The notes under the pieces: model-generated
Database searches by the model: none
Seen by the model: the letters and a program-made list of their open reading frames with translations, nothing else
What the model was told of the DNA's origin: nothing
DNA from: Novosphingobium sp. IK01
GTDB taxonomy: Bacteria; Pseudomonadota; Alphaproteobacteria; Sphingomonadales; Sphingomonadaceae
Direction of reading: 5' to 3'
Length of the DNA: 64,000 nucleotides
NCBI RefSeq assembly: GCF_033242265.1
Contig: NZ_BTFW01000001.1
Coordinates: 744,001 to 808,000 of the forward strand
Program-made: the position numbers and the translations under genes
Shown here: in pieces, positions 1 to 64,000 of the stretch
Position numbering within the stretch: the stretch's first letter is position 1
Layout of the letters: every line of letters starts with the position of its first letter

Positions 1-819
1 CTCAAGGATGGCGCGCTGGGGGCCGACGGCATCTGGCGGCAGATCGTCACCGTGTTCGATGCCATCGCCAAGGGCTTCGACCTCGTCGATCTTGCCGAAC
101 TGCAACGCGAAAATTCGGTCGACGAGTTCGACAACCTGTTCCGCTGCCTGTTCCTCGACGACAGCCAGAGCATGTTCCCCTTCGAGATCATGCGCCGCTG
201 CATGGTCGACAGCTGGGACGTCTGGCGCGATGTCCAGCCCTATGCCGCGCAGCCCTACGCGGGCGAGGTCTGGCTGGGCTATGATCCCAACGCCAGCGAG
301 GCGGGCACGGGCGACGATGCCGCGCTGGTGGCCATCGCCGCGCCGCTGGCGCCGGGCGCGCGCTTCCGCGTGCTGGAAAAGAAGCGGCTCAAGGGCCTCC
401 AGTTCGACCAGCAGGCCGCCGCGATCCGCGAGATGGCCGGGCGCTATCGCGTCACCCGCATCGCCATCGACGTGACCGGCGCGGGCAGGGCGGTCGAGCA
501 GCTCGTGCGCAAGTGGTTCCCGCTGGTCACCGCGATCACCTATTCGCCGCTGTCCAAGAGCCAGATGGTGCTCAAGGCCAAGAACGTGATCAGCGCCGGG
601 CGTCTGGAGTTCGACGCGGGCTGGATGGACATGATGAGCGCCTTCATGGCGATCCGCCCCGAGATCACCAAGCACGGCATCACCTATGTCGCGGGTCGCG
701 CCGGGGGCGTGGGCCATGCCGATCTGGCCTGGGCAGTGATGCACGCCCTGTTCTTCGAACCGCTCGACGCCAGCGAGGGCATCGGCGGCACGTCCACCAT
801 GGAGATTTTCGATGCCTGA
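1..819 (+). CDS. P: Phage terminase large subunit, P2 gpP family (5' truncated by window edge)
   Basis: ATPase/nuclease that cuts concatemeric DNA at cos and pumps it into the prohead. The frame is open from base 1 and carries about the last 272 residues, the RNase H-like nuclease half. It aligns with the C-terminal half of the prophage 2 terminase (12129-14003): WRQIV near the start, then GYDPN with acidic residues, IAIDVTGAG, and a closing HADLAWAVMHALFFEPLD. The N-terminal Walker motifs lie upstream of the window. It overlaps the portal gene by 8 nt, the usual P-Q coupling. Confidence 0.9.
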   Translation, partial: LKDGALGADGIWRQIVTVFDAIAKGFDLVDLAELQRENSVDEFDNLFRCLFLDDSQSMFPFEIMRRCMVDSWDVWRDVQPYAAQPYAGEVWLGYDPNASEAGTGDDAALVAIAAPLAPGARFRVLEKKRLKGLQFDQQAAAIREMAGRYRVTRIAIDVTGAGRAVEQLVRKWFPLVTAITYSPLSKSQMVLKAKNVISAGRLEFDAGWMDMMSAFMAIRPEITKHGITYVAGRAGGVGHADLAWAVMHALFFEPLDASEGIGGTSTMEIFDA

Positions 820-1888
820 TACCCCGGCCCTTCCGGTGGAGGTCGCGCCTGTTCTGTCCGCAGACCAGTCCGCAAGCCCGCCTGCCAGCCCGCCTGCATC
901 CACGATTGCCTTTGCCTTCGGCGACGCGGAAAGCGTGCTCGACCGGCGCGAGCTGTTCGACCTGTTCGAGGTCGCCCACAATGGCCGCTGGTACGAGCCG
1001 CCGATCCCCCACGCCGGGCTGGGCCGCTGCTATCGCATGGCCGCCCATCACCAGAGCGCCATCCTGCTCAAGCGCAACCTGCTGGTCTCCAGCTTCGTGC
1101 CCAGCCGCTGGCTGTCGAAGGCCGACTTCGCGCGCTGGGCGCTCGACTGGCTGATCTTCGGCAATGCCTATCTCGAGGTCGTGCCCAATCTGGCGGGCCG
1201 CGCCGCCGCGCTGCGCCCGGCCCCGGCGGCCTTCACCCGCGTCGGCCTCAAGCCGGGGCAGTTCTTCTTCGTGCCCGGCATGTACCTGCACGACGCGGTC
1301 GAGTTCCGCACCGGCTCGATCCACCATCTGGTCGAGCCCGACCCGATGCAGGAAATCTACGGGATGCCCGAATATCTCTCGGCGCTGCAATCGGGCCTGC
1401 TCAACGAGAGCGCCACCCTGTTCCGCCGCAAATACTACATCAACGGCAGCCACGCGGGCTATATCCTCCACGTCAGCGACGAAAACTTCACCGAACGGGA
1501 CAGCGAGGCCCTGCGCGAGGCGATGCGCCGGAGCAAGGGACCGGGCAACTTCCGCAACTTCTTCATCCACATCCCGCGCGGCAAGCCCGATGGCGTGAAG
1601 ATCATCCCGATCGGCGAAGTAGGCGCCAAGGACGCCTTCACCGAGATCAAGGACATGACCGCCCAGGACATGCTGGCCGCCCACCGCGTGCCGCCCCAGT
1701 TGCTGGGCATCGTGCCCAAGAACACCGGCGGCTTCGGCAACGTGGTCGATGCCGCGCGCACGTTCTACCAGCTGGAAATCGTCCCGATCCAGCAGCGCAT
1801 GGCCGAAGTGAACGACTGGCTGGGCGCGGCGGCGGTCACCTTCCAGATCCCTGATGTCGCGAGCCCTGCCACGCCGGGCGCTGCCTGA
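812..1888 (+). CDS. Q: Phage portal protein, P2 gpQ family (PBSX family)
   Basis: Forms the dodecameric portal vertex through which DNA enters the head. 358 aa, the normal length for P2-like portals. Family landmarks are NGRWYEPP near residue 65, GLGRCYRMAAHHQSAI, LIFGNAYLEVV, EIYGMPEYLSALQSGLLNE, RRKYYINGSHAGYIL, RSKGPGNFRN and AHRVPPQLLGIVP. The protein at 11110-12132 shows the same landmarks in the same order. Its ATG overlaps the terminase stop. It is the last recognisable structural gene of prophage 1 in the window. Confidence 0.93.
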   Translation: MPDTPALPVEVAPVLSADQSASPPASPPASTIAFAFGDAESVLDRRELFDLFEVAHNGRWYEPPIPHAGLGRCYRMAAHHQSAILLKRNLLVSSFVPSRWLSKADFARWALDWLIFGNAYLEVVPNLAGRAAALRPAPAAFTRVGLKPGQFFFVPGMYLHDAVEFRTGSIHHLVEPDPMQEIYGMPEYLSALQSGLLNESATLFRRKYYINGSHAGYILHVSDENFTERDSEALREAMRRSKGPGNFRNFFIHIPRGKPDGVKIIPIGEVGAKDAFTEIKDMTAQDMLAAHRVPPQLLGIVPKNTGGFGNVVDAARTFYQLEIVPIQQRMAEVNDWLGAAAVTFQIPDVASPATPGAA

Positions 1889-2083
1889 CGCGGCCAAAAG
1901 GCTGGCCTATCAACCCAAGACCCCGCCCGTCCAGAAGTGTCGCCCGAAGCGCCGATCAGAGGCGGGGGAAGGGGCGCGCCAACGCCCTCTCCGACGACCG
2001 TTGCATCGTCACGTCCCGAACGGGCCCTGCCCGGACCATCCCGCCTGCCGAATCGGCGATGGAACATATAAGGAACGAATGCG

Positions 2084-2920
2084 ATGCTGTCGACTCTGCC
2101 GTCCGCCCCCGAAGCTCTCCCTGACGATCCCATGAGCGCGATTGCCCCGATCCGCCCGCCCGCGCCCTACATCGGGGGCAAGCGGATGCTGGCCAAGCGC
2201 CTGGTCGAGCGCATCAACGCGGTGCCCCACACGCTCTATGCCGAGCCGTTCGTGGGCATGGGCGGGATCTTCTTCCGCCGCGACCAGCGCCCGAAATGCG
2301 AGGTGATCAACGACTGGAGCGATGACGTGGCCACGTTCTTCCGCATCCTCCAGCGCCACTACGTGCCGTTCATGGACATGCTGCGCTGGCAGATCACCAG
2401 CCGCGCGGGCTTCGACCGCCTGCGTCGGCAAGACCCGTCAACCCTGACCGACCTCGAACGCGCCGCCCGCTTCCTCTACCTCCAGCGCCTGGCCTTCGGT
2501 GGCAAGGTGGCCAGCCGCAACTTCGGGGTGGACACCACCATGGGCGCCCGCTTCGACGTCGCCAAGATCGGCCCCCTGCTCGAAGCCGCCCACGAACGCC
2601 TGACCGGCGTGGTGATCGAGCACCTTCCCTGGAGCGACTTCATCACCCGCTACGACCGCCCCGGCACCCTGTTCTACCTCGACCCGCCCTACTACGGCTG
2701 CGAGAAAGACTACGGCGCCACCCTGTTCGATCGCAGCCAGTTCACCGCCATGGCCGCCCAGTTGCGCACCCTCAAAGGCAGCTTCATCCTCTCCCTCAAC
2801 GACCACCCCGAAGTACGCCGCATCTTCGAAGGCTTCACCATCACCCCGGTCCCCGTCCGCTACACCGTCGGCGGCATGGCCCAGAGCAAAATCGCCGGTG
2901 AAGTGATCATCAGCGCCTGA
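2084..2920 (+). CDS. dam: DNA adenine methylase, D12/Dam class
   Basis: Predicted S-adenosylmethionine-dependent N6-adenine methyltransferase, 278 aa. PYIGGKR near residue 26 and YAEPFVGMGG near residue 50 form the AdoMet-binding motif I region; the catalytic motif IV is DPPY in FYLDPPYYG near residue 200. AGGAA lies 8 nt before the ATG; an internal ATG at 2132 would give a protein starting just before the conserved domain. It is clearly homologous to the methylase at 26846-27664 in prophage 2. It sits directly after the portal. Likely roles are protecting phage DNA from restriction or regulating methylation; the target site cannot be read from sequence. Confidence 0.88.
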   Translation: MLSTLPSAPEALPDDPMSAIAPIRPPAPYIGGKRMLAKRLVERINAVPHTLYAEPFVGMGGIFFRRDQRPKCEVINDWSDDVATFFRILQRHYVPFMDMLRWQITSRAGFDRLRRQDPSTLTDLERAARFLYLQRLAFGGKVASRNFGVDTTMGARFDVAKIGPLLEAAHERLTGVVIEHLPWSDFITRYDRPGTLFYLDPPYYGCEKDYGATLFDRSQFTAMAAQLRTLKGSFILSLNDHPEVRRIFEGFTITPVPVRYTVGGMAQSKIAGEVIISA

Positions 2921-2929
2921 AAACTACCG

Positions 2930-2960
2930 CCCCCGCCTGGCCAAACTAGCTGGGCGGGGG
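2930..2960. terminator. GC-rich hairpin after dam
   Basis: Arms CCCCCGCC (2930-2937) and GGCGGGGG (2953-2960) are perfectly complementary around a 15-nt loop, starting 10 nt after the dam stop. There is no T-tract, so it may be a weak or Rho-assisted terminator. The bases 2931-2942 also match the reverse complement of the P2 cos core at 11 of 12 positions, so a cos-related role is an alternative. Confidence 0.4.
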
Positions 2961-3283
2961 AGGGCAGGTTCCGCCTTCAAACCCGACGTAAAACACCTCA
3001 GTCCAGCTCGTCCGAAGCTGCCGTCCATTCAAGATCTTGCAAGCGCCAGATGGCGCACCATGCGGGCCTTGAGCAACTCCACCAGTTCGGGCTGCATAAA
3101 GGCAAAGTTGTCCGGCAAGAGTTAGCTATGCAGATCTGGGCAGCCCTCCGGATAGGGGCAATGATGCGGCGACGGACACTTAGGCTAACAAAATTAGTGA
3201 TTTTACCACACCTCGTGCCGACTTTGCAAATTTTTCGTTGAAATATCCATGAGGCGGCCTATCTATCGAGGATAGAGGTTGCC
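2961..3283 (+). promoter_or_regulatory. Leader of the ATPase-RloB operon
   Basis: About 320 bases with no convincing gene. The second half becomes AT-rich (around 3185-3250), unlike the phage DNA on the left, as expected for a promoter of a transferred cassette. A short inverted repeat CTATC / GATAG occupies 3259-3275, and AGAGG lies 7 nt before the ATG at 3284. No single -35/-10 pair stands out. A 63-codon frame at 3050-3241 has no recognisable features. Confidence 0.35.
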
Positions 3284-4492
3284 ATGCTTTTCGAACTATC
3301 GATTGAAAATTTTTACTCCATTAAGGAACCGCAGGTGATCGACTTGCGGGTTGCTGGCAATGCGCCGGACCTGCCGGGGCGCTTTGCCCCGATCTGGGCA
3401 GGAGCCTCCGAGCGTGCTCCCAAAGTGGTGGCGATTTTTGGCCCCAACGCAGCGGGCAAGTCGACGGTGCTGCGGGCCCTGTCCTTCATTGCCTGGTTTA
3501 TTCGTGACAGCTTTCAATTGGCGCCCAACGGCCGGTTGCCGTTCGAGCGATTCAACAATCGGGAAGGCCTGAATTCACCGACCCGCCTGTCGCTGTCGAT
3601 CGCCGGATTTTCCGACCCCAGCGATCCAACCTCGGCGCCCTGCAAGTACACCTATTCAGTCGAGATTGGAGGAATGGAAGACGCGCAGCCCATGGTGCTG
3701 AGCGAAGCGATCTATTATTGGCCAGAAACAACAAAGCGCAGGGTCCGCCTTTTTTCACGCGACGAAACCGGTAAGGTCACGGCAGGCCCTCCGTTCCAAC
3801 TCGGTGGTTTTCGTCAGGCTTTGGAGAAGATTCTTCGCCCCAATGTCAGCGTGCTGGCAACGCTCGCACAGCTCAAACATCCTTTGTCGACCCAGCTCTG
3901 GGAAGCCGCGAATTCGGTGTCGTCAAACATTTTGATCGAAAGATCGGATGGAGTCGAAGACCTCGTCGTTCGACATTATGCCGAAAATCCGGCGTTGATC
4001 GAGGCACTTAACCGAGAGATCGAACGCATCGACCTTGGCATCCGTTCGATGCGGATCGAGACGGGCCCGAGCGGTCCGATCGCATTGTTTGTGCACGAAG
4101 GACACGACGGGCCTATGCCGCTGGTTCTTGAGAGCCATGGAACGAGAACCTTCCTGCGCCTCTACCCTTTCCTGCTTCGCGCTTTGGAAACTGGCGGCGT
4201 CGCGGTGTTGGACGAACTCGACACGGCAATCCATCCGCTCATTCTGCCCGAAATCATCCGCTGGTTCCATGATCCCGCGCGCAACCCGCGCGATGCCCAG
4301 CTCTGGATGACCTGCCACAACGCCTCTTTGCTCGAGGAACTGGTCAAGGAAGAGGTACTCTTCTGCACCAAATCCGCGACCGGGCAGACCGAGGTCTTTG
4401 CACTTCAGGATGTGCAGGCGGTGCGGCGCGACGACAACTATTATCGCAAGTATCTTGGCGGCGTCTACGGCGCCCTTCCCCAGATCGGATGA
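3284..4492 (+). CDS. AAA15-family (RloA/AbiLi-like) ABC-type ATPase
   Basis: 402-aa ATPase of the COG1106 type. The N-terminus (ELSIENFYSIKEPQVIDL) is the standard RecF/SMC-like start. Walker A is GPNAAGKS at residues 53-60. A signature-like ESHGTRTFLRL segment near residue 285 precedes Walker B VAVLDELDTAIHP near residue 307 and a switch-like WMTCHN. Proteins of this family pair with an RloB or DUF4435 partner in AbiL and PARIS anti-phage systems, where the ATPase is thought to act as sensor. Its stop overlaps the next start (ATGA), implying a two-protein unit. Lower GC than its neighbours suggests transfer. The defence role is inference. Confidence 0.85.
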   Translation: MLFELSIENFYSIKEPQVIDLRVAGNAPDLPGRFAPIWAGASERAPKVVAIFGPNAAGKSTVLRALSFIAWFIRDSFQLAPNGRLPFERFNNREGLNSPTRLSLSIAGFSDPSDPTSAPCKYTYSVEIGGMEDAQPMVLSEAIYYWPETTKRRVRLFSRDETGKVTAGPPFQLGGFRQALEKILRPNVSVLATLAQLKHPLSTQLWEAANSVSSNILIERSDGVEDLVVRHYAENPALIEALNREIERIDLGIRSMRIETGPSGPIALFVHEGHDGPMPLVLESHGTRTFLRLYPFLLRALETGGVAVLDELDTAIHPLILPEIIRWFHDPARNPRDAQLWMTCHNASLLEELVKEEVLFCTKSATGQTEVFALQDVQAVRRDDNYYRKYLGGVYGALPQIG

Positions 4493-5052
4493 GCCGGCGG
4501 CGGGCAGCCGTTCCGCAACGGCGTCGATACTTCATCGGCTGCGAGGGCGAGAGCGAACAGGGTTATGTCGCGCTGCTCGCTCGTCTGGCTGGGCTACGCA
4601 GGAGCGCGGTCCATCTCGACGCAGTGCTGCTTCAGCCTGGCGGAGGAGACCCGCTGGCGCTGGTCGAACTGGCAGATAGAAAGGCTGATGAGCGCGAAAG
4701 GAGAAGCGGGGCTTTTGCGGGACGCTTTATCCTTCTTGACGACGACAAGCTCGGACAGGCACCCGCGCGCGATGCCAGAATCGAGGCAGTACGGGCGAGA
4801 GGCCGTTTTCAGCTCATCTGGCAACGTAGCTGCCATGAGGCGTTGTTGCTGCGGCATCTGAAAGGCTGCAGCCAACGCAGGCCAGGTAATACACCCAGGG
4901 CCCTGGCTGACCTTGAACGGGAATGGCAGGGCTATCGCAAAGGTTTGCCGGCCGCTCGGCTGGCCGATCGTATCGATGAGGATGCCCTTGGCAGGGTTGC
5001 AGCAGTCGAACCTGAACTTGCGATCCTCCTGGCCGCGATCGGCTTCGTCTGA
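4489..5052 (+). CDS. RloB-like protein (TOPRIM-like nuclease partner)
   Basis: 187 aa. The N-terminal YFIGCEGESEQGY (residues 14-26) followed by ILLDDDKLG (81-89) matches the acidic residues of a TOPRIM-like fold. A SCHEALLLRHL segment near residue 113 corresponds to the conserved FELWLL-type region of RloB proteins. RloB is the usual partner of AAA15 ATPases (AbiLii of AbiL). In the related PARIS system the TOPRIM partner is the toxic effector. The 4-nt overlap with the ATPase supports co-translation. It ends 34 nt from the convergent gene on its right. Family assignment is fairly secure, activity is inferred. Confidence 0.75.
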   Translation: MSRRRAAVPQRRRYFIGCEGESEQGYVALLARLAGLRRSAVHLDAVLLQPGGGDPLALVELADRKADERERRSGAFAGRFILLDDDKLGQAPARDARIEAVRARGRFQLIWQRSCHEALLLRHLKGCSQRRPGNTPRALADLEREWQGYRKGLPAARLADRIDEDALGRVAAVEPELAILLAAIGFV

Positions 5053-5086
5053 ACGATCTGCTCAGTCCAATGGGGAAGCCGCGACT

Positions 5087-6358
5087 TCAATTCCACGGTG
5101 CCAGTGCAAGGCCAGCACTTTGGATTCGGGTGGCGCATGATTCGCAAAGGCGAAGTGACGGAACACCAGGCATTATCTTGGAGCCTTTGGCCTGGCGATA
5201 ATCCTTGATCACATTGGCACCGCACGCCGAGCAGACGACGTCAGATCCGGCCTCGTCAATCCTCGCACGAGCTATTTGAGCAAACTCCGGTGCCACGACC
5301 TCGACGAACTGAAACCAGCGCTCTGAGTGCGGCTCGATGCGTTCAAGATGATCGGCGACATCGCTTTGGAAGTGCCGGTCGAGCCAGCCAATAGTGACGT
5401 GGCGGCGTGTCTCATCATTCTCGACGAGCGTCGCATATAGATCTGCCAGTTGGTGAAAGCTTTCCAGATCGAATGTCGCGGCGAGTAGCCGATGGTCCCG
5501 AAGCCCGGAGACAAAGCGCCAGGCGCAGCTGTAGGTATCTTCGAGCAGCCTGCACCGCATCTGGCGTGTTGACGCTGCATTGTCTGGCGTGGTTATGGCT
5601 TCGAGAACATCGAGGTTGTAGTGCCATGGGTTCGCCTTGAGGTCGTAGCGCCACATGTCAAGATAGCCTGAATCGCGAAAAACCTTGGCAATCCTGGCGT
5701 CGTGCTCCGGCTGGATGACAAGAAGTTCAAGAACGTCTGAGAGCGTCTCAATCTGGGGAGCGAGCGTGCGGGCCTCCTCCAGGACGGCATCGGTACAGTC
5801 CTGCATCCCGGCCACCGGGTTGGGTCTTGCTGCGCGAGCAGCCAACTCCTCTGGTGAGACCAGCTCCAGCATATCGGAAAGCGGTTCCAACAATGGGCTG
5901 TCGAGCAGTTCCTGGGGGGTGCAATAATCAGGATCGGAAACAAGAGAGATCCCGCCGGCAGCGAAGGCTCGAGCAATGAGACGCGAGCAATATTCGCGGT
6001 TGTTTCTAGGACCACCACTCCCGCGAAGTGAACGCCCTGCTTCGATGGCAGAATAACGTGTGCCGATCTTCGATCGGACAAAATCAGTCACGAGGTCGAG
6101 TGAAGCAGCTTCGATCGGGGACCGCAGCCTCAGGACGAAGACCTGGTCGTCGGGTCCAAAGAGTTCGCGTTGAATGTTATAGGCATGAACATTATCGGCG
6201 GTTGAGTCGATAAACGATCCCGCGCCGACACAGATCATTGCGTGCGAGACCTCCTCGCCGCTGCGCTCACGCATCCGGACATTCTCCGGATCGGCTGGCG
6301 CAGTCAGCACGATGTCACCACGCTTCAAACGCTCGACCATGATACGCCGTCGTTGCAT
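5087..6358 (-). CDS. Permuted NlpC/P60 (YiiX/LRAT-like) hydrolase with C-terminal zinc ribbon
   Basis: 423 aa, or 417 from the ATG at 6340. N-terminal module: GDIVLT, then SHAMICVG with a likely catalytic His39, then REYCSRLIARAF with a likely nucleophile Cys124. This His-before-Cys order marks the circularly permuted papain-like fold. A mostly helical middle of about 200 residues has no motif I recognise. The C-terminus has CSAC (376-379) and CESC (405-408), a four-cysteine zinc ribbon. It is convergent with rloB. It could be a cassette component, an independent toxin or effector, or an unrelated moron. No signal peptide is seen, so a cytoplasmic role is likelier than wall hydrolysis. Confidence 0.65.
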   Translation of the reverse strand: MQRRRIMVERLKRGDIVLTAPADPENVRMRERSGEEVSHAMICVGAGSFIDSTADNVHAYNIQRELFGPDDQVFVLRLRSPIEAASLDLVTDFVRSKIGTRYSAIEAGRSLRGSGGPRNNREYCSRLIARAFAAGGISLVSDPDYCTPQELLDSPLLEPLSDMLELVSPEELAARAARPNPVAGMQDCTDAVLEEARTLAPQIETLSDVLELLVIQPEHDARIAKVFRDSGYLDMWRYDLKANPWHYNLDVLEAITTPDNAASTRQMRCRLLEDTYSCAWRFVSGLRDHRLLAATFDLESFHQLADLYATLVENDETRRHVTIGWLDRHFQSDVADHLERIEPHSERWFQFVEVVAPEFAQIARARIDEAGSDVVCSACGANVIKDYRQAKGSKIMPGVPSLRLCESCATRIQSAGLALAPWN

Positions 6359-7136
6359 CGCCTCACATGCTCAGTTGCTGACTTTGTCGCCAGGCGACCG
6401 GATCTTTGAAATCGTACTCCCATCCGAACTTGTAGGAAAGGGACTGCGGCGTTGGTCTGTGGCGGCGACAAAACTGGGGCACCGGATGTCGTCCCCCACT
6501 TGGGGGCGTGGACCAAAATGCCAACAATAGAGAGCTTATGGCCGATCTACGAACCGAAGGCATCCTTCCGGTTGGTCCTCCGGCTCGGCATCCCGGTAGC
6601 GATTGTCGGTTCTGTGAACGAAAGGCAGATCAGGTCAATCGGCGTCCGGAAGGAGACGTTCCGGACCGTCGCAATCATAGCCATTGCGGGCCTGCAAGAG
6701 GCTGGTGCGGGACCGGTTGCCGCCGTGTAGGAGTAGTGCGCCGTGCGCCCCTGGGCTTTTCTCTCAGACCCCGCGCGCCGGGCTTGCCCCCACGCCCCGC
6801 CCCCACGCTTCTGGGGTGGTTTCTACGCAAGGTCCGGAGATCAAACGCAAGCCGGAAAGTGGCGGAAACCCTGTAATTCCGGGGCCTTTCGGCCCTTCAC
6901 ATTGTAATGTGAGGAGCGACGCGTTTCCACGCACCTCGCAACATGTCCGAAAACGCTGCCGATCCAGATCTGGCGCGGCTTTTGCGCCTCGGCCCCTGCC
7001 GAGCCCCGGAGCGGCGCAAGCCGGTCCGTTCGACGGTGCCGTCTGGCGCGTCGGTGCTGCTTTCGGGATGCCGGTTGGGCCTGCTGCGTCCATCAGATAG
7101 CGTATCGCGAAGCGATTCCTTTTCCCTTTTAAATTC
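6359..7136. other. Non-coding stretch between the cassette and the HTH gene
   Basis: About 780 bases. Several short frames exist (for example 6508-6876) but they are arginine/proline-rich without a domain and look like chance frames of GC-rich DNA. A 14-bp perfect palindrome (6898-6911) is the only clear structure. It may be a decayed remnant of early prophage genes. Confidence 0.4.
6898..6911. repeat. 14-bp perfect palindrome
   Basis: CACATTGTAATGTG reads the same on both strands. It lies about 240 bp downstream of the HTH gene stop, in non-coding DNA. It could be a dimeric-regulator site; no other copy was noticed nearby. Confidence 0.35.
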
Positions 7137-7889
7137 TCAGGCGGGGTACTCCCTACTCACTGAACTCGCACTCGGGGAACTGGAAGGGACCTCGTCGAGA
7201 CGGGCGCCGATCGCGTCGAGGACGCGGGCCATCTGCTTGTCGCCGGGGTGCAGGGCGCTGCCCAGCGTGCCCAGCGGACGGGCGAGGAGGGCTTGCCGCT
7301 CGGCGGCCTGCGCCTTCTTGCGGGCCTGGATGGCCTCGGCCCGCTGACGACCGCCGACCAGTTGGGCGAACCGCTGTTGCACGGCGGCGACCAGCCTGGT
7401 CGCGAAGGCATAGGCGTTGCTGATCTGCTCGCGCTGGGGGCCTTCGGCCGGGCTGCGCCCGGTGCGGCGTGTGCGGCGCACCTTGTCGAGGAAGCCATGC
7501 TCCTTGAGCGCCTCGATCGCGCGCACGACGGTGGCGCGCGCGAGGCGCGCCTTCGCGCAGATCGTGTCGAGCGCCGGATCGCAGCGGCCCGAGGCGAAGT
7601 CGACGAAGCCGAGCAGCACCTCGAGCACCCAAAGCCCGTTGCTGCCCAGCGGTCCCTCGCGCTCGCCCTTCTTCTTGTGATGCGTGTTGTACTCGCGCGC
7701 GACCTGCAAAAGCTTGTCGCGCCAGCGCAAGGCATCGCCCACGCGCCCGCCGCAGATCGGGCGGAAGATCTGGGCGCGCGGATCGTGTTCGTCGTAGCTG
7801 TTCCGGCGCGGGGTACGCTCGAAGCGCGTGCCCTCTTGCAGGGCTTTGATGCGCCAGCCGACGAGATCGCCGATGGAGGCCGTCGTCAT
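7137..7889 (-). CDS. Helix-turn-helix protein, plasmid-replication-protein-like
   Basis: 250 aa. The central segment with LGFVDFASGRCDP, then ARATVVRAIEALKEHGFLDKVRR (near residues 115-140), is a winged-helix/GntR-like recognition unit. Similar proteins in sphingomonad mobile elements are annotated as replication protein A or HTH domain proteins. The C-terminal third is basic and rich in Ala/Gln/Arg. It begins 19 nt after the integrase stop, so the two are probably co-transcribed. It might control replication or excision of prophage 1; the precise role is unknown. Confidence 0.55.
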   Translation of the reverse strand: MTTASIGDLVGWRIKALQEGTRFERTPRRNSYDEHDPRAQIFRPICGGRVGDALRWRDKLLQVAREYNTHHKKKGEREGPLGSNGLWVLEVLLGFVDFASGRCDPALDTICAKARLARATVVRAIEALKEHGFLDKVRRTRRTGRSPAEGPQREQISNAYAFATRLVAAVQQRFAQLVGGRQRAEAIQARKKAQAAERQALLARPLGTLGSALHPGDKQMARVLDAIGARLDEVPSSSPSASSVSREYPA

Positions 7890-7908
7890 GCGCGGCCTCC
7901 CTTGCAGG

Positions 7909-9177
7909 CTACCGCCTGGGGACGGCCAGCAGGCTTTCGACCGGCGCCAGACCCTCCGAGATCAGATCCGCCCATTCCTGGGCCAGTTCCCGACGCCTGG
8001 GCATGTACGAGGCGCGATTGTAGGCCGACTCGACCTTGTCCTTGGGCACATGCGCCAGCATCAGGTCGATGATCGCCCGGTCGGCGGGGCGATTCTGCTC
8101 GATGGCCCGCTCGTTCATGATCGTGGAGAACGTCGAACGCCAGCCGTGGGGAACGTGCTTCCCCTCGAAGCCCGCGACGCGGCGATACGCCACGTTCAGC
8201 GCATTCTCCGTGATGGGCCGATGCGCGTGCCGCGCCGAAGGGAACAGATACCGCCGGTTGACCCCGAACAGGCGCGCTGCCTTCACCGTGGCCACTGCCT
8301 GCCGCGAGAGCGGCAGGATGAACTCGAAGGCCTCGCTCTCGGCATGCTCCTTGCGCAGCTTCATTTTCTCGGCCGGAACCCGCCAGATCGGGTTGGGTCC
8401 GTCCAGATCCTCGAACTCGTGCGGTTCGGCCCACTGGATCATACCCGGACGCGCCGCTGTCAGCGCGAGCAGGCGCGAAGCAAGCTTGGTCGTGGGATGC
8501 CCCGGCACGGCCTCGTAGGCCATCAGGAAGGCCCGCGCTGCGTCCAACTCGCGAAAGGCCGGCTGCTTGCGCTTGCGCACGGGTTGCAGCGCCGCCCCGA
8601 CGAAGGCCGCCGGATCGGTCTCGGCAATATCCGAGGCAATCGCATAGCGAAAGACCGCCGAAATCCGCTGCCTCAGACGATGCGCCGTCTCGACCGCACC
8701 ACGCATCTGCACCCGGTCGAGTACCGCCCTGACGTCGACCGGCTTGATCTCGCCCAGCGGACGCCCGCCCAGGTAGGGGAATACCTCGTTGGTCAGACTG
8801 GTGATGACGTCGCTGGCATGCCGCTCCTTCCACTGCGGAGCCTGCATCGTGTGCCAGCGTTCGGCCACGACCTGAAAGGTGCTGTTCGCATCCACCCCGG
8901 CAATCCGCCGCAGCGCCGCGCGCCGCCGCTCGTCGCCTGGATCGACGCCCTGGCGCAGCAACGCCCGCGCATCGTCCCGCATATCCCGCGCCCGCTTGAG
9001 CGAAATCTCGGGGAAGGAGCCGAACACCAGCCCGCGCTCCTTGCCACCGAAGCGATATTTCCAGCGCCAGCCTTTGTGCCCGCCGGTCGTGACATGCAGA
9101 TACAAGCCCAGCCCGTCGAAAAGCTTGATCGGCTTGGTGCCAGGCACGACTGCCTCGCACTCCTTGGTGGTCAACAT
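7909..9177 (-). CDS. int: Tyrosine integrase of prophage 1 (DUF4102/P4-type)
   Basis: Catalyses site-specific recombination at the tRNA-Ser 3' end. About 422 aa from the start chosen here. The N-terminal arm-binding DUF4102 domain is recognisable by GLGLYLHVTTGG and FGSFPEISLKRARDMRDDA. The catalytic set is the Arg in ALTAARPGMI, HGWRSTFS (HxxR) and the Tyr in YNRASYMPRRRELAQEW. The frame extends to 9279, but the domain begins at ATG 9177 (MLTTKECE), and the 34 extra residues would run through the direct repeats at 9179-9211. Homologous to the integrase at 43295-44632, matching the shared att core. Confidence 0.93.
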   Translation of the reverse strand: MLTTKECEAVVPGTKPIKLFDGLGLYLHVTTGGHKGWRWKYRFGGKERGLVFGSFPEISLKRARDMRDDARALLRQGVDPGDERRRAALRRIAGVDANSTFQVVAERWHTMQAPQWKERHASDVITSLTNEVFPYLGGRPLGEIKPVDVRAVLDRVQMRGAVETAHRLRQRISAVFRYAIASDIAETDPAAFVGAALQPVRKRKQPAFRELDAARAFLMAYEAVPGHPTTKLASRLLALTAARPGMIQWAEPHEFEDLDGPNPIWRVPAEKMKLRKEHAESEAFEFILPLSRQAVATVKAARLFGVNRRYLFPSARHAHRPITENALNVAYRRVAGFEGKHVPHGWRSTFSTIMNERAIEQNRPADRAIIDLMLAHVPKDKVESAYNRASYMPRRRELAQEWADLISEGLAPVESLLAVPRR

Positions 9178-9178
9178 G

Positions 9179-9211
9179 CGATACCCCCAATTGCTCGGAA
9201 CGATACCCCCA
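9179..9211. repeat. Tandem 11-bp direct repeats in front of int 1
   Basis: CGATACCCCCA occurs at 9179-9189 and 9201-9211, 22 bp apart, about two helical turns. They abut the integrase start codon and lie about 125 bp from the att core. They are candidate integrase arm-binding or autoregulation sites, distinct in sequence from those of prophage 2. Confidence 0.5.
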
Positions 9212-9335
9212 CGGTTCCCCCATGGCGGTTGAGCTGCCCTGAAACAAAATGGGAACACCAGCAAGCCGAAATTCGCCAAAACGCAGGAAAAGCGCGGTTT
9301 TCCGCGCTTTCTTGGGATCAGCTAAAAAGGAGGGG

Positions 9336-9349
9336 TGGCGGAAGAGGTG
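9336..9349. repeat. att core between prophage 1 and prophage 2
   Basis: TGGCGGAAGAGGTG is identical to 44784-44797, the last 14 nt (including CCA) of the tRNA-Ser gene on the opposite strand. No other tRNA sequence accompanies this copy, so it is a recombination product rather than a tRNA gene. Flanking bases differ on both sides, so 14 bp is the whole visible identity. Confidence 0.85.
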
Positions 9350-9414
9350 TCAACCTGACAAAATCTCTAAGTGTCTGTTATTGAACGAATGGAAATCGAG
9401 GAAATGCCTGTTTC

Positions 9415-9434
9415 ACCATAGATCAAACCATAGA
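9415..9434. repeat. Candidate integrase arm sites, left arm
   Basis: ACCATAGA at 9415-9422 and again at 9427-9434, 12 bp apart, 66 bp inside the left core. The related words ACCATATC and ACCATAGG occur on the other side of the prophage at 44632 and 44653, so in circular DNA they would flank attP on both arms. Confidence 0.45.
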
Positions 9435-9500
9435 GTCATTTTTTCCTCAGTTTGATTCCTGCGATTGCGGTCATACTAAAAGGGGATGCCCCCAGCGGAA

Positions 9501-9523
9501 GGTATCAGGGTCAACCTGATACC
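9501..9523. repeat. 9-bp perfect inverted repeat
   Basis: GGTATCAGG (9501-9509), loop GTCAA, CCTGATACC (9515-9523). The loop plus right arm contains GTCAACCTGA (9510-9519), which also occurs at 9349-9358 immediately next to the att core. It is a possible protein-binding site or hairpin; there is no T-tract. Confidence 0.4.
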
Positions 9524-9826
9524 CTTGTTGAGAACAGGATGTTCGTACCCGCTCGGACTGCGTTCTTCAGGCGTGTTAAGATGCTGCTTTACCCTGGAAT
9601 CGGTGTGCTCTATGGGTTGAAGGGCACACGCACCCTGACCAGGGCCGAACGGCAATACGCGATGCCTGCCAGCTAGCTGATCCCGTGCAGCGAACCGGCG
9701 GCCTTAACCTGCTATCATCGTAGAAATCGAAGGCGTATGTGAACCACGCACCGCCCCATGCACTTTTACTGCGCGACCTTCTATCTCATGTGGGTCGTGC
9801 CGGAAAAAATGTAACCTGCGTAACAT

Positions 9827-9847
9827 CGGCGGAAATCCGCCGTTTTT
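9827..9847 (+). terminator. Small intrinsic terminator-like hairpin
   Basis: CGGCGGA and TCCGCCG are complementary with a very short loop and are followed by five T (9843-9847). No upstream gene is recognised, so it may insulate the att region from the cos/toxin region. The tight loop makes it uncertain. Confidence 0.35.
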
Positions 9848-10248
9848 GACGTAACCGCTCACGTAACATCGAGATGATGAGATTACATCAGAGAAGTGTA
9901 ATTTTTTCAGAGAGAGAACCCTAGGATTTCCGGGCGGATTACATTTTTCGGGCGCTGGGGTTGCGTCGGATTACGTCCGTGCGACTACGCCAAAATAGCG
10001 TGCAATTTCATATAGATAGCGTGGATTTGACGGCTCGACCCGGCAGAAGTTACATGCTTCCGCCTATCCCCTGGGCAACTTTGAGCGGATTGTTTGCGAT
10101 TTTGCGCGTCGAGTGTTCGCGAACCGGGCGTTCCGGGTGCATCAAAATGCATCAGCGCCTCGCTCTATATCACGCCCGCGCGGCCAAGGAAGCCCGCCAT
10201 TTTTCGCAGGGTTAGTGGATGCATCAAAACCGACACGAAAAGCGCGCG

Positions 10249-10270
10249 GGCGAGGCGGGGGGAAAAGCGC
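10249..10270. other. cos: Candidate cos site (packaging/cohesive ends)
   Basis: GGCGAGGCGGGG at 10249-10260, followed by GGAAAAGCGC, matches the first 12 nt of the P2/P4 19-nt cohesive end as I recall it (there followed by AAAGCAC). Position and orientation also agree with P2: cos at the left end, reading toward the leftward portal gene, and separated from it here only by the HigBA-like pair. The exact cleavage points cannot be read. Confidence 0.65.
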
Positions 10271-10444
10271 GTTTTGAGGGGTGGCAGCACCGAGGGCCGG
10301 GCCGGGGGCGGCGGGGCTGCGGATTTGCCGGGGTTTCGTCGGGCGAGAGGGCCGGTCGGTGGCTGGCAGTGGGCTGGTAGGGCGCGCAACAATCGTGCGC
10401 GATTTCGAGCGCCAGTTCCCCGCGACGGGAATGTCTCTTTTATG

Positions 10445-10473
10445 TTGACAGAATTACCCCATCGTCACATATA
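10445..10473 (+). promoter_or_regulatory. Promoter of the HigBA-like pair
   Basis: TTGACA (10445-10450), a 17-bp spacer and CATATA (10468-10473). The predicted transcription start is about 10480, 2 nt from the ATG at 10482, so the toxin mRNA may be leaderless or nearly so. Confidence 0.5.
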
Positions 10474-10481
10474 AATGACGC

Positions 10482-10772
10482 ATGGAAACGCAGCAGACGC
10501 CCGCTTTCAAAGACTGGTTCAACGCGCTTCGCGATGTGAAAGCCCAGTCGAAGATCGCGGGCCGCATTGCTCGTTTCGAACTTGGCCTCATGGGTGACGT
10601 GAAGTCAGTCGGGGATGGAGTGTCAGAAGCCCGGATCGACTTCGGCCCCGGCTATCGCCTCTATTTCACGCGCCGGGGCACGCAGTTAATCATCCTGCTG
10701 ATCGGCGGGGACAAGTCCAGCCAGCAGCGGGACATCGCGAAGGCAAAGGAAATGGCGGCTCAGATACCCTGA
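10482..10772 (+). CDS. higB: RelE/ParE-superfamily toxin, HigB / addiction-module killer type
   Basis: 96 aa. FKDWFNALRDVKAQSKIAGRIARFELGLMGDVKSVGDGVSEARIDFGPGYRLYF follows the compact RelE fold pattern of the phage-derived addiction module killer family. The usual role is a ribosome-dependent mRNA interferase, or gyrase poison in ParE relatives. It precedes its antitoxin, the order typical of higBA. It lies between the cos-like sequence and the portal gene, a moron position. There is no clear ribosome binding site. Confidence 0.85.
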   Translation: METQQTPAFKDWFNALRDVKAQSKIAGRIARFELGLMGDVKSVGDGVSEARIDFGPGYRLYFTRRGTQLIILLIGGDKSSQQRDIAKAKEMAAQIP

Positions 10773-10819
10773 ACCGCCATCATGGAAATATGACCATCTC
10801 TGCATAGCCCGAGAAGGGA

Positions 10820-11113
10820 ATGGATATGACTATCGAACTCACGCCTTTCGACGCAGCCGAGTATCTCACCGAACCGGAAGACCAGGCCGAACTGCTCGCG
10901 GATGCTCTGGAAACCTGCGACGTGCACGTCATTGCCAAGGCGATTGGCATTGTCGCCCGCGCGCATGGGATGACGGAACTGGCGAAGGAAACCGGGATCA
11001 AGCGCCAGCAACTCTACCGTTCGCTTGGCCCAGACGGAAATCCGACGCTGGAAACCATGCTGAAGGTGCTGCCGGCGCTCGGCCTCAAGATGCGGATCGA
11101 AGCGGCGGCCTAA
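10820..11113 (+). CDS. higA: HigA-like antitoxin (addiction module antidote)
   Basis: 97 aa with a Cro/CI-type helix-turn-helix in the second half: AKAIGIVARAHGMTELAKETGIKRQQLYRSLG, then NPTLETMLKVLPALGL. The N-terminal part EYLTEPEDQAELLADALE is typical of the antidote family and probably contacts the toxin. It starts 47 nt after the toxin stop, from ATG 10820 or 10826. It likely represses its own promoter. Its last 4 nt overlap the end of the convergent portal gene. Confidence 0.85.
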   Translation: MDMTIELTPFDAAEYLTEPEDQAELLADALETCDVHVIAKAIGIVARAHGMTELAKETGIKRQQLYRSLGPDGNPTLETMLKVLPALGLKMRIEAAA

Positions 11114-12132
11114 GCGGCCGTCTTCACCCGCTCGCGGAACCGCACGGCCTCCACGCCCAGAGCGTTGTTCAGTTCGAGGAACACGGACTGGAGCGGGGCG
11201 ATCTCCAGTTCGAAGAAGGCATCGGTGGCCTTGGTCACGTCGCCAAAGCCACCCGCGTTGGCTGGTACGATGCCCAGCAGTTGGGGCGGGACGCGGTGGG
11301 CGGCGAGCACGTCGTCGCGGGTCGTGTTCTTGATGCCGAGGAACTCGTCCTTGGCGCCCACTTCGGCGATCGGCAGGATCCTGATGCCGCTTTCCTTGCC
11401 GTCGGGGGCGTGGACGAAGAGGTTGCGGAAGTTGCCCGGTCCCTTCGAGCGCTTGAGCGCCTCGCGCATGGCGTCCACGTCGCCATCGGCGAAGGCCCCG
11501 GTTGCGTAGAGGATATAGCCCGCGTGGCTGCCGTTCTCGAAATAGCGGCGGCGGAACAGGGTGGCGTTCTCGTTGAGCAGGGCCGATTGCAGCGCCGAGA
11601 GATACTCGGGCAGGCCATAGATCTCCTGATTGATGTCGGGGGCCATGATCTGGTGGACGGTGCCGGGCTCAAAAGCCACCTCGTTGCGGAAGCCGGGCAC
11701 CCACCAGAACTCGCCCGGCTCCAGCCCGCGCCGGGTGAACTTGGCCAGCGCATGATCGAGGCGCAGCAACTGGCCGAGGCGATTGCGCACTTCCTGCACA
11801 TAGGCGTTCCCGAGGACGAGGTAGTCCTGCACCATCCCGGCAAAGGCCCGGCGCGAGAGCTGGGGCGTGGGATCGAGGCTGGACGCCAGCATGTTGCGCT
11901 TGAGGATGATCGCGCTCGAATGGTGGGGGGATGCGCGGAACGAGCGCGAGAGCCCTTCGAGCGAGATCGGCGGTTCGTACCAGCGCTGGTTGTGCCAGCA
12001 TTCGAGCATGTCGAGCATCGTGGCCCGGCTGTTCACCGGTTCGGGATCGCCGAAGGTGAAGGCCGAGACGCTCGTGCGGGTCTCGTTGGCCACGGCCAGA
12101 CCGGTGCGGCGTGCCCGCTTTCGCTTGCTCAT
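11110..12132 (-). CDS. Q: Phage portal protein, P2 gpQ family
   Basis: 340 aa from the ATG at 12132. The frame is open further upstream but that part overlaps the terminase in another frame and has no homology. The start overlaps the terminase stop (ATGA). Motifs shared with the prophage 1 portal: QRWYEPP, SPHHSSAI, LVLGNAYVQEV, EIYGLPEYLSALQSALLNENATLFRRR, GSHAGYIL, RSKGPGNFRN and AHRVPPQLLGIVP. It acts as the head portal vertex and docks terminase and the head-tail connector. Confidence 0.93.
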   Translation of the reverse strand: MSKRKRARRTGLAVANETRTSVSAFTFGDPEPVNSRATMLDMLECWHNQRWYEPPISLEGLSRSFRASPHHSSAIILKRNMLASSLDPTPQLSRRAFAGMVQDYLVLGNAYVQEVRNRLGQLLRLDHALAKFTRRGLEPGEFWWVPGFRNEVAFEPGTVHQIMAPDINQEIYGLPEYLSALQSALLNENATLFRRRYFENGSHAGYILYATGAFADGDVDAMREALKRSKGPGNFRNLFVHAPDGKESGIRILPIAEVGAKDEFLGIKNTTRDDVLAAHRVPPQLLGIVPANAGGFGDVTKATDAFFELEIAPLQSVFLELNNALGVEAVRFRERVKTAA

Positions 12133-14003
12133 TCGATAATCTCCATCGTGCCCCTGGGCTTTTCCTTGCCGTCGAGCGGTTCGTTCATGAGGATGTGCAT
12201 GGTTGCCCAGGCGAGGTCGGCATGGCCGTCGTTGCCGCCGCGCCCGGCCTTGAAGGTCACGTTGCGGCCGCTGGTGGTCAGGGTCTTCTTGATCGAGACG
12301 AAGGCCGAGACGATGTCGAGGAAGCTGCTGTCGAAGGCGAGGCGCGCGCGGCGCACCACGTTCTGGGCCTTCATGATCATCTGGGCCTTGAGTTCGAGCG
12401 AGTATTCGATCTTCGCCACCGCACAGCCGGGCATCGCGCCGGGCTTGGCGAGCAGTTGGTAGACGCCCGAGCCCACGCCCTGGGCGTCGATGCCCAGATA
12501 GGTGCAGGTATAGCGGGCGAGGACGGCCCTGATGAACTCGGCCTGCTGTTCGAAGTCGAGCCCGCGCAACTGGTGGCGTTCGAGGATGCGGAACGGTGCA
12601 CCTTCGCGCAGCGGGGGCGCGGCGATCACCAGCGCGGCGTTGTCGCCGGTCTCGCTTTCCTGCGGGTCGTATCCGGCCCAGACCGCGCGGGCGCCATAGG
12701 GCCGGGCGGCTTCGGGGTTGAAGTCCTCCCATTCGATCAGGCTGTCGCAGCCGCAGGCGATCAGGTCGTTGAACTTGAACGCGGACAGGCTGTCGTCGAC
12801 GAACTCGCACATGTAGAGGTTCGCAAACTCGTCGGCCGGGTACTCGTCCTCAAGCTCCTCGATATCGAACAGGTCGCAGCCTGCGAGATCCGCATCGCGG
12901 ATGTTGACGATGTTCCGCCAGACCCGATCCGGCCCGAGGCTGCCAGCGGCAAGCGCCTCGTGGCTGACATCGATCTCGATCTGGTCGGCCTTCTTCCTGC
13001 GCTTGTTCCGGCGCTCGCCCGTCCAGTACGGGTAGGCGGGATGCGCGATGGTGGATGGGGTCGAGAAGTAGGTTTTGCGCCACTTCTTGTGCGTGGCCAT
13101 GCCCGAGGCGACCTTGTTCAGCTCCTCGAACGAGTGGACCCAGAAGAACTCGTCGAAGTAGAAGTTGCCGCTGCGGCCCTGCGCGGTGCGGAAGTTCGTG
13201 CCCAGAAAGTGCAGCTCGGCCGCCGCTTCCTCGGTCGGGCGCAAGTCCGAGGTGATCAGCATCGGATCGCCCGCCAGCGCGACGCCGACCAGCTTGGCAA
13301 AGCCCACGATGTAGGAGCGGAACTGGTGGGCCTGCGCCTTGGAGGCGGACAGGAAAATCTGGTTCCGCCCGGTCTCGATCGCGTCCATCAGCGCTTCGAA
13401 GGCGAAGAAATAGGTCGCGCCGATCTGGCGCGACTTCAAGATCATGCGGGTGCGCCGATCCTTCTCTTCCCACCAGCGCACCTGATAATCGAAGCAGCCT
13501 TCGAGGAAGATGCGCTTCAGCTCGGCGGCCTGTTCGGCGGTGAAGTGGTTTTTCTTCGCCTTCTTGCGGGGCCCGGCATTGCGGTTGCCGACCTTGTCGT
13601 TGAGGTCGCCGCTGTGGCCGCCGGGCTGTTCGAAGCGCCGCACGCGCGCGAGGCTTTCGATCTGGCGGGCGAGGGCGTCCATCTCGACCAGATCGGCCGG
13701 GGTCTTCTTCTCCTTGGCGATCAGGGTGAGCAGGCGGATCTCCAGCCCGTCCTCGATTTTGCGGATCGAGGGGGCCTCGTCCCACTTGTCGCGCTGGCGC
13801 CACGATTCAATCGTCGGGCGCGGGATCGGCGTGCCCTTGTCGCTGACAACGGCGTGCAGGGCGAACTCGTCGGCAATCTGGGTCACGCCCCATCCGCGCC
13901 AGTAGAGGCTGCGGGCATGGCGGCGGGGATCGAACTTCCACGCCGCGCTCACGGCATCGGGATGGGGCATCGGGGGCGTGGGGAGCTGCATGATCGGCAC
14001 CAT
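12129..14003 (-). CDS. P: Terminase large subunit, P2 gpP family
   Basis: 624 aa packaging motor. The N-terminal HTH-like segment (ARSLYWRGWGVTQIADEF, PRPTIESWRQRDKWD) is typical of P2 gpP. The ATPase has LKSRQIGATYFF (Walker A variant) near residue 190 and GNFYFDEFFW (Walker B) near residue 280. The C-terminal nuclease has AGYDPQ with acidic residues, LGIDAQGVG and DGHADLAWATMHIL. An ATG at 13989 (MQLPTPP) is an alternative start. It is divergent from the scaffold gene O, as in P2, with about 150 bp between them that should hold late promoters. Confidence 0.94.
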   Translation of the reverse strand: MVPIMQLPTPPMPHPDAVSAAWKFDPRRHARSLYWRGWGVTQIADEFALHAVVSDKGTPIPRPTIESWRQRDKWDEAPSIRKIEDGLEIRLLTLIAKEKKTPADLVEMDALARQIESLARVRRFEQPGGHSGDLNDKVGNRNAGPRKKAKKNHFTAEQAAELKRIFLEGCFDYQVRWWEEKDRRTRMILKSRQIGATYFFAFEALMDAIETGRNQIFLSASKAQAHQFRSYIVGFAKLVGVALAGDPMLITSDLRPTEEAAAELHFLGTNFRTAQGRSGNFYFDEFFWVHSFEELNKVASGMATHKKWRKTYFSTPSTIAHPAYPYWTGERRNKRRKKADQIEIDVSHEALAAGSLGPDRVWRNIVNIRDADLAGCDLFDIEELEDEYPADEFANLYMCEFVDDSLSAFKFNDLIACGCDSLIEWEDFNPEAARPYGARAVWAGYDPQESETGDNAALVIAAPPLREGAPFRILERHQLRGLDFEQQAEFIRAVLARYTCTYLGIDAQGVGSGVYQLLAKPGAMPGCAVAKIEYSLELKAQMIMKAQNVVRRARLAFDSSFLDIVSAFVSIKKTLTTSGRNVTFKAGRGGNDGHADLAWATMHILMNEPLDGKEKPRGTMEIIE

Positions 14004-14152
14004 GGCCCGCGTTTTTGCCGCCGATCACGCCCGCGCATTTGGCCGGGGGGCCAGCCAAGTGCGCCCCCTTGAGAAGAGCGGGCCGAGCGTCCCTTTTGGC
14101 CTGCGACACCCCCGCTTCACTCCCCCGCAGCCCCAAGGGAACCGGACCGATC

Positions 14153-14986
14153 ATGGCCAAGAGCAAGTTTTTCCGCGTTGCCGTCGAAGGCCCCACCGTC
14201 GATGGCCGCGTGATCGAGCGCCAGATGCTCGTCGAGGCCGCTGCCGGCTACGAGCCCGACACCTACACCGCGCGCATCAACTGCGAACACATTGCCGGCT
14301 ACAGCCCGGACCGCCCGTTCAACTGCTATGGCACGGTGCGCTCGCTGCGCACCGAAGAGATCGAGCTGACCGTCAACGGCGCGAAGAAGACGTTGCTGAG
14401 CCTCGTGGCCGAGATCGAGGCCAACGACCAGCTGGTCGAGCTGAACAAGGCCGGGCAGAAGCTGTTCACCAGTTGCGAGCTGCATCCCAATTTCGCGGGC
14501 GAGGGCAAGGCCTACCTCGTGGGGCTGGCGATTACCGACACGCCTGCCTCGCTGGGGACCGAACCGCTCAAGTTCGCGGTCAGATCGCGGGGCAACCTGT
14601 TCTCGTCGGCCTGCGAGACCGTGGTGGAGCTTGACGCAGCGCTCGATGGGCCGGCGCTGGCCGAGGCCACGAAGTCCGGCTTTCTCGCTGCCTTCACCGC
14701 GCTGTTCAAGGCGGACAAGGGCGGCGATGGGGTGGTGCCACCTGTTGAACCGACCCCCGCGTCCATCCCCGCGCCCGCCAACGACAACACCCTCGACATC
14801 GCGCGCTTCGCCTCGCTCATGGGCGAGCAGGTCGCCCTGGCCATGAAGCCGGGCAACGCGGCGATCACCGCGCTGGGCGCGCGCCTCGATGCGATCGAGA
14901 CGAAGCTGGCCACCGAAGAAAGCCCGCAGACCTTCCGGCGTTCCCCGGCCACCGGCGGCAACCACGCGATCGTCACCGACTGCTGA
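14153..14986 (+). CDS. O: Capsid scaffolding protein/protease, P2 gpO family
   Basis: 277 aa. The N-terminal serine protease processes the capsid proteins; the C-terminal part is scaffold. Asp17, His46 and Ser107 (in LFTSCEL) fall where the P2 gpO triad (about Asp19, His48, Ser107) lies. The fold landmarks FNCYGTVRSLR, LNKAGQKLFTSCELHP, YLVGLAITDTPASLGTEPLKF are clear. A Pro/Ala-rich linker near residue 200 precedes a helical scaffold tail with ALGARLDAIETKL. The frame is open to 14015, but GGGAA-type bases before ATG 14153 and the family N-terminus set the start. Confidence 0.93.
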   Translation: MAKSKFFRVAVEGPTVDGRVIERQMLVEAAAGYEPDTYTARINCEHIAGYSPDRPFNCYGTVRSLRTEEIELTVNGAKKTLLSLVAEIEANDQLVELNKAGQKLFTSCELHPNFAGEGKAYLVGLAITDTPASLGTEPLKFAVRSRGNLFSSACETVVELDAALDGPALAEATKSGFLAAFTALFKADKGGDGVVPPVEPTPASIPAPANDNTLDIARFASLMGEQVALAMKPGNAAITALGARLDAIETKLATEESPQTFRRSPATGGNHAIVTDC

Positions 14987-15041
14987 GCCCCGCGCCCTTC
15001 CGCTTCCCCCCGATCCGAGTCCTTTCTGGAGCCTTCCGCCC

Positions 15042-16133
15042 ATGCGCAAAGAAACCCGCCAGCAGTTCAAGTCCTATGTCAGCCAGATCGCCCTCCTGAA
15101 CGGGATCGATCCCGAAGACACGGTGGCCAAGTTCAGCGTGGCCCCGGTGGTCGAGCAGACGCTGGAAGAGAAGATCCAGGAATCGAGCGACTTCCTCCAG
15201 CAGATCAACGTCGTGGGCGTGCCCCAGCAGCAGGGCGCCAAAGTGGGGGTGACCGTCACCCGCCCGCTGGCCGGGCGCACCAACACCGCAGCGGGCAACC
15301 GCCGCACGCCCGCCGACCCGACCGACACCACCGACGATGGCGGCTATTTCTGCCGCCAGACCAATTTCGACCACGCCATCGGCTATGCCAAGCTCGACGC
15401 GTGGCGGCACAAGCCGGAGTTCCAGACGCTGCTGCGCGACGTGATCCTCAAGCAGCAGGGCCGCGACCGGATCATGATCGGCTTCAACGGCACCTCGGTC
15501 GCGGCGCAGACCGACCGCGTCGCCAATCCGCTGCTTCAGGATGTCAACGAGGGCTGGCTGCACAAGATCCGTACCCATGCCCCGGAACGCGTCCTGTCCG
15601 ATGGCGATATCAGCGCCGAAGGAACCAGCGCGGTCTATGTCGCCGCCGGGGTCGAGGTGGTCGATGGCGATGCCACCAATGTCGCGACCGCGAAGGCCGA
15701 CTATGCCAACCTCGACGCGCTGGCCTTCGACGTGCTCGACCTGCTCGATCCCTGGCACCGCAGCGATACCGACCTTGTGGTCATTGTCGGGTGGAAGCTG
15801 GTCAAGGACAAGTACCTGAACCTGCTTCAGGCCGCCGGCGACACCGCGACCGAGCGCGAGGCCGCGCACCGCATCCTCACGCTGCCCAAGCAGCTGGCGG
15901 GCAAGCGCGCGGTCATCGTGCCCTTCTTCCCCGAGACCTCGCTGCTGATCACCAGCCTCGATAACCTCTCGGTCTACTGGCAGGAAGAAACCCGCCGCCG
16001 CCAGATCCGCGACGAGCCCGCGCTCGACCAGATCGAGAACTATGAATCGGTCAACGAGGACTACGTGGTCGAGGACTATGGCCGCACCGCCCTCGTCGAG
16101 AACGTGGTGATGGGCAAGAAGCCCGGCGCCTGA
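15042..16133 (+). CDS. N: Major capsid protein, P2 gpN family
   Basis: 363 aa, the usual gpN length. Landmarks: MRKETRQQFKSYVSQIALLNGID at the N-terminus, VVEQTLEEKIQESSDFLQQINVVGV, GRTNTAAGNRR, YFCRQTNFDHAIGYAKLDAWRH, IMIGFNGTSVA, NPLLQDVNEGWLHKIR, and near the C-terminus YESVNEDYVVEDYGRTALVENV. Builds the T=7 head; probably trimmed by gpO. An upstream open frame reaches 14889 but overlaps gpO in another frame. Follows O by 55 nt and precedes M by 46 nt. Confidence 0.95.
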   Translation: MRKETRQQFKSYVSQIALLNGIDPEDTVAKFSVAPVVEQTLEEKIQESSDFLQQINVVGVPQQQGAKVGVTVTRPLAGRTNTAAGNRRTPADPTDTTDDGGYFCRQTNFDHAIGYAKLDAWRHKPEFQTLLRDVILKQQGRDRIMIGFNGTSVAAQTDRVANPLLQDVNEGWLHKIRTHAPERVLSDGDISAEGTSAVYVAAGVEVVDGDATNVATAKADYANLDALAFDVLDLLDPWHRSDTDLVVIVGWKLVKDKYLNLLQAAGDTATEREAAHRILTLPKQLAGKRAVIVPFFPETSLLITSLDNLSVYWQEETRRRQIRDEPALDQIENYESVNEDYVVEDYGRTALVENVVMGKKPGA

Positions 16134-16179
16134 GTGCGCGCCACCTCCTGACTTCCCCCGCCGAAGGACACGTTCCCCC

Positions 16180-17004
16180 ATGAGCCTTGCTCGTCGCAAA
16201 CGGGATCGCACGCTCGCTGCCCAGACCATCACCGCAGCGCCTGTCCTTTCGTGCGGGGGTGCCCCTGCTGCCACCGGCCATCCCGCCCCGGCAGCAGGGG
16301 CCTCCATTCGCCCTGCCTCCATTCGCGCTGCCTCTGTCCGCGCCACCCCGGCCGAGCGCGCCGCCGCGCAGATCGCGCTGCGCCTCACCCACGACTTGCG
16401 CCGCCTGAAAGAAATCCGCTCGATCGACCGCAAGATCGAGGCCAAGCGCACGATGCTGCCCGAGTACAGGGCCTGGGTCGAAGGCGTGGTCGCCGCCGAT
16501 GCGGGCGTGGGCAGCGGCACCGCCGCCGATGTCGTGCCCACCTGCATGGTCTGGCTGATCGATGTGGGGGCCTATGGCGAGGCGCTCGACCTCGTGCCTT
16601 TCCTGCTGCGCCACCGGGTGGAGATGCCCCGCCGCTACGAGCGCGACGTGGCCACGATCGTCGTCGAGGAAATCGCCGATGCCGCCGCAAGGGCCCAGAA
16701 CGCGGGCCAGCGGTTCGACCAGGCCGTGCTCGACACCGCCGAGGCCCTGACATCCGGCCTCGACATCCACGATCAGGTCCGCGCCAAGCTGCTCAAGGCC
16801 ATCGGCATCGAGCAGCTGCGCACCGCCGAGGACATGCCGGCCGAGGACAGCGCCATCGTCCTGCGCAGCGCGCTCGTCCATCTGCGCGAGGCCCAGCGCC
16901 TGCATGACCGCATCGGGGTGAAGGACCGCGTCAAACGCGCCGAGAAGCTGCTGGCCGCTGTGGAAGCTGCCGAACCGAACACCGGCGGTCCCTCGACCGC
17001 CTGA
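16180..17004 (+). CDS. M: Terminase small subunit, P2 gpM family
   Basis: 274 aa, longer than P2 gpM at its N-terminus because of an Ala/Pro-rich, partly repeated stretch (residues 18-50). Conserved part: RLKEIRSIDRKIEAKRTMLPEY, GSGTAADVVPTCMVWLIDVGAYGEALDLVPFLLRH, then PRRYERDVATIVVEEIAD. It recognises cos and hands DNA to gpP. It lies in the expected O-N-M-L order. Confidence 0.92.
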   Translation: MSLARRKRDRTLAAQTITAAPVLSCGGAPAATGHPAPAAGASIRPASIRAASVRATPAERAAAQIALRLTHDLRRLKEIRSIDRKIEAKRTMLPEYRAWVEGVVAADAGVGSGTAADVVPTCMVWLIDVGAYGEALDLVPFLLRHRVEMPRRYERDVATIVVEEIADAAARAQNAGQRFDQAVLDTAEALTSGLDIHDQVRAKLLKAIGIEQLRTAEDMPAEDSAIVLRSALVHLREAQRLHDRIGVKDRVKRAEKLLAAVEAAEPNTGGPSTA

Positions 17005-17122
17005 CCCGCTCGCCCCCGGCGCTCAGGGGCGGATCGCGCGATGCGGGAGGCCATGGGCCACAGGGCCGCATCGGTCCCGATCCTCACCCCTGTTGGCCGG
17101 CGGGCCGAAATGGAGAAGCCCC

Positions 17123-17608
17123 ATGTCGACGTTCCTGTCCCTGCCGACCCCATCCGACCTCGCGCAGCCTGCCGAGCCGGAAAGCCCAGTGACCAACGAC
17201 GGCTTCTTCCCCGATATCGACCCGGCCCATCTGCGCGAGGCCGCGCGCATCCCCACCAGCATCACCTGGCCGCGCCTGCGCGCCGCGATCCTGGGCGCGA
17301 TCATGACGGTCGAGCTGGACTTGCGCGCCTATGCCGCCGCGCAGATCGCGGCGGGCCATGCCACGCTGGCCGCCGTGCCCGCCCCGCAGCTCGACGGGCA
17401 GAGCGTCCAGATCCTGCGCTACACGCGCGCGGTCGCGCTCTATGCCAAGGCCGAGCTGATCGAGCGCCACCGCGATTACGACCTGACCCCGGCGGGCACC
17501 CATCAGGCCGAGGATCTCGCCCCGGCCATCGACGAGCTGCGCCGCGATGCCCAGCACGCCGTGCGCGACCTCACCGGGCGCACGCGCACCGTGGTCGACC
17601 TGATCTGA
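17123..17608 (+). CDS. L: Head completion/stabilisation protein, P2 gpL family
   Basis: 161 aa. Motifs: DGFFPDIDPAHLREAARIP, SITWPRLRAAILGAI, AVALYAKAELIERHRDYDL, and a C-terminal helix ending RTVVDLI. GGAGAAG 6 nt before ATG 17123 selects this start over the upstream ATG at 17093. gpL closes the filled head. Its stop overlaps the start of X (TGATG). Confidence 0.9.
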   Translation: MSTFLSLPTPSDLAQPAEPESPVTNDGFFPDIDPAHLREAARIPTSITWPRLRAAILGAIMTVELDLRAYAAAQIAAGHATLAAVPAPQLDGQSVQILRYTRAVALYAKAELIERHRDYDLTPAGTHQAEDLAPAIDELRRDAQHAVRDLTGRTRTVVDLI

Positions 17609-17832
17609 TGGCTGCCGCGCAAACCCTCATCGCCCGGCAGGGGGACAAGCTCGACCAGCTGCTCTGGCGCGAGGGCGGGCTGGGGCCGGGCGACCTGACC
17701 CGCGTGCTCGATGCCAATCCCGGCCTTGCCGATCTGGGCGTGATCCTGCCGCTCGGCACCCGCGTCCTCGTGCCGTCGGCGCCCGAAGCGACCGGCACAC
17801 CTGTCCTTCCCCTTGTCCAACTCTGGAGCTGA
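17608..17832 (+). CDS. X: Tail protein X, P2 gpX family (LysM-like)
   Basis: 74 aa. QGDKLDQLLWREGG, then VLDANPGLADLGVILPLGTRVLVP, is the short LysM-like pattern of gpX. The frame is open far upstream, but ATG 17608, translationally coupled to L, fits the family length. A tail completion function is known genetically in P2; the mechanism is unclear. Confidence 0.9.
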   Translation: MAAAQTLIARQGDKLDQLLWREGGLGPGDLTRVLDANPGLADLGVILPLGTRVLVPSAPEATGTPVLPLVQLWS

Positions 17833-17838
17833 TCCCCC

Positions 17839-18171
17839 ATGGACTTTCGCACTTTTGTTGACGCGAGCGCCGACCTGATCGGGTCGATCTCGCCCTCGCT
17901 GATCGGCTCGGCCGCTGCCCAGGCGTGGAAGCCGCACCTCTCGTGGCGGCAGCGCTTCGTGCAGTGGGCGGTGGGCTCGGTCGTCAGCTATTACGCCACG
18001 CTGGCCATTGTCGCGGTCACCCACTGGAGCGGCTTTGTCGCGCAGTCGATTGCCTTTGGCATCGCGCTGCTGGCCTTCGATGCCACGCCGCGCGTCCTCA
18101 GGGCCGCGACCGATGCGCTCGCCAGCCTGCCCGGTCGCCTTGCCGACCGCTTCCTGCCCAAGAAGGACTGA
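17839..18171 (+). CDS. Phage holin-like membrane protein
   Basis: 110 aa. Two or three hydrophobic segments: near residues 12-28, 42-62 (WAVGSVVSYYATLAIVAV) and 66-84 (GFVAQSIAFGIALLAF). It has a charged C-terminus ending RFLPKKD. It sits directly before the endolysin, where P2 has its holin gene, so it probably permeabilises the inner membrane at lysis. Sequence similarity to a named holin family is not certain. Confidence 0.75.
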   Translation: MDFRTFVDASADLIGSISPSLIGSAAAQAWKPHLSWRQRFVQWAVGSVVSYYATLAIVAVTHWSGFVAQSIAFGIALLAFDATPRVLRAATDALASLPGRLADRFLPKKD

Positions 18172-18177
18172 CCGGCC

Positions 18178-18738
18178 ATGGCCCATACTCTGGCCGATCC
18201 CGCGCGCTTCTTCGCGCGCCTGCGCCGCCTGACCGGCCCGCTCGATCAGGGGCAGGTCGGGATCGTCAACGCCCTGCTCACCGCCGCCGCGCTCTGGCCG
18301 GCGGGCTGGCTCGCCTATGCGCTGGCCACCGCCTGGCACGAGGCGCGCTTCACCCCGCAGGCCGAATGGGGCCGGGGGCAGGGCAGGGCCTATGCGCAGC
18401 CGGGCCGCTATGGTCAGGCGCAATATGGCCGGGGCCTCGTCCAGCTGACGTGGGACCGCAATTACGAATGGGCCGACCGCACGCTTGGCCTGAAGGGCGC
18501 ACTGCTGCGCAACTTCGACCTCGCGCTCCGGCCCGATCTGGCCGTCGCCATTCTGGTCAAGGGCATGGAGCAGGGGGCCTTCACCGGGCTCGCCCTGGCC
18601 GACTGCATCACCGGCACGGGCACCCACGCCCAGTTCGTGAAGGCCCGCAGGATCATCAACGGCACCGACCGGGCCGAGGATATCGCCACCCATGCCGACG
18701 CGATCGCGGCGGCGCTGGGTGAGGGGGGCTGGGCCTGA
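18178..18738 (+). CDS. Endolysin, glycoside hydrolase family 19-like
   Basis: 186 aa. The pattern WHEARF near residue 59, YGRGLVQLTWDRNYEWADRTLGL near residue 83, and a C-terminal KARRIINGTDRAEDIA corresponds to GH19 phage lysozymes (usually H-E-x, GRGxxQLTxxxNY and INGG). The likely catalytic acid is the Glu in HEAR. It degrades peptidoglycan after holin triggering; no signal peptide is evident. It starts 6 nt after the holin stop and overlaps the i-spanin start (TGATG). Confidence 0.85.
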   Translation: MAHTLADPARFFARLRRLTGPLDQGQVGIVNALLTAAALWPAGWLAYALATAWHEARFTPQAEWGRGQGRAYAQPGRYGQAQYGRGLVQLTWDRNYEWADRTLGLKGALLRNFDLALRPDLAVAILVKGMEQGAFTGLALADCITGTGTHAQFVKARRIINGTDRAEDIATHADAIAAALGEGGWA

Positions 18739-19133
18739 TGCCCGGCGTCACAACTCTCGCGCTCGCCAGCGCACTGGCCGCCTGCCTCACCGGGATCGGC
18801 GGCTATGCCTATGGCGTCCATGTCGGCACCGCGCAGGAACAGGCCGCGCAAAAGGCCCGCGACGATGCCCGCGAAACCCTGCGCCAGCAGGCACAGGGCC
18901 GCATCGACACTTCGGCGCAGGCCCATCAGGCCCGCGAATATGCCCGCCAGACCACCGTCAGGGACATCTATCATGAAAGCGAAAAGATCATCGATCGCCC
19001 GGTCTATGGCGCTGCCTGCATTGACGCTGATGGCGTGCGCCTGCTCGACCGCGCCGCCGCCACGGCCAACGGCCAGCGTGAGCCCGACCCTGCTGGCCCC
19101 GCCGCCCAGCCTTCCGCAGCCCCGGCGCGATAG
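18738..19133 (+). CDS. i-spanin, Rz/LysB-like
   Basis: 131 aa. One N-terminal membrane segment (residues 5-27, LALASALAACLTGIGGYAYGV), then a charged, Gln/Arg-rich coiled region (EQAAQKARDDARETLRQQAQ), and a second half holding YHESEKIID and VYGAACIDADGVRLLDRAAA. This layout is that of Rz proteins. The spanin bridges the inner and outer membranes and fuses them in the last lysis step. The o-spanin start is nested in another frame inside this gene. Confidence 0.85.
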   Translation: MPGVTTLALASALAACLTGIGGYAYGVHVGTAQEQAAQKARDDARETLRQQAQGRIDTSAQAHQAREYARQTTVRDIYHESEKIIDRPVYGAACIDADGVRLLDRAAATANGQREPDPAGPAAQPSAAPAR

Positions 19134-19275
19134 CAACGGGCAGATGACCGGGCGCGAGGCGCTCGCCAGCCTCACCGCGCTCTACGACATCGCCGGCCAG
19201 ATCCGCGCGACCCTTGTTGAGCTGCAATCCGAACTGCGCCTGACACAGGAGCCCGCCCATGCGCAAAGCCGATAG
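18973..19275 (+). CDS. o-spanin, Rz1-like lipoprotein, nested in Rz
   Basis: 100 aa from ATG 18973, in the +1 frame relative to Rz. The N-terminal signal MKAKRSSIARSMALPALTLMAC has a lipobox LMAC. It is followed by a proline-rich segment (TAPPPRPT, LLAPPPSLPQP), the Rz1 signature. Its C-terminal part extends past the Rz stop: ALASLTALYDIAGQIRATLVELQSEL. The frame is open upstream to 18805, but that would bury the lipobox. It overlaps R by 17 nt. Confidence 0.82.
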   Translation: MKAKRSSIARSMALPALTLMACACSTAPPPRPTASVSPTLLAPPPSLPQPRRDSNGQMTGREALASLTALYDIAGQIRATLVELQSELRLTQEPAHAQSR

Positions 19276-19756
19276 CCTGCGCCGCTGGCTCACCGCCTTC
19301 CTGCCCGACTTGCGCAAGCAGGCCGACCGCCTTCAGGTCTATCTCGAAGGCGGCCGGATCAGCGCGCGGCGGTCGGCCACGCTGTCTTTCGCCTATGCCT
19401 ATACGGTCAAGGCGCTCATCACCGACTTTGCGGGCGATCCCGACACGGTCATGGTGGCGACGCTCGCGTGGATCGAGAAGGAGCAGCCCCAGCTACTCCA
19501 GACCGCAGACAACACGCCCTTCCAGTTCGAGGCCGAACTGCTCGACAGCGACACCTATGACCTCCAGCTGTCGATCGAGCTGACCGAACCGGTCCTCGTC
19601 CTCCCCCGCGCGGACGGGTCGGGCTTCGACATCGAGCACCCGCCCGAGCCGACGCTCCCGCCGATGTTCACCCAGGGCACGGCCACGTTCCTCCAAGGCT
19701 TCGGCAATGCCGACAAGCTCGTGCAGTCGCTCACGCTGGGTACGTTCGAGGCATGA
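19259..19756 (+). CDS. R: Tail completion protein, P2 gpR family
   Basis: 165 aa. MRKADSLRRWLTAFLPDL, then YAYTVKALITDFAGDPDTVM, HPPEPTLPPMF and the C-terminal SLTLGTFEA match the gpR family. It acts at the head-tail junction together with gpS. Its start lies inside the o-spanin C-terminus; its stop overlaps the start of S (ATGA). Confidence 0.9.
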   Translation: MRKADSLRRWLTAFLPDLRKQADRLQVYLEGGRISARRSATLSFAYAYTVKALITDFAGDPDTVMVATLAWIEKEQPQLLQTADNTPFQFEAELLDSDTYDLQLSIELTEPVLVLPRADGSGFDIEHPPEPTLPPMFTQGTATFLQGFGNADKLVQSLTLGTFEA

Positions 19757-20424
19757 CCGGCGACGATCTCGCCGAAATCGAGCGTCTGGCTGGAGCCCTG
19801 CTGCGCACCCTGTCTGCGGGCCAGCGCCGCAAGCTCCTGCGCAAGATGGCCCGCGACCTTGCCGCCAGCCAGCGCCAGCGCATCGCCGCCCAGCACCAGC
19901 CCGACGGCAGCGCCTTCGCGCCGCGCAAGCAAAAGGCGCAGCCGGTGACGGGCAGGGGCGCCGCCTGCTTCCTCTATCCCGCCGGCGGCAGCGGCCCGCC
20001 GCGCCGGGTGATCATGAAAAGCTTCACATGGGGTACGGGCCGCTCGATGACCGGCTTCGACATCGAGGCTGGCGGCATCCGCACCTTCGAGTTCGCCAAA
20101 GTGGTTCAATGGCTCCCGGTCCCGCCCGAATACCGCAACCGCACCAGCACCCGCCTGCGCCGCCGGGGAAGCCTGCGCCGCGCGGCCATGTTCCGCAAAC
20201 TCGCCAGCGCCCGCTACCTCAAGGCCCAGTCCGACGACCAGGGCTTCTGGGTGGGCTTCTCGGGCAAAGTCTCCCAGATCGCCAGCATCCACCAGAACGG
20301 CCTGCGCGACAAACCCTCCCTGCGCGCCAAGGCCGTCGACACCCCCCGCCGCGAACTGCTCGGCACAACCCCCACCGACCGCGAACACCTGCTCGACCTG
20401 CTCTATGAGCAAATGGCCGGTTAG
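19753..20424 (+). CDS. S: Tail completion/virion morphogenesis protein, P2 gpS family
   Basis: 223 aa, longer than P2 gpS (about 150 aa). Family features: LRTLSAGQRRKLLRKMARDLAASQRQRIAAQHQPDGSAFAPRK at the N-terminus and FWVGFSGKVSQIASIHQNGLRD near residue 160, then ELLG and LLDLLYEQM. It is the last gene of the left late block; the next structural gene (J) lies 2.4 kb away beyond an opposite-strand insertion. Confidence 0.9.
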   Translation: MTGDDLAEIERLAGALLRTLSAGQRRKLLRKMARDLAASQRQRIAAQHQPDGSAFAPRKQKAQPVTGRGAACFLYPAGGSGPPRRVIMKSFTWGTGRSMTGFDIEAGGIRTFEFAKVVQWLPVPPEYRNRTSTRLRRRGSLRRAAMFRKLASARYLKAQSDDQGFWVGFSGKVSQIASIHQNGLRDKPSLRAKAVDTPRRELLGTTPTDREHLLDLLYEQMAG

Positions 20425-20689
20425 GGGATGCGTGATTAGGCGTCGATGCGTCCAACCTTGCTCTGACCGGGGCTGAGACATAGTTTCCCTTCGCGCTGTT
20501 CACTCCGAACGATGGGTTCCAGCGAGACCATACGGTCCGCATGCAAATCGGGCTAGAGTGGTAGATGATCCAATCCGGCCGACGGCGGATAGGTGGGTAA
20601 AGGCATGCGAGATAAATAAATCTGCGGATTGCGCGGGATGGAAGCGAGAGGGGACGGCTCGGATTAAGGGTAAAGCTGTCCCTCTCCCG
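20425..20689. other. Spacer between S and the DUF262 gene
   Basis: 265 bases, less GC-rich than the flanking phage genes, with no gene. Two genes converge here. No strong intrinsic terminator was found. Confidence 0.4.
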
Positions 20690-22432
20690 TCACGCTAGCA
20701 AATCTTTGAATGCCGTCACGAGCATCTTTTCCCGCTTTTCGATAAATTCTCGAAAATTGGCAAAGGTGAGATTGATGTCAGGAATATAGTGCTTGACCAT
20801 ATAGTCCGTGCGATCAGCTTTTGAGGGGTATTTTTCAGTCAGCCATGCGTCGAAATCCTTGCCTGACTTCTCCTGATTAGGAACCCCTTCGAGCAATTGC
20901 AAATTGGCGAGGCTATTGAAATTTTCCAAGAAAAATTCAGCGTCTTCATCCTTGATTCCAGCCTTCGATAGCCGATTTTTCGTGAATAATTTCTTCGGGA
21001 AGATGTGATCTTGATGAAACTTATTGCGAAAATCGAGCGTCGGGTAAAGGAACGCTAGAACAGAGTAGGTGTATGCCTCGCCGTATCTATAGTGGAGCAG
21101 ACTCATGATCTCGTCTGTGTCGAATGACAGGGATTTCGTGCCGCCCTTCAGCTTGTTGGAAATCTCCTCGAGCGGAAAGCCCTGTACGGCACTGTTAATG
21201 ACCTCACGGATAGGTCGAAGCACGTTATCGGGTTGACCACTGAATGTGCGCTTGAGCAGAACGATCACCAGCCATTTGAAGATGGCCCTGCGGTCAGCCT
21301 CATATTTCGATGCAACGGCGAAATTGTTGGGGACGCCAATCTTCTTCAGATAATGGGCGATTGGGATCAGGGCATTGTTGGATGTCAGCGTATCCCGGTG
21401 ATAGCCTAGATTGGCCAAGAGGATGACTGCGCCGCGGATCGCTTTAGTGATGTCCTCCCACTGCTGCTCGATATTGAGCATGTTCGCCTTGTTAAAATTG
21501 TCCACCTTGAAGGCAATTTCCCGGAAGCCGCCGAGGACAAGGCAGCATTTCAGGACGAAGTCCTTGTTGATGTTGAAGCCGTCGCCGATGGCATTCACCT
21601 CGTCGACGAATTCGGTGATCTCCTCACGTGCGTCCTTGTCCTTCCACTGGGCCGTGGCGATGGACAGTAGCAGGTCGGAATAATTGAGTTGGGTGCCGCC
21701 GCTGTTTACGCGGATGAAGATATTGAGAACCTTGTCAAGGTCTTCGCCACGCTCCAAGAAAAAGTTGATTGATCTGCTTTTGTGAATGACGTCATGGAGC
21801 TTGAATAGAGCCTTGTTGGCGAGCCGAAAATTGTCTTTTCTGAACTGCGCGACATCATTGTTCAGCAGATAATCGTTGACATCGACTGGCTCAAGGATGC
21901 CTAGAATGTCGCCAACCTTGAACCAAAAATTGTCGTCGTCGCGAACTTCGGCTTCTTTTTTTGTCAAAAATCTGAACTGATACTCGACGTCGCTATCTTC
22001 GGCGGAAGCATAGAACAGGTTCAAATAGAGATGCCGCTTTGGAAAAGCGGTATCATTGTCCCAGCGCTTGCGCGGCATTTTGTAAGCATATGACCCTTTG
22101 AGTCCGATATAAAGGGAGGTCAACCGCTGTTGGCCGTCGAGAATGGCGATAATGCCGGACTCGCCGCTTAGGTTGGCTTTGGGGTTGTGGTAACTGTCGC
22201 GCTCGTGGTATTCACGGACAAATTCGTAAAACTGGTATTTGTCGACATTGTTGCGGTCGACTTCCCAGAATAGAAATGAGCTGATTGGATAATCCCGCAT
22301 AAGGGAATCAAAGAGCGTTTCTATTTGGTCGACGCTCCAGACGAATTCGCGCTGTATGGCGGGAAGAACGTAATTCTTACGATGAATATTGTCGATGGCG
22401 TCCTTGATCGTGATCGGCTCAACAAACGCCAT
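20690..22432 (-). CDS. DUF262 + HNH (GmrSD-like) putative anti-phage protein
   Basis: 580 aa. The N-terminal DUF262 domain has YVLPAIQREFVW near residue 25 and the hallmark AILDGQQRLTSLYIGL near residue 95. The C-terminal HNH/DUF1524-like nuclease has FHQDHIFPKKLF at about 472-483, then FNSLANLQLLEG with conserved Asn and Lys. DUF262 proteins with DGQQR are NTP-dependent nucleases of the GmrSD/SspE/BrxU group, active against modified or foreign phage DNA. It is markedly AT-richer than the phage genes, lies on the opposite strand and separates S from J, all signs of an acquired moron. The substrate is unknown. Confidence 0.85.
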   Translation of the reverse strand: MAFVEPITIKDAIDNIHRKNYVLPAIQREFVWSVDQIETLFDSLMRDYPISSFLFWEVDRNNVDKYQFYEFVREYHERDSYHNPKANLSGESGIIAILDGQQRLTSLYIGLKGSYAYKMPRKRWDNDTAFPKRHLYLNLFYASAEDSDVEYQFRFLTKKEAEVRDDDNFWFKVGDILGILEPVDVNDYLLNNDVAQFRKDNFRLANKALFKLHDVIHKSRSINFFLERGEDLDKVLNIFIRVNSGGTQLNYSDLLLSIATAQWKDKDAREEITEFVDEVNAIGDGFNINKDFVLKCCLVLGGFREIAFKVDNFNKANMLNIEQQWEDITKAIRGAVILLANLGYHRDTLTSNNALIPIAHYLKKIGVPNNFAVASKYEADRRAIFKWLVIVLLKRTFSGQPDNVLRPIREVINSAVQGFPLEEISNKLKGGTKSLSFDTDEIMSLLHYRYGEAYTYSVLAFLYPTLDFRNKFHQDHIFPKKLFTKNRLSKAGIKDEDAEFFLENFNSLANLQLLEGVPNQEKSGKDFDAWLTEKYPSKADRTDYMVKHYIPDINLTFANFREFIEKREKMLVTAFKDLLA

Positions 22433-22821
22433 TGCATCTTCCGCCTTGCATCTAAGTTCATGAGGAACTCGATATTGCCCCGTTCGGTCGCAAAAGCAAT
22501 GGCCGAAAAGGCCTGGAAAAATCGAAGGACATCATACCAATACCATAGAGGCGGCCGCAATTACGACCGTTCGCGATCCTGTCGTATGTTCGAAATGAGG
22601 CGAGTTGGCAGGCGGCTCCACGGTGGTTAACGGCCAACTCCGGCAGCAGCAGCCATTTACAGCCCAGTCAGTAAACGGCAAAAGCTGGTCGGGAGCAAAC
22701 GTCACGCGAATGTCAGACGTTGCCATAATCCGCCCATCACCCCGGCCCCAAGCCGTCCGGGCATATGGCCAGCCCGCAATCCCAATGCGGGCCATAGCCT
22801 TTGGCCGGTGGTCGCGGCGAG
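22433..22821. other. Spacer upstream of the DUF262 gene and of J
   Basis: About 390 bases holding the promoter region of the leftward DUF262 gene and, at its right end, the entry to the J-I-H block. No gene with recognisable features. TGGCCAGCCCGCAATCC / AATGCGGGCCATAGCC (around 22763-22800) can form a GC hairpin. I could not pick a clear promoter. Confidence 0.35.
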
Positions 22822-23838
22822 ATGGCGGGCATGGCCGATGCTACCTTCACCGCTGTCGATCTCTCGCGCCTGCCCGCGCCTGACATCATCGAGGATCTCG
22901 ATTTCGAGACGATCCTTGCCGATGCCGCCGCGCAGATGCGTGCAGAAATGGCCAAAAGCGGCCTGACCTTCGAGACCCGCGACAGCGATCCGGCCACCAA
23001 GCTCCTTCAGGTCTTCGCCTATTACGCCCAGATGCTGCGCCAGCGCATCAATGATGCCGCGCGCGCGGTCATGCCGGCCTATGCCGTCAAGGCCGACCTC
23101 GACCATATCGCCGCCCTGTTCGGCATCACCCGCCTGACCATAACCCCGGCCAACCCCGCCACCGGCACGCCCGCCGTGATGGAGGACGACACCGATTTCC
23201 GCCGTCGCATGGTCCTCGCGCCCGAGGGCTATTCGGTGGCCGGGCCGGAAGGAGCCTATATTTCCCACACGCTGTCCGCCGATGCGAACGTGCTCGATGC
23301 CAGCGCCACCGGCCCGCAGCCCGACGACATCAAGGCCCTCGTGCTGGGCGTTCTGGCCGACCATGCGGCTCCGGCCGATCTGGTCGCGGCCATGACCAGC
23401 GCGCTCGACACCGCGCGCTGGCCCGGATCGGTCGTGGTCTCGGTCCTCGCGCGCACGGGCGACGGAACCGCCCCGGCCGAGCTGATCGACACCGTCGCGG
23501 CCTATGTCTCCGACGAGACGCGCCGCCCGCTGACCGACTGGGTCACCGTCCAGTCGGCCCGGATCGTCCCCTATGCCGTCGATGCCACGCTCACCACGTT
23601 TAGCGGCCCGGATGGCGGCGTGGTGCTGGCGGCGGCGCAGGCCAGTCTCGACGCCTATACCAAAGCCAGCCATCGCCTCGGCCGCGACATCACCCGCTCG
23701 GCGATCTTCGCCGCGCTCAGCGTCGAGGGCGTGCAGAACGTCATCCTGCGCGAGCCGGCGCAGGACATCGTGATCTCGCGCCAGCAGGCCCCCTATTGCA
23801 CGGGCATGTCGGTCGCCTATGCCGGGGTAGGGGAGTGA
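22822..23838 (+). CDS. J: Baseplate assembly protein J
   Basis: About 338 aa. ADATFTAVDLSRLPAPDIIEDLDFETILADA is the classic gpJ N-terminus. It continues with SDPATKLLQVFAYYAQMLRQRIND, LAPEGYSVAGPEGAYISHTL, GSVVVSVLARTGDGT and DYV-type segments toward GRDITRSAIFAALSVEGVQNV. It forms the baseplate wedge edge. Starts at 22822 and 22831 are both possible. The stop overlaps the GTG start of I. In P2 this gene follows V and W; here it precedes them. Confidence 0.92.
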   Translation: MAGMADATFTAVDLSRLPAPDIIEDLDFETILADAAAQMRAEMAKSGLTFETRDSDPATKLLQVFAYYAQMLRQRINDAARAVMPAYAVKADLDHIAALFGITRLTITPANPATGTPAVMEDDTDFRRRMVLAPEGYSVAGPEGAYISHTLSADANVLDASATGPQPDDIKALVLGVLADHAAPADLVAAMTSALDTARWPGSVVVSVLARTGDGTAPAELIDTVAAYVSDETRRPLTDWVTVQSARIVPYAVDATLTTFSGPDGGVVLAAAQASLDAYTKASHRLGRDITRSAIFAALSVEGVQNVILREPAQDIVISRQQAPYCTGMSVAYAGVGE

Positions 23839-24389
23839 CCGTCCCTTCGATCCTGCCTCCCGGCTCCACGCCGCTGGAAAAGGCGCTCGAACAGGTCGCC
23901 GCGCGGCTGCTCGATGTCGAGGTGGCGATCCGCGATGTCTGGTCGCCTGACGATTGCCCGCTCGACCTGCTGCCCTGGCTGGCCTGGGGCCTGAGTCTCG
24001 ACAACTGGTCGACCGACTGGCCCGAGAGCATCAAGCGCGAACGCGTGCGCAAGGCCATCGCCATCGCGCGGCGCAAGGGCACGGCAGAATCGGTGCGCTC
24101 GGTCGTCGCCAGCTTCGGCGGCTCGGTGGCGATCCGCGAATGGTGGCAGAGCGAGCCGAGGGGCCTTCCGCACACCTTCAGCCTGATCCTCAACCTCGAC
24201 AGCGCCGGCGCGCCCGCCTCGGCCGCCTTCGTCGATCAGGTCATCGCCGAAGTGAACCGCGCCAAGCCCGCGCGCAGCACGTTCACCTTCACCCAGGGCC
24301 TCACCGCGCAGGCCGGGATCGGCCTTGTCGCCGCCCTGCGCCCCACCATCTACGCGCGCCTGTCCTGCACAGCGCCCGCCATCCCCTGA
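23835..24389 (+). CDS. I: Tail protein I
   Basis: 184 aa from a GTG overlapping the J stop. ILPPGSTPLEKALEQVAARLLDVEV, CPLDLLPWLAWGLSLDNWSTDWPESIKRERV and HRRKGT-like ARRKGTAESVRSVVASFGG are diagnostic of gpI. It is a baseplate component that connects to the tail fibre. It is followed 12 nt later by the fibre gene. Confidence 0.93.
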   Translation: MTVPSILPPGSTPLEKALEQVAARLLDVEVAIRDVWSPDDCPLDLLPWLAWGLSLDNWSTDWPESIKRERVRKAIAIARRKGTAESVRSVVASFGGSVAIREWWQSEPRGLPHTFSLILNLDSAGAPASAAFVDQVIAEVNRAKPARSTFTFTQGLTAQAGIGLVAALRPTIYARLSCTAPAIP

Positions 24390-24401
24390 GCAGAGGAACC
24401 C

Positions 24402-26021
24402 ATGGGCCTTACCGCCATCGTCACCAATGCGGGCCGCGCCGCGCTGGTCAATGCCGCCAACACCGGCACCCGCGCCGTCACCATCGCCCAAGTCGGCCTG
24501 AGCGGCACGGCCCTCGCGCCCGAGGCTGGCGCCACCGTCCTGCCCGGCCAGTTCAAGACCATCGCCACGCTCTCGGGCGATGTCGTGGCCGACGACACGA
24601 TCCACCTGATCGTGCGCGACGAGAGCGCCGACGTTTTCACCGTGCGCAGCCTCGCGCTCTACCTTGCCGACGGCACGCTTTTCGCGATCTACGGTCAGGC
24701 CGACGTGCTGCTCGAAAAGTCCGCCCAGGCGCTCATGCTGCTGGCGATCGACATCCGCTTCGAGGACGTGGACGCGACCACCATCACCTTTGGCGACACG
24801 AACTTCCTCAACCCGCCCGCGACGACCGAGCGGCAGGGTGTGGTCGAACTGGCGACCGTGGCCGAAGCACAGGCCGGGATCGACGCCTTGCGCGCCCTCA
24901 CGCCGCAGGCCGCGCGCTCGGCGATCCTAGGGTGGCTGCTGGCGCAGGATGGCGCCGGGTCTGGTGTCGATGCGGATCTGCTCGATGGCCAGCACGGCTC
25001 CTATTACACCAACATCGCCGCGCGCCTCGGCTATGTGCCGTGGGGCCCGACCAACGATGGGGCCGGAAGCGGGCTCGACGCTGACCTGCTCGATGGTCTG
25101 GACAGCAGCTATTTCGTGAACATCCCGGCGCGTCTGGGATACACCCCGGTCAACAAGGCGGGGGACAACGTTACCGGCACCTTTGTTTTCGGAACGGCAG
25201 GTGGGAACCGGGCGGAGGCACGCGCCAGCGGCGACTTGCACACCCGTACAGGACCCGATAACGGCATATTGCGCTTCGGTGACAGCAATGCGCGTTACAT
25301 AGAATACAATGGGTCACGGTTTTACTTCAACGAATGCGAGATATACAGTGGTCCCAGCAATTCGCTGACGTGGAACGCGGGTAACGACGGCGCCGGTTCT
25401 GGTCTCGATGCCGATCTGCTCGATGGGCAGCAGGGCAGCTGGTACGCGGACATCATCGGCCGACTGGGCTATGCCCCGGTGCAACAGGGCACGGGTGTCG
25501 GCCAGCAGTCCAATGCCATCAAGATGGGCTGGAACGGCAGCAAGTTGCAGCTGACCGTCGACACCTATGACCAGGGCAACATCGTCACCGAGCCCAATCT
25601 GGCGAATGCCAGCATGAACGTGAACGCCGCCTATGTGCAGCGCAACAGCAGCCACTTGTGGGGCCCGGACAACGATGGTTCCGGTTCAGGCCTCGACGCG
25701 GATCTGCTCGACGGTTTTCAGGCCGATGCCTTCGCGCGGATCACCGCCCAGTCGATTGGCAGCACCGGGTATATGGTCCTGAGCAACGGCTTGAAGATCG
25801 TCTACGGGACCGTTCCGTTGACGCAGGACGCCTACAGCTACGCGACCTTTCCGATTTCCTTCGAAAATGCCCCGGCGGTTGTTTTTCCGACGATTGCGAC
25901 GGTCTCCAACAGTTCTGAACAGAACACGATACTGACAGCCCGGACCGCAAACGGCTTCACCGTCTTTCAGGCCGCCGACATCTCCAATGTCTCGCTCCCC
26001 TACATCGCAATCGGACGCTAA
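24402..26021 (+). CDS. H: Tail fibre protein (gpH-like) with DADLLDG repeats
   Basis: 539 aa. The N-terminal ~150 residues (MGLTAIVTNAGRAALVNAAN, RSLALYLADGTLFAIYGQ) form the baseplate-attachment domain of P2-type fibres. Four copies of GSG(V/L)DADLLDG start near 24952, 25055, 25386 and 25675, each followed by an aromatic-rich RLGYxP segment in three cases. The C-terminal ~80 residues (GYMVLSNGLKIVYGTVPL to the end) resemble the gp53-like fibre tip. The tip determines host receptor specificity. The middle of the gene is visibly less GC-rich, consistent with fibre mosaicism. Confidence 0.88.
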   Translation: MGLTAIVTNAGRAALVNAANTGTRAVTIAQVGLSGTALAPEAGATVLPGQFKTIATLSGDVVADDTIHLIVRDESADVFTVRSLALYLADGTLFAIYGQADVLLEKSAQALMLLAIDIRFEDVDATTITFGDTNFLNPPATTERQGVVELATVAEAQAGIDALRALTPQAARSAILGWLLAQDGAGSGVDADLLDGQHGSYYTNIAARLGYVPWGPTNDGAGSGLDADLLDGLDSSYFVNIPARLGYTPVNKAGDNVTGTFVFGTAGGNRAEARASGDLHTRTGPDNGILRFGDSNARYIEYNGSRFYFNECEIYSGPSNSLTWNAGNDGAGSGLDADLLDGQQGSWYADIIGRLGYAPVQQGTGVGQQSNAIKMGWNGSKLQLTVDTYDQGNIVTEPNLANASMNVNAAYVQRNSSHLWGPDNDGSGSGLDADLLDGFQADAFARITAQSIGSTGYMVLSNGLKIVYGTVPLTQDAYSYATFPISFENAPAVVFPTIATVSNSSEQNTILTARTANGFTVFQAADISNVSLPYIAIGR

Positions 26022-26024
26022 ACG

Positions 26025-26417
26025 ATGATCTACTTCAGCCCCTCGACATGCGGCTTCTACGAGGACGGGCAGGGCGCCGCGCCCCCGCCCGATGCCATCG
26101 CGATCACCGCCGCCGAGCGCGACCGCGCGCTGGCCGATCTGCGCCCCGGTCACCGGATCGTCGCCGGGGAGGGCGGAAGGCCGGTGGTCGCGCCCGCCAC
26201 GCTCACCACCGACGAGGTGCTGGCCGTGGTCCGCCGTCGTCGCAACGCCCTGCTGGCCGCCTGCGACTGGACGCAGGCCGCCGACAGCCCAATTGCTTCC
26301 GCAGATCGCAGCGCCTGGGCGGAATACCGTCAGGCCCTGCGGACCCTCCCCGAAACCATCACCGACCCGGCCAGCATCGTCTGGCCGGACGCCCCCACGC
26401 AAAAGGATCCGGCATGA
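26025..26417 (+). CDS. Tail fibre assembly/chaperone-like protein
   Basis: 130 aa. The C-terminal RRRRNALLAACDWTQAADSPIASADRSAWAEYRQALRTLPE is the phage tail assembly chaperone motif that follows fibre genes. The N-terminus begins MIYFSPSTCGFYEDG, also typical. It starts 3 nt after the fibre stop, supporting a chaperone role for fibre folding. Confidence 0.85.
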   Translation: MIYFSPSTCGFYEDGQGAAPPPDAIAITAAERDRALADLRPGHRIVAGEGGRPVVAPATLTTDEVLAVVRRRRNALLAACDWTQAADSPIASADRSAWAEYRQALRTLPETITDPASIVWPDAPTQKDPA

Positions 26418-26671
26418 CCGAACTGACCACCACGATCGGCGCTTACGATGCCGAAAAGCGCACCGTCCCCGTCACCTTCACCAGCGGCGCGATCCGCCAC
26501 ACGCGCGAGGTCAACGCGGTGCTGGACGAGGGCGGGGCCTACGACAAGGCCGCGACCAGGGCGCGTGTCGAGCAGGTCGCCCTTGGCGTCGCCCACAAGA
26601 TCGCGCTGGGCGTGATCGCCGAGCCGGTGCCCGAACCGGCGCCCGATCCGGCAGGCCCCGCTGCTGTGTAA
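26414..26671 (+). CDS. Small phage protein after the fibre chaperone
   Basis: 85 aa, ATGA overlap with the previous gene. Sequence TIGAYDAEKRTVPVTFTSGAIRHTREVNAVLDEGGAYD, then a helical segment and a Pro-rich tail (EPVPEPAPDPAGP). No named family recognised; similar small proteins accompany fibres in sphingomonad prophages. It may be a fibre accessory. Confidence 0.65.
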   Translation: MTELTTTIGAYDAEKRTVPVTFTSGAIRHTREVNAVLDEGGAYDKAATRARVEQVALGVAHKIALGVIAEPVPEPAPDPAGPAAV

Positions 26672-26677
26672 GATTGC

Positions 26678-26696
26678 GGCGGCCCTTCACGCCGCC
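26678..26696 (+). terminator. Hairpin closing the J-I-H block
   Basis: GGCGGC (26678-26683) and GCCGCC (26691-26696) with a 7-nt loop, 7 nt after the preceding stop. There is no T-run, so it is a weak call. Confidence 0.35.
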
Positions 26697-26845
26697 CTGT
26701 TCCCCCTTTACGGAAGGGGGTCTCGGATGTTCCCGCATCTCGAAACCAGCGAGCCTGCACTCGCACTCTCCGGGCAGCGCGCCTGTCCCTTCGAGCACCC
26801 TTCCGCGTCTCAGGCGCGGGAGGGGCATCGTGCAGGATACCTCTC

Positions 26846-27664
26846 ATGTCTACCCCTTTTGTTCTCGTTCGCCCCGTTTCTCCACCAGCCGGTTACATCG
26901 GTGGAAAACGCAACCTTTCCCGTCGTATCTGCGCCATCATCGAGGCCACGCCCCACACCAGCTATGCCGAGCCTTTCGTGGGCATGGGCGGCATCTTCCT
27001 GCGCCGGGCGCGGCGCCCCAGGGCCGAGGCGATCAACGACATTTCCGGCGACGTCGTCACCCTGTTCCGCTGCCTTGCCGAACACTATCCCTACCTGATC
27101 GACATGCTGCGCTTCCGCGTTGCAAGCCGGGCCGAGTTCGAGCGCCTGCTGGCCCAGCCTCCCGAACGCCTGACCGACCTGCAACGCGCGGTGCGCTTCC
27201 TCTACGTCCAGCGCCTGGCCTTCGGCGGCCGGGTCGCGGGCCGCACTTTCGGTGTCGATGCCTCCTCGCCCGCGCGCTTCGACGTGGGCAAGCTCGAACC
27301 GATGCTGGCCGAGATCCACGAGCGCCTGCAATCCGTGGTCATCGAGCGCCTGCCCTATGCCGAGTTCATCCGCCGCTACGACCGCGCGGGCGCCCTATTC
27401 TACCTCGACCCGCCCTACTGGGCCTGCGAGCGCGACTACGGCCCCGACGTCTTCACCCGCGAGGACTTCGCCGCGCTCGCCAGCCAGCTCGCCACCATCA
27501 AGGGCAAGTTCCTGGTCTCCCTCAACGACACCCAGGGCGTGCGCGAAACCTTCGCCGCCTTCAACCTCACCCCCATCACCACGACCTACACCGTTGGCGC
27601 CAAGTCCCGCCCGGCCCGAGAACTGCTCATCAGCAACTTCCCGCCCCCCGGTAACGATAACTGA
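26846..27664 (+). CDS. dam: DNA adenine methylase, D12/Dam class (prophage 2)
   Basis: 272 aa. GYIGGKR near residue 16 and YAEPFVGMGGIFLRR near residue 40 form the AdoMet motif; the catalytic DPPY sits in FYLDPPYWACERDYG near residue 190. Landmarks are collinear with the prophage 1 methylase. It is placed between the fibre block and the BrnTA pair, with about 175 bp of non-coding DNA upstream. Possible roles are protection against host restriction or control of lysogeny; alphaproteobacteria normally use CcrM (GANTC), so Dam activity here would be phage-specific. Confidence 0.88.
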   Translation: MSTPFVLVRPVSPPAGYIGGKRNLSRRICAIIEATPHTSYAEPFVGMGGIFLRRARRPRAEAINDISGDVVTLFRCLAEHYPYLIDMLRFRVASRAEFERLLAQPPERLTDLQRAVRFLYVQRLAFGGRVAGRTFGVDASSPARFDVGKLEPMLAEIHERLQSVVIERLPYAEFIRRYDRAGALFYLDPPYWACERDYGPDVFTREDFAALASQLATIKGKFLVSLNDTQGVRETFAAFNLTPITTTYTVGAKSRPARELLISNFPPPGNDN

Positions 27665-27699
27665 GGCTGGCCGCGAGAACCGCGGCCTGTTCAACCTTG

Positions 27700-27748
27700 T
27701 TTGTAGTAACAATAAGGCGTTGACCGCAGCACCTTTTGTTACTACAAA
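27700..27748 (+). promoter_or_regulatory. BrnTA promoter with perfect 13-bp inverted repeat operator
   Basis: Arms TTTGTAGTAACAA (27700-27712) and TTGTTACTACAAA (27736-27748) are exact reverse complements around a 23-bp spacer. A promoter TTGACC (27720-27725), 17 bp, TACAAA (27743-27748) lies between them, with its -10 inside the right arm. The start site would fall at about the ATG (27755). This layout suits repression by the BrnA antitoxin. Confidence 0.7.
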
Positions 27749-27754
27749 AAGGCT

Positions 27755-28000
27755 ATGAAAATCGTATGGGACGAGCCGAAGCGTCTCGCTAACATTGCCA
27801 AGCACGGCATTGATTTTGCGTTGATTGATGCCGGCTTTTTCGCGGCATCCCATGTCGGTCATGCCAAAAATGGCCGCTATTTTGCGGTAGGAGAGTTGAA
27901 TGGCGTGATCGTGGTAATCTTTGCGACCTTGGGAACAGAAGGCGTTTCCATCATCTCGGCCCGCCCCGCGAACCGTAAGGAAAGGAGCCTGTTGGCATGA
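27755..28000 (+). CDS. brnT: BrnT-family toxin
   Basis: 81 aa. KIVWDEPKRLANIAKHGIDFALIDAGFF and the C-terminal GVSIISARPANRKERSLLA match BrnT (usual forms WDxxKxxxNxxKHGxxF and ISxRxAxxxE). BrnT is a RelE-like ribonuclease that arrests translation. Its stop overlaps the brnA ATG by 4 nt. It may be translated from a leaderless or very short leader. Confidence 0.92.
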   Translation: MKIVWDEPKRLANIAKHGIDFALIDAGFFAASHVGHAKNGRYFAVGELNGVIVVIFATLGTEGVSIISARPANRKERSLLA

Positions 28001-28269
28001 CCGGACAGAAATTCACGCAAGCCGATATGGATGCTGTCAGCGACAACCCGGATCTTACCGAGGACCAGATCCGCTCGATGGTCCCGTTTGCCCAGGCATT
28101 CCCAGAACTGGCGGCAAAAATCCCAACGCGTGGCCCCCAAAAGGCCGCCAAGAAGATTAGCACCACGATCCGACTGTCGCCTGAGGTGATCACGCATTTC
28201 AAGGCCGGCGGGCCGGGCTGGCAAGCACGCATCGACTCGGCACTGAAAGAATGGGTGGCGGGACATTGA
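27997..28269 (+). CDS. brnA: BrnA-family antitoxin
   Basis: 90 aa. The C-terminal ribbon-helix-helix part, KKISTTIRLSPEVITHFKAGGPGWQARIDSALKEWV, is the BrnA signature (RLxxxVxxxFKxxGxGWQxRIN). The N-terminal half would bind BrnT. The dimer probably binds the inverted repeat upstream of brnT. Confidence 0.92.
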   Translation: MTGQKFTQADMDAVSDNPDLTEDQIRSMVPFAQAFPELAAKIPTRGPQKAAKKISTTIRLSPEVITHFKAGGPGWQARIDSALKEWVAGH

Positions 28270-28281
28270 CCGCAAACGTGA

Positions 28282-28304
28282 GAGGGGCGCTCCATGCGCC
28301 CCTC
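28282..28304. terminator. Hairpin between brnA and the orphan gene
   Basis: GAGGGGCGC (28282-28290), loop TCCAT, GCGCCCCTC (28296-28304): a 9-bp perfect stem 12 nt after the brnA stop. There is no T-tract. It could serve the two convergent genes. Confidence 0.5.
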
Positions 28305-28355
28305 GACCTCTCGACACGGCATTGGAGGTGCTATGCCTGCATTAGCACTGATTTT

Positions 28356-28673
28356 TTAAAATTTCTGCTGAATAATCTCATTGGTCCAAGCAAGAAGCAA
28401 ATTTAAGCCGTTGTTTTGAATGCCCCATTTTCTACGTTCTTCACCGGCGTAACCGTGATAGATGCTTTGCCATTCCTGTGAAATTTCTTCAGCAATACGT
28501 GCACGACTTTCATTGTAATAGCTGAGATCGATGGAGAAGTCTTTCGTCTTCAGCCAAGAAAAGACATCACCAGCTTCAATATGGATTTTGGTCTCCTCCC
28601 AGTCAGCTTTGTGCCCTCTATCGATGGCAGCATTCAGACCCAAAATAAGAATTGTCAGATCAATAATCTTCAT
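28356..28673 (-). CDS. AT-rich orphan gene, unknown function
   Basis: 105 aa; not recognised. The N-terminal MKIIDLTILILGLNAAI is hydrophobic and could be a weak membrane or core segment; then a charged region with WEETKIHIEAGDVFSWLKTKDFSIDLSYYNESRARIAEEISQEWQ, and a C-terminal NNGLNLLLAWTNEIIQQKF. It is much AT-richer than its neighbours, on the opposite strand to the late genes, and placed between BrnTA and V, so it looks like transferred cargo. An inverted repeat ATATTG-AA-CAATAT (28700-28713) lies 27 bp upstream and may be its operator. Confidence 0.6.
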   Translation of the reverse strand: MKIIDLTILILGLNAAIDRGHKADWEETKIHIEAGDVFSWLKTKDFSIDLSYYNESRARIAEEISQEWQSIYHGYAGEERRKWGIQNNGLNLLLAWTNEIIQQKF

Positions 28674-28879
28674 TGCGCCAAACGTCCATTTTGTTGATTA
28701 TATTGAACAATATAGCGACTATAAGAAAAATAAAGGCGCATTGGAATCTGAATTTGCAAGAGGCTGCGTGGAAGACATGTTCCTTCCTCCCCGCGCATTC
28801 CGGTTGCCAGCACTTGGCCAGCCAGCCAACCCGATACACCCCCCGCGTAAGCTGAACGATCCCGCGCCATGGTCTGGCC
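28674..28879. promoter_or_regulatory. AT-rich promoter region between the orphan gene and V
   Basis: Contains the perfect inverted repeat ATATTG-AA-CAATAT at 28700-28713, close to the orphan gene start at 28673, in AT-rich DNA. The right part turns GC-rich again toward V. A late (Ogr-dependent) promoter for V is expected here but I could not identify its box. Confidence 0.35.
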
Positions 28880-29416
28880 ATGGCGACCACTTCCGATCCT
28901 GAACACCTTACCGGCGATGTCCTGCGCCTTGGCGTGGTGGCGGCTGTTGATCCGGGCGGGGCGACCTGCATGGTGGAGAGCGGGGGTGTGGTTGCCGGGC
29001 CTTTGCCTTGGGTGGCGTGGCGGGCCGGGGGCTTGCGGGTCTGGGCGCCGCCTTCGGTGGGTGAGCAGTGCCTGGTGCTTTCGCCCGAGGGGGATCTGGG
29101 CAACGGGATCGTGTTGCCGGGGCTCTATTGTGATGCTTTTCCGGCGCCGTCCGATCAGCCTGATCTTGTCTGTTTTGCTTTCGCCGATGGGGCTTGGATC
29201 GGCTATGATCCGGTGCGTCATGCGCTGGCTGTCACGCTGCCCGAAGGGGGCACCGCCGCGCTCGATGCGCCCGGCGGGCTGACCATCCATGGCGATGTCA
29301 CCATCAATGGCAGCCTGACCGCCAGCGGCGATGTCGTGGGGGAGGGGGTTTCCCTCAAGGGCCACCGGCATTCCGGCGTGCAGGCCGGCAGTGGCCAGAC
29401 CGGGGCGCCGGTATGA
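28880..29416 (+). CDS. V: Baseplate spike protein, P2 gpV family
   Basis: 178 aa. OB-fold N-terminus (RLGVVAAVDPGGATCMVESGGVV), then LRVWAPPSVGEQCLVLSPEGDLGNGIVLPGLY, and the repetitive beta-helix region ALDAPGGLTIHGDVTINGSLTASGDVVGEG. The C-terminus GVSLKGHRHSGVQAGSGQTGAPV has the HxH iron-binding apex (HRH). It is the membrane-piercing spike. Confidence 0.93.
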   Translation: MATTSDPEHLTGDVLRLGVVAAVDPGGATCMVESGGVVAGPLPWVAWRAGGLRVWAPPSVGEQCLVLSPEGDLGNGIVLPGLYCDAFPAPSDQPDLVCFAFADGAWIGYDPVRHALAVTLPEGGTAALDAPGGLTIHGDVTINGSLTASGDVVGEGVSLKGHRHSGVQAGSGQTGAPV

Positions 29417-29577
29417 GCAGCCTTTACAAAATCAGCTGGACCAAGCGCGTCTGCTACTGCCGCTTGTTCGTCTGGGCGGCCTATTCCGTCCGCAACCGCC
29501 GATATGGTGGCCTGATCTGGATACTGTGGCATCCGCGTGAGTGGTTCAAATTCGGCTCCGGGCTGGATTGCGACTGA
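29413..29577 (+). CDS. 54-aa basic/aromatic protein coupled between V and W
   Basis: Not recognised. ATG 29413 overlaps the V stop (ATGA), and its TGA overlaps the W ATG (TGATG), so it is coupled on both sides and almost certainly translated. Sequence features: MSSLYKISWTKRVCYCRLFV, AAYSVRNRRYGGLIW, HPREWFKFGSGLDCD; six Trp, eight Arg/Lys-rich positions and three Cys. A single amphipathic or membrane segment is possible. P2 has no gene between V and W. Confidence 0.7.
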   Translation: MSSLYKISWTKRVCYCRLFVWAAYSVRNRRYGGLIWILWHPREWFKFGSGLDCD

Positions 29578-29927
29578 TGGCGGGCATGGCACACGATACC
29601 GGGGCCGCGCTCGATGGCCTCGACCATATTCGCCAGTCGGTTGCCGACATTCTCTCGACGCCCATGGGCACGCGCGTCGGGCGCCGTGACTATGGCTCGC
29701 TGGTGCCCGAGCTGATCGACCAGCCCATGACGCCCGCCAATATCCTGCGCCTCTATGCCGCCACCGCTGTCGCGCTCACCCGCTGGGAGGACCGCCTGCG
29801 CCTGCGCCGTGTCGGCCTGGTTGTCGGGGAGCAGCCCGGTTCCGCGCAAGTCGTGCTCGATGCCCGGCGCACCGATACCGCCTCGGCCAATGCCCTCGTG
29901 CGCCTGTCCATCCCGCTTACTTCGTAA
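29577..29927 (+). CDS. W: Baseplate wedge protein, P2 gpW / T4 gp25 family
   Basis: 116 aa from ATG 29577. LDHIRQSVADILSTPMGTRVGRRDYGSLVPELIDQPM is the gp25-like lysozyme-fold signature; RLYAATAVALTRWEDRLRLRRV follows. It is needed for baseplate assembly and sheath initiation. It is separated from J here, unlike P2. Confidence 0.94.
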   Translation: MAGMAHDTGAALDGLDHIRQSVADILSTPMGTRVGRRDYGSLVPELIDQPMTPANILRLYAATAVALTRWEDRLRLRRVGLVVGEQPGSAQVVLDARRTDTASANALVRLSIPLTS

Positions 29928-29979
29928 CGCCAATTCCCGCTCCCGGCCCCGCTTCCAACCCCGTTCAAGGAACCCGTTC

Positions 29980-31152
29980 ATGCCCTTCAAACATGGTATC
30001 ACCCTGACCGAGATCAGCACCGGCGCCCGGACGCTGACCGCTGTTTCCACCGCGATCCTTGGCCTTGTCGCCACCGCGCCCGACGCCGATGCCGATGCGT
30101 TCCCGCTCGACCGCCCGGTCCTCGTGACCGACATCGAGACCGCCATCGGCAAGGCCGGGCTGGCCGGCACGCTAGCCCGCTCGCTGCGCGCGATTGCCGA
30201 CCATACCCGCCCGGTCCTGGTCGTGGTGCGCGTGGCCGAAGGGGCCGACGATGCGGCCACCGCCAGCAACGTGATCGGCACGACCACCGCCGAGGGCACG
30301 AAGACCGGCATGCAGGCCCTGCTCGCCGCGCAGGCGCAGCTGGGCGTCAAGCCCAAGATCCTGGGCACGCCCGGCCTTGAGACACAGGCCGTCACCGCCG
30401 CGCTCGCGGTGATCGCCAAGAAGCTGCGCGGGTTTGTCTATGCCCGCGCGCTGGGCGCGACGATCACCGAAGCGACCGCCTATCGCGCCAATTTCAGCGA
30501 GCGCGAGCTGATGCTGCTGATGCCCGACTTCCTCGCCTGGGACACCGCCACCAGCGCCAACGTGACCAGCTATGCCGCCGCCCGCGCCATGGGCCTGCGC
30601 GCACTGATCGACGAGCAGACCGGCCCGCACAAGACCCTGTCGAACGTCGCCGTCTCGGGCGTGGTCGGCCTTACGCAGGACATCCACTGGGACATCGAGG
30701 ACATGACCAGCGATGCCGGCGTGCTCAACGCCGCGCAAGTCACCGCGCTGATCCGCTCGGACAGCGGCTTCCGCTTCTGGGGCAACCGCACCTGTGCCGA
30801 CGATCCGCTGTTCGTGTTCGAGAGCACCGTGCGCGTGGCCCAGTTGCTGGCCGATACCGTGGCGCGCGGCATGGTCTGGGCGATGGACAAGGATCTCACG
30901 CCCTCGCTCGCGCGCGACATCGTCGAGACGGTCAACGGCTTCTTCCTCGATCTCAAGACTGCGGGCGTGATCCTGGGCGCGAAGGCCTGGTTCGACGAGA
31001 CCGACAACCCCGTCGACAGCCTCAAGGCGGGCAAGTTGCGGATCGACTACGATTATGCGGTGCCCCCGCCGCTCGAAGACCTCGGCTTCAACCAGCGCAT
31101 CACCGACAGCTACTTCGCCGATTTTGCCAGCCAGCTCTCGCAGGCGGGCTGA
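29980..31152 (+). CDS. FI: Tail sheath protein, P2 gpFI family
   Basis: 390 aa (P2 FI is 396). MPFKHGITLTEISTGARTL, TVVRVAEG-like VVVRVAEGADDAATASNVIG, and KPKILGTPGLETQAVTAALAVIAKKLRGFVY are typical. The C-terminal part RFWGNRTCADDPLFVFESTVRVAQLLADTV and DYDYAVPPPLEDLGFNQRITDSYFADF is strongly conserved. It forms the contractile sheath. The open frame extends upstream to 29755 within W, but ATG 29980 with AAGGA-like bases 7-11 nt before it is the family start. Confidence 0.95.
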   Translation: MPFKHGITLTEISTGARTLTAVSTAILGLVATAPDADADAFPLDRPVLVTDIETAIGKAGLAGTLARSLRAIADHTRPVLVVVRVAEGADDAATASNVIGTTTAEGTKTGMQALLAAQAQLGVKPKILGTPGLETQAVTAALAVIAKKLRGFVYARALGATITEATAYRANFSERELMLLMPDFLAWDTATSANVTSYAAARAMGLRALIDEQTGPHKTLSNVAVSGVVGLTQDIHWDIEDMTSDAGVLNAAQVTALIRSDSGFRFWGNRTCADDPLFVFESTVRVAQLLADTVARGMVWAMDKDLTPSLARDIVETVNGFFLDLKTAGVILGAKAWFDETDNPVDSLKAGKLRIDYDYAVPPPLEDLGFNQRITDSYFADFASQLSQAG

Positions 31153-31201
31153 GGCCTGCCGCCGCGCTTTTCCTTCCCTCCCCATTGCATAGGAACCCCC
31201 G

Positions 31202-31714
31202 ATGGGATTGCCCCGCACGCTCCAGAACCTGATGCTGTTCAACGAAGGCCAGTCCTATGTGGGCGAGGTCAAGACGGTCACCCTGCCCACGCTCACCCGC
31301 AAGCTCGAAGAATACCGGGGCGGGGGCATGTCTGCCCCGGTCAAGCTCGATATGGGCATGGAAGCGCTGGAGATGAAGTCCGTCTTCGGCGGCCCCGAGC
31401 GCGCGATGCTGCGCCAGTTCGGCGTGGTGCGCGTCAACGGTGTCTACCTGCGCTTCGTCGGCTTCTACCAGCAGCAGGATACCGGGCAGAGCGACACGAT
31501 CGAGATCGTCGTGCGCGGCCGCCATGCCGAGATCGAGATGGGCGATCAGGAACTGGGCTCGGCGGCCGATTTCACGGTCACCTCGGCGCTCGCCTACTAC
31601 AAGCTGATCTGGAACGGCCGCACGGAAATCGAGATCGACCCGCTCAACATGGTCCAGATCGTCGATGGCGTGGACCTCATGGCCGAGCAGCGCAGCGCGC
31701 TCGGCCTGTTCTGA
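31202..31714 (+). CDS. FII: Tail tube protein, P2 gpFII family
   Basis: 170 aa, the exact class length. GLPRTLQNLMLFNEGQSYVGEV at the N-terminus, KLEEYRGGGMSAPVKLDMGMEALEM and the C-terminal YYKLIWNGRTEIEIDPLNMVQIVDGVDL are diagnostic. It polymerises into the inner tail tube, with its length set by gpT. Confidence 0.95.
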   Translation: MGLPRTLQNLMLFNEGQSYVGEVKTVTLPTLTRKLEEYRGGGMSAPVKLDMGMEALEMKSVFGGPERAMLRQFGVVRVNGVYLRFVGFYQQQDTGQSDTIEIVVRGRHAEIEMGDQELGSAADFTVTSALAYYKLIWNGRTEIEIDPLNMVQIVDGVDLMAEQRSALGLF

Positions 31715-31745
31715 TCTTCCCCTTCTTGCCTGACAGGATACCCCG

Positions 31746-32048
31746 ATGACCGATACCCCCCAGCTCCGCACCGTCACGCTCGACACCCCGATCCAGCGCG
31801 GCGAACAGACCATCGAGAGCGTTCAGATCCGCAAGCCCAGGGCGGGCGAGTTGCGCGGACTGGCCCTGGTCGATCTGGGCCAGCTCAAGGTCGATGCGCT
31901 CGGCGTGCTGTTGCCGCGCATCACGCTGCCCCCGCTCAGCCCGGCCGAGGTGGCCAACATGGACCCGGCGGACCTCCTCGCCTGCGGGGCCGAGATCGGC
32001 AGTTTTTTGTTGCAGAAGGCGCGGCGTACGGATGCCCTCGCACAGTAG
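31746..32048 (+). CDS. E: Tail assembly protein E
   Basis: 100 aa. TVTLDTPIQRGEQTIESVQIRKPRAGELRGLALVDL and MDPADLLACGAEIGSFL are typical of gpE. It acts as tape-measure chaperone, analogous to lambda gpG. The slippery heptamer T-TTT-TTG at 32003-32009 lies in phase near codon 87, so some ribosomes should shift -1 and read through into E'. Confidence 0.92.
   Translation: MTDTPQLRTVTLDTPIQRGEQTIESVQIRKPRAGELRGLALVDLGQLKVDALGVLLPRITLPPLSPAEVANMDPADLLACGAEIGSFLLQKARRTDALAQ
32003..32009 (+). promoter_or_regulatory. -1 programmed ribosomal frameshift site in E
   Basis: TTTTTTG in the correct phase (T|TTT|TTG relative to the frame of E). After slipping, the new frame is open from 32009 to the stop at 32198-32200 and contains the whole E' gene. 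The predicted E+E' product is about 151 aa. P2 uses the same type of T-run shift for E/E+E' as I recall. Confidence 0.82.
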
Positions 32049-32056
32049 ACGATGCC

Positions 32057-32200
32057 ATGGCCGACGTGGCGGTCGTCTTCCACTGGCCGCCCGCCGCCAT
32101 GGAGGCGATGGCCCTGTCCGACCTGATGGGCTGGCGTGACCACGCCGCCCGTCGTTCTCGTTCCCCGGCCCGCTCCCCGGAAACCGACAAGAGACGCTGA
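32057..32200 (+). CDS. E': GpE-type tail protein E' (frameshift extension)
   Basis: 47 aa if started at ATG 32057, but more likely made as the C-terminal part of an E+E' fusion through the -1 shift at 32003. ADVAVVFHWPPAAMEAMALSDLMGWRDHAA matches the GpE family (ADIA-x-FHWPP...M-x-x-L-x-W). Analogous to lambda gpGT, which recruits the tail tube protein to the tape measure. The stop overlaps the start of T (TGATG). Confidence 0.88.
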   Translation: MADVAVVFHWPPAAMEAMALSDLMGWRDHAARRSRSPARSPETDKRR

Positions 32201-34677
32201 TGGCCGACCGTAACCTTCGCCTGCAAGTCATCCTCGAAGGGCTGGACAGGTTGACCAGCCCGCTCCGGTCGATCACCGGTGCCTCGGCCGCCGCGCGTCA
32301 GGATCTGGCGCGCACGCACGAGCAGCTCAAGGCGCTCGATGCGCAGCAGCAGCAGGTGGGCCGCTACAAGGCTGCCGAAACCCGCTATGCGGACGACGCG
32401 CGCCAGTACGAGGCCTTGCAGGCAAGGCTGGCCGCCCTGCGCCAGCAGCTCGACGCGACCGAAGCCCCGACGAAGAAGCTGCGGGCCGAGTTCGAGAAAG
32501 TCGAGCGCCAGACCGGCCAGACCGCGCAGAGGCTGGAGCAGGGCGGGGCCGCCCTGCAAAAGCTGTCGGCCGGGCTAAGCGCTGCCGGGATCGACGTGCT
32601 CGACCTTGCCCGGCACGAGGAACGCCTCGCCACCCAGACGCAGGAGGCGAACGCCACCCTGCGCCAGCAGACCGCCCAGCTCGACAAGGTCAACGCCGCC
32701 CGCCGCGCGTCGGAGAAGATGGGCGAGATCAGTTCGAAGGCCACCGGCATGGGCCTCTCGGCCATCGCCGCCGGCACGGCCACCGCCGCGCCGTTGGTGG
32801 TGGCGACCAAGCAGGCCATGACGCTGGAGAGCGCGATGGCCGACGTGCGCAAGGTCGTCAATTTTCCCACGCCCCAGGCCTTTGCCCAGATGTCCGACGA
32901 TATTCTGGAGATGAGCACGCGCATCCCGATGTCGGCCGAGGGGATCGCCCAGATCGTGGCCGCCGCCGGGCGCGCCGCCGTGCCGCGCAAGGAACTGCTG
33001 GGCTTTGCCGAGGATGCCGCCAAAATGGGCGTCGCCTTCGACAGCACCGCCGAAGAGGCCGGGACGACCATGGCCAAGTGGCGCACCGCCTTCGAGCTGC
33101 CCCAGTCCGGCGTGGTCGCGCTGGCCGACCAGATCAACGCGCTGACCAACAGCTTTGGCGGCGATGTCGGCGCGGTGACCGACATGGTCACGCGGATCGG
33201 CCCGCTGGGCAAGGTCGGCGGGCTGGCCGCCTCGCAGATCGCGGCGATGAGTCAGGTCTTGTCGAGCGTGGGCGTGGAATCCGAAGTGGGGGCCACGGGC
33301 ATCAAAAACATGATGCTCGCGCTCACCAAGGGCGCGGCGGCGACCAGATCGCAGCGCGATGCCTTCAAATCGCTCGGCCTCGATGCCGGGCAGGTCGCGA
33401 AGGACATGCAGCGCGACGCGGGCGGCACGATCACCGATGTGATGAAGCGCCTTCAGGCCCTGCCCAAGGAGGCACAGGCGGGCGCGCTGACCGACCTGTT
33501 CGGCTCGGAGAGCGTCGCGGCCATCGCGCCGATGCTAACCAGCCTCGACCAGTTGCAGGCCAACTTCGCGCTGGTGGGCGACAAGAGCCAGTACGCCGGG
33601 TCGATGAATCAGGAATACCTGTCGGCGGTCTCCACCACGCAAGGGGCGACTGGCCTTGCCGCCAATGCGCTCTCGGGCCTCAACATCACCATGGGGCAGG
33701 CGCTGCTGCCCACGGTCGTCGCCGTGTCGCAGAAGGTGACCGAGGCGGCCAATGTCATGCGCCACTGGGCGCAGGAACACCCGGCGATGACCAAGGCGAT
33801 CATGCTGTTTCTGGGGGTGGGGGCCGGGCTGCTGGTCCTGCTGGGCGGGCTGGCGCTGGCCTTTGGGGCGCTGACGGCTGCCGCCGCGCCGCTGGGCATC
33901 GCGCTGGGGCCGCTGCTGCTGATCGTGGCGGGCATCGCCGCCCTCGCTGCCGCCGCCTATCTGGTCTACGACAACTGGGGGCCGATCAGCGCGTGGTTCG
34001 GCGGGATCTGGCAGGGCATCAGGGACATGGCCTCGGGGGCGCTGGCGTTTCTGGTCAATGCCTTCCTGACCTTCACGCCGCTGGGCCTGCTGGTTCAGGC
34101 CTTCGCGCCCGCGCTGGCCTATCTGCAATCGCTCAATTTTACCGAGATCGGGCGCAATCTCATTCAGGGGCTGATCAACGGGATTACCTCGATGCTCGGC
34201 GCGGTGGCGGCGACGATCACGGGCGTTGGCAGTTCGCTGGTCACCCTGCTCAAGGCCAAGCTCGGCATTCATTCGCCCTCGCGGGTCTTTGCCGGGCTGG
34301 GCGGCTTTGTGATGGCCGGGCTCGATCAGGGGCTGGCCGAGAACACCGCCGGGCCGCTCCAGCGCATCGCCAGCCTGTCCGACGCGATGACCGCGGGCTT
34401 CCGCGCCGATGGCGGGGCCATGCTGGGCCGCATCGGCGATGCCTCGGGCCAGATTGCCAGCGCGGTGGCGCTCGGCGCGGCTGTGCCCGCCGCCGCGCTA
34501 CCCGCGCCCGCACAGGGGGCGGGGCCGGGCGCGCCCACCGCCACCGTTGCCCCGGCCAGCTACACGATCACCATCAACGCCGGAACCGCCCCGGCGCCCG
34601 ACATCGCCCGCGAAGTACGCAAGGTCATCGAGGACATCGAGCGCGAGCGGCGCGGGCGCGGGTTTGGCGATGGATAA
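32200..34677 (+). CDS. T: Tape measure protein, P2 gpT family
   Basis: 825 aa. The N-terminal ~170 residues are Gln/Ala/Arg-rich coiled coil (LARTHEQLKALDAQQQQVGRYKAAE). The tape measure domain follows: ESAMADVRKVVNFPTPQAFAQMSDDILEMSTRIPMSAEGIAQIVAAAG, FGGDVGAVTDMVTRIGPLGKVGGL and VGATGIKNMMLALTKG. Hydrophobic segments near residues 530-590 (AIMLFLGVGAGLLVLLGGLALAFGAL) fit membrane insertion during DNA entry. Its length should set the tail length. Confidence 0.94.
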   Translation: MADRNLRLQVILEGLDRLTSPLRSITGASAAARQDLARTHEQLKALDAQQQQVGRYKAAETRYADDARQYEALQARLAALRQQLDATEAPTKKLRAEFEKVERQTGQTAQRLEQGGAALQKLSAGLSAAGIDVLDLARHEERLATQTQEANATLRQQTAQLDKVNAARRASEKMGEISSKATGMGLSAIAAGTATAAPLVVATKQAMTLESAMADVRKVVNFPTPQAFAQMSDDILEMSTRIPMSAEGIAQIVAAAGRAAVPRKELLGFAEDAAKMGVAFDSTAEEAGTTMAKWRTAFELPQSGVVALADQINALTNSFGGDVGAVTDMVTRIGPLGKVGGLAASQIAAMSQVLSSVGVESEVGATGIKNMMLALTKGAAATRSQRDAFKSLGLDAGQVAKDMQRDAGGTITDVMKRLQALPKEAQAGALTDLFGSESVAAIAPMLTSLDQLQANFALVGDKSQYAGSMNQEYLSAVSTTQGATGLAANALSGLNITMGQALLPTVVAVSQKVTEAANVMRHWAQEHPAMTKAIMLFLGVGAGLLVLLGGLALAFGALTAAAAPLGIALGPLLLIVAGIAALAAAAYLVYDNWGPISAWFGGIWQGIRDMASGALAFLVNAFLTFTPLGLLVQAFAPALAYLQSLNFTEIGRNLIQGLINGITSMLGAVAATITGVGSSLVTLLKAKLGIHSPSRVFAGLGGFVMAGLDQGLAENTAGPLQRIASLSDAMTAGFRADGGAMLGRIGDASGQIASAVALGAAVPAAALPAPAQGAGPGAPTATVAPASYTITINAGTAPAPDIAREVRKVIEDIERERRGRGFGDG

Positions 34678-34689
34678 GGAGGCCCCGCG

Positions 34690-35088
34690 ATGCACCTGAT
34701 GGCCCTTGGCCTGTTCCTCTTCCAGATCCCCACGCTCGCCCACGACGAATTGCAGCGCAAGACCGACTGGCGCTTTGCCCGCTCGGCCCGCGTGGGCGCG
34801 CGCGATGCGGTGCAGTTTCTGGGGGCAGGGGACGAGAAGATCAGCCTCTCGGGCTCGGTCTATGCCGAGATCACCGATGGCCGCGTCTCGCTCGACCAGT
34901 TGCGCGAAATGGCCGATCAGGGCGAGGCGCTGCCCCTGCTCGATGGCAGCGGGCTTGTCTTCGGCAGCTTCGTGATCGAGGCGATCGACGAGCGCCACGC
35001 CGGGCTCATGGCCGATGGCCGCCCGCTGCGGATCGACTTTGCCATCGACCTTCTGCGGGTCGATGATCCCGCCGGAAGCATGGCATGA
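34690..35088 (+). CDS. U: Tail protein U, P2 gpU family
   Basis: 132 aa. MHLMALGLFLFQIPTLAHDELQRKTDWRFARSARVGARDAVQFLGAGDEKISLSGSVYAEITDG matches gpU closely, with GSGLVFGSFVIEAIDE in the second half. It caps tails or joins the baseplate hub. It starts 12 nt after T; the stop overlaps the ATG of D. Confidence 0.94.
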   Translation: MHLMALGLFLFQIPTLAHDELQRKTDWRFARSARVGARDAVQFLGAGDEKISLSGSVYAEITDGRVSLDQLREMADQGEALPLLDGSGLVFGSFVIEAIDERHAGLMADGRPLRIDFAIDLLRVDDPAGSMA

Positions 35089-36098
35089 TCCAAGCCCTCA
35101 CCAACATCCCCGACTGGCGCGTCACCCTCGAGGACACCGACCTGACCGAGCGCATGCGCCCGCGCCTGGTCTCGCTGACCATCTCGGAAAAGCGCGGCGA
35201 CGAGGCCGACCAGCTCGACATCGTGCTCGACGATGCCGATGGCCTGCTGGCGATCCCGCCCGAGGGAGCGCGCCTGCTGGTCATGCTGGGGTGGAAACAG
35301 GGGCGCGACGTGGCCCCCGGCCTCGTCCACAAGGGCAGCTTCAAGGTCGACGAGGTGAACCACAGCGGCCCGCCCGACCAGATCCGCATCCGCGCGCGGG
35401 CCGCCGATTTTACCAGCGCGATCCGCAACCGCCGCGAACAGAGCTGGGCGAACACCACGCTGGGCACCGTCTTGCAGGACATCGCCGGGCGCAACGCCCT
35501 GTCCTTGCGCATCGCGCCCGATCTGGCGGCCATTGCCTTGCCCGCGCTCCACCAGAGCCGCGAGAGCGACACCGCCTTCCTGCGCCGCCTCGGCCGCGAG
35601 AACGACGCCGTCGCCACCATCAAGACCGGCACCCTGATCTTCGCGCGCAAGGGCGCGGGCACCACCAGCACGGGCCAGCCCCTGCCAACCCTCGCACTCA
35701 CCCGCCGCAGCGGCGATGGCCATTCATGGCAGCGCCAGACGCGCGACGGGCAGGCCGGTGTCACCGCCCACTGGCACGACCGCAAGGCCGCCCGCCACCG
35801 CGCCGTCACCATGGGCAAGGCCGAAGGCGCGAAAACCCTGCGCAAGACCTACCCCGACGAAGCCAGCGCCCGCCGCGCCGCCACCGCCGAACACACCCGC
35901 CTCAAACGCGCCCCCGCCACCCTCGACATGCGCCTCGCCCTGGGCCGCCCCGACGCCATCCCCGAAGCCCGCGTCACCCTCACCGGCTTCAAACCCGAAA
36001 TCGACGCCACCCCATGGCTGATCACCGAAGTAACCCACCGCCTCGACAACGCAGACGGCTTCATCACCGAGTTGAAGATGGAGGTTTCGTCAAATTAA
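35085..36098 (+). CDS. D: Tail/baseplate hub protein D (late control gene D family)
   Basis: 337 aa. RPRLVSLTISEKRGDEADQLDIVLDDADGLLAIPPEGARLLVMLGW, RIRARAADF and ESDTAFLRRLGRENDAVATIKTGTLIF are standard gpD motifs. The C-terminal part LGRPDAIPEARVTLTGFKPEIDATPWLITEVTHRLD is the phage late control D domain. It forms the hub that holds the spike. It is the last structural gene; AT-rich DNA begins directly after it. Confidence 0.94.
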   Translation: MIQALTNIPDWRVTLEDTDLTERMRPRLVSLTISEKRGDEADQLDIVLDDADGLLAIPPEGARLLVMLGWKQGRDVAPGLVHKGSFKVDEVNHSGPPDQIRIRARAADFTSAIRNRREQSWANTTLGTVLQDIAGRNALSLRIAPDLAAIALPALHQSRESDTAFLRRLGRENDAVATIKTGTLIFARKGAGTTSTGQPLPTLALTRRSGDGHSWQRQTRDGQAGVTAHWHDRKAARHRAVTMGKAEGAKTLRKTYPDEASARRAATAEHTRLKRAPATLDMRLALGRPDAIPEARVTLTGFKPEIDATPWLITEVTHRLDNADGFITELKMEVSSN

Positions 36099-36141
36099 AA
36101 GTGCTAACATAAAATTTGCAAAAATATTGCATTAAATAATT

Positions 36142-36181
36142 AATTCATCAACAATTGATTTTATTTTTAGATTGATGAATT
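36142..36181. terminator. Bidirectional hairpin between D and the Abi-alpha-like gene
   Basis: AATTCATCAA (36142-36151) and TTGATGAATT (36172-36181) are exact reverse complements, 20-nt loop, in very AT-rich DNA between two convergent genes. The right arm touches the stop of the leftward gene. The A/T-rich flanks suit termination from either side. Confidence 0.5.
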
Positions 36182-36963
36182 CAAGACCATTCCGCTTGAA
36201 ATCTTGACCATGCATTGAGCACAATAGGATTGTCAAAATTTATTATCGAATCTTTATAATACAATTTAGCTTCTTCGGTAAATCCTTGGCATCTAATAAA
36301 AAAATTAATGCAAATTCCAGATGGTACAATTGCCACCACGGGCTTTCTTATATGCACGCTTGAGCCTTGCACAAGTAACCCTGAATTTCTCATGTGGTCG
36401 ATGTGAATGTCTAAATCATGTTTGCTAGACAATCCTGCAATTTCAATGCATTCATCGACTCCCATTATGTTGGGTAGTCCAAGAACAAGTCCAGATTCTC
36501 CGCAAAATGGTATCAAATTTTCGCATACATAATTTATAATTTTAACTTGTGGTGGAGATAGTTGAGAGAGGTAGTTCATGTAAATTGCTGTGACGCCCTC
36601 GCTAGCATCTTTATTGCAACCTGATGCCAGAAGTCCTGCCCATGCATTATGAAGTGCATCATCATCAGACCAAGATCCTTGGTCTATCGCGATGTGGGCT
36701 AGGCGAGGATGCAGTCTTAAGGTGTCAGCATCAGGACGCTGTTGCACTTTTTTCTGTGCTTTATTCAGCATCGAAGCACAATTGTTCTTGCGCCACTCAC
36801 TGACTTTATCTTTTAGTAATAACCCAAATTCTTCAGCTGCAGGCAGAGCAATTCGGCCTAAAAATTGCCCAGCACCATCCATTACTGATTTTGTAATTAC
36901 AAGTATGGAGTCAGAGATTGGCTTTATTCCAAATAAATCTTTGCTGCCTGAATTTTCATTCAT
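36181..36963 (-). CDS. Abi-alpha / DUF4393-like abortive infection protein
   Basis: 260 aa. The N-terminal part LGRIALPAAEEFGLLLKDKVSEWRKNNCASMLNKAQKKV resembles the Abi-alpha (DUF4393) family, followed by HPRLAHIAIDQGSWSDDDALHNAWAGLLAS and the helical SQLSPPQVKIINYVCENLIPF. No catalytic motif is visible. It is strongly AT-rich, inserted between the tail operon and the repressor on the minus strand: a classic moron position. A superinfection-exclusion or abortive-infection role is inferred from the family name and context. Confidence 0.65.
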   Translation of the reverse strand: MNENSGSKDLFGIKPISDSILVITKSVMDGAGQFLGRIALPAAEEFGLLLKDKVSEWRKNNCASMLNKAQKKVQQRPDADTLRLHPRLAHIAIDQGSWSDDDALHNAWAGLLASGCNKDASEGVTAIYMNYLSQLSPPQVKIINYVCENLIPFCGESGLVLGLPNIMGVDECIEIAGLSSKHDLDIHIDHMRNSGLLVQGSSVHIRKPVVAIVPSGICINFFIRCQGFTEEAKLYYKDSIINFDNPIVLNAWSRFQAEWS

Positions 36964-37018
36964 AATCCAATGCCTTGAAAGAAAAATAAATTACTTCAGA
37001 TCATGCGATTTGATGTGT

Positions 37019-37681
37019 TTAAGTTCGCCGAAAAACACCAGCTACCCGTCCAATGACGTGGATTTCTTCGTCATAAGCGACTTCTTCGCGGACTTGGGGG
37101 TTGTCCCCCATCAGTTTGAAGGTTCCGTCAGGCATGGCTCGGACGCGCTTGATGGTTCCGAGGCCACCGTAGCTGAGCGCCCAGATGCCTTCCTGGCGAT
37201 CAATGGTGCGGTGGGAGCGGTCGATCAGAACGAAGTCGCGGTCGTTGATCGTGGGGTACATGCTGTCCCCAACCGGACGGGCCACCGATAGCAGGTGCGC
37301 GGAAGTGTTCGTGAAGTTCCGCACCCACTCTTGCGGAATCCAGCGATCGGTGACTTCCATCGTACTATCGTCGAGATAGCCTGCACCCATGCCGATGTTG
37401 AGGTCGATTTCCTCAACCTTGATCAGGCCCATTTGCTCCGCGATTTCCGCAGGCGTCGGGGGAATATAGGCGTTCTCGGCGGGGTCGTCGGTTTCCCCGG
37501 TCAGATAAGCTTCGGTTGTCCGCAAAATGCGGGCAATCTTGAAGAGGTGGCTTGAGCCAGACGATTGCCCGGAAATCAATTTGCCTATGGTCTGCTGGGT
37601 CACCCCGACCTCGCGCGCCAGCGCAGATTGGGAGAATCCCAGCGTTTTCATTCGTTCGGCTAGGCGCTCACCCTTGATCAT
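37019..37681 (-). CDS. CI/LexA-type prophage repressor with S24 peptidase domain
   Basis: 220 aa. The N-terminal helix-turn-helix is LAERMKTLGFSQSALAREVGVTQQTIGKLISG (residues 7-38). The C-terminal S24 domain has nucleophile Ser in PVGDSMYPTINDRDFVLID (near residue 145) and the general-base Lys in GLGTIKRVRAM (near residue 181), so RecA-stimulated self-cleavage is likely. This differs from P2, whose short C repressor is not SOS-cleaved. It is divergent from the Cro-like gene across an operator region. Confidence 0.93.
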   Translation of the reverse strand: MIKGERLAERMKTLGFSQSALAREVGVTQQTIGKLISGQSSGSSHLFKIARILRTTEAYLTGETDDPAENAYIPPTPAEIAEQMGLIKVEEIDLNIGMGAGYLDDSTMEVTDRWIPQEWVRNFTNTSAHLLSVARPVGDSMYPTINDRDFVLIDRSHRTIDRQEGIWALSYGGLGTIKRVRAMPDGTFKLMGDNPQVREEVAYDEEIHVIGRVAGVFRRT

Positions 37682-37697
37682 GCGGGCACCCTACAAC

Positions 37698-37762
37698 TTT
37701 GGGTTTGGCCCAAAAGGTAATTCTATGCGTTGACACTGTTACGCCTTTGGTTGTACCCAAGG
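37698..37762. promoter_or_regulatory. Divergent repressor operators and early promoter region
   Basis: Two inverted repeats in the 84-bp gap between the repressor and Cro genes: TTGGG-TTTGG-CCCAA inside 37698-37714, and TTGG-TTGTA-CCCAA inside 37744-37762. TTGACA at 37730-37735 with a downstream T/A-rich GTTGTA about 16 bp later is a plausible rightward promoter running into the second operator. Confidence 0.6.
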
Positions 37763-37765
37763 TGC

Positions 37766-38098
37766 ATGACGCAAAGTGTGACACCTTCCCAAGCGCTTGC
37801 GCGCGCCGTGGCAATCGCCGGAGGCCAATCCGCCACCGCGCGTATCTGCAACAAATCACAATCAGCCGTCTGGAAATGGCTGCAATCCGAACGGAGCCTC
37901 CCGGCCGAGCATGTGCTGGCGATGGAAGCGGCAACCGGCGTTCATCGTCATTTGCTTCGGCCCGATATTTACCCCATTTCTCTGGGCACCGGGGCAGATG
38001 CTCCCGGCGCAGACTCTGCCCCGGTTATGCCGACGGAACCGGCTTCTGTCGTTTGCGATCAGCCCGGCAAAGCGCAACGCGCGAAGGTGGCGGCATGA
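37766..38098 (+). CDS. Cro-like regulator (YdaS type)
   Basis: 110 aa from ATG 37766 with AAGG 4 nt upstream. The HTH is ALARAVAIAGGQSATARICNKSQSAVWKWLQSERSLPAEHVLAMEAATGV, typical of YdaS/Cro proteins in proteobacterial prophages, with the C-terminal HLLRPDIYP. It probably represses cI transcription to allow lytic growth. Its stop overlaps the next ATG. Confidence 0.85.
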   Translation: MTQSVTPSQALARAVAIAGGQSATARICNKSQSAVWKWLQSERSLPAEHVLAMEAATGVHRHLLRPDIYPISLGTGADAPGADSAPVMPTEPASVVCDQPGKAQRAKVAA

Positions 38099-38586
38099 CC
38101 AAGCTGCGCACGCCGCTCTCGTTTTCGCGGGCCATCACCACGATTGCCGCCGCCATCGGGTGGGAGCCTGCGGCCAAAGTCACCGGGCGCTCGGTCCGCA
38201 CCGTGCGCCACTGGAGCGAGAGCGACCGCCATGGCACGCCCACGCTCGATCAGGCTTTGGCGCTCGACCGCGCGTTCATCGCCGCCGGGGGCGATCATGG
38301 CCCGATCCTGTCCAGCTATGGCCTGCAACTCGATGTCGCGCTGGTCGATGCCGTGGCTTGCCGCACCGCGCTGGCCGAGGACATCGCCGCGACCACCCGC
38401 GAGACGGGCGACGCCATCAGCCACTGCATCCAGGCGCTGCATCCCGGCGCCACGCCCGCGCAGATCTATCGCGCGATTGCCGAGACCGAAGAAGCCGACG
38501 CGCTGTTCCCGCGCCTTCTCGGTCGGCTCAAAGCCCTTCTGCCCGGCACTGGGGCCGGACGCGAAGCCACTGGGGAAATGCGATAA
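38095..38586 (+). CDS. Early-operon protein, possible CII-like or regulatory
   Basis: 163 aa; not firmly recognised. The first part FSRAITTIAAAIGWEPAAKVTGRSVRTVRHWSESDRHGTPTLDQALALDRAF looks like a HTH-type regulator; the rest is helical (DAVACRTALAEDIAATTRETGDAISHCIQALHPG). It overlaps Cro by 4 nt and shares its last base with the start of the Ogr gene, so it is co-translated. A CII-like or replication-control role is possible. Confidence 0.6.
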   Translation: MTKLRTPLSFSRAITTIAAAIGWEPAAKVTGRSVRTVRHWSESDRHGTPTLDQALALDRAFIAAGGDHGPILSSYGLQLDVALVDAVACRTALAEDIAATTRETGDAISHCIQALHPGATPAQIYRAIAETEEADALFPRLLGRLKALLPGTGAGREATGEMR

Positions 38587-38891
38587 TGTCCGGGCGTCCT
38601 GTCCAACTTCCACACGTTTGCTGTCCGGCCTGCGGCGGGCGCGCCTTTGCCCGCTCGGTCGGCAAGAAAAGCCTCGTCTACCGCGAGGTCTACTATCACT
38701 GCCGCAACCCGGATGCCTGCGGGCACCAGTTCGTGGTGTCGATGGAGGCCATCCGCACGACCCGGCCCTCCCGCTTCCCCATGCCCCGGCACAAGCTGCC
38801 CCTGACCCAATGGCACAGCGCCGCCAACGACCGCGCCGCCAACGACGACGGCCCACCCAGCGAACCGGGCACCGCCGCCATCACCCCCTGA
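38586..38891 (+). CDS. ogr: Ogr/Delta-type zinc-finger late activator
   Basis: 101 aa. CPAC (residues 13-16) then YREVYYHCRNPDACGHQFVVSMEAI, with C-x5-C, reproduce the Cys4 zinc finger of P2 Ogr / P4 Delta (CPxC ... YYxCxNxxCxxxF). The C-terminal tail is Pro-rich and longer than P2 Ogr (72 aa). It should activate the late promoters for P/Q, O-S, V/W and FI-D. In P2 this gene follows D; here it is third in the early operon. Confidence 0.87.
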   Translation: MSGRPVQLPHVCCPACGGRAFARSVGKKSLVYREVYYHCRNPDACGHQFVVSMEAIRTTRPSRFPMPRHKLPLTQWHSAANDRAANDDGPPSEPGTAAITP

Positions 38892-38904
38892 TCCGGCACC
38901 CTGA

Positions 38905-38926
38905 TCAGGCCGCCAGCGCGGCCTGA
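38905..38926 (+). terminator. Hairpin after the Ogr gene
   Basis: TCAGGCCGC (38905-38913), loop CAGC, GCGGCCTGA (38918-38926): 9-bp perfect stem 13 nt after the stop. There is no T-run. It might attenuate rather than end the early operon, since genes continue in the same direction. Confidence 0.45.
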
Positions 38927-39014
38927 CACCCCCCATTCCGACCAACCCCGACCCGGCTCGCTTCCGGGCACGCCCCCGCTTTGCCTTTTTCCGCCCCTTT
39001 TTCGGAGCATCCCC

Positions 39015-39188
39015 ATGCTGCCCACCCCATCCACCCCATTCCGCGCTCCGCCTTCTGCCTTCGCCGCATGGTGGAGCTTCTGGCGGGCCCTGCCGCGTGC
39101 CGAGCGGGCCGAGTTTCTCGTGCTCGTGGCGGCCCTGCCAGCCCTGTTCGCCCTCTTCGCCGCCTTGTGGATCATGCTGCCGGCATAA
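39015..39188 (+). CDS. Small membrane protein
   Basis: 57 aa. The N-terminus is Pro-rich (MLPTPSTPFRAPPSAFAAWW), followed by a charged turn RALPRAERAE and one strong C-terminal membrane helix (FLVLVAALPALFALFAALWIMLP). GGAG lies 8 nt before the ATG. It lies between ogr and the primase in the early operon. Function unknown. Confidence 0.55.
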   Translation: MLPTPSTPFRAPPSAFAAWWSFWRALPRAERAEFLVLVAALPALFALFAALWIMLPA

Positions 39189-39230
39189 GCGCGCGCCGCG
39201 CCCGATCCCTCCAGAAAGACCAGAATTTCC

Positions 39231-41957
39231 ATGCAGATGCGAGACGACATTCGCCGCGAACTGATGCCCCTCCTGAAGACCGACTTCCAGTGGAAGAAGG
39301 ACCAGGGCGAGTGGCTCCAGGGCGGCAAGTGCCCCGAATGCGACGGGCGCGAGGTCTATGCCCGCGCAGAAAGCCCGTGGGTGCTCAAGTGTGGCCGGGC
39401 CAACCGCTGTGGCTGGGAGGCCTCCATTCGCGACCTCTATCCCGAGGTCTTCGACACATGGTCCAAGCGCTTCAAGAAGACGCCCGAAAACCCCCATGCA
39501 GCCGCCGATGCCTATCTGACCGACGCGCGCGGGCTCAACCTCATGGGCATGCGCGATGCCTATTCGCAGGAATATTTCCGCGACGAGGGGCGGGGCATCG
39601 GCTCGGCCACCGTCCGCTTCCCGCTGCCGGGCGGAAGCTGGTGGGAACGCCTGATCGACCAGCCCGGCCGGTTTGACCGCAAGGCCCATTTCGCGCCGCG
39701 CAAGTCCTACAAGGGGCAGGCGTGGTTCCGGCCCGACCTCACCATGGAAGACTTCGCCAACGCGACCAGCATCTGGTTTGCCGAGGGCATCTTCAATGCC
39801 TGGGCCCTCGAACAGGCGGGCCAGCGCGCGGCCTCGACGATGTCGTCGAACAACTATCCGTCCGAGTTCCTGCGCCAGTTGCGCACGCATATCGCCGCCT
39901 CGGACAAGCCGCACCGCAGCCCCAAGATCATCTTTGCCTTCGACGTCGGCCCCGCCGGCACCAAGGGCAACCGCGATTTCGTGAAGCAGGCCCGCAACGA
40001 CCGCTGGGACGCCAGCGCCGCGCTCCCCATGGGCGAGGACGAAGCCGGCAAGGAGCTGGACTGGAACGACCTGCTCCGGCTCGATCGCCTGGGCGAGAGC
40101 CACCGTGCCGACTACCTGTGGCACGGGCAGGTGCTGCTGGCCCAGAGCGCGCAGGAAAAGGCCTACCTGATCTGGGAAAAGCACCGCTGGAACAGCTTCC
40201 ACTTCAATTTCGGCAACCGGACCTACTGGTGCTCGATCGACATTTCGGTCGTGCAGGAAAAGATCGACGAATACCGGCGCGGGCGCACCCGCGAGTTGAA
40301 GGACATCGACAGCCGGGAAGAGGCGATCATCCGCATGGAAGCCTCGCGCGAGGCGCTGGGCGTCGAGGAAATCGCCAATTGCGCGTTCCGCGTCCTCTAT
40401 CGCCAGCGCGACGAGGCGACCGACGAGACGAAATTCTTCCTCGATATCCGCTATCCGAGCAGCAAGCGCGCGCCGGTCAAGGGCGATTTCACTGCCGCCC
40501 AGCTGCGCAAGTCCTCGAACTTCGAAGACCGGCTGTTCGCCTTTGGCGGGGTGTGGACCGGCAACGTCGCCCAGTTGACCCGCATCCTCCAGCACCAGAC
40601 CCCCGATCTGCCCGATGTGCGCCCGCTCGGCTTCACCGGCTATTGCCGCGAGGCCAAGGCCTATGTCTTCGGGCAACTGGCGGTCGCCAATGGCCGCGTG
40701 TTCCGGCCCAACGACGACGATTTCTTCCAGATCGGCAAGCAGGCGATCAAGCTGGGCACCTCGGAACGGCTGCTCGACATCGAGTATGACGCCGACCGCC
40801 TCGACACCAGCTGGCTGGCTGATCTGTGGACCGCCTATGGCGCCAAGGGGCTGGTGTGCCTGAGCTTCTTCTTCGGATCGCTGTTTGCCGAGCAGGTCCG
40901 CACCGAAATGAAGAGCTTCCCGTTCCTCGAAATGCACGGGCTGCCCGGCACCGGCAAGACCACGCTGGTCGAGTTCCTCTGGAAGCTGCTGGGCCGCGAG
41001 AACTACGAGGGCTTCGACCCGGCCAAGGCCACGCCCGCCGCCATGGCGCGCAACCTGGGCAAAGTGGGCAACCTGCCGGTCGTGCTGATCGAGGGCGACC
41101 GCCGCGAGGAAGCCAGCCACGCCCGCAAGTTCGAGTGGGAAGAACTCAAGACCGCCTACAACGGGCGCACCGTGCGCGCACGCGGGGTGCGCAACGGGGG
41201 CATGGAAACCTTCGAGCCGCCGTTCCGGGGCGCGATCGTCATCGAACAGAACGAGCCGGTCAATGCGAGCCGGGCCGTGCTCGAACGCATCATGTCGCTC
41301 GGCTTCGACATGACGGGCTGGTCGGCCCAGACCAAGGCCTCGGCCGAGCGGCTTGAGCAGTGGCCGATCGAGACCGTCTCGGGCTTCATCGTCCATGCCG
41401 CCAAGCGCGAGAACGAGGTCATGGCCCGCTTCCGGCAGGCCTTTGCCCAGTACGAGGAGGAACTGCTCGCCATGCCGGGCATCCGCACCAACCGCCTCGC
41501 CAAGACCCACGGGCAGTTGCTCGCCTTCCTCGATGCGCTGCGCGCGCTGCTCCCGATCACCGACGAGCAGCAGGCCGCCACGGCCAAGTTTATCGTCGAC
41601 ATGGCGATCGAGCGGCAACTGGCCGTGAACAGCGAAGACCCCATCGTCACCCTGTTCTGGGAGCGGTTCGACTACCTCGAAGAGAACGAGGATCCGGCAG
41701 CGCCGAGCGGCCACATCAACCACCATCGCCGCCATGCCGAGGGTATCATCGCGGTCCGCCTCAACGAAATGGAGGCCCGCTGCGCCGAAAAGCGCCTGGA
41801 GCTGCCCACCCATGCCGAGCTGATCCGCGCCCTCAAGACCTCCAAAAACCGCCGCTTTGTCGAGCAGACCGCCGTCAATTCGCGGAACGAGGGCGTGCCC
41901 CCGGTCCGCTGCTGGGTCTTCCACGATCGCTCGCGCGCGACGGCCCCCCATTCCTGA
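39231..41957 (+). CDS. Phage primase-helicase (zinc finger + TOPRIM-like + P-loop helicase)
   Basis: 908 aa. N-terminal zinc finger CPECDGREVY ... CGRANRCGW (residues 34-62). TOPRIM-like region IWFAEGIFNAWALEQAG (near 180) and IIFAFDVGPAGTKGNRDF (near 236). Helicase P-loop GLPGTGKTTLVEF near residue 570, then VVLIEGDRREE (Walker B-like). The fusion of priming and unwinding indicates bidirectional or theta-type replication, in place of P2's rolling-circle gpA. It is the central early gene, followed at once by small early genes. Confidence 0.85.
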   Translation: MQMRDDIRRELMPLLKTDFQWKKDQGEWLQGGKCPECDGREVYARAESPWVLKCGRANRCGWEASIRDLYPEVFDTWSKRFKKTPENPHAAADAYLTDARGLNLMGMRDAYSQEYFRDEGRGIGSATVRFPLPGGSWWERLIDQPGRFDRKAHFAPRKSYKGQAWFRPDLTMEDFANATSIWFAEGIFNAWALEQAGQRAASTMSSNNYPSEFLRQLRTHIAASDKPHRSPKIIFAFDVGPAGTKGNRDFVKQARNDRWDASAALPMGEDEAGKELDWNDLLRLDRLGESHRADYLWHGQVLLAQSAQEKAYLIWEKHRWNSFHFNFGNRTYWCSIDISVVQEKIDEYRRGRTRELKDIDSREEAIIRMEASREALGVEEIANCAFRVLYRQRDEATDETKFFLDIRYPSSKRAPVKGDFTAAQLRKSSNFEDRLFAFGGVWTGNVAQLTRILQHQTPDLPDVRPLGFTGYCREAKAYVFGQLAVANGRVFRPNDDDFFQIGKQAIKLGTSERLLDIEYDADRLDTSWLADLWTAYGAKGLVCLSFFFGSLFAEQVRTEMKSFPFLEMHGLPGTGKTTLVEFLWKLLGRENYEGFDPAKATPAAMARNLGKVGNLPVVLIEGDRREEASHARKFEWEELKTAYNGRTVRARGVRNGGMETFEPPFRGAIVIEQNEPVNASRAVLERIMSLGFDMTGWSAQTKASAERLEQWPIETVSGFIVHAAKRENEVMARFRQAFAQYEEELLAMPGIRTNRLAKTHGQLLAFLDALRALLPITDEQQAATAKFIVDMAIERQLAVNSEDPIVTLFWERFDYLEENEDPAAPSGHINHHRRHAEGIIAVRLNEMEARCAEKRLELPTHAELIRALKTSKNRRFVEQTAVNSRNEGVPPVRCWVFHDRSRATAPHS

Positions 41958-41973
41958 AAGCGAAAGGACGACC

Positions 41974-42462
41974 ATGCGCAGCGTTCCCTCCCTTCTGTCC
42001 ATGATCGGTGATCCCGATCCCGTTGGGGCGGCGGTCATGCCCTGGGATTATATCCGCATGCGCCGCGAGGCCGCCGGGCTCTCGATTGCGCAGGCCGCCC
42101 GGCCATTCTGGCACCATGGCGCGCACCAGGCCGATGTCGAGCGCAACTTCCGCCGCATCGAGACGGTCGGGATCCGCATGAAGCGGCTGTGGTCCATGAC
42201 CCGCGCGTTTCCGCTCAGCCTGACGGTCTACCGCCAGCTTTGCGACACCCCGGCCGACCGGCACCCGCGCCTGTGCCGGGCCTGCGGGTGGGACGAATGG
42301 ACCCCGCAGCTCGATGTCGAGGGCTTCGACTGCACATGGGCGCAGGCCGATCCGCGGATCTGCTCCCTCTGCGCCCAGACAGGCCGCCGCGTGTTCACGC
42401 CGCGCCTGCCCAATCCTCACCCCCGCCAGACACCCGATCGCGGCCACCAGATCGCCGCCTGA
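41974..42462 (+). CDS. HTH + zinc-ribbon early protein
   Basis: 162 aa from ATG 41974 (AAAGGA 8 nt upstream). The N-terminal part WDYIRMRREAAGLSIAQAARPFW reads as an XRE-like HTH; the C-terminal half has CRACGWDEWTPQ and CSLCAQTGRRVF, a Cys4 zinc ribbon. Function unknown; a DNA-binding regulator of early or late genes is plausible. Confidence 0.6.
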   Translation: MRSVPSLLSMIGDPDPVGAAVMPWDYIRMRREAAGLSIAQAARPFWHHGAHQADVERNFRRIETVGIRMKRLWSMTRAFPLSLTVYRQLCDTPADRHPRLCRACGWDEWTPQLDVEGFDCTWAQADPRICSLCAQTGRRVFTPRLPNPHPRQTPDRGHQIAA

Positions 42463-42480
42463 CCTTCCAAGGAGCATCCC

Positions 42481-42723
42481 ATGTCCGAAGCAAACGCCAC
42501 CGAAGAGCAACTGCGCCACCTGATCGAGCGCATCGAAAGGCTTGAAGAAGAAAAGAAAGGGATCAGCGACGACATCCGCGACGTCTACAACGAGGCCAAG
42601 GCCACCGGCTACGACACCAAGGTCATGCGGCTCATCGTCCGCCTGCGCAAGATGCGCCCCGACGACCGCCGCGAAATGGAAAGCATCACCGACATCTACA
42701 AGAACGCGCTGGGGCTCGACTGA
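42481..42723 (+). CDS. GapR-family (DUF2312/UPF0335) DNA-binding protein
   Basis: 80 aa. LRHLIERIERLEEEKKGISDDIRDVYNEAKATGYDTKVMRLIVRLRKM closely follows the GapR pattern (ERIERLEEEKK-x-I-x-x-DI-x-x-VY-x-EAK-x-x-G-x-D-x-K). GapR is an essential alphaproteobacterial nucleoid protein that binds overtwisted AT-rich DNA near replication forks. A phage copy beside the primase-helicase suggests a part in phage replication or in interfering with host GapR. Confidence 0.88.
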   Translation: MSEANATEEQLRHLIERIERLEEEKKGISDDIRDVYNEAKATGYDTKVMRLIVRLRKMRPDDRREMESITDIYKNALGLD

Positions 42724-42725
42724 CC

Positions 42726-42923
42726 ATGGCCGCTCGCCCCTCGAACGCCGTCCACCCGATCGGCTGCCCATGCCGGGCCTGCGCGCCCGTCGCGCCCCAC
42801 AGGCACCGCGCCTGCTTCACGATCAGGAGCGCCTCGCGCGCCCTGGTCCTGCTCGCCTTGCTGATCGCGATCCCGTTCCTCGTCGCCCAGGCGCTGGCCG
42901 GCCTGAAAGGAGGGCGGGGATGA
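42726..42923 (+). CDS. Small membrane protein with N-terminal CxC motif
   Basis: 65 aa; starts 3 nt after the GapR stop. CPCRAC and His-rich APHRHRACF at the N-terminus, then one membrane helix (ASRALVLLALLIAIPFLVAQALAGL) and a basic end. Not recognised. Its position suggests a phage early membrane protein, perhaps superinfection exclusion. Confidence 0.5.
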   Translation: MAARPSNAVHPIGCPCRACAPVAPHRHRACFTIRSASRALVLLALLIAIPFLVAQALAGLKGGRG

Positions 42924-43105
42924 TCCACCGTCCGGTAGATCGGCCATGGCAGGGGCACTGGCGCGCGGCCCGCATGGCCGTGCTGTGCCTGCTCCTGTCC
43001 GGCTGCATCGAGCGCTACAGCGCCCTCGCGCAGTGCCAGAAGCACATGCCCCCATGGGACACCGCCGAATGCAGCCACCTCAAGGGGCGGGGGAAGGGCA
43101 CATGA
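42920..43105 (+). CDS. Small putative lipoprotein
   Basis: 61 aa from ATG 42920, overlapping the previous stop by 4 nt. The signal MAVLCLLLSGC has a lipobox LSGC near residue 32; the mature part is short (IERYSALAQCQKHMPPWDTAECSHLKG) with further Cys. It may be an early exclusion lipoprotein, by analogy with Cor/Llp-type proteins; inference only. Confidence 0.5.
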   Translation: MIHRPVDRPWQGHWRAARMAVLCLLLSGCIERYSALAQCQKHMPPWDTAECSHLKGRGKGT

Positions 43106-43290
43106 GCGCCCCGCCGCCTGAAAGGCTCCTGACCATCCGCGAGGTGATGGCCCGCACGTCGCTCTCGCGCTCCTATATCTATGCCCTGATGCGCAAAGGG
43201 GCGTTCCCCGATCAGCGCAAGCTGGGCCACAAGTGCGCCCGGTGGCGGGAAAGCGAGGTCGACGCCTGGGCGCGCGGCAGCGTCACGTAA
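43102..43290 (+). CDS. AlpA-family regulator/excisionase
   Basis: 62 aa. RLLTIREVMARTSLSRSYIYALMRKGAFPDQRKLGHKCARWRESEVDAW is the MerR-like winged HTH of AlpA. It is the last gene of the early operon, ending 4 nt from the convergent integrase stop. It probably serves as the Cox/Xis-type directionality factor. Start ATG 43102 overlaps the previous stop. Confidence 0.88.
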   Translation: MSAPPPERLLTIREVMARTSLSRSYIYALMRKGAFPDQRKLGHKCARWRESEVDAWARGSVT

Positions 43291-43294
43291 CGGA

Positions 43295-44632
43295 TCAGAG
43301 GCCGGGGCGTCCTGCCCCGGCCACACCATAGCGCATGGGCTGGCCGATATGGATCGCTGGCGGCCACATGTCTGCCAGCAGGATGTCGGCCCATTCCTGC
43401 GCCAGTTCTCTCCGGCGGGGCATGTAGGCCGCGCGGTTATAGGCGCCTTCCACCCGGTTCGCGGGCACATGGGCCAGCATCAGGTCGATGATCGCGCGAT
43501 CGGGGGAGGCGGTCGCATGCCCGGCCTCGCGCCATGCGCGCTCCACCCTCTCGTTCATGATCGTCGAGAAGGCCGAGCGAAACCCGTGGGGAACGTGGCG
43601 CTGGTAGTATCCGGCCCGGATCAGCAGGGCGCGCAGCGTGTTCTCGCTCATGGGCCGATGCACATGGCGGTCTGACGGGAAAATCAGCTCAAGGTCGCCG
43701 GTCAGCGGCATCATGGCCTTCAGCACGGCCACCGCCTGGGGCGCCAGCGGCACAAGGTGGTCGCCATCTTCTTCCGCCTTGCGGTCCACGTCGCCCTTCA
43801 TCCGGTGCGCGGGGATCCGCCACAAGGGTTCCTCGCCATCGAGATCCTCGAACTCATCCCACCGGGCGCCGTGGATCTCGTTCGGCCTGACCGCTGTCAG
43901 GGCCAGCAGGCGCAGCGCCAGCTTGGTGTGCGCGCGGCACCGTTCCGCCTCGCAGTCGACGAGCATCTGGCGAAGCGCGGGCAGGTCGGTGATGGCCGGC
44001 TGTGGCTTGGCCTTGGGTTTGCGGGGCAGGGCGATGGCCAGACTGGCCGCCGGATCGCGCACGGTCTGATTCGTGGCGATACCATAGACGAATATGGCAC
44101 TGATCCGCTGGCGCGTCCGGTGCGCGGTCTCGATCGCGCCGCCTTCCACGATCTTCTGGAGCAGCCTGAGCACCTCGGGCGACTGGATATCCTCGATGGC
44201 GAGATCGCCGATTACCGGAAACACAAGCTTTTCAAGGCAGTCGAGGACATCCTTGGCATGCACCTTCGACCACCGCTGCATCTGGAGCTTGTGCCATGCC
44301 ATGGCGACACCCTTGAACGTGGGCCGCGTATCATGACCCGCGCCTCGTTCGAACAGATCCCCAGGCCTGGGCTCGATCCCCTTGGCCAGCATCGACTTGG
44401 CCAGATCGCGGGCGTCCCGCGCGTCCTTCAGCGAAATGGCGGGGTAGGGGCCGATCGTCAGCGTCTTCTGCGCCAGCTTGCCTTGAGCATTGCGGCCGAA
44501 CTGGTAGTTCATGCGCCAGACCCGGCCGCCGACAGCCGAAACATGCAGGTAAAGCTGCTCGCCGTCCGAAAGCTTGTAGGCCTTGCCTGTGCCCTTGGCC
44601 CCGCGAACCTTGGTGTCGCTCAGCATGCCCAT
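43295..44632 (-). CDS. int: Tyrosine integrase of prophage 2 (DUF4102/P4-type)
   Basis: 445 aa. N-terminal DUF4102: AYKLSDGEQLYLHVSAVGGRVWRMNYQF and IGPYPAISLKDARDARDLAK. The catalytic Arg sits in ALTAVRPNEIHGARWDEF, HxxR in PHGFRSAFSTIMNE, Tyr in YNRAAYMPRRRELAQEW. It lies about 150 bp from the tRNA-Ser it targets, reading away from it. An ATG at 44626 is an equally good start. The C-terminal domain closely resembles the prophage 1 integrase. Confidence 0.95.
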   Translation of the reverse strand: MGMLSDTKVRGAKGTGKAYKLSDGEQLYLHVSAVGGRVWRMNYQFGRNAQGKLAQKTLTIGPYPAISLKDARDARDLAKSMLAKGIEPRPGDLFERGAGHDTRPTFKGVAMAWHKLQMQRWSKVHAKDVLDCLEKLVFPVIGDLAIEDIQSPEVLRLLQKIVEGGAIETAHRTRQRISAIFVYGIATNQTVRDPAASLAIALPRKPKAKPQPAITDLPALRQMLVDCEAERCRAHTKLALRLLALTAVRPNEIHGARWDEFEDLDGEEPLWRIPAHRMKGDVDRKAEEDGDHLVPLAPQAVAVLKAMMPLTGDLELIFPSDRHVHRPMSENTLRALLIRAGYYQRHVPHGFRSAFSTIMNERVERAWREAGHATASPDRAIIDLMLAHVPANRVEGAYNRAAYMPRRRELAQEWADILLADMWPPAIHIGQPMRYGVAGAGRPGL

Positions 44633-44659
44633 ACCATATCCTCAGAATCACATACCATA
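44630..44659. repeat. Candidate integrase arm sites, right arm
   Basis: CATACCATA at 44630-44638 and 44651-44659, exactly 21 bp apart (two helical turns). The first covers the integrase start. Related ACCATAGA words lie on the other arm (9415, 9427). Likely bound by the integrase for recombination and possibly autoregulation. Confidence 0.5.
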
Positions 44660-44783
44660 GGCTAAGCCATATGGCAGAGGCGATGCATGAGAACAAACGG
44701 TGACAACTGTGGACGCAAAACCGGAAAAACTGGCCGTAAGAATCTGTAAATAAGACATTTGCAGATTAACTGGTACGGCTTGT

Positions 44784-44797
44784 TGGCGGAAGAGGTG
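44784..44797. repeat. att core at the tRNA-Ser 3' end
   Basis: Same 14 bp as 9336-9349; it is the terminal CACCTCTTCCGCCA of the tRNA on the minus strand. Integration here leaves the tRNA gene whole. Confidence 0.87.
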
Positions 44798-44873
44798 GGA
44801 TTCGAACCCACGGAGAGCTTGCACCCTCGCCGGTTTTCAAGACCGGTGCCTTAAACCGCTCGGCCACTCTTCC
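44784..44873 (-). tRNA. tRNA-Ser(UGA)
   Basis: 90 nt on the minus strand. 5' acceptor GGAAGAG pairs with CTCTTCC; discriminator G and an encoded CCA end the gene. The anticodon stem-loop GGTCTTGAAAACC gives anticodon TGA. A long variable arm, typical of class II tRNAs, and GGTTCGAATCC in the T-arm are visible. It is the integration target of both prophages. Confidence 0.96.
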
Positions 44874-45041
44874 GCGCCAGCGGTGTTCTGGCCGATAGCG
44901 AGGTTCGGGCGGGGCGGGAAGGGGCTTTGCACAGGCCTTCCACGCAATTTGTGCGCGGAGCGGCGTATTTTGGGGATCGGGGTGGGCCTTGAGGAGCGGT
45001 AGGGGATTTCTTTGGTGGGCTAGGCGTGCAAGACAGCTTGC
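44874..45041. other. Spacer upstream of tRNA-Ser and mltB-like gene
   Basis: 168 bases between divergent genes; it must hold the promoters of both tRNA-Ser (leftward) and the transglycosylase gene (rightward). No box was assigned with confidence. Confidence 0.35.
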
Positions 45042-46142
45042 GTGATGGCTTTTGCGTTTTCTTCGATTTCGACTGCTTCTCGGCACATTGGCATGAGGGC
45101 GCTTCTGGCCTCGGGGCTGGGCTTTGTGTGTGCTCTGACCGGGGTTCCCGAGGCGGCGATGGCGCAGGAAGCGCCCCAGGAGAGTGTGGACGCGGGGTTT
45201 CAGGGCTATCTTCAGCTTCTGGCGGCGCGGGCGCGTGGGGCGGGGGTGCGCGAGCAGACCATTGCCCAGACCATGGCCGGCTTGACCTACAACCCGCGCG
45301 TGATCGCGTTTGACCGCAACCAGCCGGGCAGCGGGCCTTCAGGCAGCATTCCCGCGTTTGAACCCTATCGGCGGCGCCATGTCGATGCCGGGCGCATCGC
45401 GCGAGGGCGGCGGGTCTATGCAGAATCGGCTGACATGCTGGCGCAAATCAGTCGCCGGTATGGCGTGCCGGCCTCGGTGGTTCTGGCGATCTGGGGCCAC
45501 GAAAGCAATTTCGGCAGCTTTACCGGCAACTTCGACCTTGCCCGTTCGCTTGCGACACTGGCCTACGATGGCCGCCGCCGCGAACTCTTCGCCGACGAAT
45601 TCGTGGCCGTGCTCAAGATGATCGACCGCGGCGTTCCACGGCAGAAGCTGGTGGGAAGCTGGGCCGGGGCCTTTGGCAATCCGCAGTTCCTGCCCAGCGT
45701 CTATCTGCGCGTGGCGCAGGATGCCGATGGCGACGGACTGGCCGACATCTGGTCGAGCCGAATGGACACGCTGGCCTCGATCGCCAACTATTTCCGCGAT
45801 GCTGGCTGGCGCACGGGCCAGCCCTGGGGCTTTGCGGTGACGGCGCCTGCCGCGCTGGACCGCACGCAGTTGGGAACGGCGCTGGCCAGCCCGCGCTGCC
45901 CGCAAGTCTTTGCCCGGCACAGCCGCTGGCGCACGGTGGGCGAATGGCGGGCGCTGGGCCTGCTGCCCAAGGCAGGTACCTGGCCGACCGGTGATGATAC
46001 CATGGCCACGTTCTTCGAACCCGACGGCCCCGGACGGACGGCCTATCTGCTAACCGGAAATTATCGAGTCATCCTCGATTACAATTGCTCGAACTTTTAC
46101 GCCCTGTCCGTGGGATTGCTTTCCGATGAAATCAGCCGCTAA
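45042..46142 (+). CDS. Lytic murein transglycosylase, MltB family
   Basis: 366 aa, or 349 from ATG 45093, where MRALLASGLGFVCALTGVPEAAMAQ is a good signal peptide. GFQGYLQLLAARARGAGVREQTI and FDRNQP open the domain. The catalytic Glu is in VVLAIWGHESNFGSFTGNFDLARSLATLAYDGRRRELF, followed by GSWAGAFGNPQFLPS and DADGDGLADIWSSRMDTLASIANYF. It cleaves the MurNAc-GlcNAc bond with 1,6-anhydro product in the periplasm. It overlaps the next gene by 17 nt. Confidence 0.93.
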   Translation: MMAFAFSSISTASRHIGMRALLASGLGFVCALTGVPEAAMAQEAPQESVDAGFQGYLQLLAARARGAGVREQTIAQTMAGLTYNPRVIAFDRNQPGSGPSGSIPAFEPYRRRHVDAGRIARGRRVYAESADMLAQISRRYGVPASVVLAIWGHESNFGSFTGNFDLARSLATLAYDGRRRELFADEFVAVLKMIDRGVPRQKLVGSWAGAFGNPQFLPSVYLRVAQDADGDGLADIWSSRMDTLASIANYFRDAGWRTGQPWGFAVTAPAALDRTQLGTALASPRCPQVFARHSRWRTVGEWRALGLLPKAGTWPTGDDTMATFFEPDGPGRTAYLLTGNYRVILDYNCSNFYALSVGLLSDEISR

Positions 46143-47163
46143 CCGCCTCGCGTTCGTCATGACCGGCCTTCTGGCCGGTACCATGGCGCTTTCCGGCCCC
46201 GTGGTGCTGGCCAAAACGCCCGCGCCTGCTGCGCATCCGACGGGGCCAGCGGCGGATTACCCGATGGTTCTGGGCAGCCCTTTCGAGATTGACGGGGTAA
46301 AATATACGCCCGTGGATACGATGAACTACGATGCGGTGGGCTATGCCGTGCCCGATGCCTTGGTCGCGGCCGGGCACGAGGCGGCGATCACGGGCGCGCA
46401 TCGCACATTGCCCTTGCCCTGTTATGTCGAGGTGACCTCGCTCGAAAGCGGGCATACGATCCTTCTTCGCCTTGAACGGCGCGGCCCGATGAGCGGGGAC
46501 GGGCTGATTGCCCTTTCGCCCGGCGCCATGGCGCAACTGGGGATGACCGGCCCGCATGGCCCGGTGCGCGTGCGCCGGGTCAACCCGCCCGAAACCGAGC
46601 GGGCCCTGCTGCGCACCGGCCAGCAGGCTTCCGCGCGCATGGATACGCCGCCCGGCCTGCTGGCGGCGCTCAAGCGCAAGCTTGGTGTCCTGCCGCCTGT
46701 CGAACCTTCGCCCACGACGCTCGCCGCCGCGCTGGCGGCCCAGCATGCGGCTTCTGCGCCAGCGCCGGTTGCGCAGGCGCCTGCCCGGCCCGTGGTCGTT
46801 CGCAACACCACGCCGATGCCCGCGCCGCATCCTCCCAAGCCGTCCACGCCGCCCAAGGCGCCCGCGACGGCGGCTGTTGCCACGCCCAAGCCTGCTCCGG
46901 CCCCGAAGGCAGAAACCCGGACGAACGCCAGAGCGGAGCAAAAATCGGCGACCAAGCGCAGCTATGTCGTGCAGGTGGGCGCCTTTTCCACGCGCGCCAA
47001 TGCCGAGCGCGCCGCCGGGCAAGTGGGGGGCCATGTCGCGCAAGTCGGCAAGGTCTTTCGCGTTCAGGCGGGGCCCCTGGGCTCCGAGGCGGAGGCCAAG
47101 GGGGCGCTGGCGAAGGCCAAGCGAGCAGGCTATGCCGATGCCTGGGTGCAGCGCGCACCCTGA
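46126..47163 (+). CDS. RlpA-like double-psi barrel protein with SPOR domain
   Basis: 345 aa. N-terminal signal sequence, then an RlpA-like barrel (YTPVDTMNYDAVGYA ... ITGAHRTLPLPCYVEVTSLESGHTILLRLERRGPM). In RlpA the last segment is normally VRVNDRGPF with a catalytic Asp; here it reads LERRGPM, so the Asp is missing and transglycosylase activity is doubtful. A Pro/Ala-rich linker (about 190-270) leads to a C-terminal SPOR domain (RSYVVQVGAFSTRANAERAAGQV), which binds denuded septal peptidoglycan. It follows the MltB-like gene with overlap, so both likely act at division. Confidence 0.85.
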   Translation: MKSAANRLAFVMTGLLAGTMALSGPVVLAKTPAPAAHPTGPAADYPMVLGSPFEIDGVKYTPVDTMNYDAVGYAVPDALVAAGHEAAITGAHRTLPLPCYVEVTSLESGHTILLRLERRGPMSGDGLIALSPGAMAQLGMTGPHGPVRVRRVNPPETERALLRTGQQASARMDTPPGLLAALKRKLGVLPPVEPSPTTLAAALAAQHAASAPAPVAQAPARPVVVRNTTPMPAPHPPKPSTPPKAPATAAVATPKPAPAPKAETRTNARAEQKSATKRSYVVQVGAFSTRANAERAAGQVGGHVAQVGKVFRVQAGPLGSEAEAKGALAKAKRAGYADAWVQRAP

Positions 47164-47197
47164 TGGAATGGGCTCTTAATCTTCACCGGGGTTTTTC

Positions 47198-48400
47198 TTG
47201 CGCCATCTGATTTCCGTTTTCGCCCGTTCCGGGGCTGTGCCGGCCCTTGCCCTGACGCTTGCGCCTGTCGTGGCGGCCAGCCCGGTGCTGGCCGCAAGCG
47301 CTGCTGTTTCGATTGATCCGGCCCGTCCGCCCGAAGTGATCGCGCCGATCGCGCTGCTGGTCGATGTCAATTCGGGGCGCGTGCTGTTCGAGCGGCAGTC
47401 GCACCGCCGCTTCGTGCCCGCCTCGCTCACCAAGATCATGACCAGCTACGTCGCTTTCGAGCTGGCCGCGCAAGGCAAGCTCAACCTCGACACGCCTTTC
47501 GTCATGCGGCCCGAGACGTTCCGCCAGTGGCACCGCGTGGGCAGCACGATGTTCCTCGACAACAACAGCCGGACCCGCGCAGCGGACCTTCTCGAAGGGA
47601 TCGTTACGGTTTCGGCCAACGATGCCTGCATCGTGCTGGCCGAAGGGATCGCCGGGAGCGTGCCCGGCTTTACCGCGATGATGAACGCAAAGGCCCGCGC
47701 GCTGGGCATGCGCGACACCCACTATAACACCCCCAATGGCTGGATGGACGAAGGCCGGACCTATGTTTCCGCCGCCGATCTGGCGACGCTGTCCACCGCG
47801 CTCATCACCCGCCATCCTGATCTTTACGCGCGGTTCTATGGCCGCGAGGCGATGACCTGGAACGGCATTGCCCAGCAGAACCACAATCCGCTCTATGGCG
47901 TCGTGGCCGGGGCCGACGGGGTCAAGACCGGGTTCACCAACGAGGCCGGCTATGGCCTGGTCGGCTCGGCCCAGCGGGGCGGGCGGCGGCTGATGGTCGT
48001 CGTGGGCGGCTATGACAAGCCGCAGGACCGCGCGCGCGAAGGGGCCGCCCTGCTCGAATGGGGCTTTGCCGCCTTCGACGAAAAGCCGCTGATCGCCGCC
48101 GGAGCCCATATCGGGGAGGCGCAAGTGCAAGGGGGAACGGCCTCCAGCGTCGGCCTCGTCGCGCCACGCGCCTTCGCCATGCTTTCGCCCCATGGGACAA
48201 CCGTGCGCCCGAGCCTTGCGATCCGCTACAAGGGGCCGCTTCATGCTCCCATCGCCAAGGGGCAGGACATCGCCACGCTGGTCGTGCGCGCCCCCGGACA
48301 GCCCGAGGCGCGGCTGCCGCTCGTCGCCGCCGAGAACATTGGGCAGGGGGGCGTGATCGACCGCCTGCGCGATGGTTTTGCCGCGATGGTCGGACGATGA
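47198..48400 (+). CDS. dacA: D-alanyl-D-alanine carboxypeptidase, PBP5/6 type
   Basis: 400 aa from a TTG start. Signal peptide (LALTLAPVVAASPVLAASA). Penicillin-binding motifs: SLTK in FVPASLTKIMTSY, SAN in TVSANDACIVLAEG, and KTG in ADGVKTGFTNEAGYGLVGSA. The C-terminal beta domain includes EWGFAAFDEK and VVRAPGQPEARLPLVAAENI. It trims the terminal D-Ala of stem peptides. Its stop overlaps the tmk ATG. Confidence 0.95.
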   Translation: MRHLISVFARSGAVPALALTLAPVVAASPVLAASAAVSIDPARPPEVIAPIALLVDVNSGRVLFERQSHRRFVPASLTKIMTSYVAFELAAQGKLNLDTPFVMRPETFRQWHRVGSTMFLDNNSRTRAADLLEGIVTVSANDACIVLAEGIAGSVPGFTAMMNAKARALGMRDTHYNTPNGWMDEGRTYVSAADLATLSTALITRHPDLYARFYGREAMTWNGIAQQNHNPLYGVVAGADGVKTGFTNEAGYGLVGSAQRGGRRLMVVVGGYDKPQDRAREGAALLEWGFAAFDEKPLIAAGAHIGEAQVQGGTASSVGLVAPRAFAMLSPHGTTVRPSLAIRYKGPLHAPIAKGQDIATLVVRAPGQPEARLPLVAAENIGQGGVIDRLRDGFAAMVGR

Positions 48401-49068
48401 GCGCGGCCATGATGGATCAAACTGCAAGCAACACGGGCCGTTTCATCGTGTTCGAGGGCGGCGAGGGGGCGGGCAAGTCCACCCAGGCGCGCCTTCTGGT
48501 CGAGGCGCTCGCCGCGCGCGGGATCGAGGCCGTGCTCACGCGCGAGCCGGGCGGCACCCCCGGCGCCGAGGCGATCCGCACCCTGCTGCTTTCGACGCAG
48601 GGCGAAGGCTGGGGCGCGCGGGCTGAAGCGCTGCTGTTTGCCGCCGCGCGGGCCGATCATGTCGAACGCCTGATCCGCCCGGCGCTGGCACGCGGGGCCT
48701 GGGTTATCTGCGACCGCTACATCGACAGCAGCCGCGCCTATCAGGGCGGTGGCAATGGCCTGTCCGACGCCGACGTGCTCACCCTTCACCGGATCGGCAG
48801 CGAGGGATTGCTGCCCGATTGCACGATCCTGCTCGAAGTCGATCCACAGGAAGCCGCCACGCGCTGCGCCTTGCGCGATCAGGGCGTGACCGACCGTATC
48901 GGCGGGCGTGACCCGGCCTATCACGCCCGCGTGGGCGAGGCCTTTGCCGCCTTCGCCGCAGCCGAACCCGAACGCTTCGCCCGCATTCCTGCCGAGGGCA
49001 GCCCACAGGCGGTGTCCGCGCGGATCATGGCCGCGCTGGATCGCTGGCTGGATCATCGGGCCGCCTGA
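48397..49068 (+). CDS. tmk: Thymidylate kinase
   Basis: 223 aa. P-loop FEGGEGAGKST near residue 20; REPGGTPGAEAIR; the DR(Y/H) motif in VICDRYIDSSRAYQGGG; and TILLEVDPQEAATRC. Phosphorylates dTMP to dTDP. ATG 48397 overlaps the dacA stop; an ATG at 48409 is an alternative. It is followed directly by holB, a very common tmk-holB arrangement. Confidence 0.97.
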   Translation: MSAAMMDQTASNTGRFIVFEGGEGAGKSTQARLLVEALAARGIEAVLTREPGGTPGAEAIRTLLLSTQGEGWGARAEALLFAAARADHVERLIRPALARGAWVICDRYIDSSRAYQGGGNGLSDADVLTLHRIGSEGLLPDCTILLEVDPQEAATRCALRDQGVTDRIGGRDPAYHARVGEAFAAFAAAEPERFARIPAEGSPQAVSARIMAALDRWLDHRAA

Positions 49069-50015
49069 TGCTGATCGGTCACGAACACCCCTGGGCCGCC
49101 TGGCGCGCGGCCATGGCCGGGCACCGGATGCACCACGCCTGGCTGCTGGCCGGGCGGGAAGGGCTGGGCAAGGCGAGCTTCGCCATCGAGGCCGCCGCCG
49201 CCCTCGTCGCCGAACCGGGCGTGCCCCAGCCCGAGCCGCATCACCATCCCGACATCCTGATCCTCGAACCCTTGCCCGCCAACGACGACGAGGCAAAGAA
49301 GAAGGACGATGGGCGGCCTTATGCGCGCAAGCGCAACATCAATGTCGACCAGATCCGCGCGATGCTCCATCGCCTGCACACCCGGCCCACGCTGGGCGCG
49401 CGGCGGGCGGTGATCATCGATGCGGCCGATCATCTGGAAAAGGGCGCGGTCAACGCCCTGCTCAAGGGGCTGGAGGAGCCGCCGCAGGGCACGTTTTTTC
49501 TGGCTGTCGTCCATCAACCGGGCCGCCTGCTGCCCACGGTGCGCTCGCGCTGTCAGGTCCTGCGGTTCCGCCCGCTCGAACCGGCGGAAATGGAGCGCGC
49601 GCTGGGTGAGGCCGCGCCCGAACTCGATGCCGAGACCCGCGCGGCGGCGATTGCCGTGGCCCATGGCGCGCCCGGCGCAGCGCTGACTTTCGCCCAGCAC
49701 GATCTGGCCCGCCCCCTCGCGCTCCTGCGGCGCATTCTCGCACAGGGCGATCCCGATCTCAGCCTGCGCGCCGAGCTTGCCAGCGCGCTCGGCGCCCGGC
49801 CCGACCGCGAACGCCTGCTCGCCACCGTCGAAACCGCGCGCACCGTTCTGGTCGAAGCGCTGCCCCATTCCGGGCCCGGCAACCGTCTGGGCATCATCGC
49901 CGCGCACGAGCGCCTCGTCGAACTGGGCGGCGAAGTGCCCACGCACAATTTCGAGCCCGGCCTGCTGATCATGGAAGTCGGCGGGTTGCTGGCCCGCGCC
50001 GCGGGCCCCGGATAA
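49068..50015 (+). CDS. holB: DNA polymerase III delta' subunit
   Basis: 315 aa. MHHAWLLAGREGLGKASFAIEAAAAL carries a P-loop, then KRNINVDQIRAMLHRLHTRPTLGARRAVIIDAADHLEKGAVNALLKGLEEPPQGTFF is the core of delta'. SRCQVLRFRPL is the SRC motif. Part of the clamp loader for the replicative polymerase. It shares its first base with the last base of tmk. Confidence 0.95.
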   Translation: MLIGHEHPWAAWRAAMAGHRMHHAWLLAGREGLGKASFAIEAAAALVAEPGVPQPEPHHHPDILILEPLPANDDEAKKKDDGRPYARKRNINVDQIRAMLHRLHTRPTLGARRAVIIDAADHLEKGAVNALLKGLEEPPQGTFFLAVVHQPGRLLPTVRSRCQVLRFRPLEPAEMERALGEAAPELDAETRAAAIAVAHGAPGAALTFAQHDLARPLALLRRILAQGDPDLSLRAELASALGARPDRERLLATVETARTVLVEALPHSGPGNRLGIIAAHERLVELGGEVPTHNFEPGLLIMEVGGLLARAAGPG

Positions 50016-50045
50016 TCGAGATTTTCGGCAATCCTGTCGTTTGAC

Positions 50046-50085
50046 GGGAAAAAAGCGGTTCCCACTTTTTCGCCCGATGCTCTAG
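50046..50085. repeat. Alphaproteobacterial intergenic palindrome-like element
   Basis: CGGGAAAAAAG / CTTTTTCGCCCG with CGGTTCCCA between them, then GATGCTCTAG. This resembles a repeat family seen between genes in many alphaproteobacteria (AAAGCGGTTCCCACTTTT...GATGCTCTAG as I remember it). It sits in the gap before metG. Confidence 0.4.
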
Positions 50086-50124
50086 AGCGGGCACAACATC
50101 ACGCGCAAGGAAGCGACTGTCGCC

Positions 50125-51714
50125 ATGGGCGAACCTTATTATATCACCACCGCCATTTCCTATCCCAATGGCAAGCCGCACATCGGACATGCCTATGAAG
50201 CGATTGCCGCCGATGTCATCGCGCGCTTTCACAAGAGCATGGGCCGCGACGTGCGGCTCCAGACCGGGACCGACGAACACGGCCTGAAGATGGCTCAGAA
50301 GGCCCGCGACATGGGGATCACCCCGGCGCAGCTGAGCGACGAGATGTCGCAGTCTTTCATCGACATGTGCGCCGCCCTTGACATCAACTACGATGTCTTC
50401 CTGCGCACGACCGAGCCGCGCCACCACCGCGCCAGCCAGGAACTGTGGAAGCGCATGGAGGCCAATGGCGACCTCTATCTCGACCGCTACGAGGGCTGGT
50501 ACTCGGTCCGCGACGAAGCCTATTACGACGAAGGCGAACTCGTCGAAGGGGAAGGGGGCGCCAAGCTCTCGCCCCAGGGCACCCCGGTCGAATGGACGGT
50601 CGAGGAAAGCTGGTTCTTCCGCCTGTCGAAGTATCAGGACAAGCTGCTCGCGCTTTACGAGAGCAACCCCGACTTCATCCGCCCCGAAACGCGCCGCAAC
50701 GAGATGATCGCCTTTGTCTCGCAGGGCCTGCGCGACCTGTCGATCTCGCGCACGAGCTTCGAATGGGGCGTCAAGGTGCCCGTGGCCGCCGACGCGGAAA
50801 CAGGGGGCCCGGCCCATGTCATGTATGTGTGGGTCGACGCGCTCACCAACTACCTGACCGGCCTTGGCTGGCCCGATGAAACCGACGCCTTTGCAAAGTA
50901 TTGGCCGGCGAACCTGCACCTCATCGGCAAGGACATCGTGCGCTTCCACACGATCTACTGGCCCGCGTTCCTGATGAGCGCGAACCTGCCTTTGCCGCAG
51001 CAGGTCTTTGGCCATGGCTTCCTGCTCAACCGGGGCCAGAAGGAATCGAAGTCGCTGGGCAACGTGACCGATCCCATCGAACTGGCGGAACGTTTCGGCG
51101 TCGATACCTTGCGCTATTTCTTCCTGCGCGAAGTCGCCTTCGGGCAGGACGGTTCGTGGTCCGCCGAAGCTATCGTGACACGCTGCAACGCCGAACTGGC
51201 CAACAGCTTCGGCAATCTGGTCCAGCGCGTCCTTTCGATGATCTTCAAGAACATGGGCGGCACTCTGGAGGCATTTTCGAGCACCGGGGCCGACGACGCG
51301 CTGCTCGCCACCGTGCGCGCGGCCGCAGCCGAGGAACTCCCCCGCGAATTTGCCGCGCTCAATTTCTCGGCCGGGATCGAGGCGTGGATGCGCGCGGTCT
51401 TCGCCTGCAACGCCTATATCGACGAGCAGGCCCCCTGGACCCTGCGCAAGACCGATCCGGAGCGCATGCGCGCGGTCCTGCTCACGCTGTTCATGGCCAT
51501 CCGCGACCTGACCATCGCGATTGCCCCGGTGGTGCCGACGGCGGCGGGCAAGGTGCTCGACCAGATCGGCATTCCGGGCGACCAGCGCGGCTTCACCGCC
51601 TTTGCCCATGCGGGCTGGTACATGGAGCGCGTGGCCACGGGCGAGGCGCTGGCGCAGCCGGTCGGCGCGTTCCCGCGCCTTGAACTCCCTGCCGAAGAGG
51701 GCGCTGCCTCCTGA
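50125..51714 (+). CDS. metG: Methionyl-tRNA synthetase
   Basis: 529 aa. HIGH motif in GKPHIGHAYEAIAADVIARF; the KMSKS loop reads KESKSLGN, with Glu in place of Met; WGVKVP and VWVDALTNYLTGLG are class I MetRS motifs. The anticodon-binding helices follow. The C-terminal EMAP-like domain is absent and the length is short. It charges tRNA-Met. AAGGA lies 13 nt before ATG 50125. Confidence 0.96.
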   Translation: MGEPYYITTAISYPNGKPHIGHAYEAIAADVIARFHKSMGRDVRLQTGTDEHGLKMAQKARDMGITPAQLSDEMSQSFIDMCAALDINYDVFLRTTEPRHHRASQELWKRMEANGDLYLDRYEGWYSVRDEAYYDEGELVEGEGGAKLSPQGTPVEWTVEESWFFRLSKYQDKLLALYESNPDFIRPETRRNEMIAFVSQGLRDLSISRTSFEWGVKVPVAADAETGGPAHVMYVWVDALTNYLTGLGWPDETDAFAKYWPANLHLIGKDIVRFHTIYWPAFLMSANLPLPQQVFGHGFLLNRGQKESKSLGNVTDPIELAERFGVDTLRYFFLREVAFGQDGSWSAEAIVTRCNAELANSFGNLVQRVLSMIFKNMGGTLEAFSSTGADDALLATVRAAAAEELPREFAALNFSAGIEAWMRAVFACNAYIDEQAPWTLRKTDPERMRAVLLTLFMAIRDLTIAIAPVVPTAAGKVLDQIGIPGDQRGFTAFAHAGWYMERVATGEALAQPVGAFPRLELPAEEGAAS

Positions 51715-52499
51715 TGCTGATCGATTCCCACTGTCACCTGATCTACGAAGGCCTCATCGACCGTCAGGCCGAAGCCCTCGCTGCCGCGCGTGTGCGCGGC
51801 ATCGGCGGGTTCCTCAATATCTCCACCCGTGAACGCGAATGGGAGGCGGTCGTCGCCGTCGCCCACCGCGAAAGCGACGTCTGGGCGAGCGTGGGCATCC
51901 ATCCGAACGAGGCTGATGCCCACGCCGATCTGGGCGCCGCCGCCCTGCTGGAAGCCACGCACGACCCGCGCGTGATCGGCATCGGCGAGACCGGGCTCGA
52001 CTATTACTACGACCATTCGGACCAGCAGATTCAGCGCGACCTGTTCCGCATGCATATCGGCGTGGCGCGCGAAACCGGGCTGCCGCTGATCATCCACACG
52101 CGCGAGGCCGAGGCCGACACGCTGGCCATCCTGACCGAGGAAATGGGGAAGGGGGCCTTCCCGGCGCTGATCCACTGCTTCACCGCCAGTGCCGATTTTG
52201 GCCGGGCGGTCCTCGATCTGGGGCTGACGATCTCGATTTCAGGGATCGTGACCTTCAAGAACGCCAAGGACTTGCAGGCCTTCGTGAAGACGATCCCGCA
52301 AGACCGGCTGCTCGTCGAGACCGACGCGCCGTTCCTCGCGCCGGTCCCCCATCGCGGCAAGCCATGCGAACCGGCCTTCGTGGCCGATACGGCTGCCTTC
52401 GTGGCCCAATTGCGCGGGGAAAGCCTTGAGGACCTCGCCAGAACGACCACCGGGAACTTCTTCGGCCTCTTCACGAAAGCGGAAAGGCCCACGGCGTGA
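51714..52499 (+). CDS. tatD: TatD-family deoxyribonuclease
   Basis: 261 aa. Metal-binding motifs: IDSHCHL at the N-terminus, GIGETGLDYYYD, IIHTREAEADT, IHCFTAS and VETDAPFLAPVPHRGKPCEPAF. Metal-dependent 3'-5' DNase. The start overlaps the metG stop; the stop overlaps the next GTG. The metG-tatD-MBL order is widespread in bacteria. Confidence 0.95.
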   Translation: MLIDSHCHLIYEGLIDRQAEALAAARVRGIGGFLNISTREREWEAVVAVAHRESDVWASVGIHPNEADAHADLGAAALLEATHDPRVIGIGETGLDYYYDHSDQQIQRDLFRMHIGVARETGLPLIIHTREAEADTLAILTEEMGKGAFPALIHCFTASADFGRAVLDLGLTISISGIVTFKNAKDLQAFVKTIPQDRLLVETDAPFLAPVPHRGKPCEPAFVADTAAFVAQLRGESLEDLARTTTGNFFGLFTKAERPTA

Positions 52500-53263
52500 A
52501 GCTGACCATTCTGGGGTCGGGAACGTCGACCGGCGTACCGCGCATCGGCAATGACTGGGGCGAATGCGACCCGAACGAGCCGCGCAACCGGCGCACGCGC
52601 GTGGCCATCGTGGTCGAGGGCAACGATGGCTCGCGCATCCTCGTCGACACGCCCACCGATCTGCGCCAGCAATTGCTGGCAACCGGGATCGACCGGCTCG
52701 ACGGCGTGGTGTGGACCCACGACCATGCCGATCACACCCACGGCATCGACGACTTGCGCCCGCTGCGCATGGGGCGGGGCGCGCCGATCCCCGGCTATGC
52801 CGCCGAGGAGACCGTCCGCCGGTTGCGCCAGCGCTTCGGCTATGTCTTTGCCGGGCAGCACGGCTATCACACGATCTGCCAGCTCGACAATCTCGACCGC
52901 ATGCGCATGGTCGCCGGGATCGGCATCAGCCATTGCCAGATGGCCCATGGACCGGCGCAATCGACGGCATTCCGGTTCGACCAGAACGGCAAGTCGGTCG
53001 GCTATGCAACCGATTTCAGCGCGATCAACGACGAGATGGTCAACCTGTTCTACCGGGTCGACGTGCTGGTGGTCGATTGCCTGCGCCGCCAACCGCATCC
53101 CACGCATGCCCATCTGGGCATGGCGCTCGAACTGATCGAGACGACACGGGCAGGGCGGGCCGTGCTGACCCACCTCGACAAGTCGATGGACTATCGCACG
53201 CTGTGCGCAGAAACTCCCGATCATGTCGAGCCGGGCTACGATGGCCTGGAGATCATTCTGTAG
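52496..53263 (+). CDS. MBL-fold metallo-hydrolase, PhnP-like
   Basis: 255 aa from a GTG start. LGSGTSTGVPRIG at the N-terminus, the Zn motif THDHADHTHGIDDLR, SHCQMAHGP, VGYATDFSAI, LVVDCLR and HAHLGMALELIE. Predicted phosphodiesterase of the PhnP/cyclic phosphate type. Overlaps tatD. Confidence 0.92.
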   Translation: MKLTILGSGTSTGVPRIGNDWGECDPNEPRNRRTRVAIVVEGNDGSRILVDTPTDLRQQLLATGIDRLDGVVWTHDHADHTHGIDDLRPLRMGRGAPIPGYAAEETVRRLRQRFGYVFAGQHGYHTICQLDNLDRMRMVAGIGISHCQMAHGPAQSTAFRFDQNGKSVGYATDFSAINDEMVNLFYRVDVLVVDCLRRQPHPTHAHLGMALELIETTRAGRAVLTHLDKSMDYRTLCAETPDHVEPGYDGLEIIL

Positions 53264-53280
53264 GAAGGAGCACCGGACGG

Positions 53281-53469
53281 ATGGATCGCTGGGTCAGTGT
53301 CATCGGGCTCGTGATGGCCGGGATCCTGGTCTGGTACAACAGCGCCTGGTACAACGGCGGATTGCGTTCGGTTGCGCCGGGAAAGATCGGACCCTGGGCC
53401 TTGATCTGGGTCTTGATCATTCTGGTGACAGCCGCGCTGTTCACGCTGATTGGCCAGCGCGGATCGTGA
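53281..53469 (+). CDS. Small two-helix membrane protein
   Basis: 62 aa: MDRWVSVIGLVMAGILVWYNSAWY, then a short loop, GPWALIWVLIILVTAALFTLIGQ. AGGAG lies 8 nt before the ATG. Likely the last gene of the metG operon. Function unknown. Confidence 0.7.
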   Translation: MDRWVSVIGLVMAGILVWYNSAWYNGGLRSVAPGKIGPWALIWVLIILVTAALFTLIGQRGS

Positions 53470-53556
53470 TCCATTCACAGGCTGCAAAGCCACAGAATGC
53501 CCAATCCCGGTTCGGGTTTATCCCTAAAACAGATAACAGAAAATATGTTAAATAGG

Positions 53557-53575
53557 GCCTCTGTAAAGAGGCTTT
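53557..53575 (+). terminator. Hairpin after the metG operon
   Basis: GCCTCT (53557-53562), loop GTAA, AGAGGC (53567-53572), followed by TTT. A likely intrinsic terminator for the rightward operon. Confidence 0.55.
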
Positions 53576-53611
53576 GTTTAACATAATACATCTTATCATA
53601 CTTATGTTCAG

Positions 53612-53654
53612 GGCCTGCGGAACACCGTTTTTACGGCGTTTCGCAGGCCTTTTT
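53612..53654 (+). terminator. Strong intrinsic terminator
   Basis: GGCCTGCG (53612-53619) and CGCAGGCC (53642-53649), with a nested inner stem ACCGT/ACGG, then TTTTT (53650-53654). It separates the rightward metG operon from the leftward PLP gene and could serve both. Confidence 0.75.
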
Positions 53655-53686
53655 CAGCACATCACATGGTCACGGCATCGCACGGT

Positions 53687-54805
53687 TCAGGCATCGCATG
53701 GTTCAGTCAGGCGCCCGGACGCCAGAAACAGATCCATGCGCGCTTCTTCCTCGGCAATGGCGATGCCGCGCGCGGCCAGCCAGTCGTCGTTGAAACATGT
53801 CGAGCCATAACGGTCGCCGGAATCGCACAGGATCGTCACGATCGAACCGTCGATGCCATTGCGCGCCATTTCATGCGCCAGACGCGCACAGGCCACGAGA
53901 TTGGTTCCGGTCGATCCACCGACGCGACGCCCCAGATGGCGCGACAAGGCCCGCGCGGCAGCGATCGAGGCCGCATCACTGACCACCTCGACACGGTCGA
54001 TCACCGAAGGCACGAACGATGGTTCCACGCGCGGGCGGCCAATCCCCTCGATCAGGCTGCACGCGCCCTGGGTCGTGCGTACCGCGCGGTCGTGCCAATG
54101 CCGGTGAAAGACCGAGGCTTCCGGATCGGCCAGGCAAATCTGCGTGGTGTGGCGATGATAGCGCACAAAGCGCCCCAGTGTTGCCGATGTGCCACCCGTG
54201 CCCGCGCCGCAGACAATCCAGGTCGGCACGGATGCCGGTTCGCGCACCATCTGCGCAAAAATGCTCTCGGCGATGTTGCTGTTGCCCCGCCAGTCGGTCG
54301 CCCGCTCGGCGAATGTGAACTGGTCCATGTAATGGCCGCCACGCGCATCGGCGAGCCGCTGCGCCTCGCCATAGACGGCCCCCGGATCGGTCACCTTGTG
54401 GCAGGTTCCGCCCAGCGCCTCGATCGCCGTGATCTTTTCCTGTGCCGTCGTGGCCGGGATTACCGCCACGAACGGCAGCCCCAGCATCCGCGCGAAATAG
54501 GCTTCGGACACTGCGGTTGACCCCGATGAGGCCTCGACGATGCACGTCCCCTCGCCGATCCATCCGCTGCACAGCGCATGAAGAAACAGCGAGCGCGCCA
54601 GACGGTGCTTGAGGCTGCCAGTGGGATGGCTGCTCTCGTCCTTGAGATAGATCGCGATGCCCGGCAGCGCCGGCATCGACAGCGGGATCAGATGCGTGTC
54701 AGCCGAGCGAGTAAAGTCCGCCTCGATCCGCGCGATGGCCCAGTCCACCCAACGCCCATCGATCACCCGCCCCATACGCCGCTCATGCACCATCGAACCC
54801 TCCAA
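53687..54805 (-). CDS. PLP-dependent cysteine synthase-family enzyme (possible cysteine desulfhydrase)
   Basis: 372 aa, fold type II PLP enzyme. The PLP lysine is Lys66 in SSHPTGSLKHRLA. EASSGSTAVSEAYFARMLGL is the phosphate-binding SGST loop; VCGAGTGGTSATLGRF is the second glycine-rich loop; TILCDSGDRYGSTCFND closes the domain. This subgroup resembles Cds1-type L-cysteine desulfhydrases more than CysK. An Lrp-type gene lies immediately upstream on the same strand, as for cysteine-degrading CyuR/DecR systems. Confidence 0.85.
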   Translation of the reverse strand: MEGSMVHERRMGRVIDGRWVDWAIARIEADFTRSADTHLIPLSMPALPGIAIYLKDESSHPTGSLKHRLARSLFLHALCSGWIGEGTCIVEASSGSTAVSEAYFARMLGLPFVAVIPATTAQEKITAIEALGGTCHKVTDPGAVYGEAQRLADARGGHYMDQFTFAERATDWRGNSNIAESIFAQMVREPASVPTWIVCGAGTGGTSATLGRFVRYHRHTTQICLADPEASVFHRHWHDRAVRTTQGACSLIEGIGRPRVEPSFVPSVIDRVEVVSDAASIAAARALSRHLGRRVGGSTGTNLVACARLAHEMARNGIDGSIVTILCDSGDRYGSTCFNDDWLAARGIAIAEEEARMDLFLASGRLTEPCDA

Positions 54806-54930
54806 CTCGTCGCTGGACCGGGATGTAGCAAAAGCCGACTGCCGACAGGATGCAAAGATTACGCCATTTTCAGATTAATTGCAAATGAAATGCGTAAAAT
54901 CGCATGATGACACAATTTGAGTGCAACCCC

Positions 54931-55386
54931 TCACCCAAGCGGCAAAGTTTCGGCAGCCTTGACCGTTTCCATCACGATCGAGGCGTTGACCGTGTTCATC
55001 TCGATCCGGGCCACCAGCGCCTTGTAGACCCTGTCATAGTCATCGACCGATGGCAGGACGACCCGCAAGAGATAGTCGATGCTCCCGGTCAGGCGGACAA
55101 CCTCCACGATTTCAGGTATTTGCGCCACGGCATGGCGAAACTGCTCGGTCCATCCGGCGCTGTGCGTGCGGGCGCTGACAGTGACGAAGACAGTCGTGGG
55201 CAAGCCCACCCTCGCCCGGTCGATCATCGCCACATTGCGCCGGATATAGCCGTTCTCGCGCAAGTGGGCGATGCGCCGCGAACAGGCCGAGGGCGAGAGA
55301 TGCACTTTTGCGCCGATATCCGCCAGCGGGGTATCGCTGTCGCGCTGGAGAATATCGAGAATGGCCAGATCGCGTGGTGTGAGCAT
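54931..55386 (-). CDS. Lrp/AsnC-family transcriptional regulator
   Basis: 151 aa from ATG 55386. N-terminal HTH (LAILDILQRDSDTPLADIGAKVHLSPSACSRRIAHLRENGYI) and C-terminal RAM ligand-sensing domain (VSARTHSAGWTEQFRHAVAQIPEIVEVVRLTGSIDYLLRVVLPSVDDYDRV). It lies 125 bp upstream of the PLP gene, which it probably regulates in response to an amino acid, perhaps cysteine. An upstream ATG (55404) is possible. Confidence 0.92.
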   Translation of the reverse strand: MLTPRDLAILDILQRDSDTPLADIGAKVHLSPSACSRRIAHLRENGYIRRNVAMIDRARVGLPTTVFVTVSARTHSAGWTEQFRHAVAQIPEIVEVVRLTGSIDYLLRVVLPSVDDYDRVYKALVARIEMNTVNASIVMETVKAAETLPLG

Positions 55387-55436
55387 GGGTGCTGCCTCCT
55401 GCATTCCTGATGCAGAAACATGGCCCCAGGCGCAAA

Positions 55437-56717
55437 TCAATCCGCACCCTGCCCCTTTTCCTGTTCCTTCTTGGCCTCTGCTTCGGCAGCGGCCAGCACC
55501 CGCAGGACATTGCCTGACCAGATCTTCGCAATGTCGGCCTCGCCATAGCCGTTGCGGCGCAAGGCGGCGGTGACACGCGGCAGGTCTGCCACATCTTCGA
55601 GGCCCCTCACCCCACCCCCGCCGTCCCAGTCCATGCCGATCCCGACGTGATCGGGGCCAACGATGGCGAGCGCATGGAGCAGGTTGGCCATGAAGTCGTC
55701 GAACCCGGCGCGCACCTCGGGCCAGTCGTGGTCGATCCTGTGGCGCCGCGCGAGATAGTCGGCCCGTTCGGCCACGCTGAGCACGCGGTCCTCGGGATAG
55801 CGCTGCTCCAGATCGGCAAGCGCGGCCTTGCGCCCGGCGCTTTGCGGCAGGGCCTTCACATAGACCGAATTGATCTGGATGACCCCGCCCTGCGCGGCGA
55901 GCGCACGCAGATGCGCGTCATCAATGTTGCGCGGATGATCATAGACCGCCCTGCACCCCGAATGGCTGAGGATCACCGGCGTCTTCGACAGGCGCAAGGC
56001 ATCGTCGAGCGCGCGGTCGGAGCTGTGCGACAGATCCGGCACGACGCCAAGGCGGTTCATCTGCGCGAGAAGCTGGACGCCCTCGGGGCTGAGCCCGTCC
56101 CATCGGGGCGCATCGGTGGCGCTGTCGGCGAACTGGTTGGTCTTGAAATGGGCAAAGCCCGCCATCCGCACGCCCAGCGCATGGAACGTCTGGAGCAAGG
56201 TGGGGTCATCGCCCAGCGGCCAGGCATTCTCGATGGACAGGAACACCACCCGCCGCCCCGACGCGGCGATGGGCGCGGCATCGGCAGCCCTGTCGGCCAG
56301 AGCGAAAGCCTTGGGGTTGGCGGCCACCATGTCGTGGATCGCCACGGCCCGCGCGAACGCATAGTCGCGCGCCGCGCGGGTATGGACCGGATCGAGCGGC
56401 CCTTGCGGGGTGTAGATCGCCCAGAACCCGCCATCGAGCCCGCCCTGCTCCATGCGCGGCACATCGACTTGCGTGCCATCGTCGCGCACGGCGTGACGCG
56501 CCATGATCGACCATCCGGGCAGAACCAGCGAGGCGGGCGTATCGAGATGGGTGTCGAGCGTCAGCAAGTGCTGGTGGAAGACCTGTTCGGCCTTCGTTGG
56601 CTCTGGCGGAAGGGGATCGGCCTGCGCGGGACAGGCCAGCAAAGCCAGCGCCAGCGACGAAAGGACGGGAGCGAGGATGGAGCACCGGGCAGAAAGGACA
56701 CGCATGGCCCATTTCAT
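55437..56717 (-). CDS. Membrane dipeptidase, M19 family
   Basis: About 426 aa from ATG 56717, which has AGGGAAAG upstream; an ATG at 56741 is open too. N-terminal signal peptide (CSILAPVLSSLALALLACPAQA). Zinc motifs: LDTHLDTP (HxD), FLSIENAWPL (Glu), LSHSSDRALDD, ILSHSGCRAVYDHPRNIDD, and DHVGIGMDWDGGGG. Hydrolyses dipeptides in the periplasm. Divergent from the flavoprotein gene by about 40 bp. Confidence 0.93.
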   Translation of the reverse strand: MKWAMRVLSARCSILAPVLSSLALALLACPAQADPLPPEPTKAEQVFHQHLLTLDTHLDTPASLVLPGWSIMARHAVRDDGTQVDVPRMEQGGLDGGFWAIYTPQGPLDPVHTRAARDYAFARAVAIHDMVAANPKAFALADRAADAAPIAASGRRVVFLSIENAWPLGDDPTLLQTFHALGVRMAGFAHFKTNQFADSATDAPRWDGLSPEGVQLLAQMNRLGVVPDLSHSSDRALDDALRLSKTPVILSHSGCRAVYDHPRNIDDAHLRALAAQGGVIQINSVYVKALPQSAGRKAALADLEQRYPEDRVLSVAERADYLARRHRIDHDWPEVRAGFDDFMANLLHALAIVGPDHVGIGMDWDGGGGVRGLEDVADLPRVTAALRRNGYGEADIAKIWSGNVLRVLAAAEAEAKKEQEKGQGAD

Positions 56718-56758
56718 CCCGCTTTCCCTCGCGCGGCGCAAGGGGTAGAGGCTGCCCC

Positions 56759-58396
56759 ATGTTGCGTATCACCGAACTCAAGTTGCCGCTCGACCATGCC
56801 CCCGAAGCCATGGCCCCTGCCATCGCCGCCCGTCTGGGCCTGCGCGAGGACCAGATCGTGCGCTTTGCCATCGCCCGGCGCGGCAATGATGCCCGGCGCA
56901 AGAACGCGATCCAGCTGGTCTATGCCGTCGACGTGACCCTGCCCGAGGCGTTGGAAGCCGAAGTTCTGGAACGTCTGGCGGGCGACAGCCATGTCCGCCC
57001 TTCCCCCGATACGACCTATCGCTTTCCCGTCCGCGCGCCCGAGGGCTGGTCCCCTGCCCCCGGCGAACGCCCGGTGGTGATCGGCGCGGGGCCTTGCGGG
57101 CTGCTTGCCGCGCTGATCCTCGCCCAGATGGGGCTGAAGCCGATCATCATCGAGCGCGGCAAGGCCGTGCGCGAGCGGACCAAGGATACCTGGGCGCTCT
57201 GGCGCAAGTCGGTGCTGACGCCTGAATCCAACGTCCAGTTCGGCGAAGGCGGCGCGGGCACGTTCTCGGACGGCAAGCTCTACAGCCGGATCAAGGACCC
57301 CCGGCACCTGAGCCGCAAGGTTCTCGTCGAATTCGTCAAGGCCGGCGCCCCCGACGACATCCTGACCGAAGCCCACCCCCATATCGGCACCTTCCGCCTC
57401 GTGACGATGGTGATCGCCATGCGCGAGACCATCGAGCAACTGGGCGGTGAATATCGCTTCGGCACCCGCGTCGACGATTTCGAGGTCGAAACGGCGCCCG
57501 ATGGGGCGCGGCGCCTGGCCGGGCTCCATCTCTCGACCGGCGAATACCTCCCGGCCCGCCATGTGATCATGGCCGTCGGCCATTCGGCGCGCGATACCTT
57601 CGAGGTGCTCTACAACCGGGGCGTGCAGATCGAGGCCAAGCCCTTTGCCATAGGCGTGCGCATCGAGCATCCGCAAAGCTGGATCGACACCGCCCGCTTC
57701 GGCGCCTGCGCCAAGAACCCGATCCTGGGCGCGGCAGCCTATGCGCTGGCCCACAAGGCCAGCAACGGGCGCTCGGTCTACAGCTTCTGCATGTGTCCGG
57801 GCGGGCGCGTGGTCGCCGCCGCGAGCGAGCCGGGCCGCGTGGTGACCAATGGCATGAGCCAGTATTCACGCGCGGAATTCAACGCCAATTCGGGCCTCGT
57901 CGTCGACATCACCCCCGAGCGCGACTTTCCCGGCCATCCGCTGGCCGGGATCGCCCTGCAACGCCACTGGGAAGAGCGCGCCTTCGTGGCCGGGGGCTCC
58001 ACCTATCAGGCGCCGGGCCAGAAGGTCGGCGATTTCCTCGCAGGGCTCCCAAGCCGCGAACTGGGCAGCGTGACGCCATCGTATCAGCCGGGCGTCCACC
58101 TGACCGACTTGCGCGAATGCCTGCCCGATTTCGTGACCGATGCCCTGCGCGAGGCCCTGCCCGTATTCGGGCGCCAGATGGCCGGATACGATCACCCCGA
58201 CGTGGTGATGACCGGCGTGGAAACGCGCACCTCTTCGCCCGTGCGCATCCCGCGCGGAAAAGACTTCGAGAGCCTCAACACCGCCGGCCTCTATCCGGCC
58301 GGTGAAGGGGCCGGTTATGCCGGTGGCATTCTCTCGGCGGCGGTGGATGGCATCCGCGTTGCCGAGGCTCTGGCCGCGCGCGTTCTGGGAGCCTGA
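56759..58396 (+). CDS. NAD(P)/FAD-dependent oxidoreductase (COG2509 type)
   Basis: 545 aa from ATG 56759. The N-terminal ~100 residues (MLRITELKLPLDHAPEAMAPAIAARLGL) form a separate cap domain; a FAD Rossmann motif VVIGAGPCGLLAALILAQMGLKPIIIERG follows near residue 108. FGEGGAGTFSDGKLYSR, HVIMAVGHSARDTFEVLY and YPAGEGAGYAGGILSAAVDGI are typical of this uncharacterised FAD dehydrogenase family. The substrate is unknown. Confidence 0.9.
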   Translation: MLRITELKLPLDHAPEAMAPAIAARLGLREDQIVRFAIARRGNDARRKNAIQLVYAVDVTLPEALEAEVLERLAGDSHVRPSPDTTYRFPVRAPEGWSPAPGERPVVIGAGPCGLLAALILAQMGLKPIIIERGKAVRERTKDTWALWRKSVLTPESNVQFGEGGAGTFSDGKLYSRIKDPRHLSRKVLVEFVKAGAPDDILTEAHPHIGTFRLVTMVIAMRETIEQLGGEYRFGTRVDDFEVETAPDGARRLAGLHLSTGEYLPARHVIMAVGHSARDTFEVLYNRGVQIEAKPFAIGVRIEHPQSWIDTARFGACAKNPILGAAAYALAHKASNGRSVYSFCMCPGGRVVAAASEPGRVVTNGMSQYSRAEFNANSGLVVDITPERDFPGHPLAGIALQRHWEERAFVAGGSTYQAPGQKVGDFLAGLPSRELGSVTPSYQPGVHLTDLRECLPDFVTDALREALPVFGRQMAGYDHPDVVMTGVETRTSSPVRIPRGKDFESLNTAGLYPAGEGAGYAGGILSAAVDGIRVAEALAARVLGA

Positions 58397-58713
58397 TTCG
58401 CCTGCCCCATGTTTCCTCTGCGTCGAGGGCAGTTTCCTCGTGGTTAATCGCGAGACGGCCCTCCCGTGCATACCTTTTCACGGATTTCCTGTCGCAGTGC
58501 GCCCTGTGGCAGGCCCGTTTCGAGCGTGGACAGCAAGCGCCTTAAATCGTTTGAAATTTGCGCCCGAAACGGAGGAACCTTGCTGTAAACGGCGGAAATG
58601 CCGGGTCACAATTGCGCAATTAGCAATTATTATTGCGTGAAACGCATTTGCTTGCCCCCGTCATCTGGGTCATTCGGAACACGCCTTTCAGGCATCCTCT
58701 CCCAAAACTTCCA

Positions 58714-58748
58714 GGGCCGATCGGACTTTCCGGGCGGCCCTTTTTTTT
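58714..58748 (+). terminator. Intrinsic terminator before folD
   Basis: GGGCCG (58714-58719), 15-nt loop, CGGCCC (58735-58740), then eight T (58741-58748). Functional appearance on the plus strand. Confidence 0.65.
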
Positions 58749-58792
58749 GCTTATCTCGCGGGATGTCGCTTCAGGGGCGAGCCCCTGCCATT

Positions 58793-58811
58793 TAGTATGT
58801 TGCACATACTA
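58793..58811. promoter_or_regulatory. Inverted repeat upstream of folD
   Basis: TAGTATGT (58793-58800), TGC, ACATACTA (58804-58811): perfect 8-bp arms, 75 bp before the folD ATG. Candidate dimeric regulator site or hairpin in the folD leader. Confidence 0.45.
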
Positions 58812-58885
58812 AAATTCCTGTGGCAACTTGTCGGGAAACCGCCGAAGGCACGAGCCTGCCAGGCTGAACGCACAAAGGGAGATCC

Positions 58886-59752
58886 ATGGCCACGCTTATT
58901 GATGGAAAGGCAATTGCCCGCGCCCTCTCGCTCAAGACAGCGCAAGGTGTGGCCGAGATGGTGGCCCAGGGTAGCGAGGCTCCCGGCCTGGCCGTGATCC
59001 TGGTCGGCAATGATCCGGCCAGCGAGGTCTATGTCGGCCGCAAGATCAGCCAATGCGCCAAAGTCGGCATTCGCTCGGTCGAGCACCGCCTGCCCGCGAC
59101 CACCGGCCAGGACGAACTGCTCGCGCTGATTGCCGCGCTCAATGCCGATGCCACCATCGATGGCATCCTCGTCCAGTTGCCGCTGCCCGCCCAGATCGAC
59201 GCGGGCAAAGTGCTCGACGCGATCAACCCGGCCAAGGATGTCGATGGCTTCCATCCGGTCAATGTCGGACGCCTGTCGACCGGCACGGGCGGTTTGATCC
59301 CCTGCACGCCGCTGGGCTGCATGATGCTGCTCGACACGGTGGTGGAGGACTATCGCGGCCTCGACGCTGTCGTCATCGGCAAGTCCAACATCGTGGGCAA
59401 GCCCGTGGCGATGCTCCTGCTCGAACGCGAATGCACGGTGACCGTCACCCACATCGCCACGCAGGGCCTTCCTGACATCGTGCGCAAGGCCGATATCGTG
59501 GTGGCCGCAGCCGGCGCCCCCGAACTCGTACGCGGCGACTGGGTGAAGCCCGGCGCCATCCTCATCGACGTGGGCATCACCCGCGTGACCAACCCCGATG
59601 GCACTACCCGCCTTGTCGGCGATTGCGCCGCACACGAGATGGACCATGCCCGCGCCGTGACCCCGGTTCCGGGCGGCGTGGGGCCAATGACCATCGCCTG
59701 CCTCCTGTCCAACACCCTCCAGGCGGCCAGAACGGCCCGCACGGGTTCATAA
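58886..59752 (+). CDS. folD: Methylenetetrahydrofolate dehydrogenase/cyclohydrolase
   Basis: 288 aa. [21 protein letters not shown] contains the catalytic Lys; [39 protein letters not shown], and the Rossmann NAD(P) motif [40 protein letters not shown] closes the family pattern. Converts 5,10-methylene-THF to 10-formyl-THF. GGGAG lies 6 nt before the ATG. Confidence 0.97.
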
Positions 59753-59787
59753 GGCCGGAGAAGGCCGAAGAGGCCAGACACGAAAAA

Positions 59788-59821
59788 GGCGGTTCGGGAC
59801 TGACCCGAACCGCCTTTTTTT
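59788..59821 (+). terminator. folD intrinsic terminator
   Basis: GGCGGTTCGGG (59788-59798), loop ACTGA, CCCGAACCGCC (59804-59814), then seven T. An 11-bp perfect stem preceded by A-rich bases, so it may also stop the convergent MFS gene. Confidence 0.9.
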
Positions 59822-59878
59822 GGGCCTGTTCTCTTCAGGACAGGCGCCCGGAGACGCCCACCCCCAAGAAACCCGACC

Positions 59879-61201
59879 TTACTTCGAAGCCGCGAGGCTG
59901 CGGTTGATCCACAGCGCCAGCAGCGTGCAGACCGCGCCCGAAAGCAGGTAGGCACCCGAAGCCAGCAGGCCGTGGTTGGCCGCCAGATACAGCGCCACGT
60001 AAGGCGCCAGACCGGCACCGAACAGCCAGGCCAGATCGCCGGTCAGGGCCGAACCGGTGTAGCGGTGACGCGCTTCAAAGGAGTCGGCAATGGCGCCCGA
60101 CGACTGCGCGAACGAGAGGCCGAGCAGAACGAAACCGGTCACCATGAACGCGATTTCGCCGTTGACGCCGGTCCCCAGCATGGTGGGCGCGAAAGCCGAG
60201 AACACGGCAATCGCCGCAGCCGAGGCCCCCAGCAGCGTGCGACGGCCCACGCGGTCGGCCAGCGTACCCGAAACCACCATGGCGATCAGGCCGACAGCAG
60301 CGGCCACCGCTTCGATGGTCAGGAAGCCGGAAGGCTCCTGCGAGGTGAAGATGAAGACCCACGAGAGCGGGAACACGGTGACCATGTGGAACAGCGCGAA
60401 GCTGGCGAGCGGCGCGAAGGCACCGATCACGATGGTCTTGCCCTGCTCGCCGATCGTCACCGACGGGCGCTCGGCCACGAGGTCACGGGTTTCGAACAGG
60501 TGCTGGTATTCGGGCGACACGACCATGCGCAGACGCGCGAAGAGGGCCACCACGTTGATCGCGAAAGCCACGAAGAACGGGAAGCGCCAGCCCCAGGAGA
60601 GGAAGTCTTCAGCCGAGAGCGCCGAAGTCAGGAACGCGAACAGCAGGCTGGCCACGATCAGGCCCGAGGGCGCGCCCAGCTGCGGGATCATCGCATACCA
60701 GCCACGCTTTTCCTTCGGCGCGTTGAGCGCGAGGAGCGAGGCCAGACCGTCCCAGGTGCCGCCCAGCGAGAAACCCTGGCCCAGACGCAGCAGCGCGAGC
60801 AGCAGGATCGAAGTCTGGCCGATCTCGGCATAGCCGGGCAGGAAGGCGATGGCCGCCGTCGAGCCGCCAAGGCCGAACAGCGCGACAGTCAGCTTGAAGC
60901 CGCGACCATAGACACGGTCGAGCCACATGAAGAAGATGGTGCCGATCGGACGGGCAACGAACGCGAGCGGAAACAGCGCGAACGAGGCCAGCGTGGCGTT
61001 GAGCGGATCAAGATGCGGGAAGAACACCTTGGGGAACACGAGCACCGAAGCGATCGCGTAGACGAAGAAGTCGAAGAACTCGGAGGTACGACCGATGATC
61101 ACGCCAATGGCGATCTCGCCGGGCGACACCGGCCCGTGACCGGCGTGTCCGTGGGAATCGGGCCCCTGCCCTTCGTGGTGGTCGACTACGGCAGCAGTCA
61201 T
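59879..61201 (-). CDS. MFS transporter, metabolite:H+ symporter (MHS) type
   Basis: About 440 aa from ATG 61201; a further ATG at 61240 is open, but AAGGAG is 12 nt before 61201. His-rich N-terminus (VVDHHEGQGPDSHGHAGHGP), then twelve predicted helices. MFS loop motifs: FMWLDRVYGRGFKL and SGTLADRVGRRTLLGAS; the first helix EFFDFFVYAIASVLVFPKVFF and RLGQGFSLGGTWDG are typical of the MHS/ProP/KgtP group. Substrate probably an organic acid; not determinable. Confidence 0.9.
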   Translation of the reverse strand: MTAAVVDHHEGQGPDSHGHAGHGPVSPGEIAIGVIIGRTSEFFDFFVYAIASVLVFPKVFFPHLDPLNATLASFALFPLAFVARPIGTIFFMWLDRVYGRGFKLTVALFGLGGSTAAIAFLPGYAEIGQTSILLLALLRLGQGFSLGGTWDGLASLLALNAPKEKRGWYAMIPQLGAPSGLIVASLLFAFLTSALSAEDFLSWGWRFPFFVAFAINVVALFARLRMVVSPEYQHLFETRDLVAERPSVTIGEQGKTIVIGAFAPLASFALFHMVTVFPLSWVFIFTSQEPSGFLTIEAVAAAVGLIAMVVSGTLADRVGRRTLLGASAAAIAVFSAFAPTMLGTGVNGEIAFMVTGFVLLGLSFAQSSGAIADSFEARHRYTGSALTGDLAWLFGAGLAPYVALYLAANHGLLASGAYLLSGAVCTLLALWINRSLAASK

Positions 61202-61393
61202 GGGTGACACAAACTCCTTGGATTCCCCGGCGTTTTTCACAAACGCCGGGGAACGGCAATTGCAAACGCGCCGGATGGCCGACCGCCGGACGGCAGCCTG
61301 CCTTTGTTTTCCCTATTGTCTTGACCCAGCGCAAAAGGGATTGGACAAAATGTCCTATCGTTTGCACGCTCCACCGCTTCTAGGGCCCCATTC

Positions 61394-62572
61394 ATGCGTG
61401 CGAAACTCTTGAATCGGGCGCGCCTGCTGCGCTGCGCCATCGTCCCGCTCCTGGCCCTGCCGCTTGCCGGCTGCGACTGGGTTGTTCTCAACCCCTCGGG
61501 CGACGTGGCGCGCCAGCAGGGCGATCTTGTCATAATCGCCACCTTGCTGATGCTGCTTATTGTCGTGCCCGTCATGGCCGCCATTGGCGTGTTTGCTTGG
61601 CGGTATCGTGCCGGGAATACCCAGGCCCGTTACGAACCCGAATGGAGCCATTCCACTCAACTCGAACTGATGATCTGGGCAGCTCCCCTGCTCATCATCA
61701 TCGCCCTGGGCGCCGTGACCTGGGTCGGCACCCACCTTCTGGACCCCTACCGTTCGCTCTCGCGCGTCGACGCGCAGACCCCGCTTGCCGCCAATGCCAA
61801 GCCGGTCAACGTCGAAGTCGTCTCACTCGACTGGAAGTGGCTGTTCATCTATCCCGAACAGAACATCGCCACCGTCAATGAACTGGTTGTTCCGGCGAAC
61901 CGCCCGCTGCGTTTCCGCCTGACCTCCTCGACCGTGATGAACGCTTTCTACGTCCCCGAACTGGCCGGCATGATCTACACCATGCCCGGCATGGAAACGA
62001 AGCTTCACGCCGTGTTCAACAAGGAAGGTACCTTCAAGGGTATCTCCTCGCACTACAGCGGTGCGGGCTTCTCGCAGATGCACTTCGTGACCCGCTCGGT
62101 CTCCGACCAGGACTTCAATGCCTGGGTTGCTTCGGTGAAGGCTGACAAGTCGGCCACCACCCTCGACCGCGCCGCCTACCTCCAGCTCGACAAGCCCAGC
62201 GTCGCCGAGCCGGTGCGTCACTACGCCACGGTTTCTCCCACCCTGTTCGACGCCGTCGTCGACCTGTGCGTCCAGCCTGGCCGCATCTGCCAGAGCCAGA
62301 TGGCCATGATCGACGCCAAGGGCGGTGTGAGCAAGGAAGCCGCACGGCTCAACGTTGCCGCGCTCACTTACGACAAATCGGGCCGCGCGGCTGCCACGAC
62401 CATCCTGCCCGGCAGCGTGGTTGCCCAGACCGACCGTTTCGTGAAGGCCTATTGCAGCGACAACCGTCCGATGTCCGCACCCAGCGGCGAGACGGCTGCG
62501 CCCAAGACGCTCGACCACCTGCGTGGTGCCGGTGTCAGCCTGGCCAATCCGCAGCTCCAGCCCGCCTCGTGA
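61394..62572 (+). CDS. cyoA: Cytochrome bo3 ubiquinol oxidase subunit II
   Basis: 392 aa. Lipobox LPLAGC at the end of the signal (residues ~21-27), two membrane helices (LVIIATLLMLLIVVPVMAAIGVFAWRY; LELMIWAAPLLIIIALGAVTWVGTH), and a periplasmic cupredoxin domain (VVSLDWKWLFIYPEQNIATVNELVVPANRPLRF ... NAFYVPELAGMIYTMPGMETKLHAV). The Cys/His CuA ligands are lacking, as in quinol oxidases. The C-terminal domain is longer than in E. coli. Followed by cyoB. Confidence 0.95.
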   Translation: MRAKLLNRARLLRCAIVPLLALPLAGCDWVVLNPSGDVARQQGDLVIIATLLMLLIVVPVMAAIGVFAWRYRAGNTQARYEPEWSHSTQLELMIWAAPLLIIIALGAVTWVGTHLLDPYRSLSRVDAQTPLAANAKPVNVEVVSLDWKWLFIYPEQNIATVNELVVPANRPLRFRLTSSTVMNAFYVPELAGMIYTMPGMETKLHAVFNKEGTFKGISSHYSGAGFSQMHFVTRSVSDQDFNAWVASVKADKSATTLDRAAYLQLDKPSVAEPVRHYATVSPTLFDAVVDLCVQPGRICQSQMAMIDAKGGVSKEAARLNVAALTYDKSGRAAATTILPGSVVAQTDRFVKAYCSDNRPMSAPSGETAAPKTLDHLRGAGVSLANPQLQPAS

Positions 62573-62642
62573 GAGGTGGGCCTGGCCCCTCTTATTTGAT
62601 TACGCCGCGCCAGACCCGTTCCGGCCCTGCCATTTCTGACCG

Positions 62643-64000
62643 ATGGATACCGCGATGACCGCTGTCCCCCTTCCAGCCACTGCCCCGCCGCAGTGGACAC
62701 CGCTCCTGGGAAGAATTTCCCTTGAGCAGCTTCCCTTCCTCCACGAGCCCATCGTGGCCGCCACGTTTGCGGGTGTGATCCTTGGCGGGATCGCGCTGGT
62801 GGGCGTGCTCACCTATTTCCGCCTCTGGGGCTATCTCTGGAAGGAGTGGTTCACCAGCGTCGATCACAAGAAGATCGGGATCATGTACATGATCCTGGGT
62901 CTGGTCATGTTCGTGCGCGGCTTTGCCGACGCGCTGATGATGCGCCTCCAGCAGGCGCTGGCCTTCAACGGCAGCCAGGGTTACCTCAACCCGCATCACT
63001 TCGACCAGGTCTTCACCGTTCACGGCGTGATCATGATCTTCTTCGCGGCCATGCCGTTCGTCACTGGTCTGATGAACTACGTGGTTCCGCTCCAGATCGG
63101 TGCGCGCGACGTGTCCTTCCCGTTCCTCAACAACTTCAGCTTCTGGATGACCACGGGCGGCGCCGTGCTGGTCATGGCCTCGCTGTTCCTTGGTGAGTTC
63201 GGGCAGACCGGCTGGCTGGCGTTCCCGCCCCTTTCGGGCGCGACCTACAGCCCGGGCGTGGGCGTCGACTACTACATCTGGTCGCTCCAGATCGCCGGTG
63301 TCGGCACCACCCTGTCGGGCATCAACCTGCTCGCCACGATCATCAAGATGCGCGCACCTGGCATGACCATGATGCGCATGCCGGTCTTCACCTGGACCGC
63401 GCTGTGCACCAACGTCCTGATCATCGCCTCCTTCCCGGTGCTGACCGCCGTTCTCGTGCTGCTCTCGCTCGACCGTTACGTGGGGACCAACTTCTTCACC
63501 AACGACTTCGGCGGCAGCCCGATGATGTACGTGAACATGATCTGGATCTGGGGTCACCCGGAAGTGTACATCCTGATCCTGCCGCTGTTCGGCGTGTTCT
63601 CGGAAATCACCTCGACCTTCTCGGGCAAGCGCCTGTTCGGCTATACCTCGATGGTCTACGCGTCCATCGTCATCACCATCCTCTCCTACCTCGTCTGGCT
63701 GCACCACTTCTTCACCATGGGTTCGGGTGCCAGCGTCAACAGCTTCTTCGGGATCACCACCATGGTCATCTCGATCCCGACCGGGGCCAAGCTGTTCAAC
63801 TGGCTCTTCACCATGTACCGTGGCCGCATCCGCTACGAACTGCCGATGATGTGGACCATCGCGTTCATGTTCACCTTCACCATCGGTGGCATGACCGGCG
63901 TTCTGCTCGCCGTTCCCCCGGCCGACTTCGTTCTCCACAACTCGCTGTTCCTCATCGCCCACTTCCACAACGTGATCATCGGCGGCGTCGTCTTCGGCAC
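62643..64000 (+). CDS. cyoB: Cytochrome bo3 ubiquinol oxidase subunit I (3' truncated by window edge)
   Basis: 452 codons are open to the window end. Haem/copper ligands are visible: [10 protein letters not shown] (low-spin haem His), [12 protein letters not shown] (CuB His and Tyr), [11 protein letters not shown] (CuB His pair), [10 protein letters not shown] (high- and low-spin haem His). Starts at 62643 or 62655. Oxidises ubiquinol and pumps protons. About 200 residues are missing beyond the window. Confidence 0.96.

Follow-up and report, generated by a model that had tools for sequence, protein, structure and literature searches.

Introduction

In PARIS systems, which pair AriA with AriB, an anti-restriction protein acts as the trigger. 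PARIS is encoded by separate genes for an ABC-type ATPase and a TOPRIM protein, and it was described from P2/P4-type hotspots; the same source, in the part that concerns phage cargo, places a P2 hotspot between gpA and the portal gene gpQ (the old/tin site) (PMC9122126). AbiL of Lactococcus lactis (abiLi/abiLii) is a two-gene operon encoding an AAA ATPase followed by an RloB/TOPRIM_OLD protein, according to the relevant part of PMC10440598. The passages of PMC3985639 on AbiL report that a Fusobacterium AbiLii is toxic in E. coli and that lactococcal AbiLii does not inhibit growth of this host. Because the lactococcal protein showed no growth inhibition and the Fusobacterium AbiLi failed to neutralise its toxic AbiLii (PMC3985639), simple toxin-antitoxin behaviour is not established for this system. 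In the portions of the AbiL literature that we covered, we met no description of its trigger or target.

Enzymes of the YiiX/YaeF (C92) family have an S1 pocket that binds a fatty acid. They are permuted NlpC/P60 enzymes (PDB 2if6, 3kw0) whose active site follows the order His, acid, Tyr, Cys, with the catalytic roles of this set given in the pertinent part of PMC3142127. Our searches of the literature other than bioRxiv preprints listed no paper that appeared relevant to a defence role of YiiX/C92 proteins.

Here we analyse a 64,000-nucleotide stretch of the Novosphingobium sp. IK01 genome (the window), which the original prediction held to contain a three-gene defence cassette. We are fairly confident that the locus instead comprises two independent pieces of defence cargo, an AbiL pair and a hydrolase gene, in the portal-to-rep site of a P2-like prophage.

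Results

Cargo site in a P2-like prophage

The gene order of the region is terminase-portal-dam-[cargo]-rep-int. Upstream, the cargo site is anchored by a P2-type, gpQ-like portal gene (812..1888, + strand; PHROG 68 portal, 1.4e-137), and its left edge is a D12-class adenine DNA methyltransferase gene, dam (2084..2920, + strand; Pfam MethyltransfD12, 7.2e-20; PHROG 56, 2.8e-80). The right edge is a gene for an HTH replication-initiation-like protein (7137..7889, - strand; best PHROG replication initiation match, 2.4e-5), followed by a tyrosine integrase gene of the Arm-DNA-bind_3 type (7909..9177, - strand; Pfam Phage_int_M, 7.9e-32, and Arm-DNA-bind_3, 8.2e-23, both scored on the longer frame 7912-9279, with the start at 9177 being the coding-score gene call). 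These matches bear out the prediction of cargo lying between dam and the HTH/integrase end of a P2-like prophage. A repeat search for att sites gave no convincing repeat pair.

Of 296 family genomes, 33 contain a match to the HTH protein. Six of 16 regions that we opened contain terminase, portal and rep; the genes before rep differ between them and span 0.9-5.4 kb (measured from dam, or from portal where dam is absent). The remaining ten have no terminase or portal within the stretch examined. The flanks are thus conserved around variable content, and the cargo occupies the variable portal-to-rep accessory site of the prophage. As at the P2 gpA-gpQ hotspot, the cargo follows the portal and precedes a replication-type gene (PMC9122126, in the part on this site), but here the replication gene encodes an HTH initiator-like protein and dam lies between portal and cargo.

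The cargo comprises genes for an AbiLi-type, ABC/AAA_21-type ATPase (402 aa; 3284..4492, + strand), an RloB-family TOPRIM-type protein, AbiLii (187 aa; 4489..5052, + strand), and a cysteine hydrolase (423 aa; 5087..6358, - strand). We confirmed the predicted reading of these ORFs: the first two overlap by 4 nt, and the hydrolase gene is convergent to the RloB gene, with 34 nt between their stops. Counting those of the window itself, database proteins that match at E 1e-3 number at least 922 for the ATPase, 267 for the RloB protein and at least 109 for the hydrolase (8000 candidates were scored in the ATPase and hydrolase searches), which rules out chance ORFs for all three. The GC3 values of the three genes (0.68, 0.62 and 0.62, respectively) fall below those of the flanking prophage genes (0.84-0.91), indicating that all three are inserted cargo.

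The ATPase and RloB genes form an AbiL pair

The PADLOC AbiLi profile matches residues 1-401 of the ATPase (E 4.7e-70), and Pfam AAA_21 matches at 7.2e-25. The Walker A motif, GPNAAGKS, lies at residues 53-60, as had been predicted, and we place Walker B at D310/E311; residues G53, K59, S60, D310 and E311 are invariant among 30 aligned ATPases. In the 187-aa partner, the CEGESE (residues 18-23) and LLDDD (residues 82-86) motifs that had been read from the sequence are present, and their acidic residues E19, D84 and D86, the E...DxD set of a TOPRIM domain, are invariant among 29 aligned RloB proteins. This protein scores 33.4 bits against Pfam RloB (cut-off 31.5) and E 9.4e-8 against PADLOC AbiLii; both scores are modest. 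A PDB profile search with it matched no structure (best E 0.2), and term searches of PMC12839542 and PMC10568477 found no RloB content.

The original prediction called the pair AbiL/PARIS-like. An identity as PARIS would account for the layout, an ABC-type ATPase gene followed by a TOPRIM gene, and for the match of the ATPase to the AriA profile (E 9.3e-29). However, the AbiLi profile fits far better (234 versus 99 bits), and RloB and AbiLii are the sole matches of the second protein, with no PADLOC AriB model up to E 0.1. On the second protein we reject PARIS, which we regard as a highly improbable identity for this pair; the likeness stands for the general ATPase-TOPRIM layout, and the AbiL half of the claim is upheld. 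OLD and Gabija, in which ATPase and TOPRIM are fused, were also rejected, as the two domains lie on separate ORFs.

The same arrangement recurs elsewhere. All eight annotated plasmid loci that we opened (of these, L059 and L065 carry the same allele and have largely the same neighbours) have an ATPase gene followed by an RloB-type gene with a 4-nt overlap and no hydrolase. Across 96 AbiLi-type loci, the viral ones being the best 80 of 114, RloB adjoins the ATPase by profile in 49, including all 19 with an ATPase E below 1e-70; the best ATPase E among the 47 loci lacking an adjacent RloB by profile is 2.4e-49. The locus therefore belongs to the AbiL family, with intact motifs and the conserved two-gene layout, ATPase first. 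Read from sequence alone, it looks like an intact AbiL system, differing from AbiL of L. lactis in that it is prophage-borne and has a hydrolase gene alongside. The pair itself is ordinary, and adds a prophage-borne member to AbiL.

The hydrolase resembles permuted NlpC/P60 enzymes

Matches of the 423-aa protein to the C92 domain are weak (NCBIfam PRK11479, 1.6e-6), and it falls below the Pfam C92 gathering score (24.5 versus 27), while its relatives P0012 and P0092 pass this cut-off (34.7 and 31.9). A profile match to PDB 3kw0 (7e-5) aligns its H39, D51, Y102 and C124 with the His, Glu, Tyr and Cys of that structure, giving the permuted order of the YiiX/YaeF enzymes, and all four residues are invariant among 31 aligned sequences. 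Equally invariant in this alignment are C376, C379, C405 and C408, a C-terminal, zinc-ribbon-like four-cysteine motif that agrees with the prediction of a zinc-ribbon hydrolase and probably binds zinc. The protein differs from YiiX/YaeF enzymes in being ~280 residues longer, in having this tail and in the defence-island neighbourhoods of its family.

When the three proteins were compared with PADLOC 2.0.0, as had been proposed, the ATPase and RloB protein matched AbiLi and AbiLii, and the hydrolase matched no model up to E 0.1. Its closest relative among the 8000 candidates scored is 49% identical. Neither viral nor genome contigs yielded a close relative when scanned with the hydrolase, and its alignment against viral contigs found nothing. 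In a tree of 33 hydrolases its end branch is 1.48, and its position there is unreliable because two long branches meet.

The hydrolase does not recur with AbiL

We considered whether the hydrolase might belong to an extended AbiL system, assisting or regulating the ATPase/RloB pair. The genes are adjacent and convergent with similar GC3, and members of the hydrolase family sit operon-close to other systems, overlapping LmuB by 4 nt in one locus (L014) and lying ~50 nt from HamB in another (L038). Against this, the hydrolase is on the opposite strand, and, with the window's own copies set aside, it occurs in 0 of 96 AbiLi-type loci, while AbiLi or RloB occurs in 0 of 49 hydrolase loci; among 229 loci, both are present only in the window's own locus, which is represented twice. 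Among 298 family genomes, 4 have the ATPase and 4 the hydrolase; among 386 class genomes (a sample overlapping the first), the numbers are 5 and 3, respectively. In both samples, only the genome of origin has the two together. Lacking recurrent co-occurrence in these samples, the predicted three-gene unit is not supported; the outcome named beforehand as refuting it, a hydrolase found mostly without the pair, is what we observe, and we consider a functional extension of AbiL very unlikely. The shared lowering of GC3 may reflect joint arrival, and, as the window hydrolase is divergent and its neighbourhood absent from close relatives, a private link to AbiL may exist in this lineage.

Hydrolase relatives lie near many defence systems

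Relatives of the hydrolase are found beside or near IetAS, Lamassu, Hachiman, Azaca, type IIG restriction, TIR, AbiH and Cap4/STAND genes. The 62 nearest neighbours, from 35 of 39 neighbourhood groups (four on short contigs were left out), match 116 PADLOC families at 1e-8 (25 of them displayed individually), compared with 5 families for 62 control proteins from arbitrary windows. The controls were drawn from 77 proteins, with a 5,735-aa ORF and others left out to equalise number, and their windows were placed by hand at round coordinates in 8 genomes, without a random generator; some genes in both sets are spurious, since a greedy longest-ORF caller was used. This is a fairer test than one with 17 defence queries, which matched 0 of 20 control windows and found nothing in 13 of the 39 groups, as that test favours the hydrolase loci from which its queries were drawn and includes weak matches (27-34% identity). 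Some loci carry flanks of ~1.5 kb or less.

One neighbour, a ~950-aa Cap4-nuclease/AAA/TPR/SEC-C protein, adjoins the hydrolase in 12 of 46 loci (not all independent, L037 and L042 being near-copies), downstream on the same strand in 11 and on the opposite strand in L020, and an obligate Cap4/STAND-hydrolase pair was therefore considered. We rejected it because a profile search of 9 more distant Cap4/STAND loci, with flanks no longer than 4 kb, found the hydrolase in none, and because the genome of origin lacks such a Cap4/STAND protein at E 1e-40. The Cap4 label requires 3 changes on the 33-hydrolase tree, compared with a shuffled mean of 10.1, so this association is clade-bound. No obligate partner was found among the loci examined.

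The hydrolase could alternatively be a passenger of mobile DNA serving plasmid or island maintenance, or peptidoglycan or lipid housekeeping. In favour of such a passenger are its occurrence on plasmids (in some cases close to transposases or integrases), its want of an obligate partner, its absence from the 9 more distant Cap4/STAND loci and the 13 groups that the queries missed; the PADLOC families of its neighbours and its operon-close placement with several defence systems argue otherwise, and we judge this reading less likely than not. The family is associated with defence, though not as part of AbiL: its members accompany many other systems.

Discussion

By analogy with AriB of PARIS, the RloB/AbiLii TOPRIM nuclease would cut nucleic acid, probably tRNA or other RNA. 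We infer that the AbiLi ATPase may hold this nuclease, sense an infection cue and then release or activate it, and that cutting would stop growth and abort the infection; trigger, target and abortive outcome are all putative.

The hydrolase family, not AbiL, is the lead. By sequence, the 423-aa protein is a permuted NlpC/P60 (YiiX-like) cysteine hydrolase. Its relatives accompany many defence systems that are unrelated to one another, and we take its gene to be an independent and so far undescribed one of defence islands, of putative function. Most likely it would act on an acyl (lipid-linked) bond during infection, by hydrolysis or transfer, as a separate accessory or effector that is perhaps cytoplasmic. 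We tentatively propose, at somewhat short of even chances, that it represents an undescribed defence family, a permuted NlpC/P60 cysteine hydrolase or acyltransferase with a zinc-binding tail that works independently of any one system, as a modular effector or enhancer. Such a module may, with the same reserve, have been recruited beside IetAS, Lamassu, Hachiman, Azaca, restriction, TIR and Cap4-nuclease/STAND/SEC-C systems, and here beside AbiL.

As members of its family frequently neighbour other anti-phage systems, the hydrolase merits testing alone. Its conserved catalytic residues and the closeness of its relatives to many unrelated anti-phage systems give it the larger value in this locus. 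If the proposal is true, the hydrolase would be a lipid- or acyl-directed effector plugged into many immune systems. Should it protect, it would be a new enzyme class for bacterial immunity, and the question would become how a single enzyme can work with such a range of systems.

The AbiL pair is a conserved unit

The original prediction described a three-gene defence cassette within the window (positions 744001-808000 of a 3.77-Mb genome), and all three ORFs were recovered where it had placed them: an ATPase of 402 aa (3284-4492, + strand), an RloB-type protein of 187 aa (4489-5052, + strand) whose ORF overlaps that of the ATPase by 4 nt, and a hydrolase of 423 aa (5087-6358, - strand). The hydrolase start at 6358 agrees with the N-termini of aligned relatives; a coding-score gene call favoured 6340.

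Profile searches matched the ATPase to PADLOC AbiLi (4.7e-70) and Pfam AAA_21 (7.2e-25), and the 187-aa protein to Pfam RloB (33.4 bits; cut-off 31.5) and PADLOC AbiLii (9.4e-8), with no AriB among the PADLOC models matching the latter. PMC10440598 describes RloB as a relative of OLD_TOPRIM domains and AbiL as acting via the TOPRIM effector AbiLii. We observed that ATPase residues G53, K59 and S60 (Walker A), S284/G286, and D310 and E311 (Walker B) are invariant among 30 aligned ATPases, as are E19, D84 and D86 among 29 aligned RloB proteins. Judged from these matches, the pair is AbiL, an unremarkable further example of a system already described.

In all eight annotated plasmid loci that we opened, the ATPase gene is followed by the RloB-type gene with a 4-nt overlap; in some of them the latter is annotated merely as hypothetical and was recognised by a tblastn match. 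As this order and overlap are kept while most other neighbours change, we conclude that AbiLi and RloB form a conserved unit. Across 96 fetched AbiLi-type loci (viral members being the best 80 of 114), a profile search found RloB adjoining the ATPase in 49, and in 19 of 19 where the ATPase scored below E 1e-70; the 47 loci lacking an adjacent RloB carry remote ATPases (best E 2.4e-49).

By analogy with PARIS, whose AriB cleaves tRNAs (PMC12409363), the AbiL ATPase may gate release or activation of the TOPRIM nuclease. Such gating is favoured by the toxicity of Fusobacterium AbiLii in E. coli (PMC3985639) and by AAA proteins that neutralised their partners, two of these being TOPRIM_OLD proteins (PMC10440598). 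A simple toxin-antitoxin arrangement is opposed by other results in PMC3985639, where lactococcal AbiLii was non-toxic in E. coli and Fusobacterium AbiLi failed to neutralise its AbiLii partner.

The hydrolase does not travel with AbiL

The original prediction had raised the hydrolase and the ATPase/RloB pair as a possible joint system, an idea that by its own account would fall if the hydrolase occurred mostly without the pair. Profile searches in all six frames of 229 fetched loci found the hydrolase in 0 of the 96 AbiLi-type loci and AbiLi or RloB in 0 of 49 hydrolase loci; the only locus with both was that of the window itself, present in the set twice. Among 298 genomes of the family, the ATPase was present in four and the hydrolase in four, and among 386 genomes of the class in five and three, respectively, with both together in each set only in the window's own genome. 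The three-gene unit is thus not supported.

A cargo site in P2-like prophages

The cargo genes have a GC3 of 0.62-0.68, compared with 0.89-0.91 for terminase, portal and dam, 0.88 for rep and 0.84 for the integrase. In 6 of 16 regions around rep-gene relatives in family genomes, terminase and portal flank the site opposite rep, and the interval from dam (or portal, if dam is missing) to rep spans 0.9-5.4 kb and holds differing genes. Neither AbiL nor the hydrolase was found in any of the 16, and the other cargo was, by eye, mostly not recognisable as defence. The site matches the P2 hotspot that PMC9122126 locates between gpA and portal gpQ, except for the added dam gene. Other rep relatives, in two sets (L125, L132, L134 and L127, L129, L137, L138), lie in compact arrays, with no terminase or portal in the stretch covered, of rep, dam and two integrases or of rep between two integrases; these are possibly tandem elements or phage satellites.

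Gene order suggests a second, fuller-looking P2-like prophage at ~10400-44800, adjoining the first in opposite orientation, with an integrase-like gene (43295-44632) beside tRNA-Ser (44784-44873). Among its genes is a low-GC (0.486) GmrSD-type gene (20690-22432, - strand; 580 aa; PADLOC HEC-05, 8e-236; Pfam GmrSD_N, 5e-32), a candidate second defence cargo. A toxin-antitoxin-like pair (10482-11113, + strand), comprising a Gp49-like protein just below the Pfam cut-off and an HI1420-type antidote, directly adjoins its portal-like gene, the equivalent cargo position.

The hydrolase family often lies near diverse defence genes

With 8000 candidates scored, 109 database proteins, its own included, matched the hydrolase at E 1e-3, the closest other relative at 49% identity. 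Because it matches YaeF (1.6e-6), Pfam C92 (3.1e-5, below cut-off) and PDB 3kw0 (7e-5), we place it with the permuted NlpC/P60 enzymes. According to PMC3142127, catalysis in these enzymes relies on a Cys, a His, an acidic residue and a Tyr; the paper also describes a hydrophobic S1 pocket and, for YiiX, a fatty acid. The corresponding residues here, C124, H39, D51 and Y102, do not vary across 31 aligned sequences, and neither do the putative zinc-binding cysteines C376, C379, C405 and C408. The sole phage record with a relative is Klebsiella phage Kp4852-2 (OK490408.1, 499-1269; 27.5% identity over residues 1-249).

Collapsing the 49 hydrolase loci at 90% identity left 39 groups, of which 26 contained one or more of 17 defence query proteins; with the Cap4/STAND query set aside, 22 still did. 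Among 20 control windows, 0 contained any. As these queries were drawn from the same loci, nearest neighbours were also scanned against PADLOC. The 62 neighbour proteins matched 116 families at 1e-8; the 25 families listed include IetA (4 members), LmuA (3), REase_II (2), HamB, ZacC, LmuB, PDC-S46, PDC-S24, PD-T7-1, AbiEii, DrmMI and bSEFIR. The 62 control proteins matched five families (three RtcR/PspF-like models, GlgB and subtilase), all seemingly ordinary proteins of the cell. Among individual hydrolase loci, LmuB overlaps the hydrolase start by 4 nt (L014), HamB lies ~50 nt upstream (L038), IetAS genes lie downstream (L018, L019, L028) and an argonaute-type gene is ~1.3 kb away (L009). 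ZacC (L004, 1.7e-277), a weaker ZacB match (L040, 1e-12; relatives in L010 and L013), and an annotated AbiH (L005) and TIR protein (L006) are also nearby.

A ~950-aa Cap4-nuclease/AAA/TPR/SEC-C protein, which looks like a STAND-type immune protein, adjoins the hydrolase in 12 of 46 loci and was without it in all nine more distant loci. This protein (L043:9263-12193 and relatives) matched in 75 plasmid records, with hosts including Rhizobium, Klebsiella, Xanthomonas, Pseudomonas and Streptomyces, and PADLOC gives it just a weak LmuA match (1.1e-8). Recurrent uncharacterised neighbours of 694, 793 and 473 aa (L017, L032, L056) had no PADLOC match; the 694-aa protein weakly matches nSTAND3. A 511-aa frame that overlaps the hydrolase start in L030, L033, L035 and L051 may be spurious.

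Our best guess from the fold family is that the hydrolase would act independently, as a cysteine hydrolase directed at acyl or lipid groups, its putative substrate class. We propose the hydrolase family as a good candidate for a new defence gene, and one that is cheap to test.
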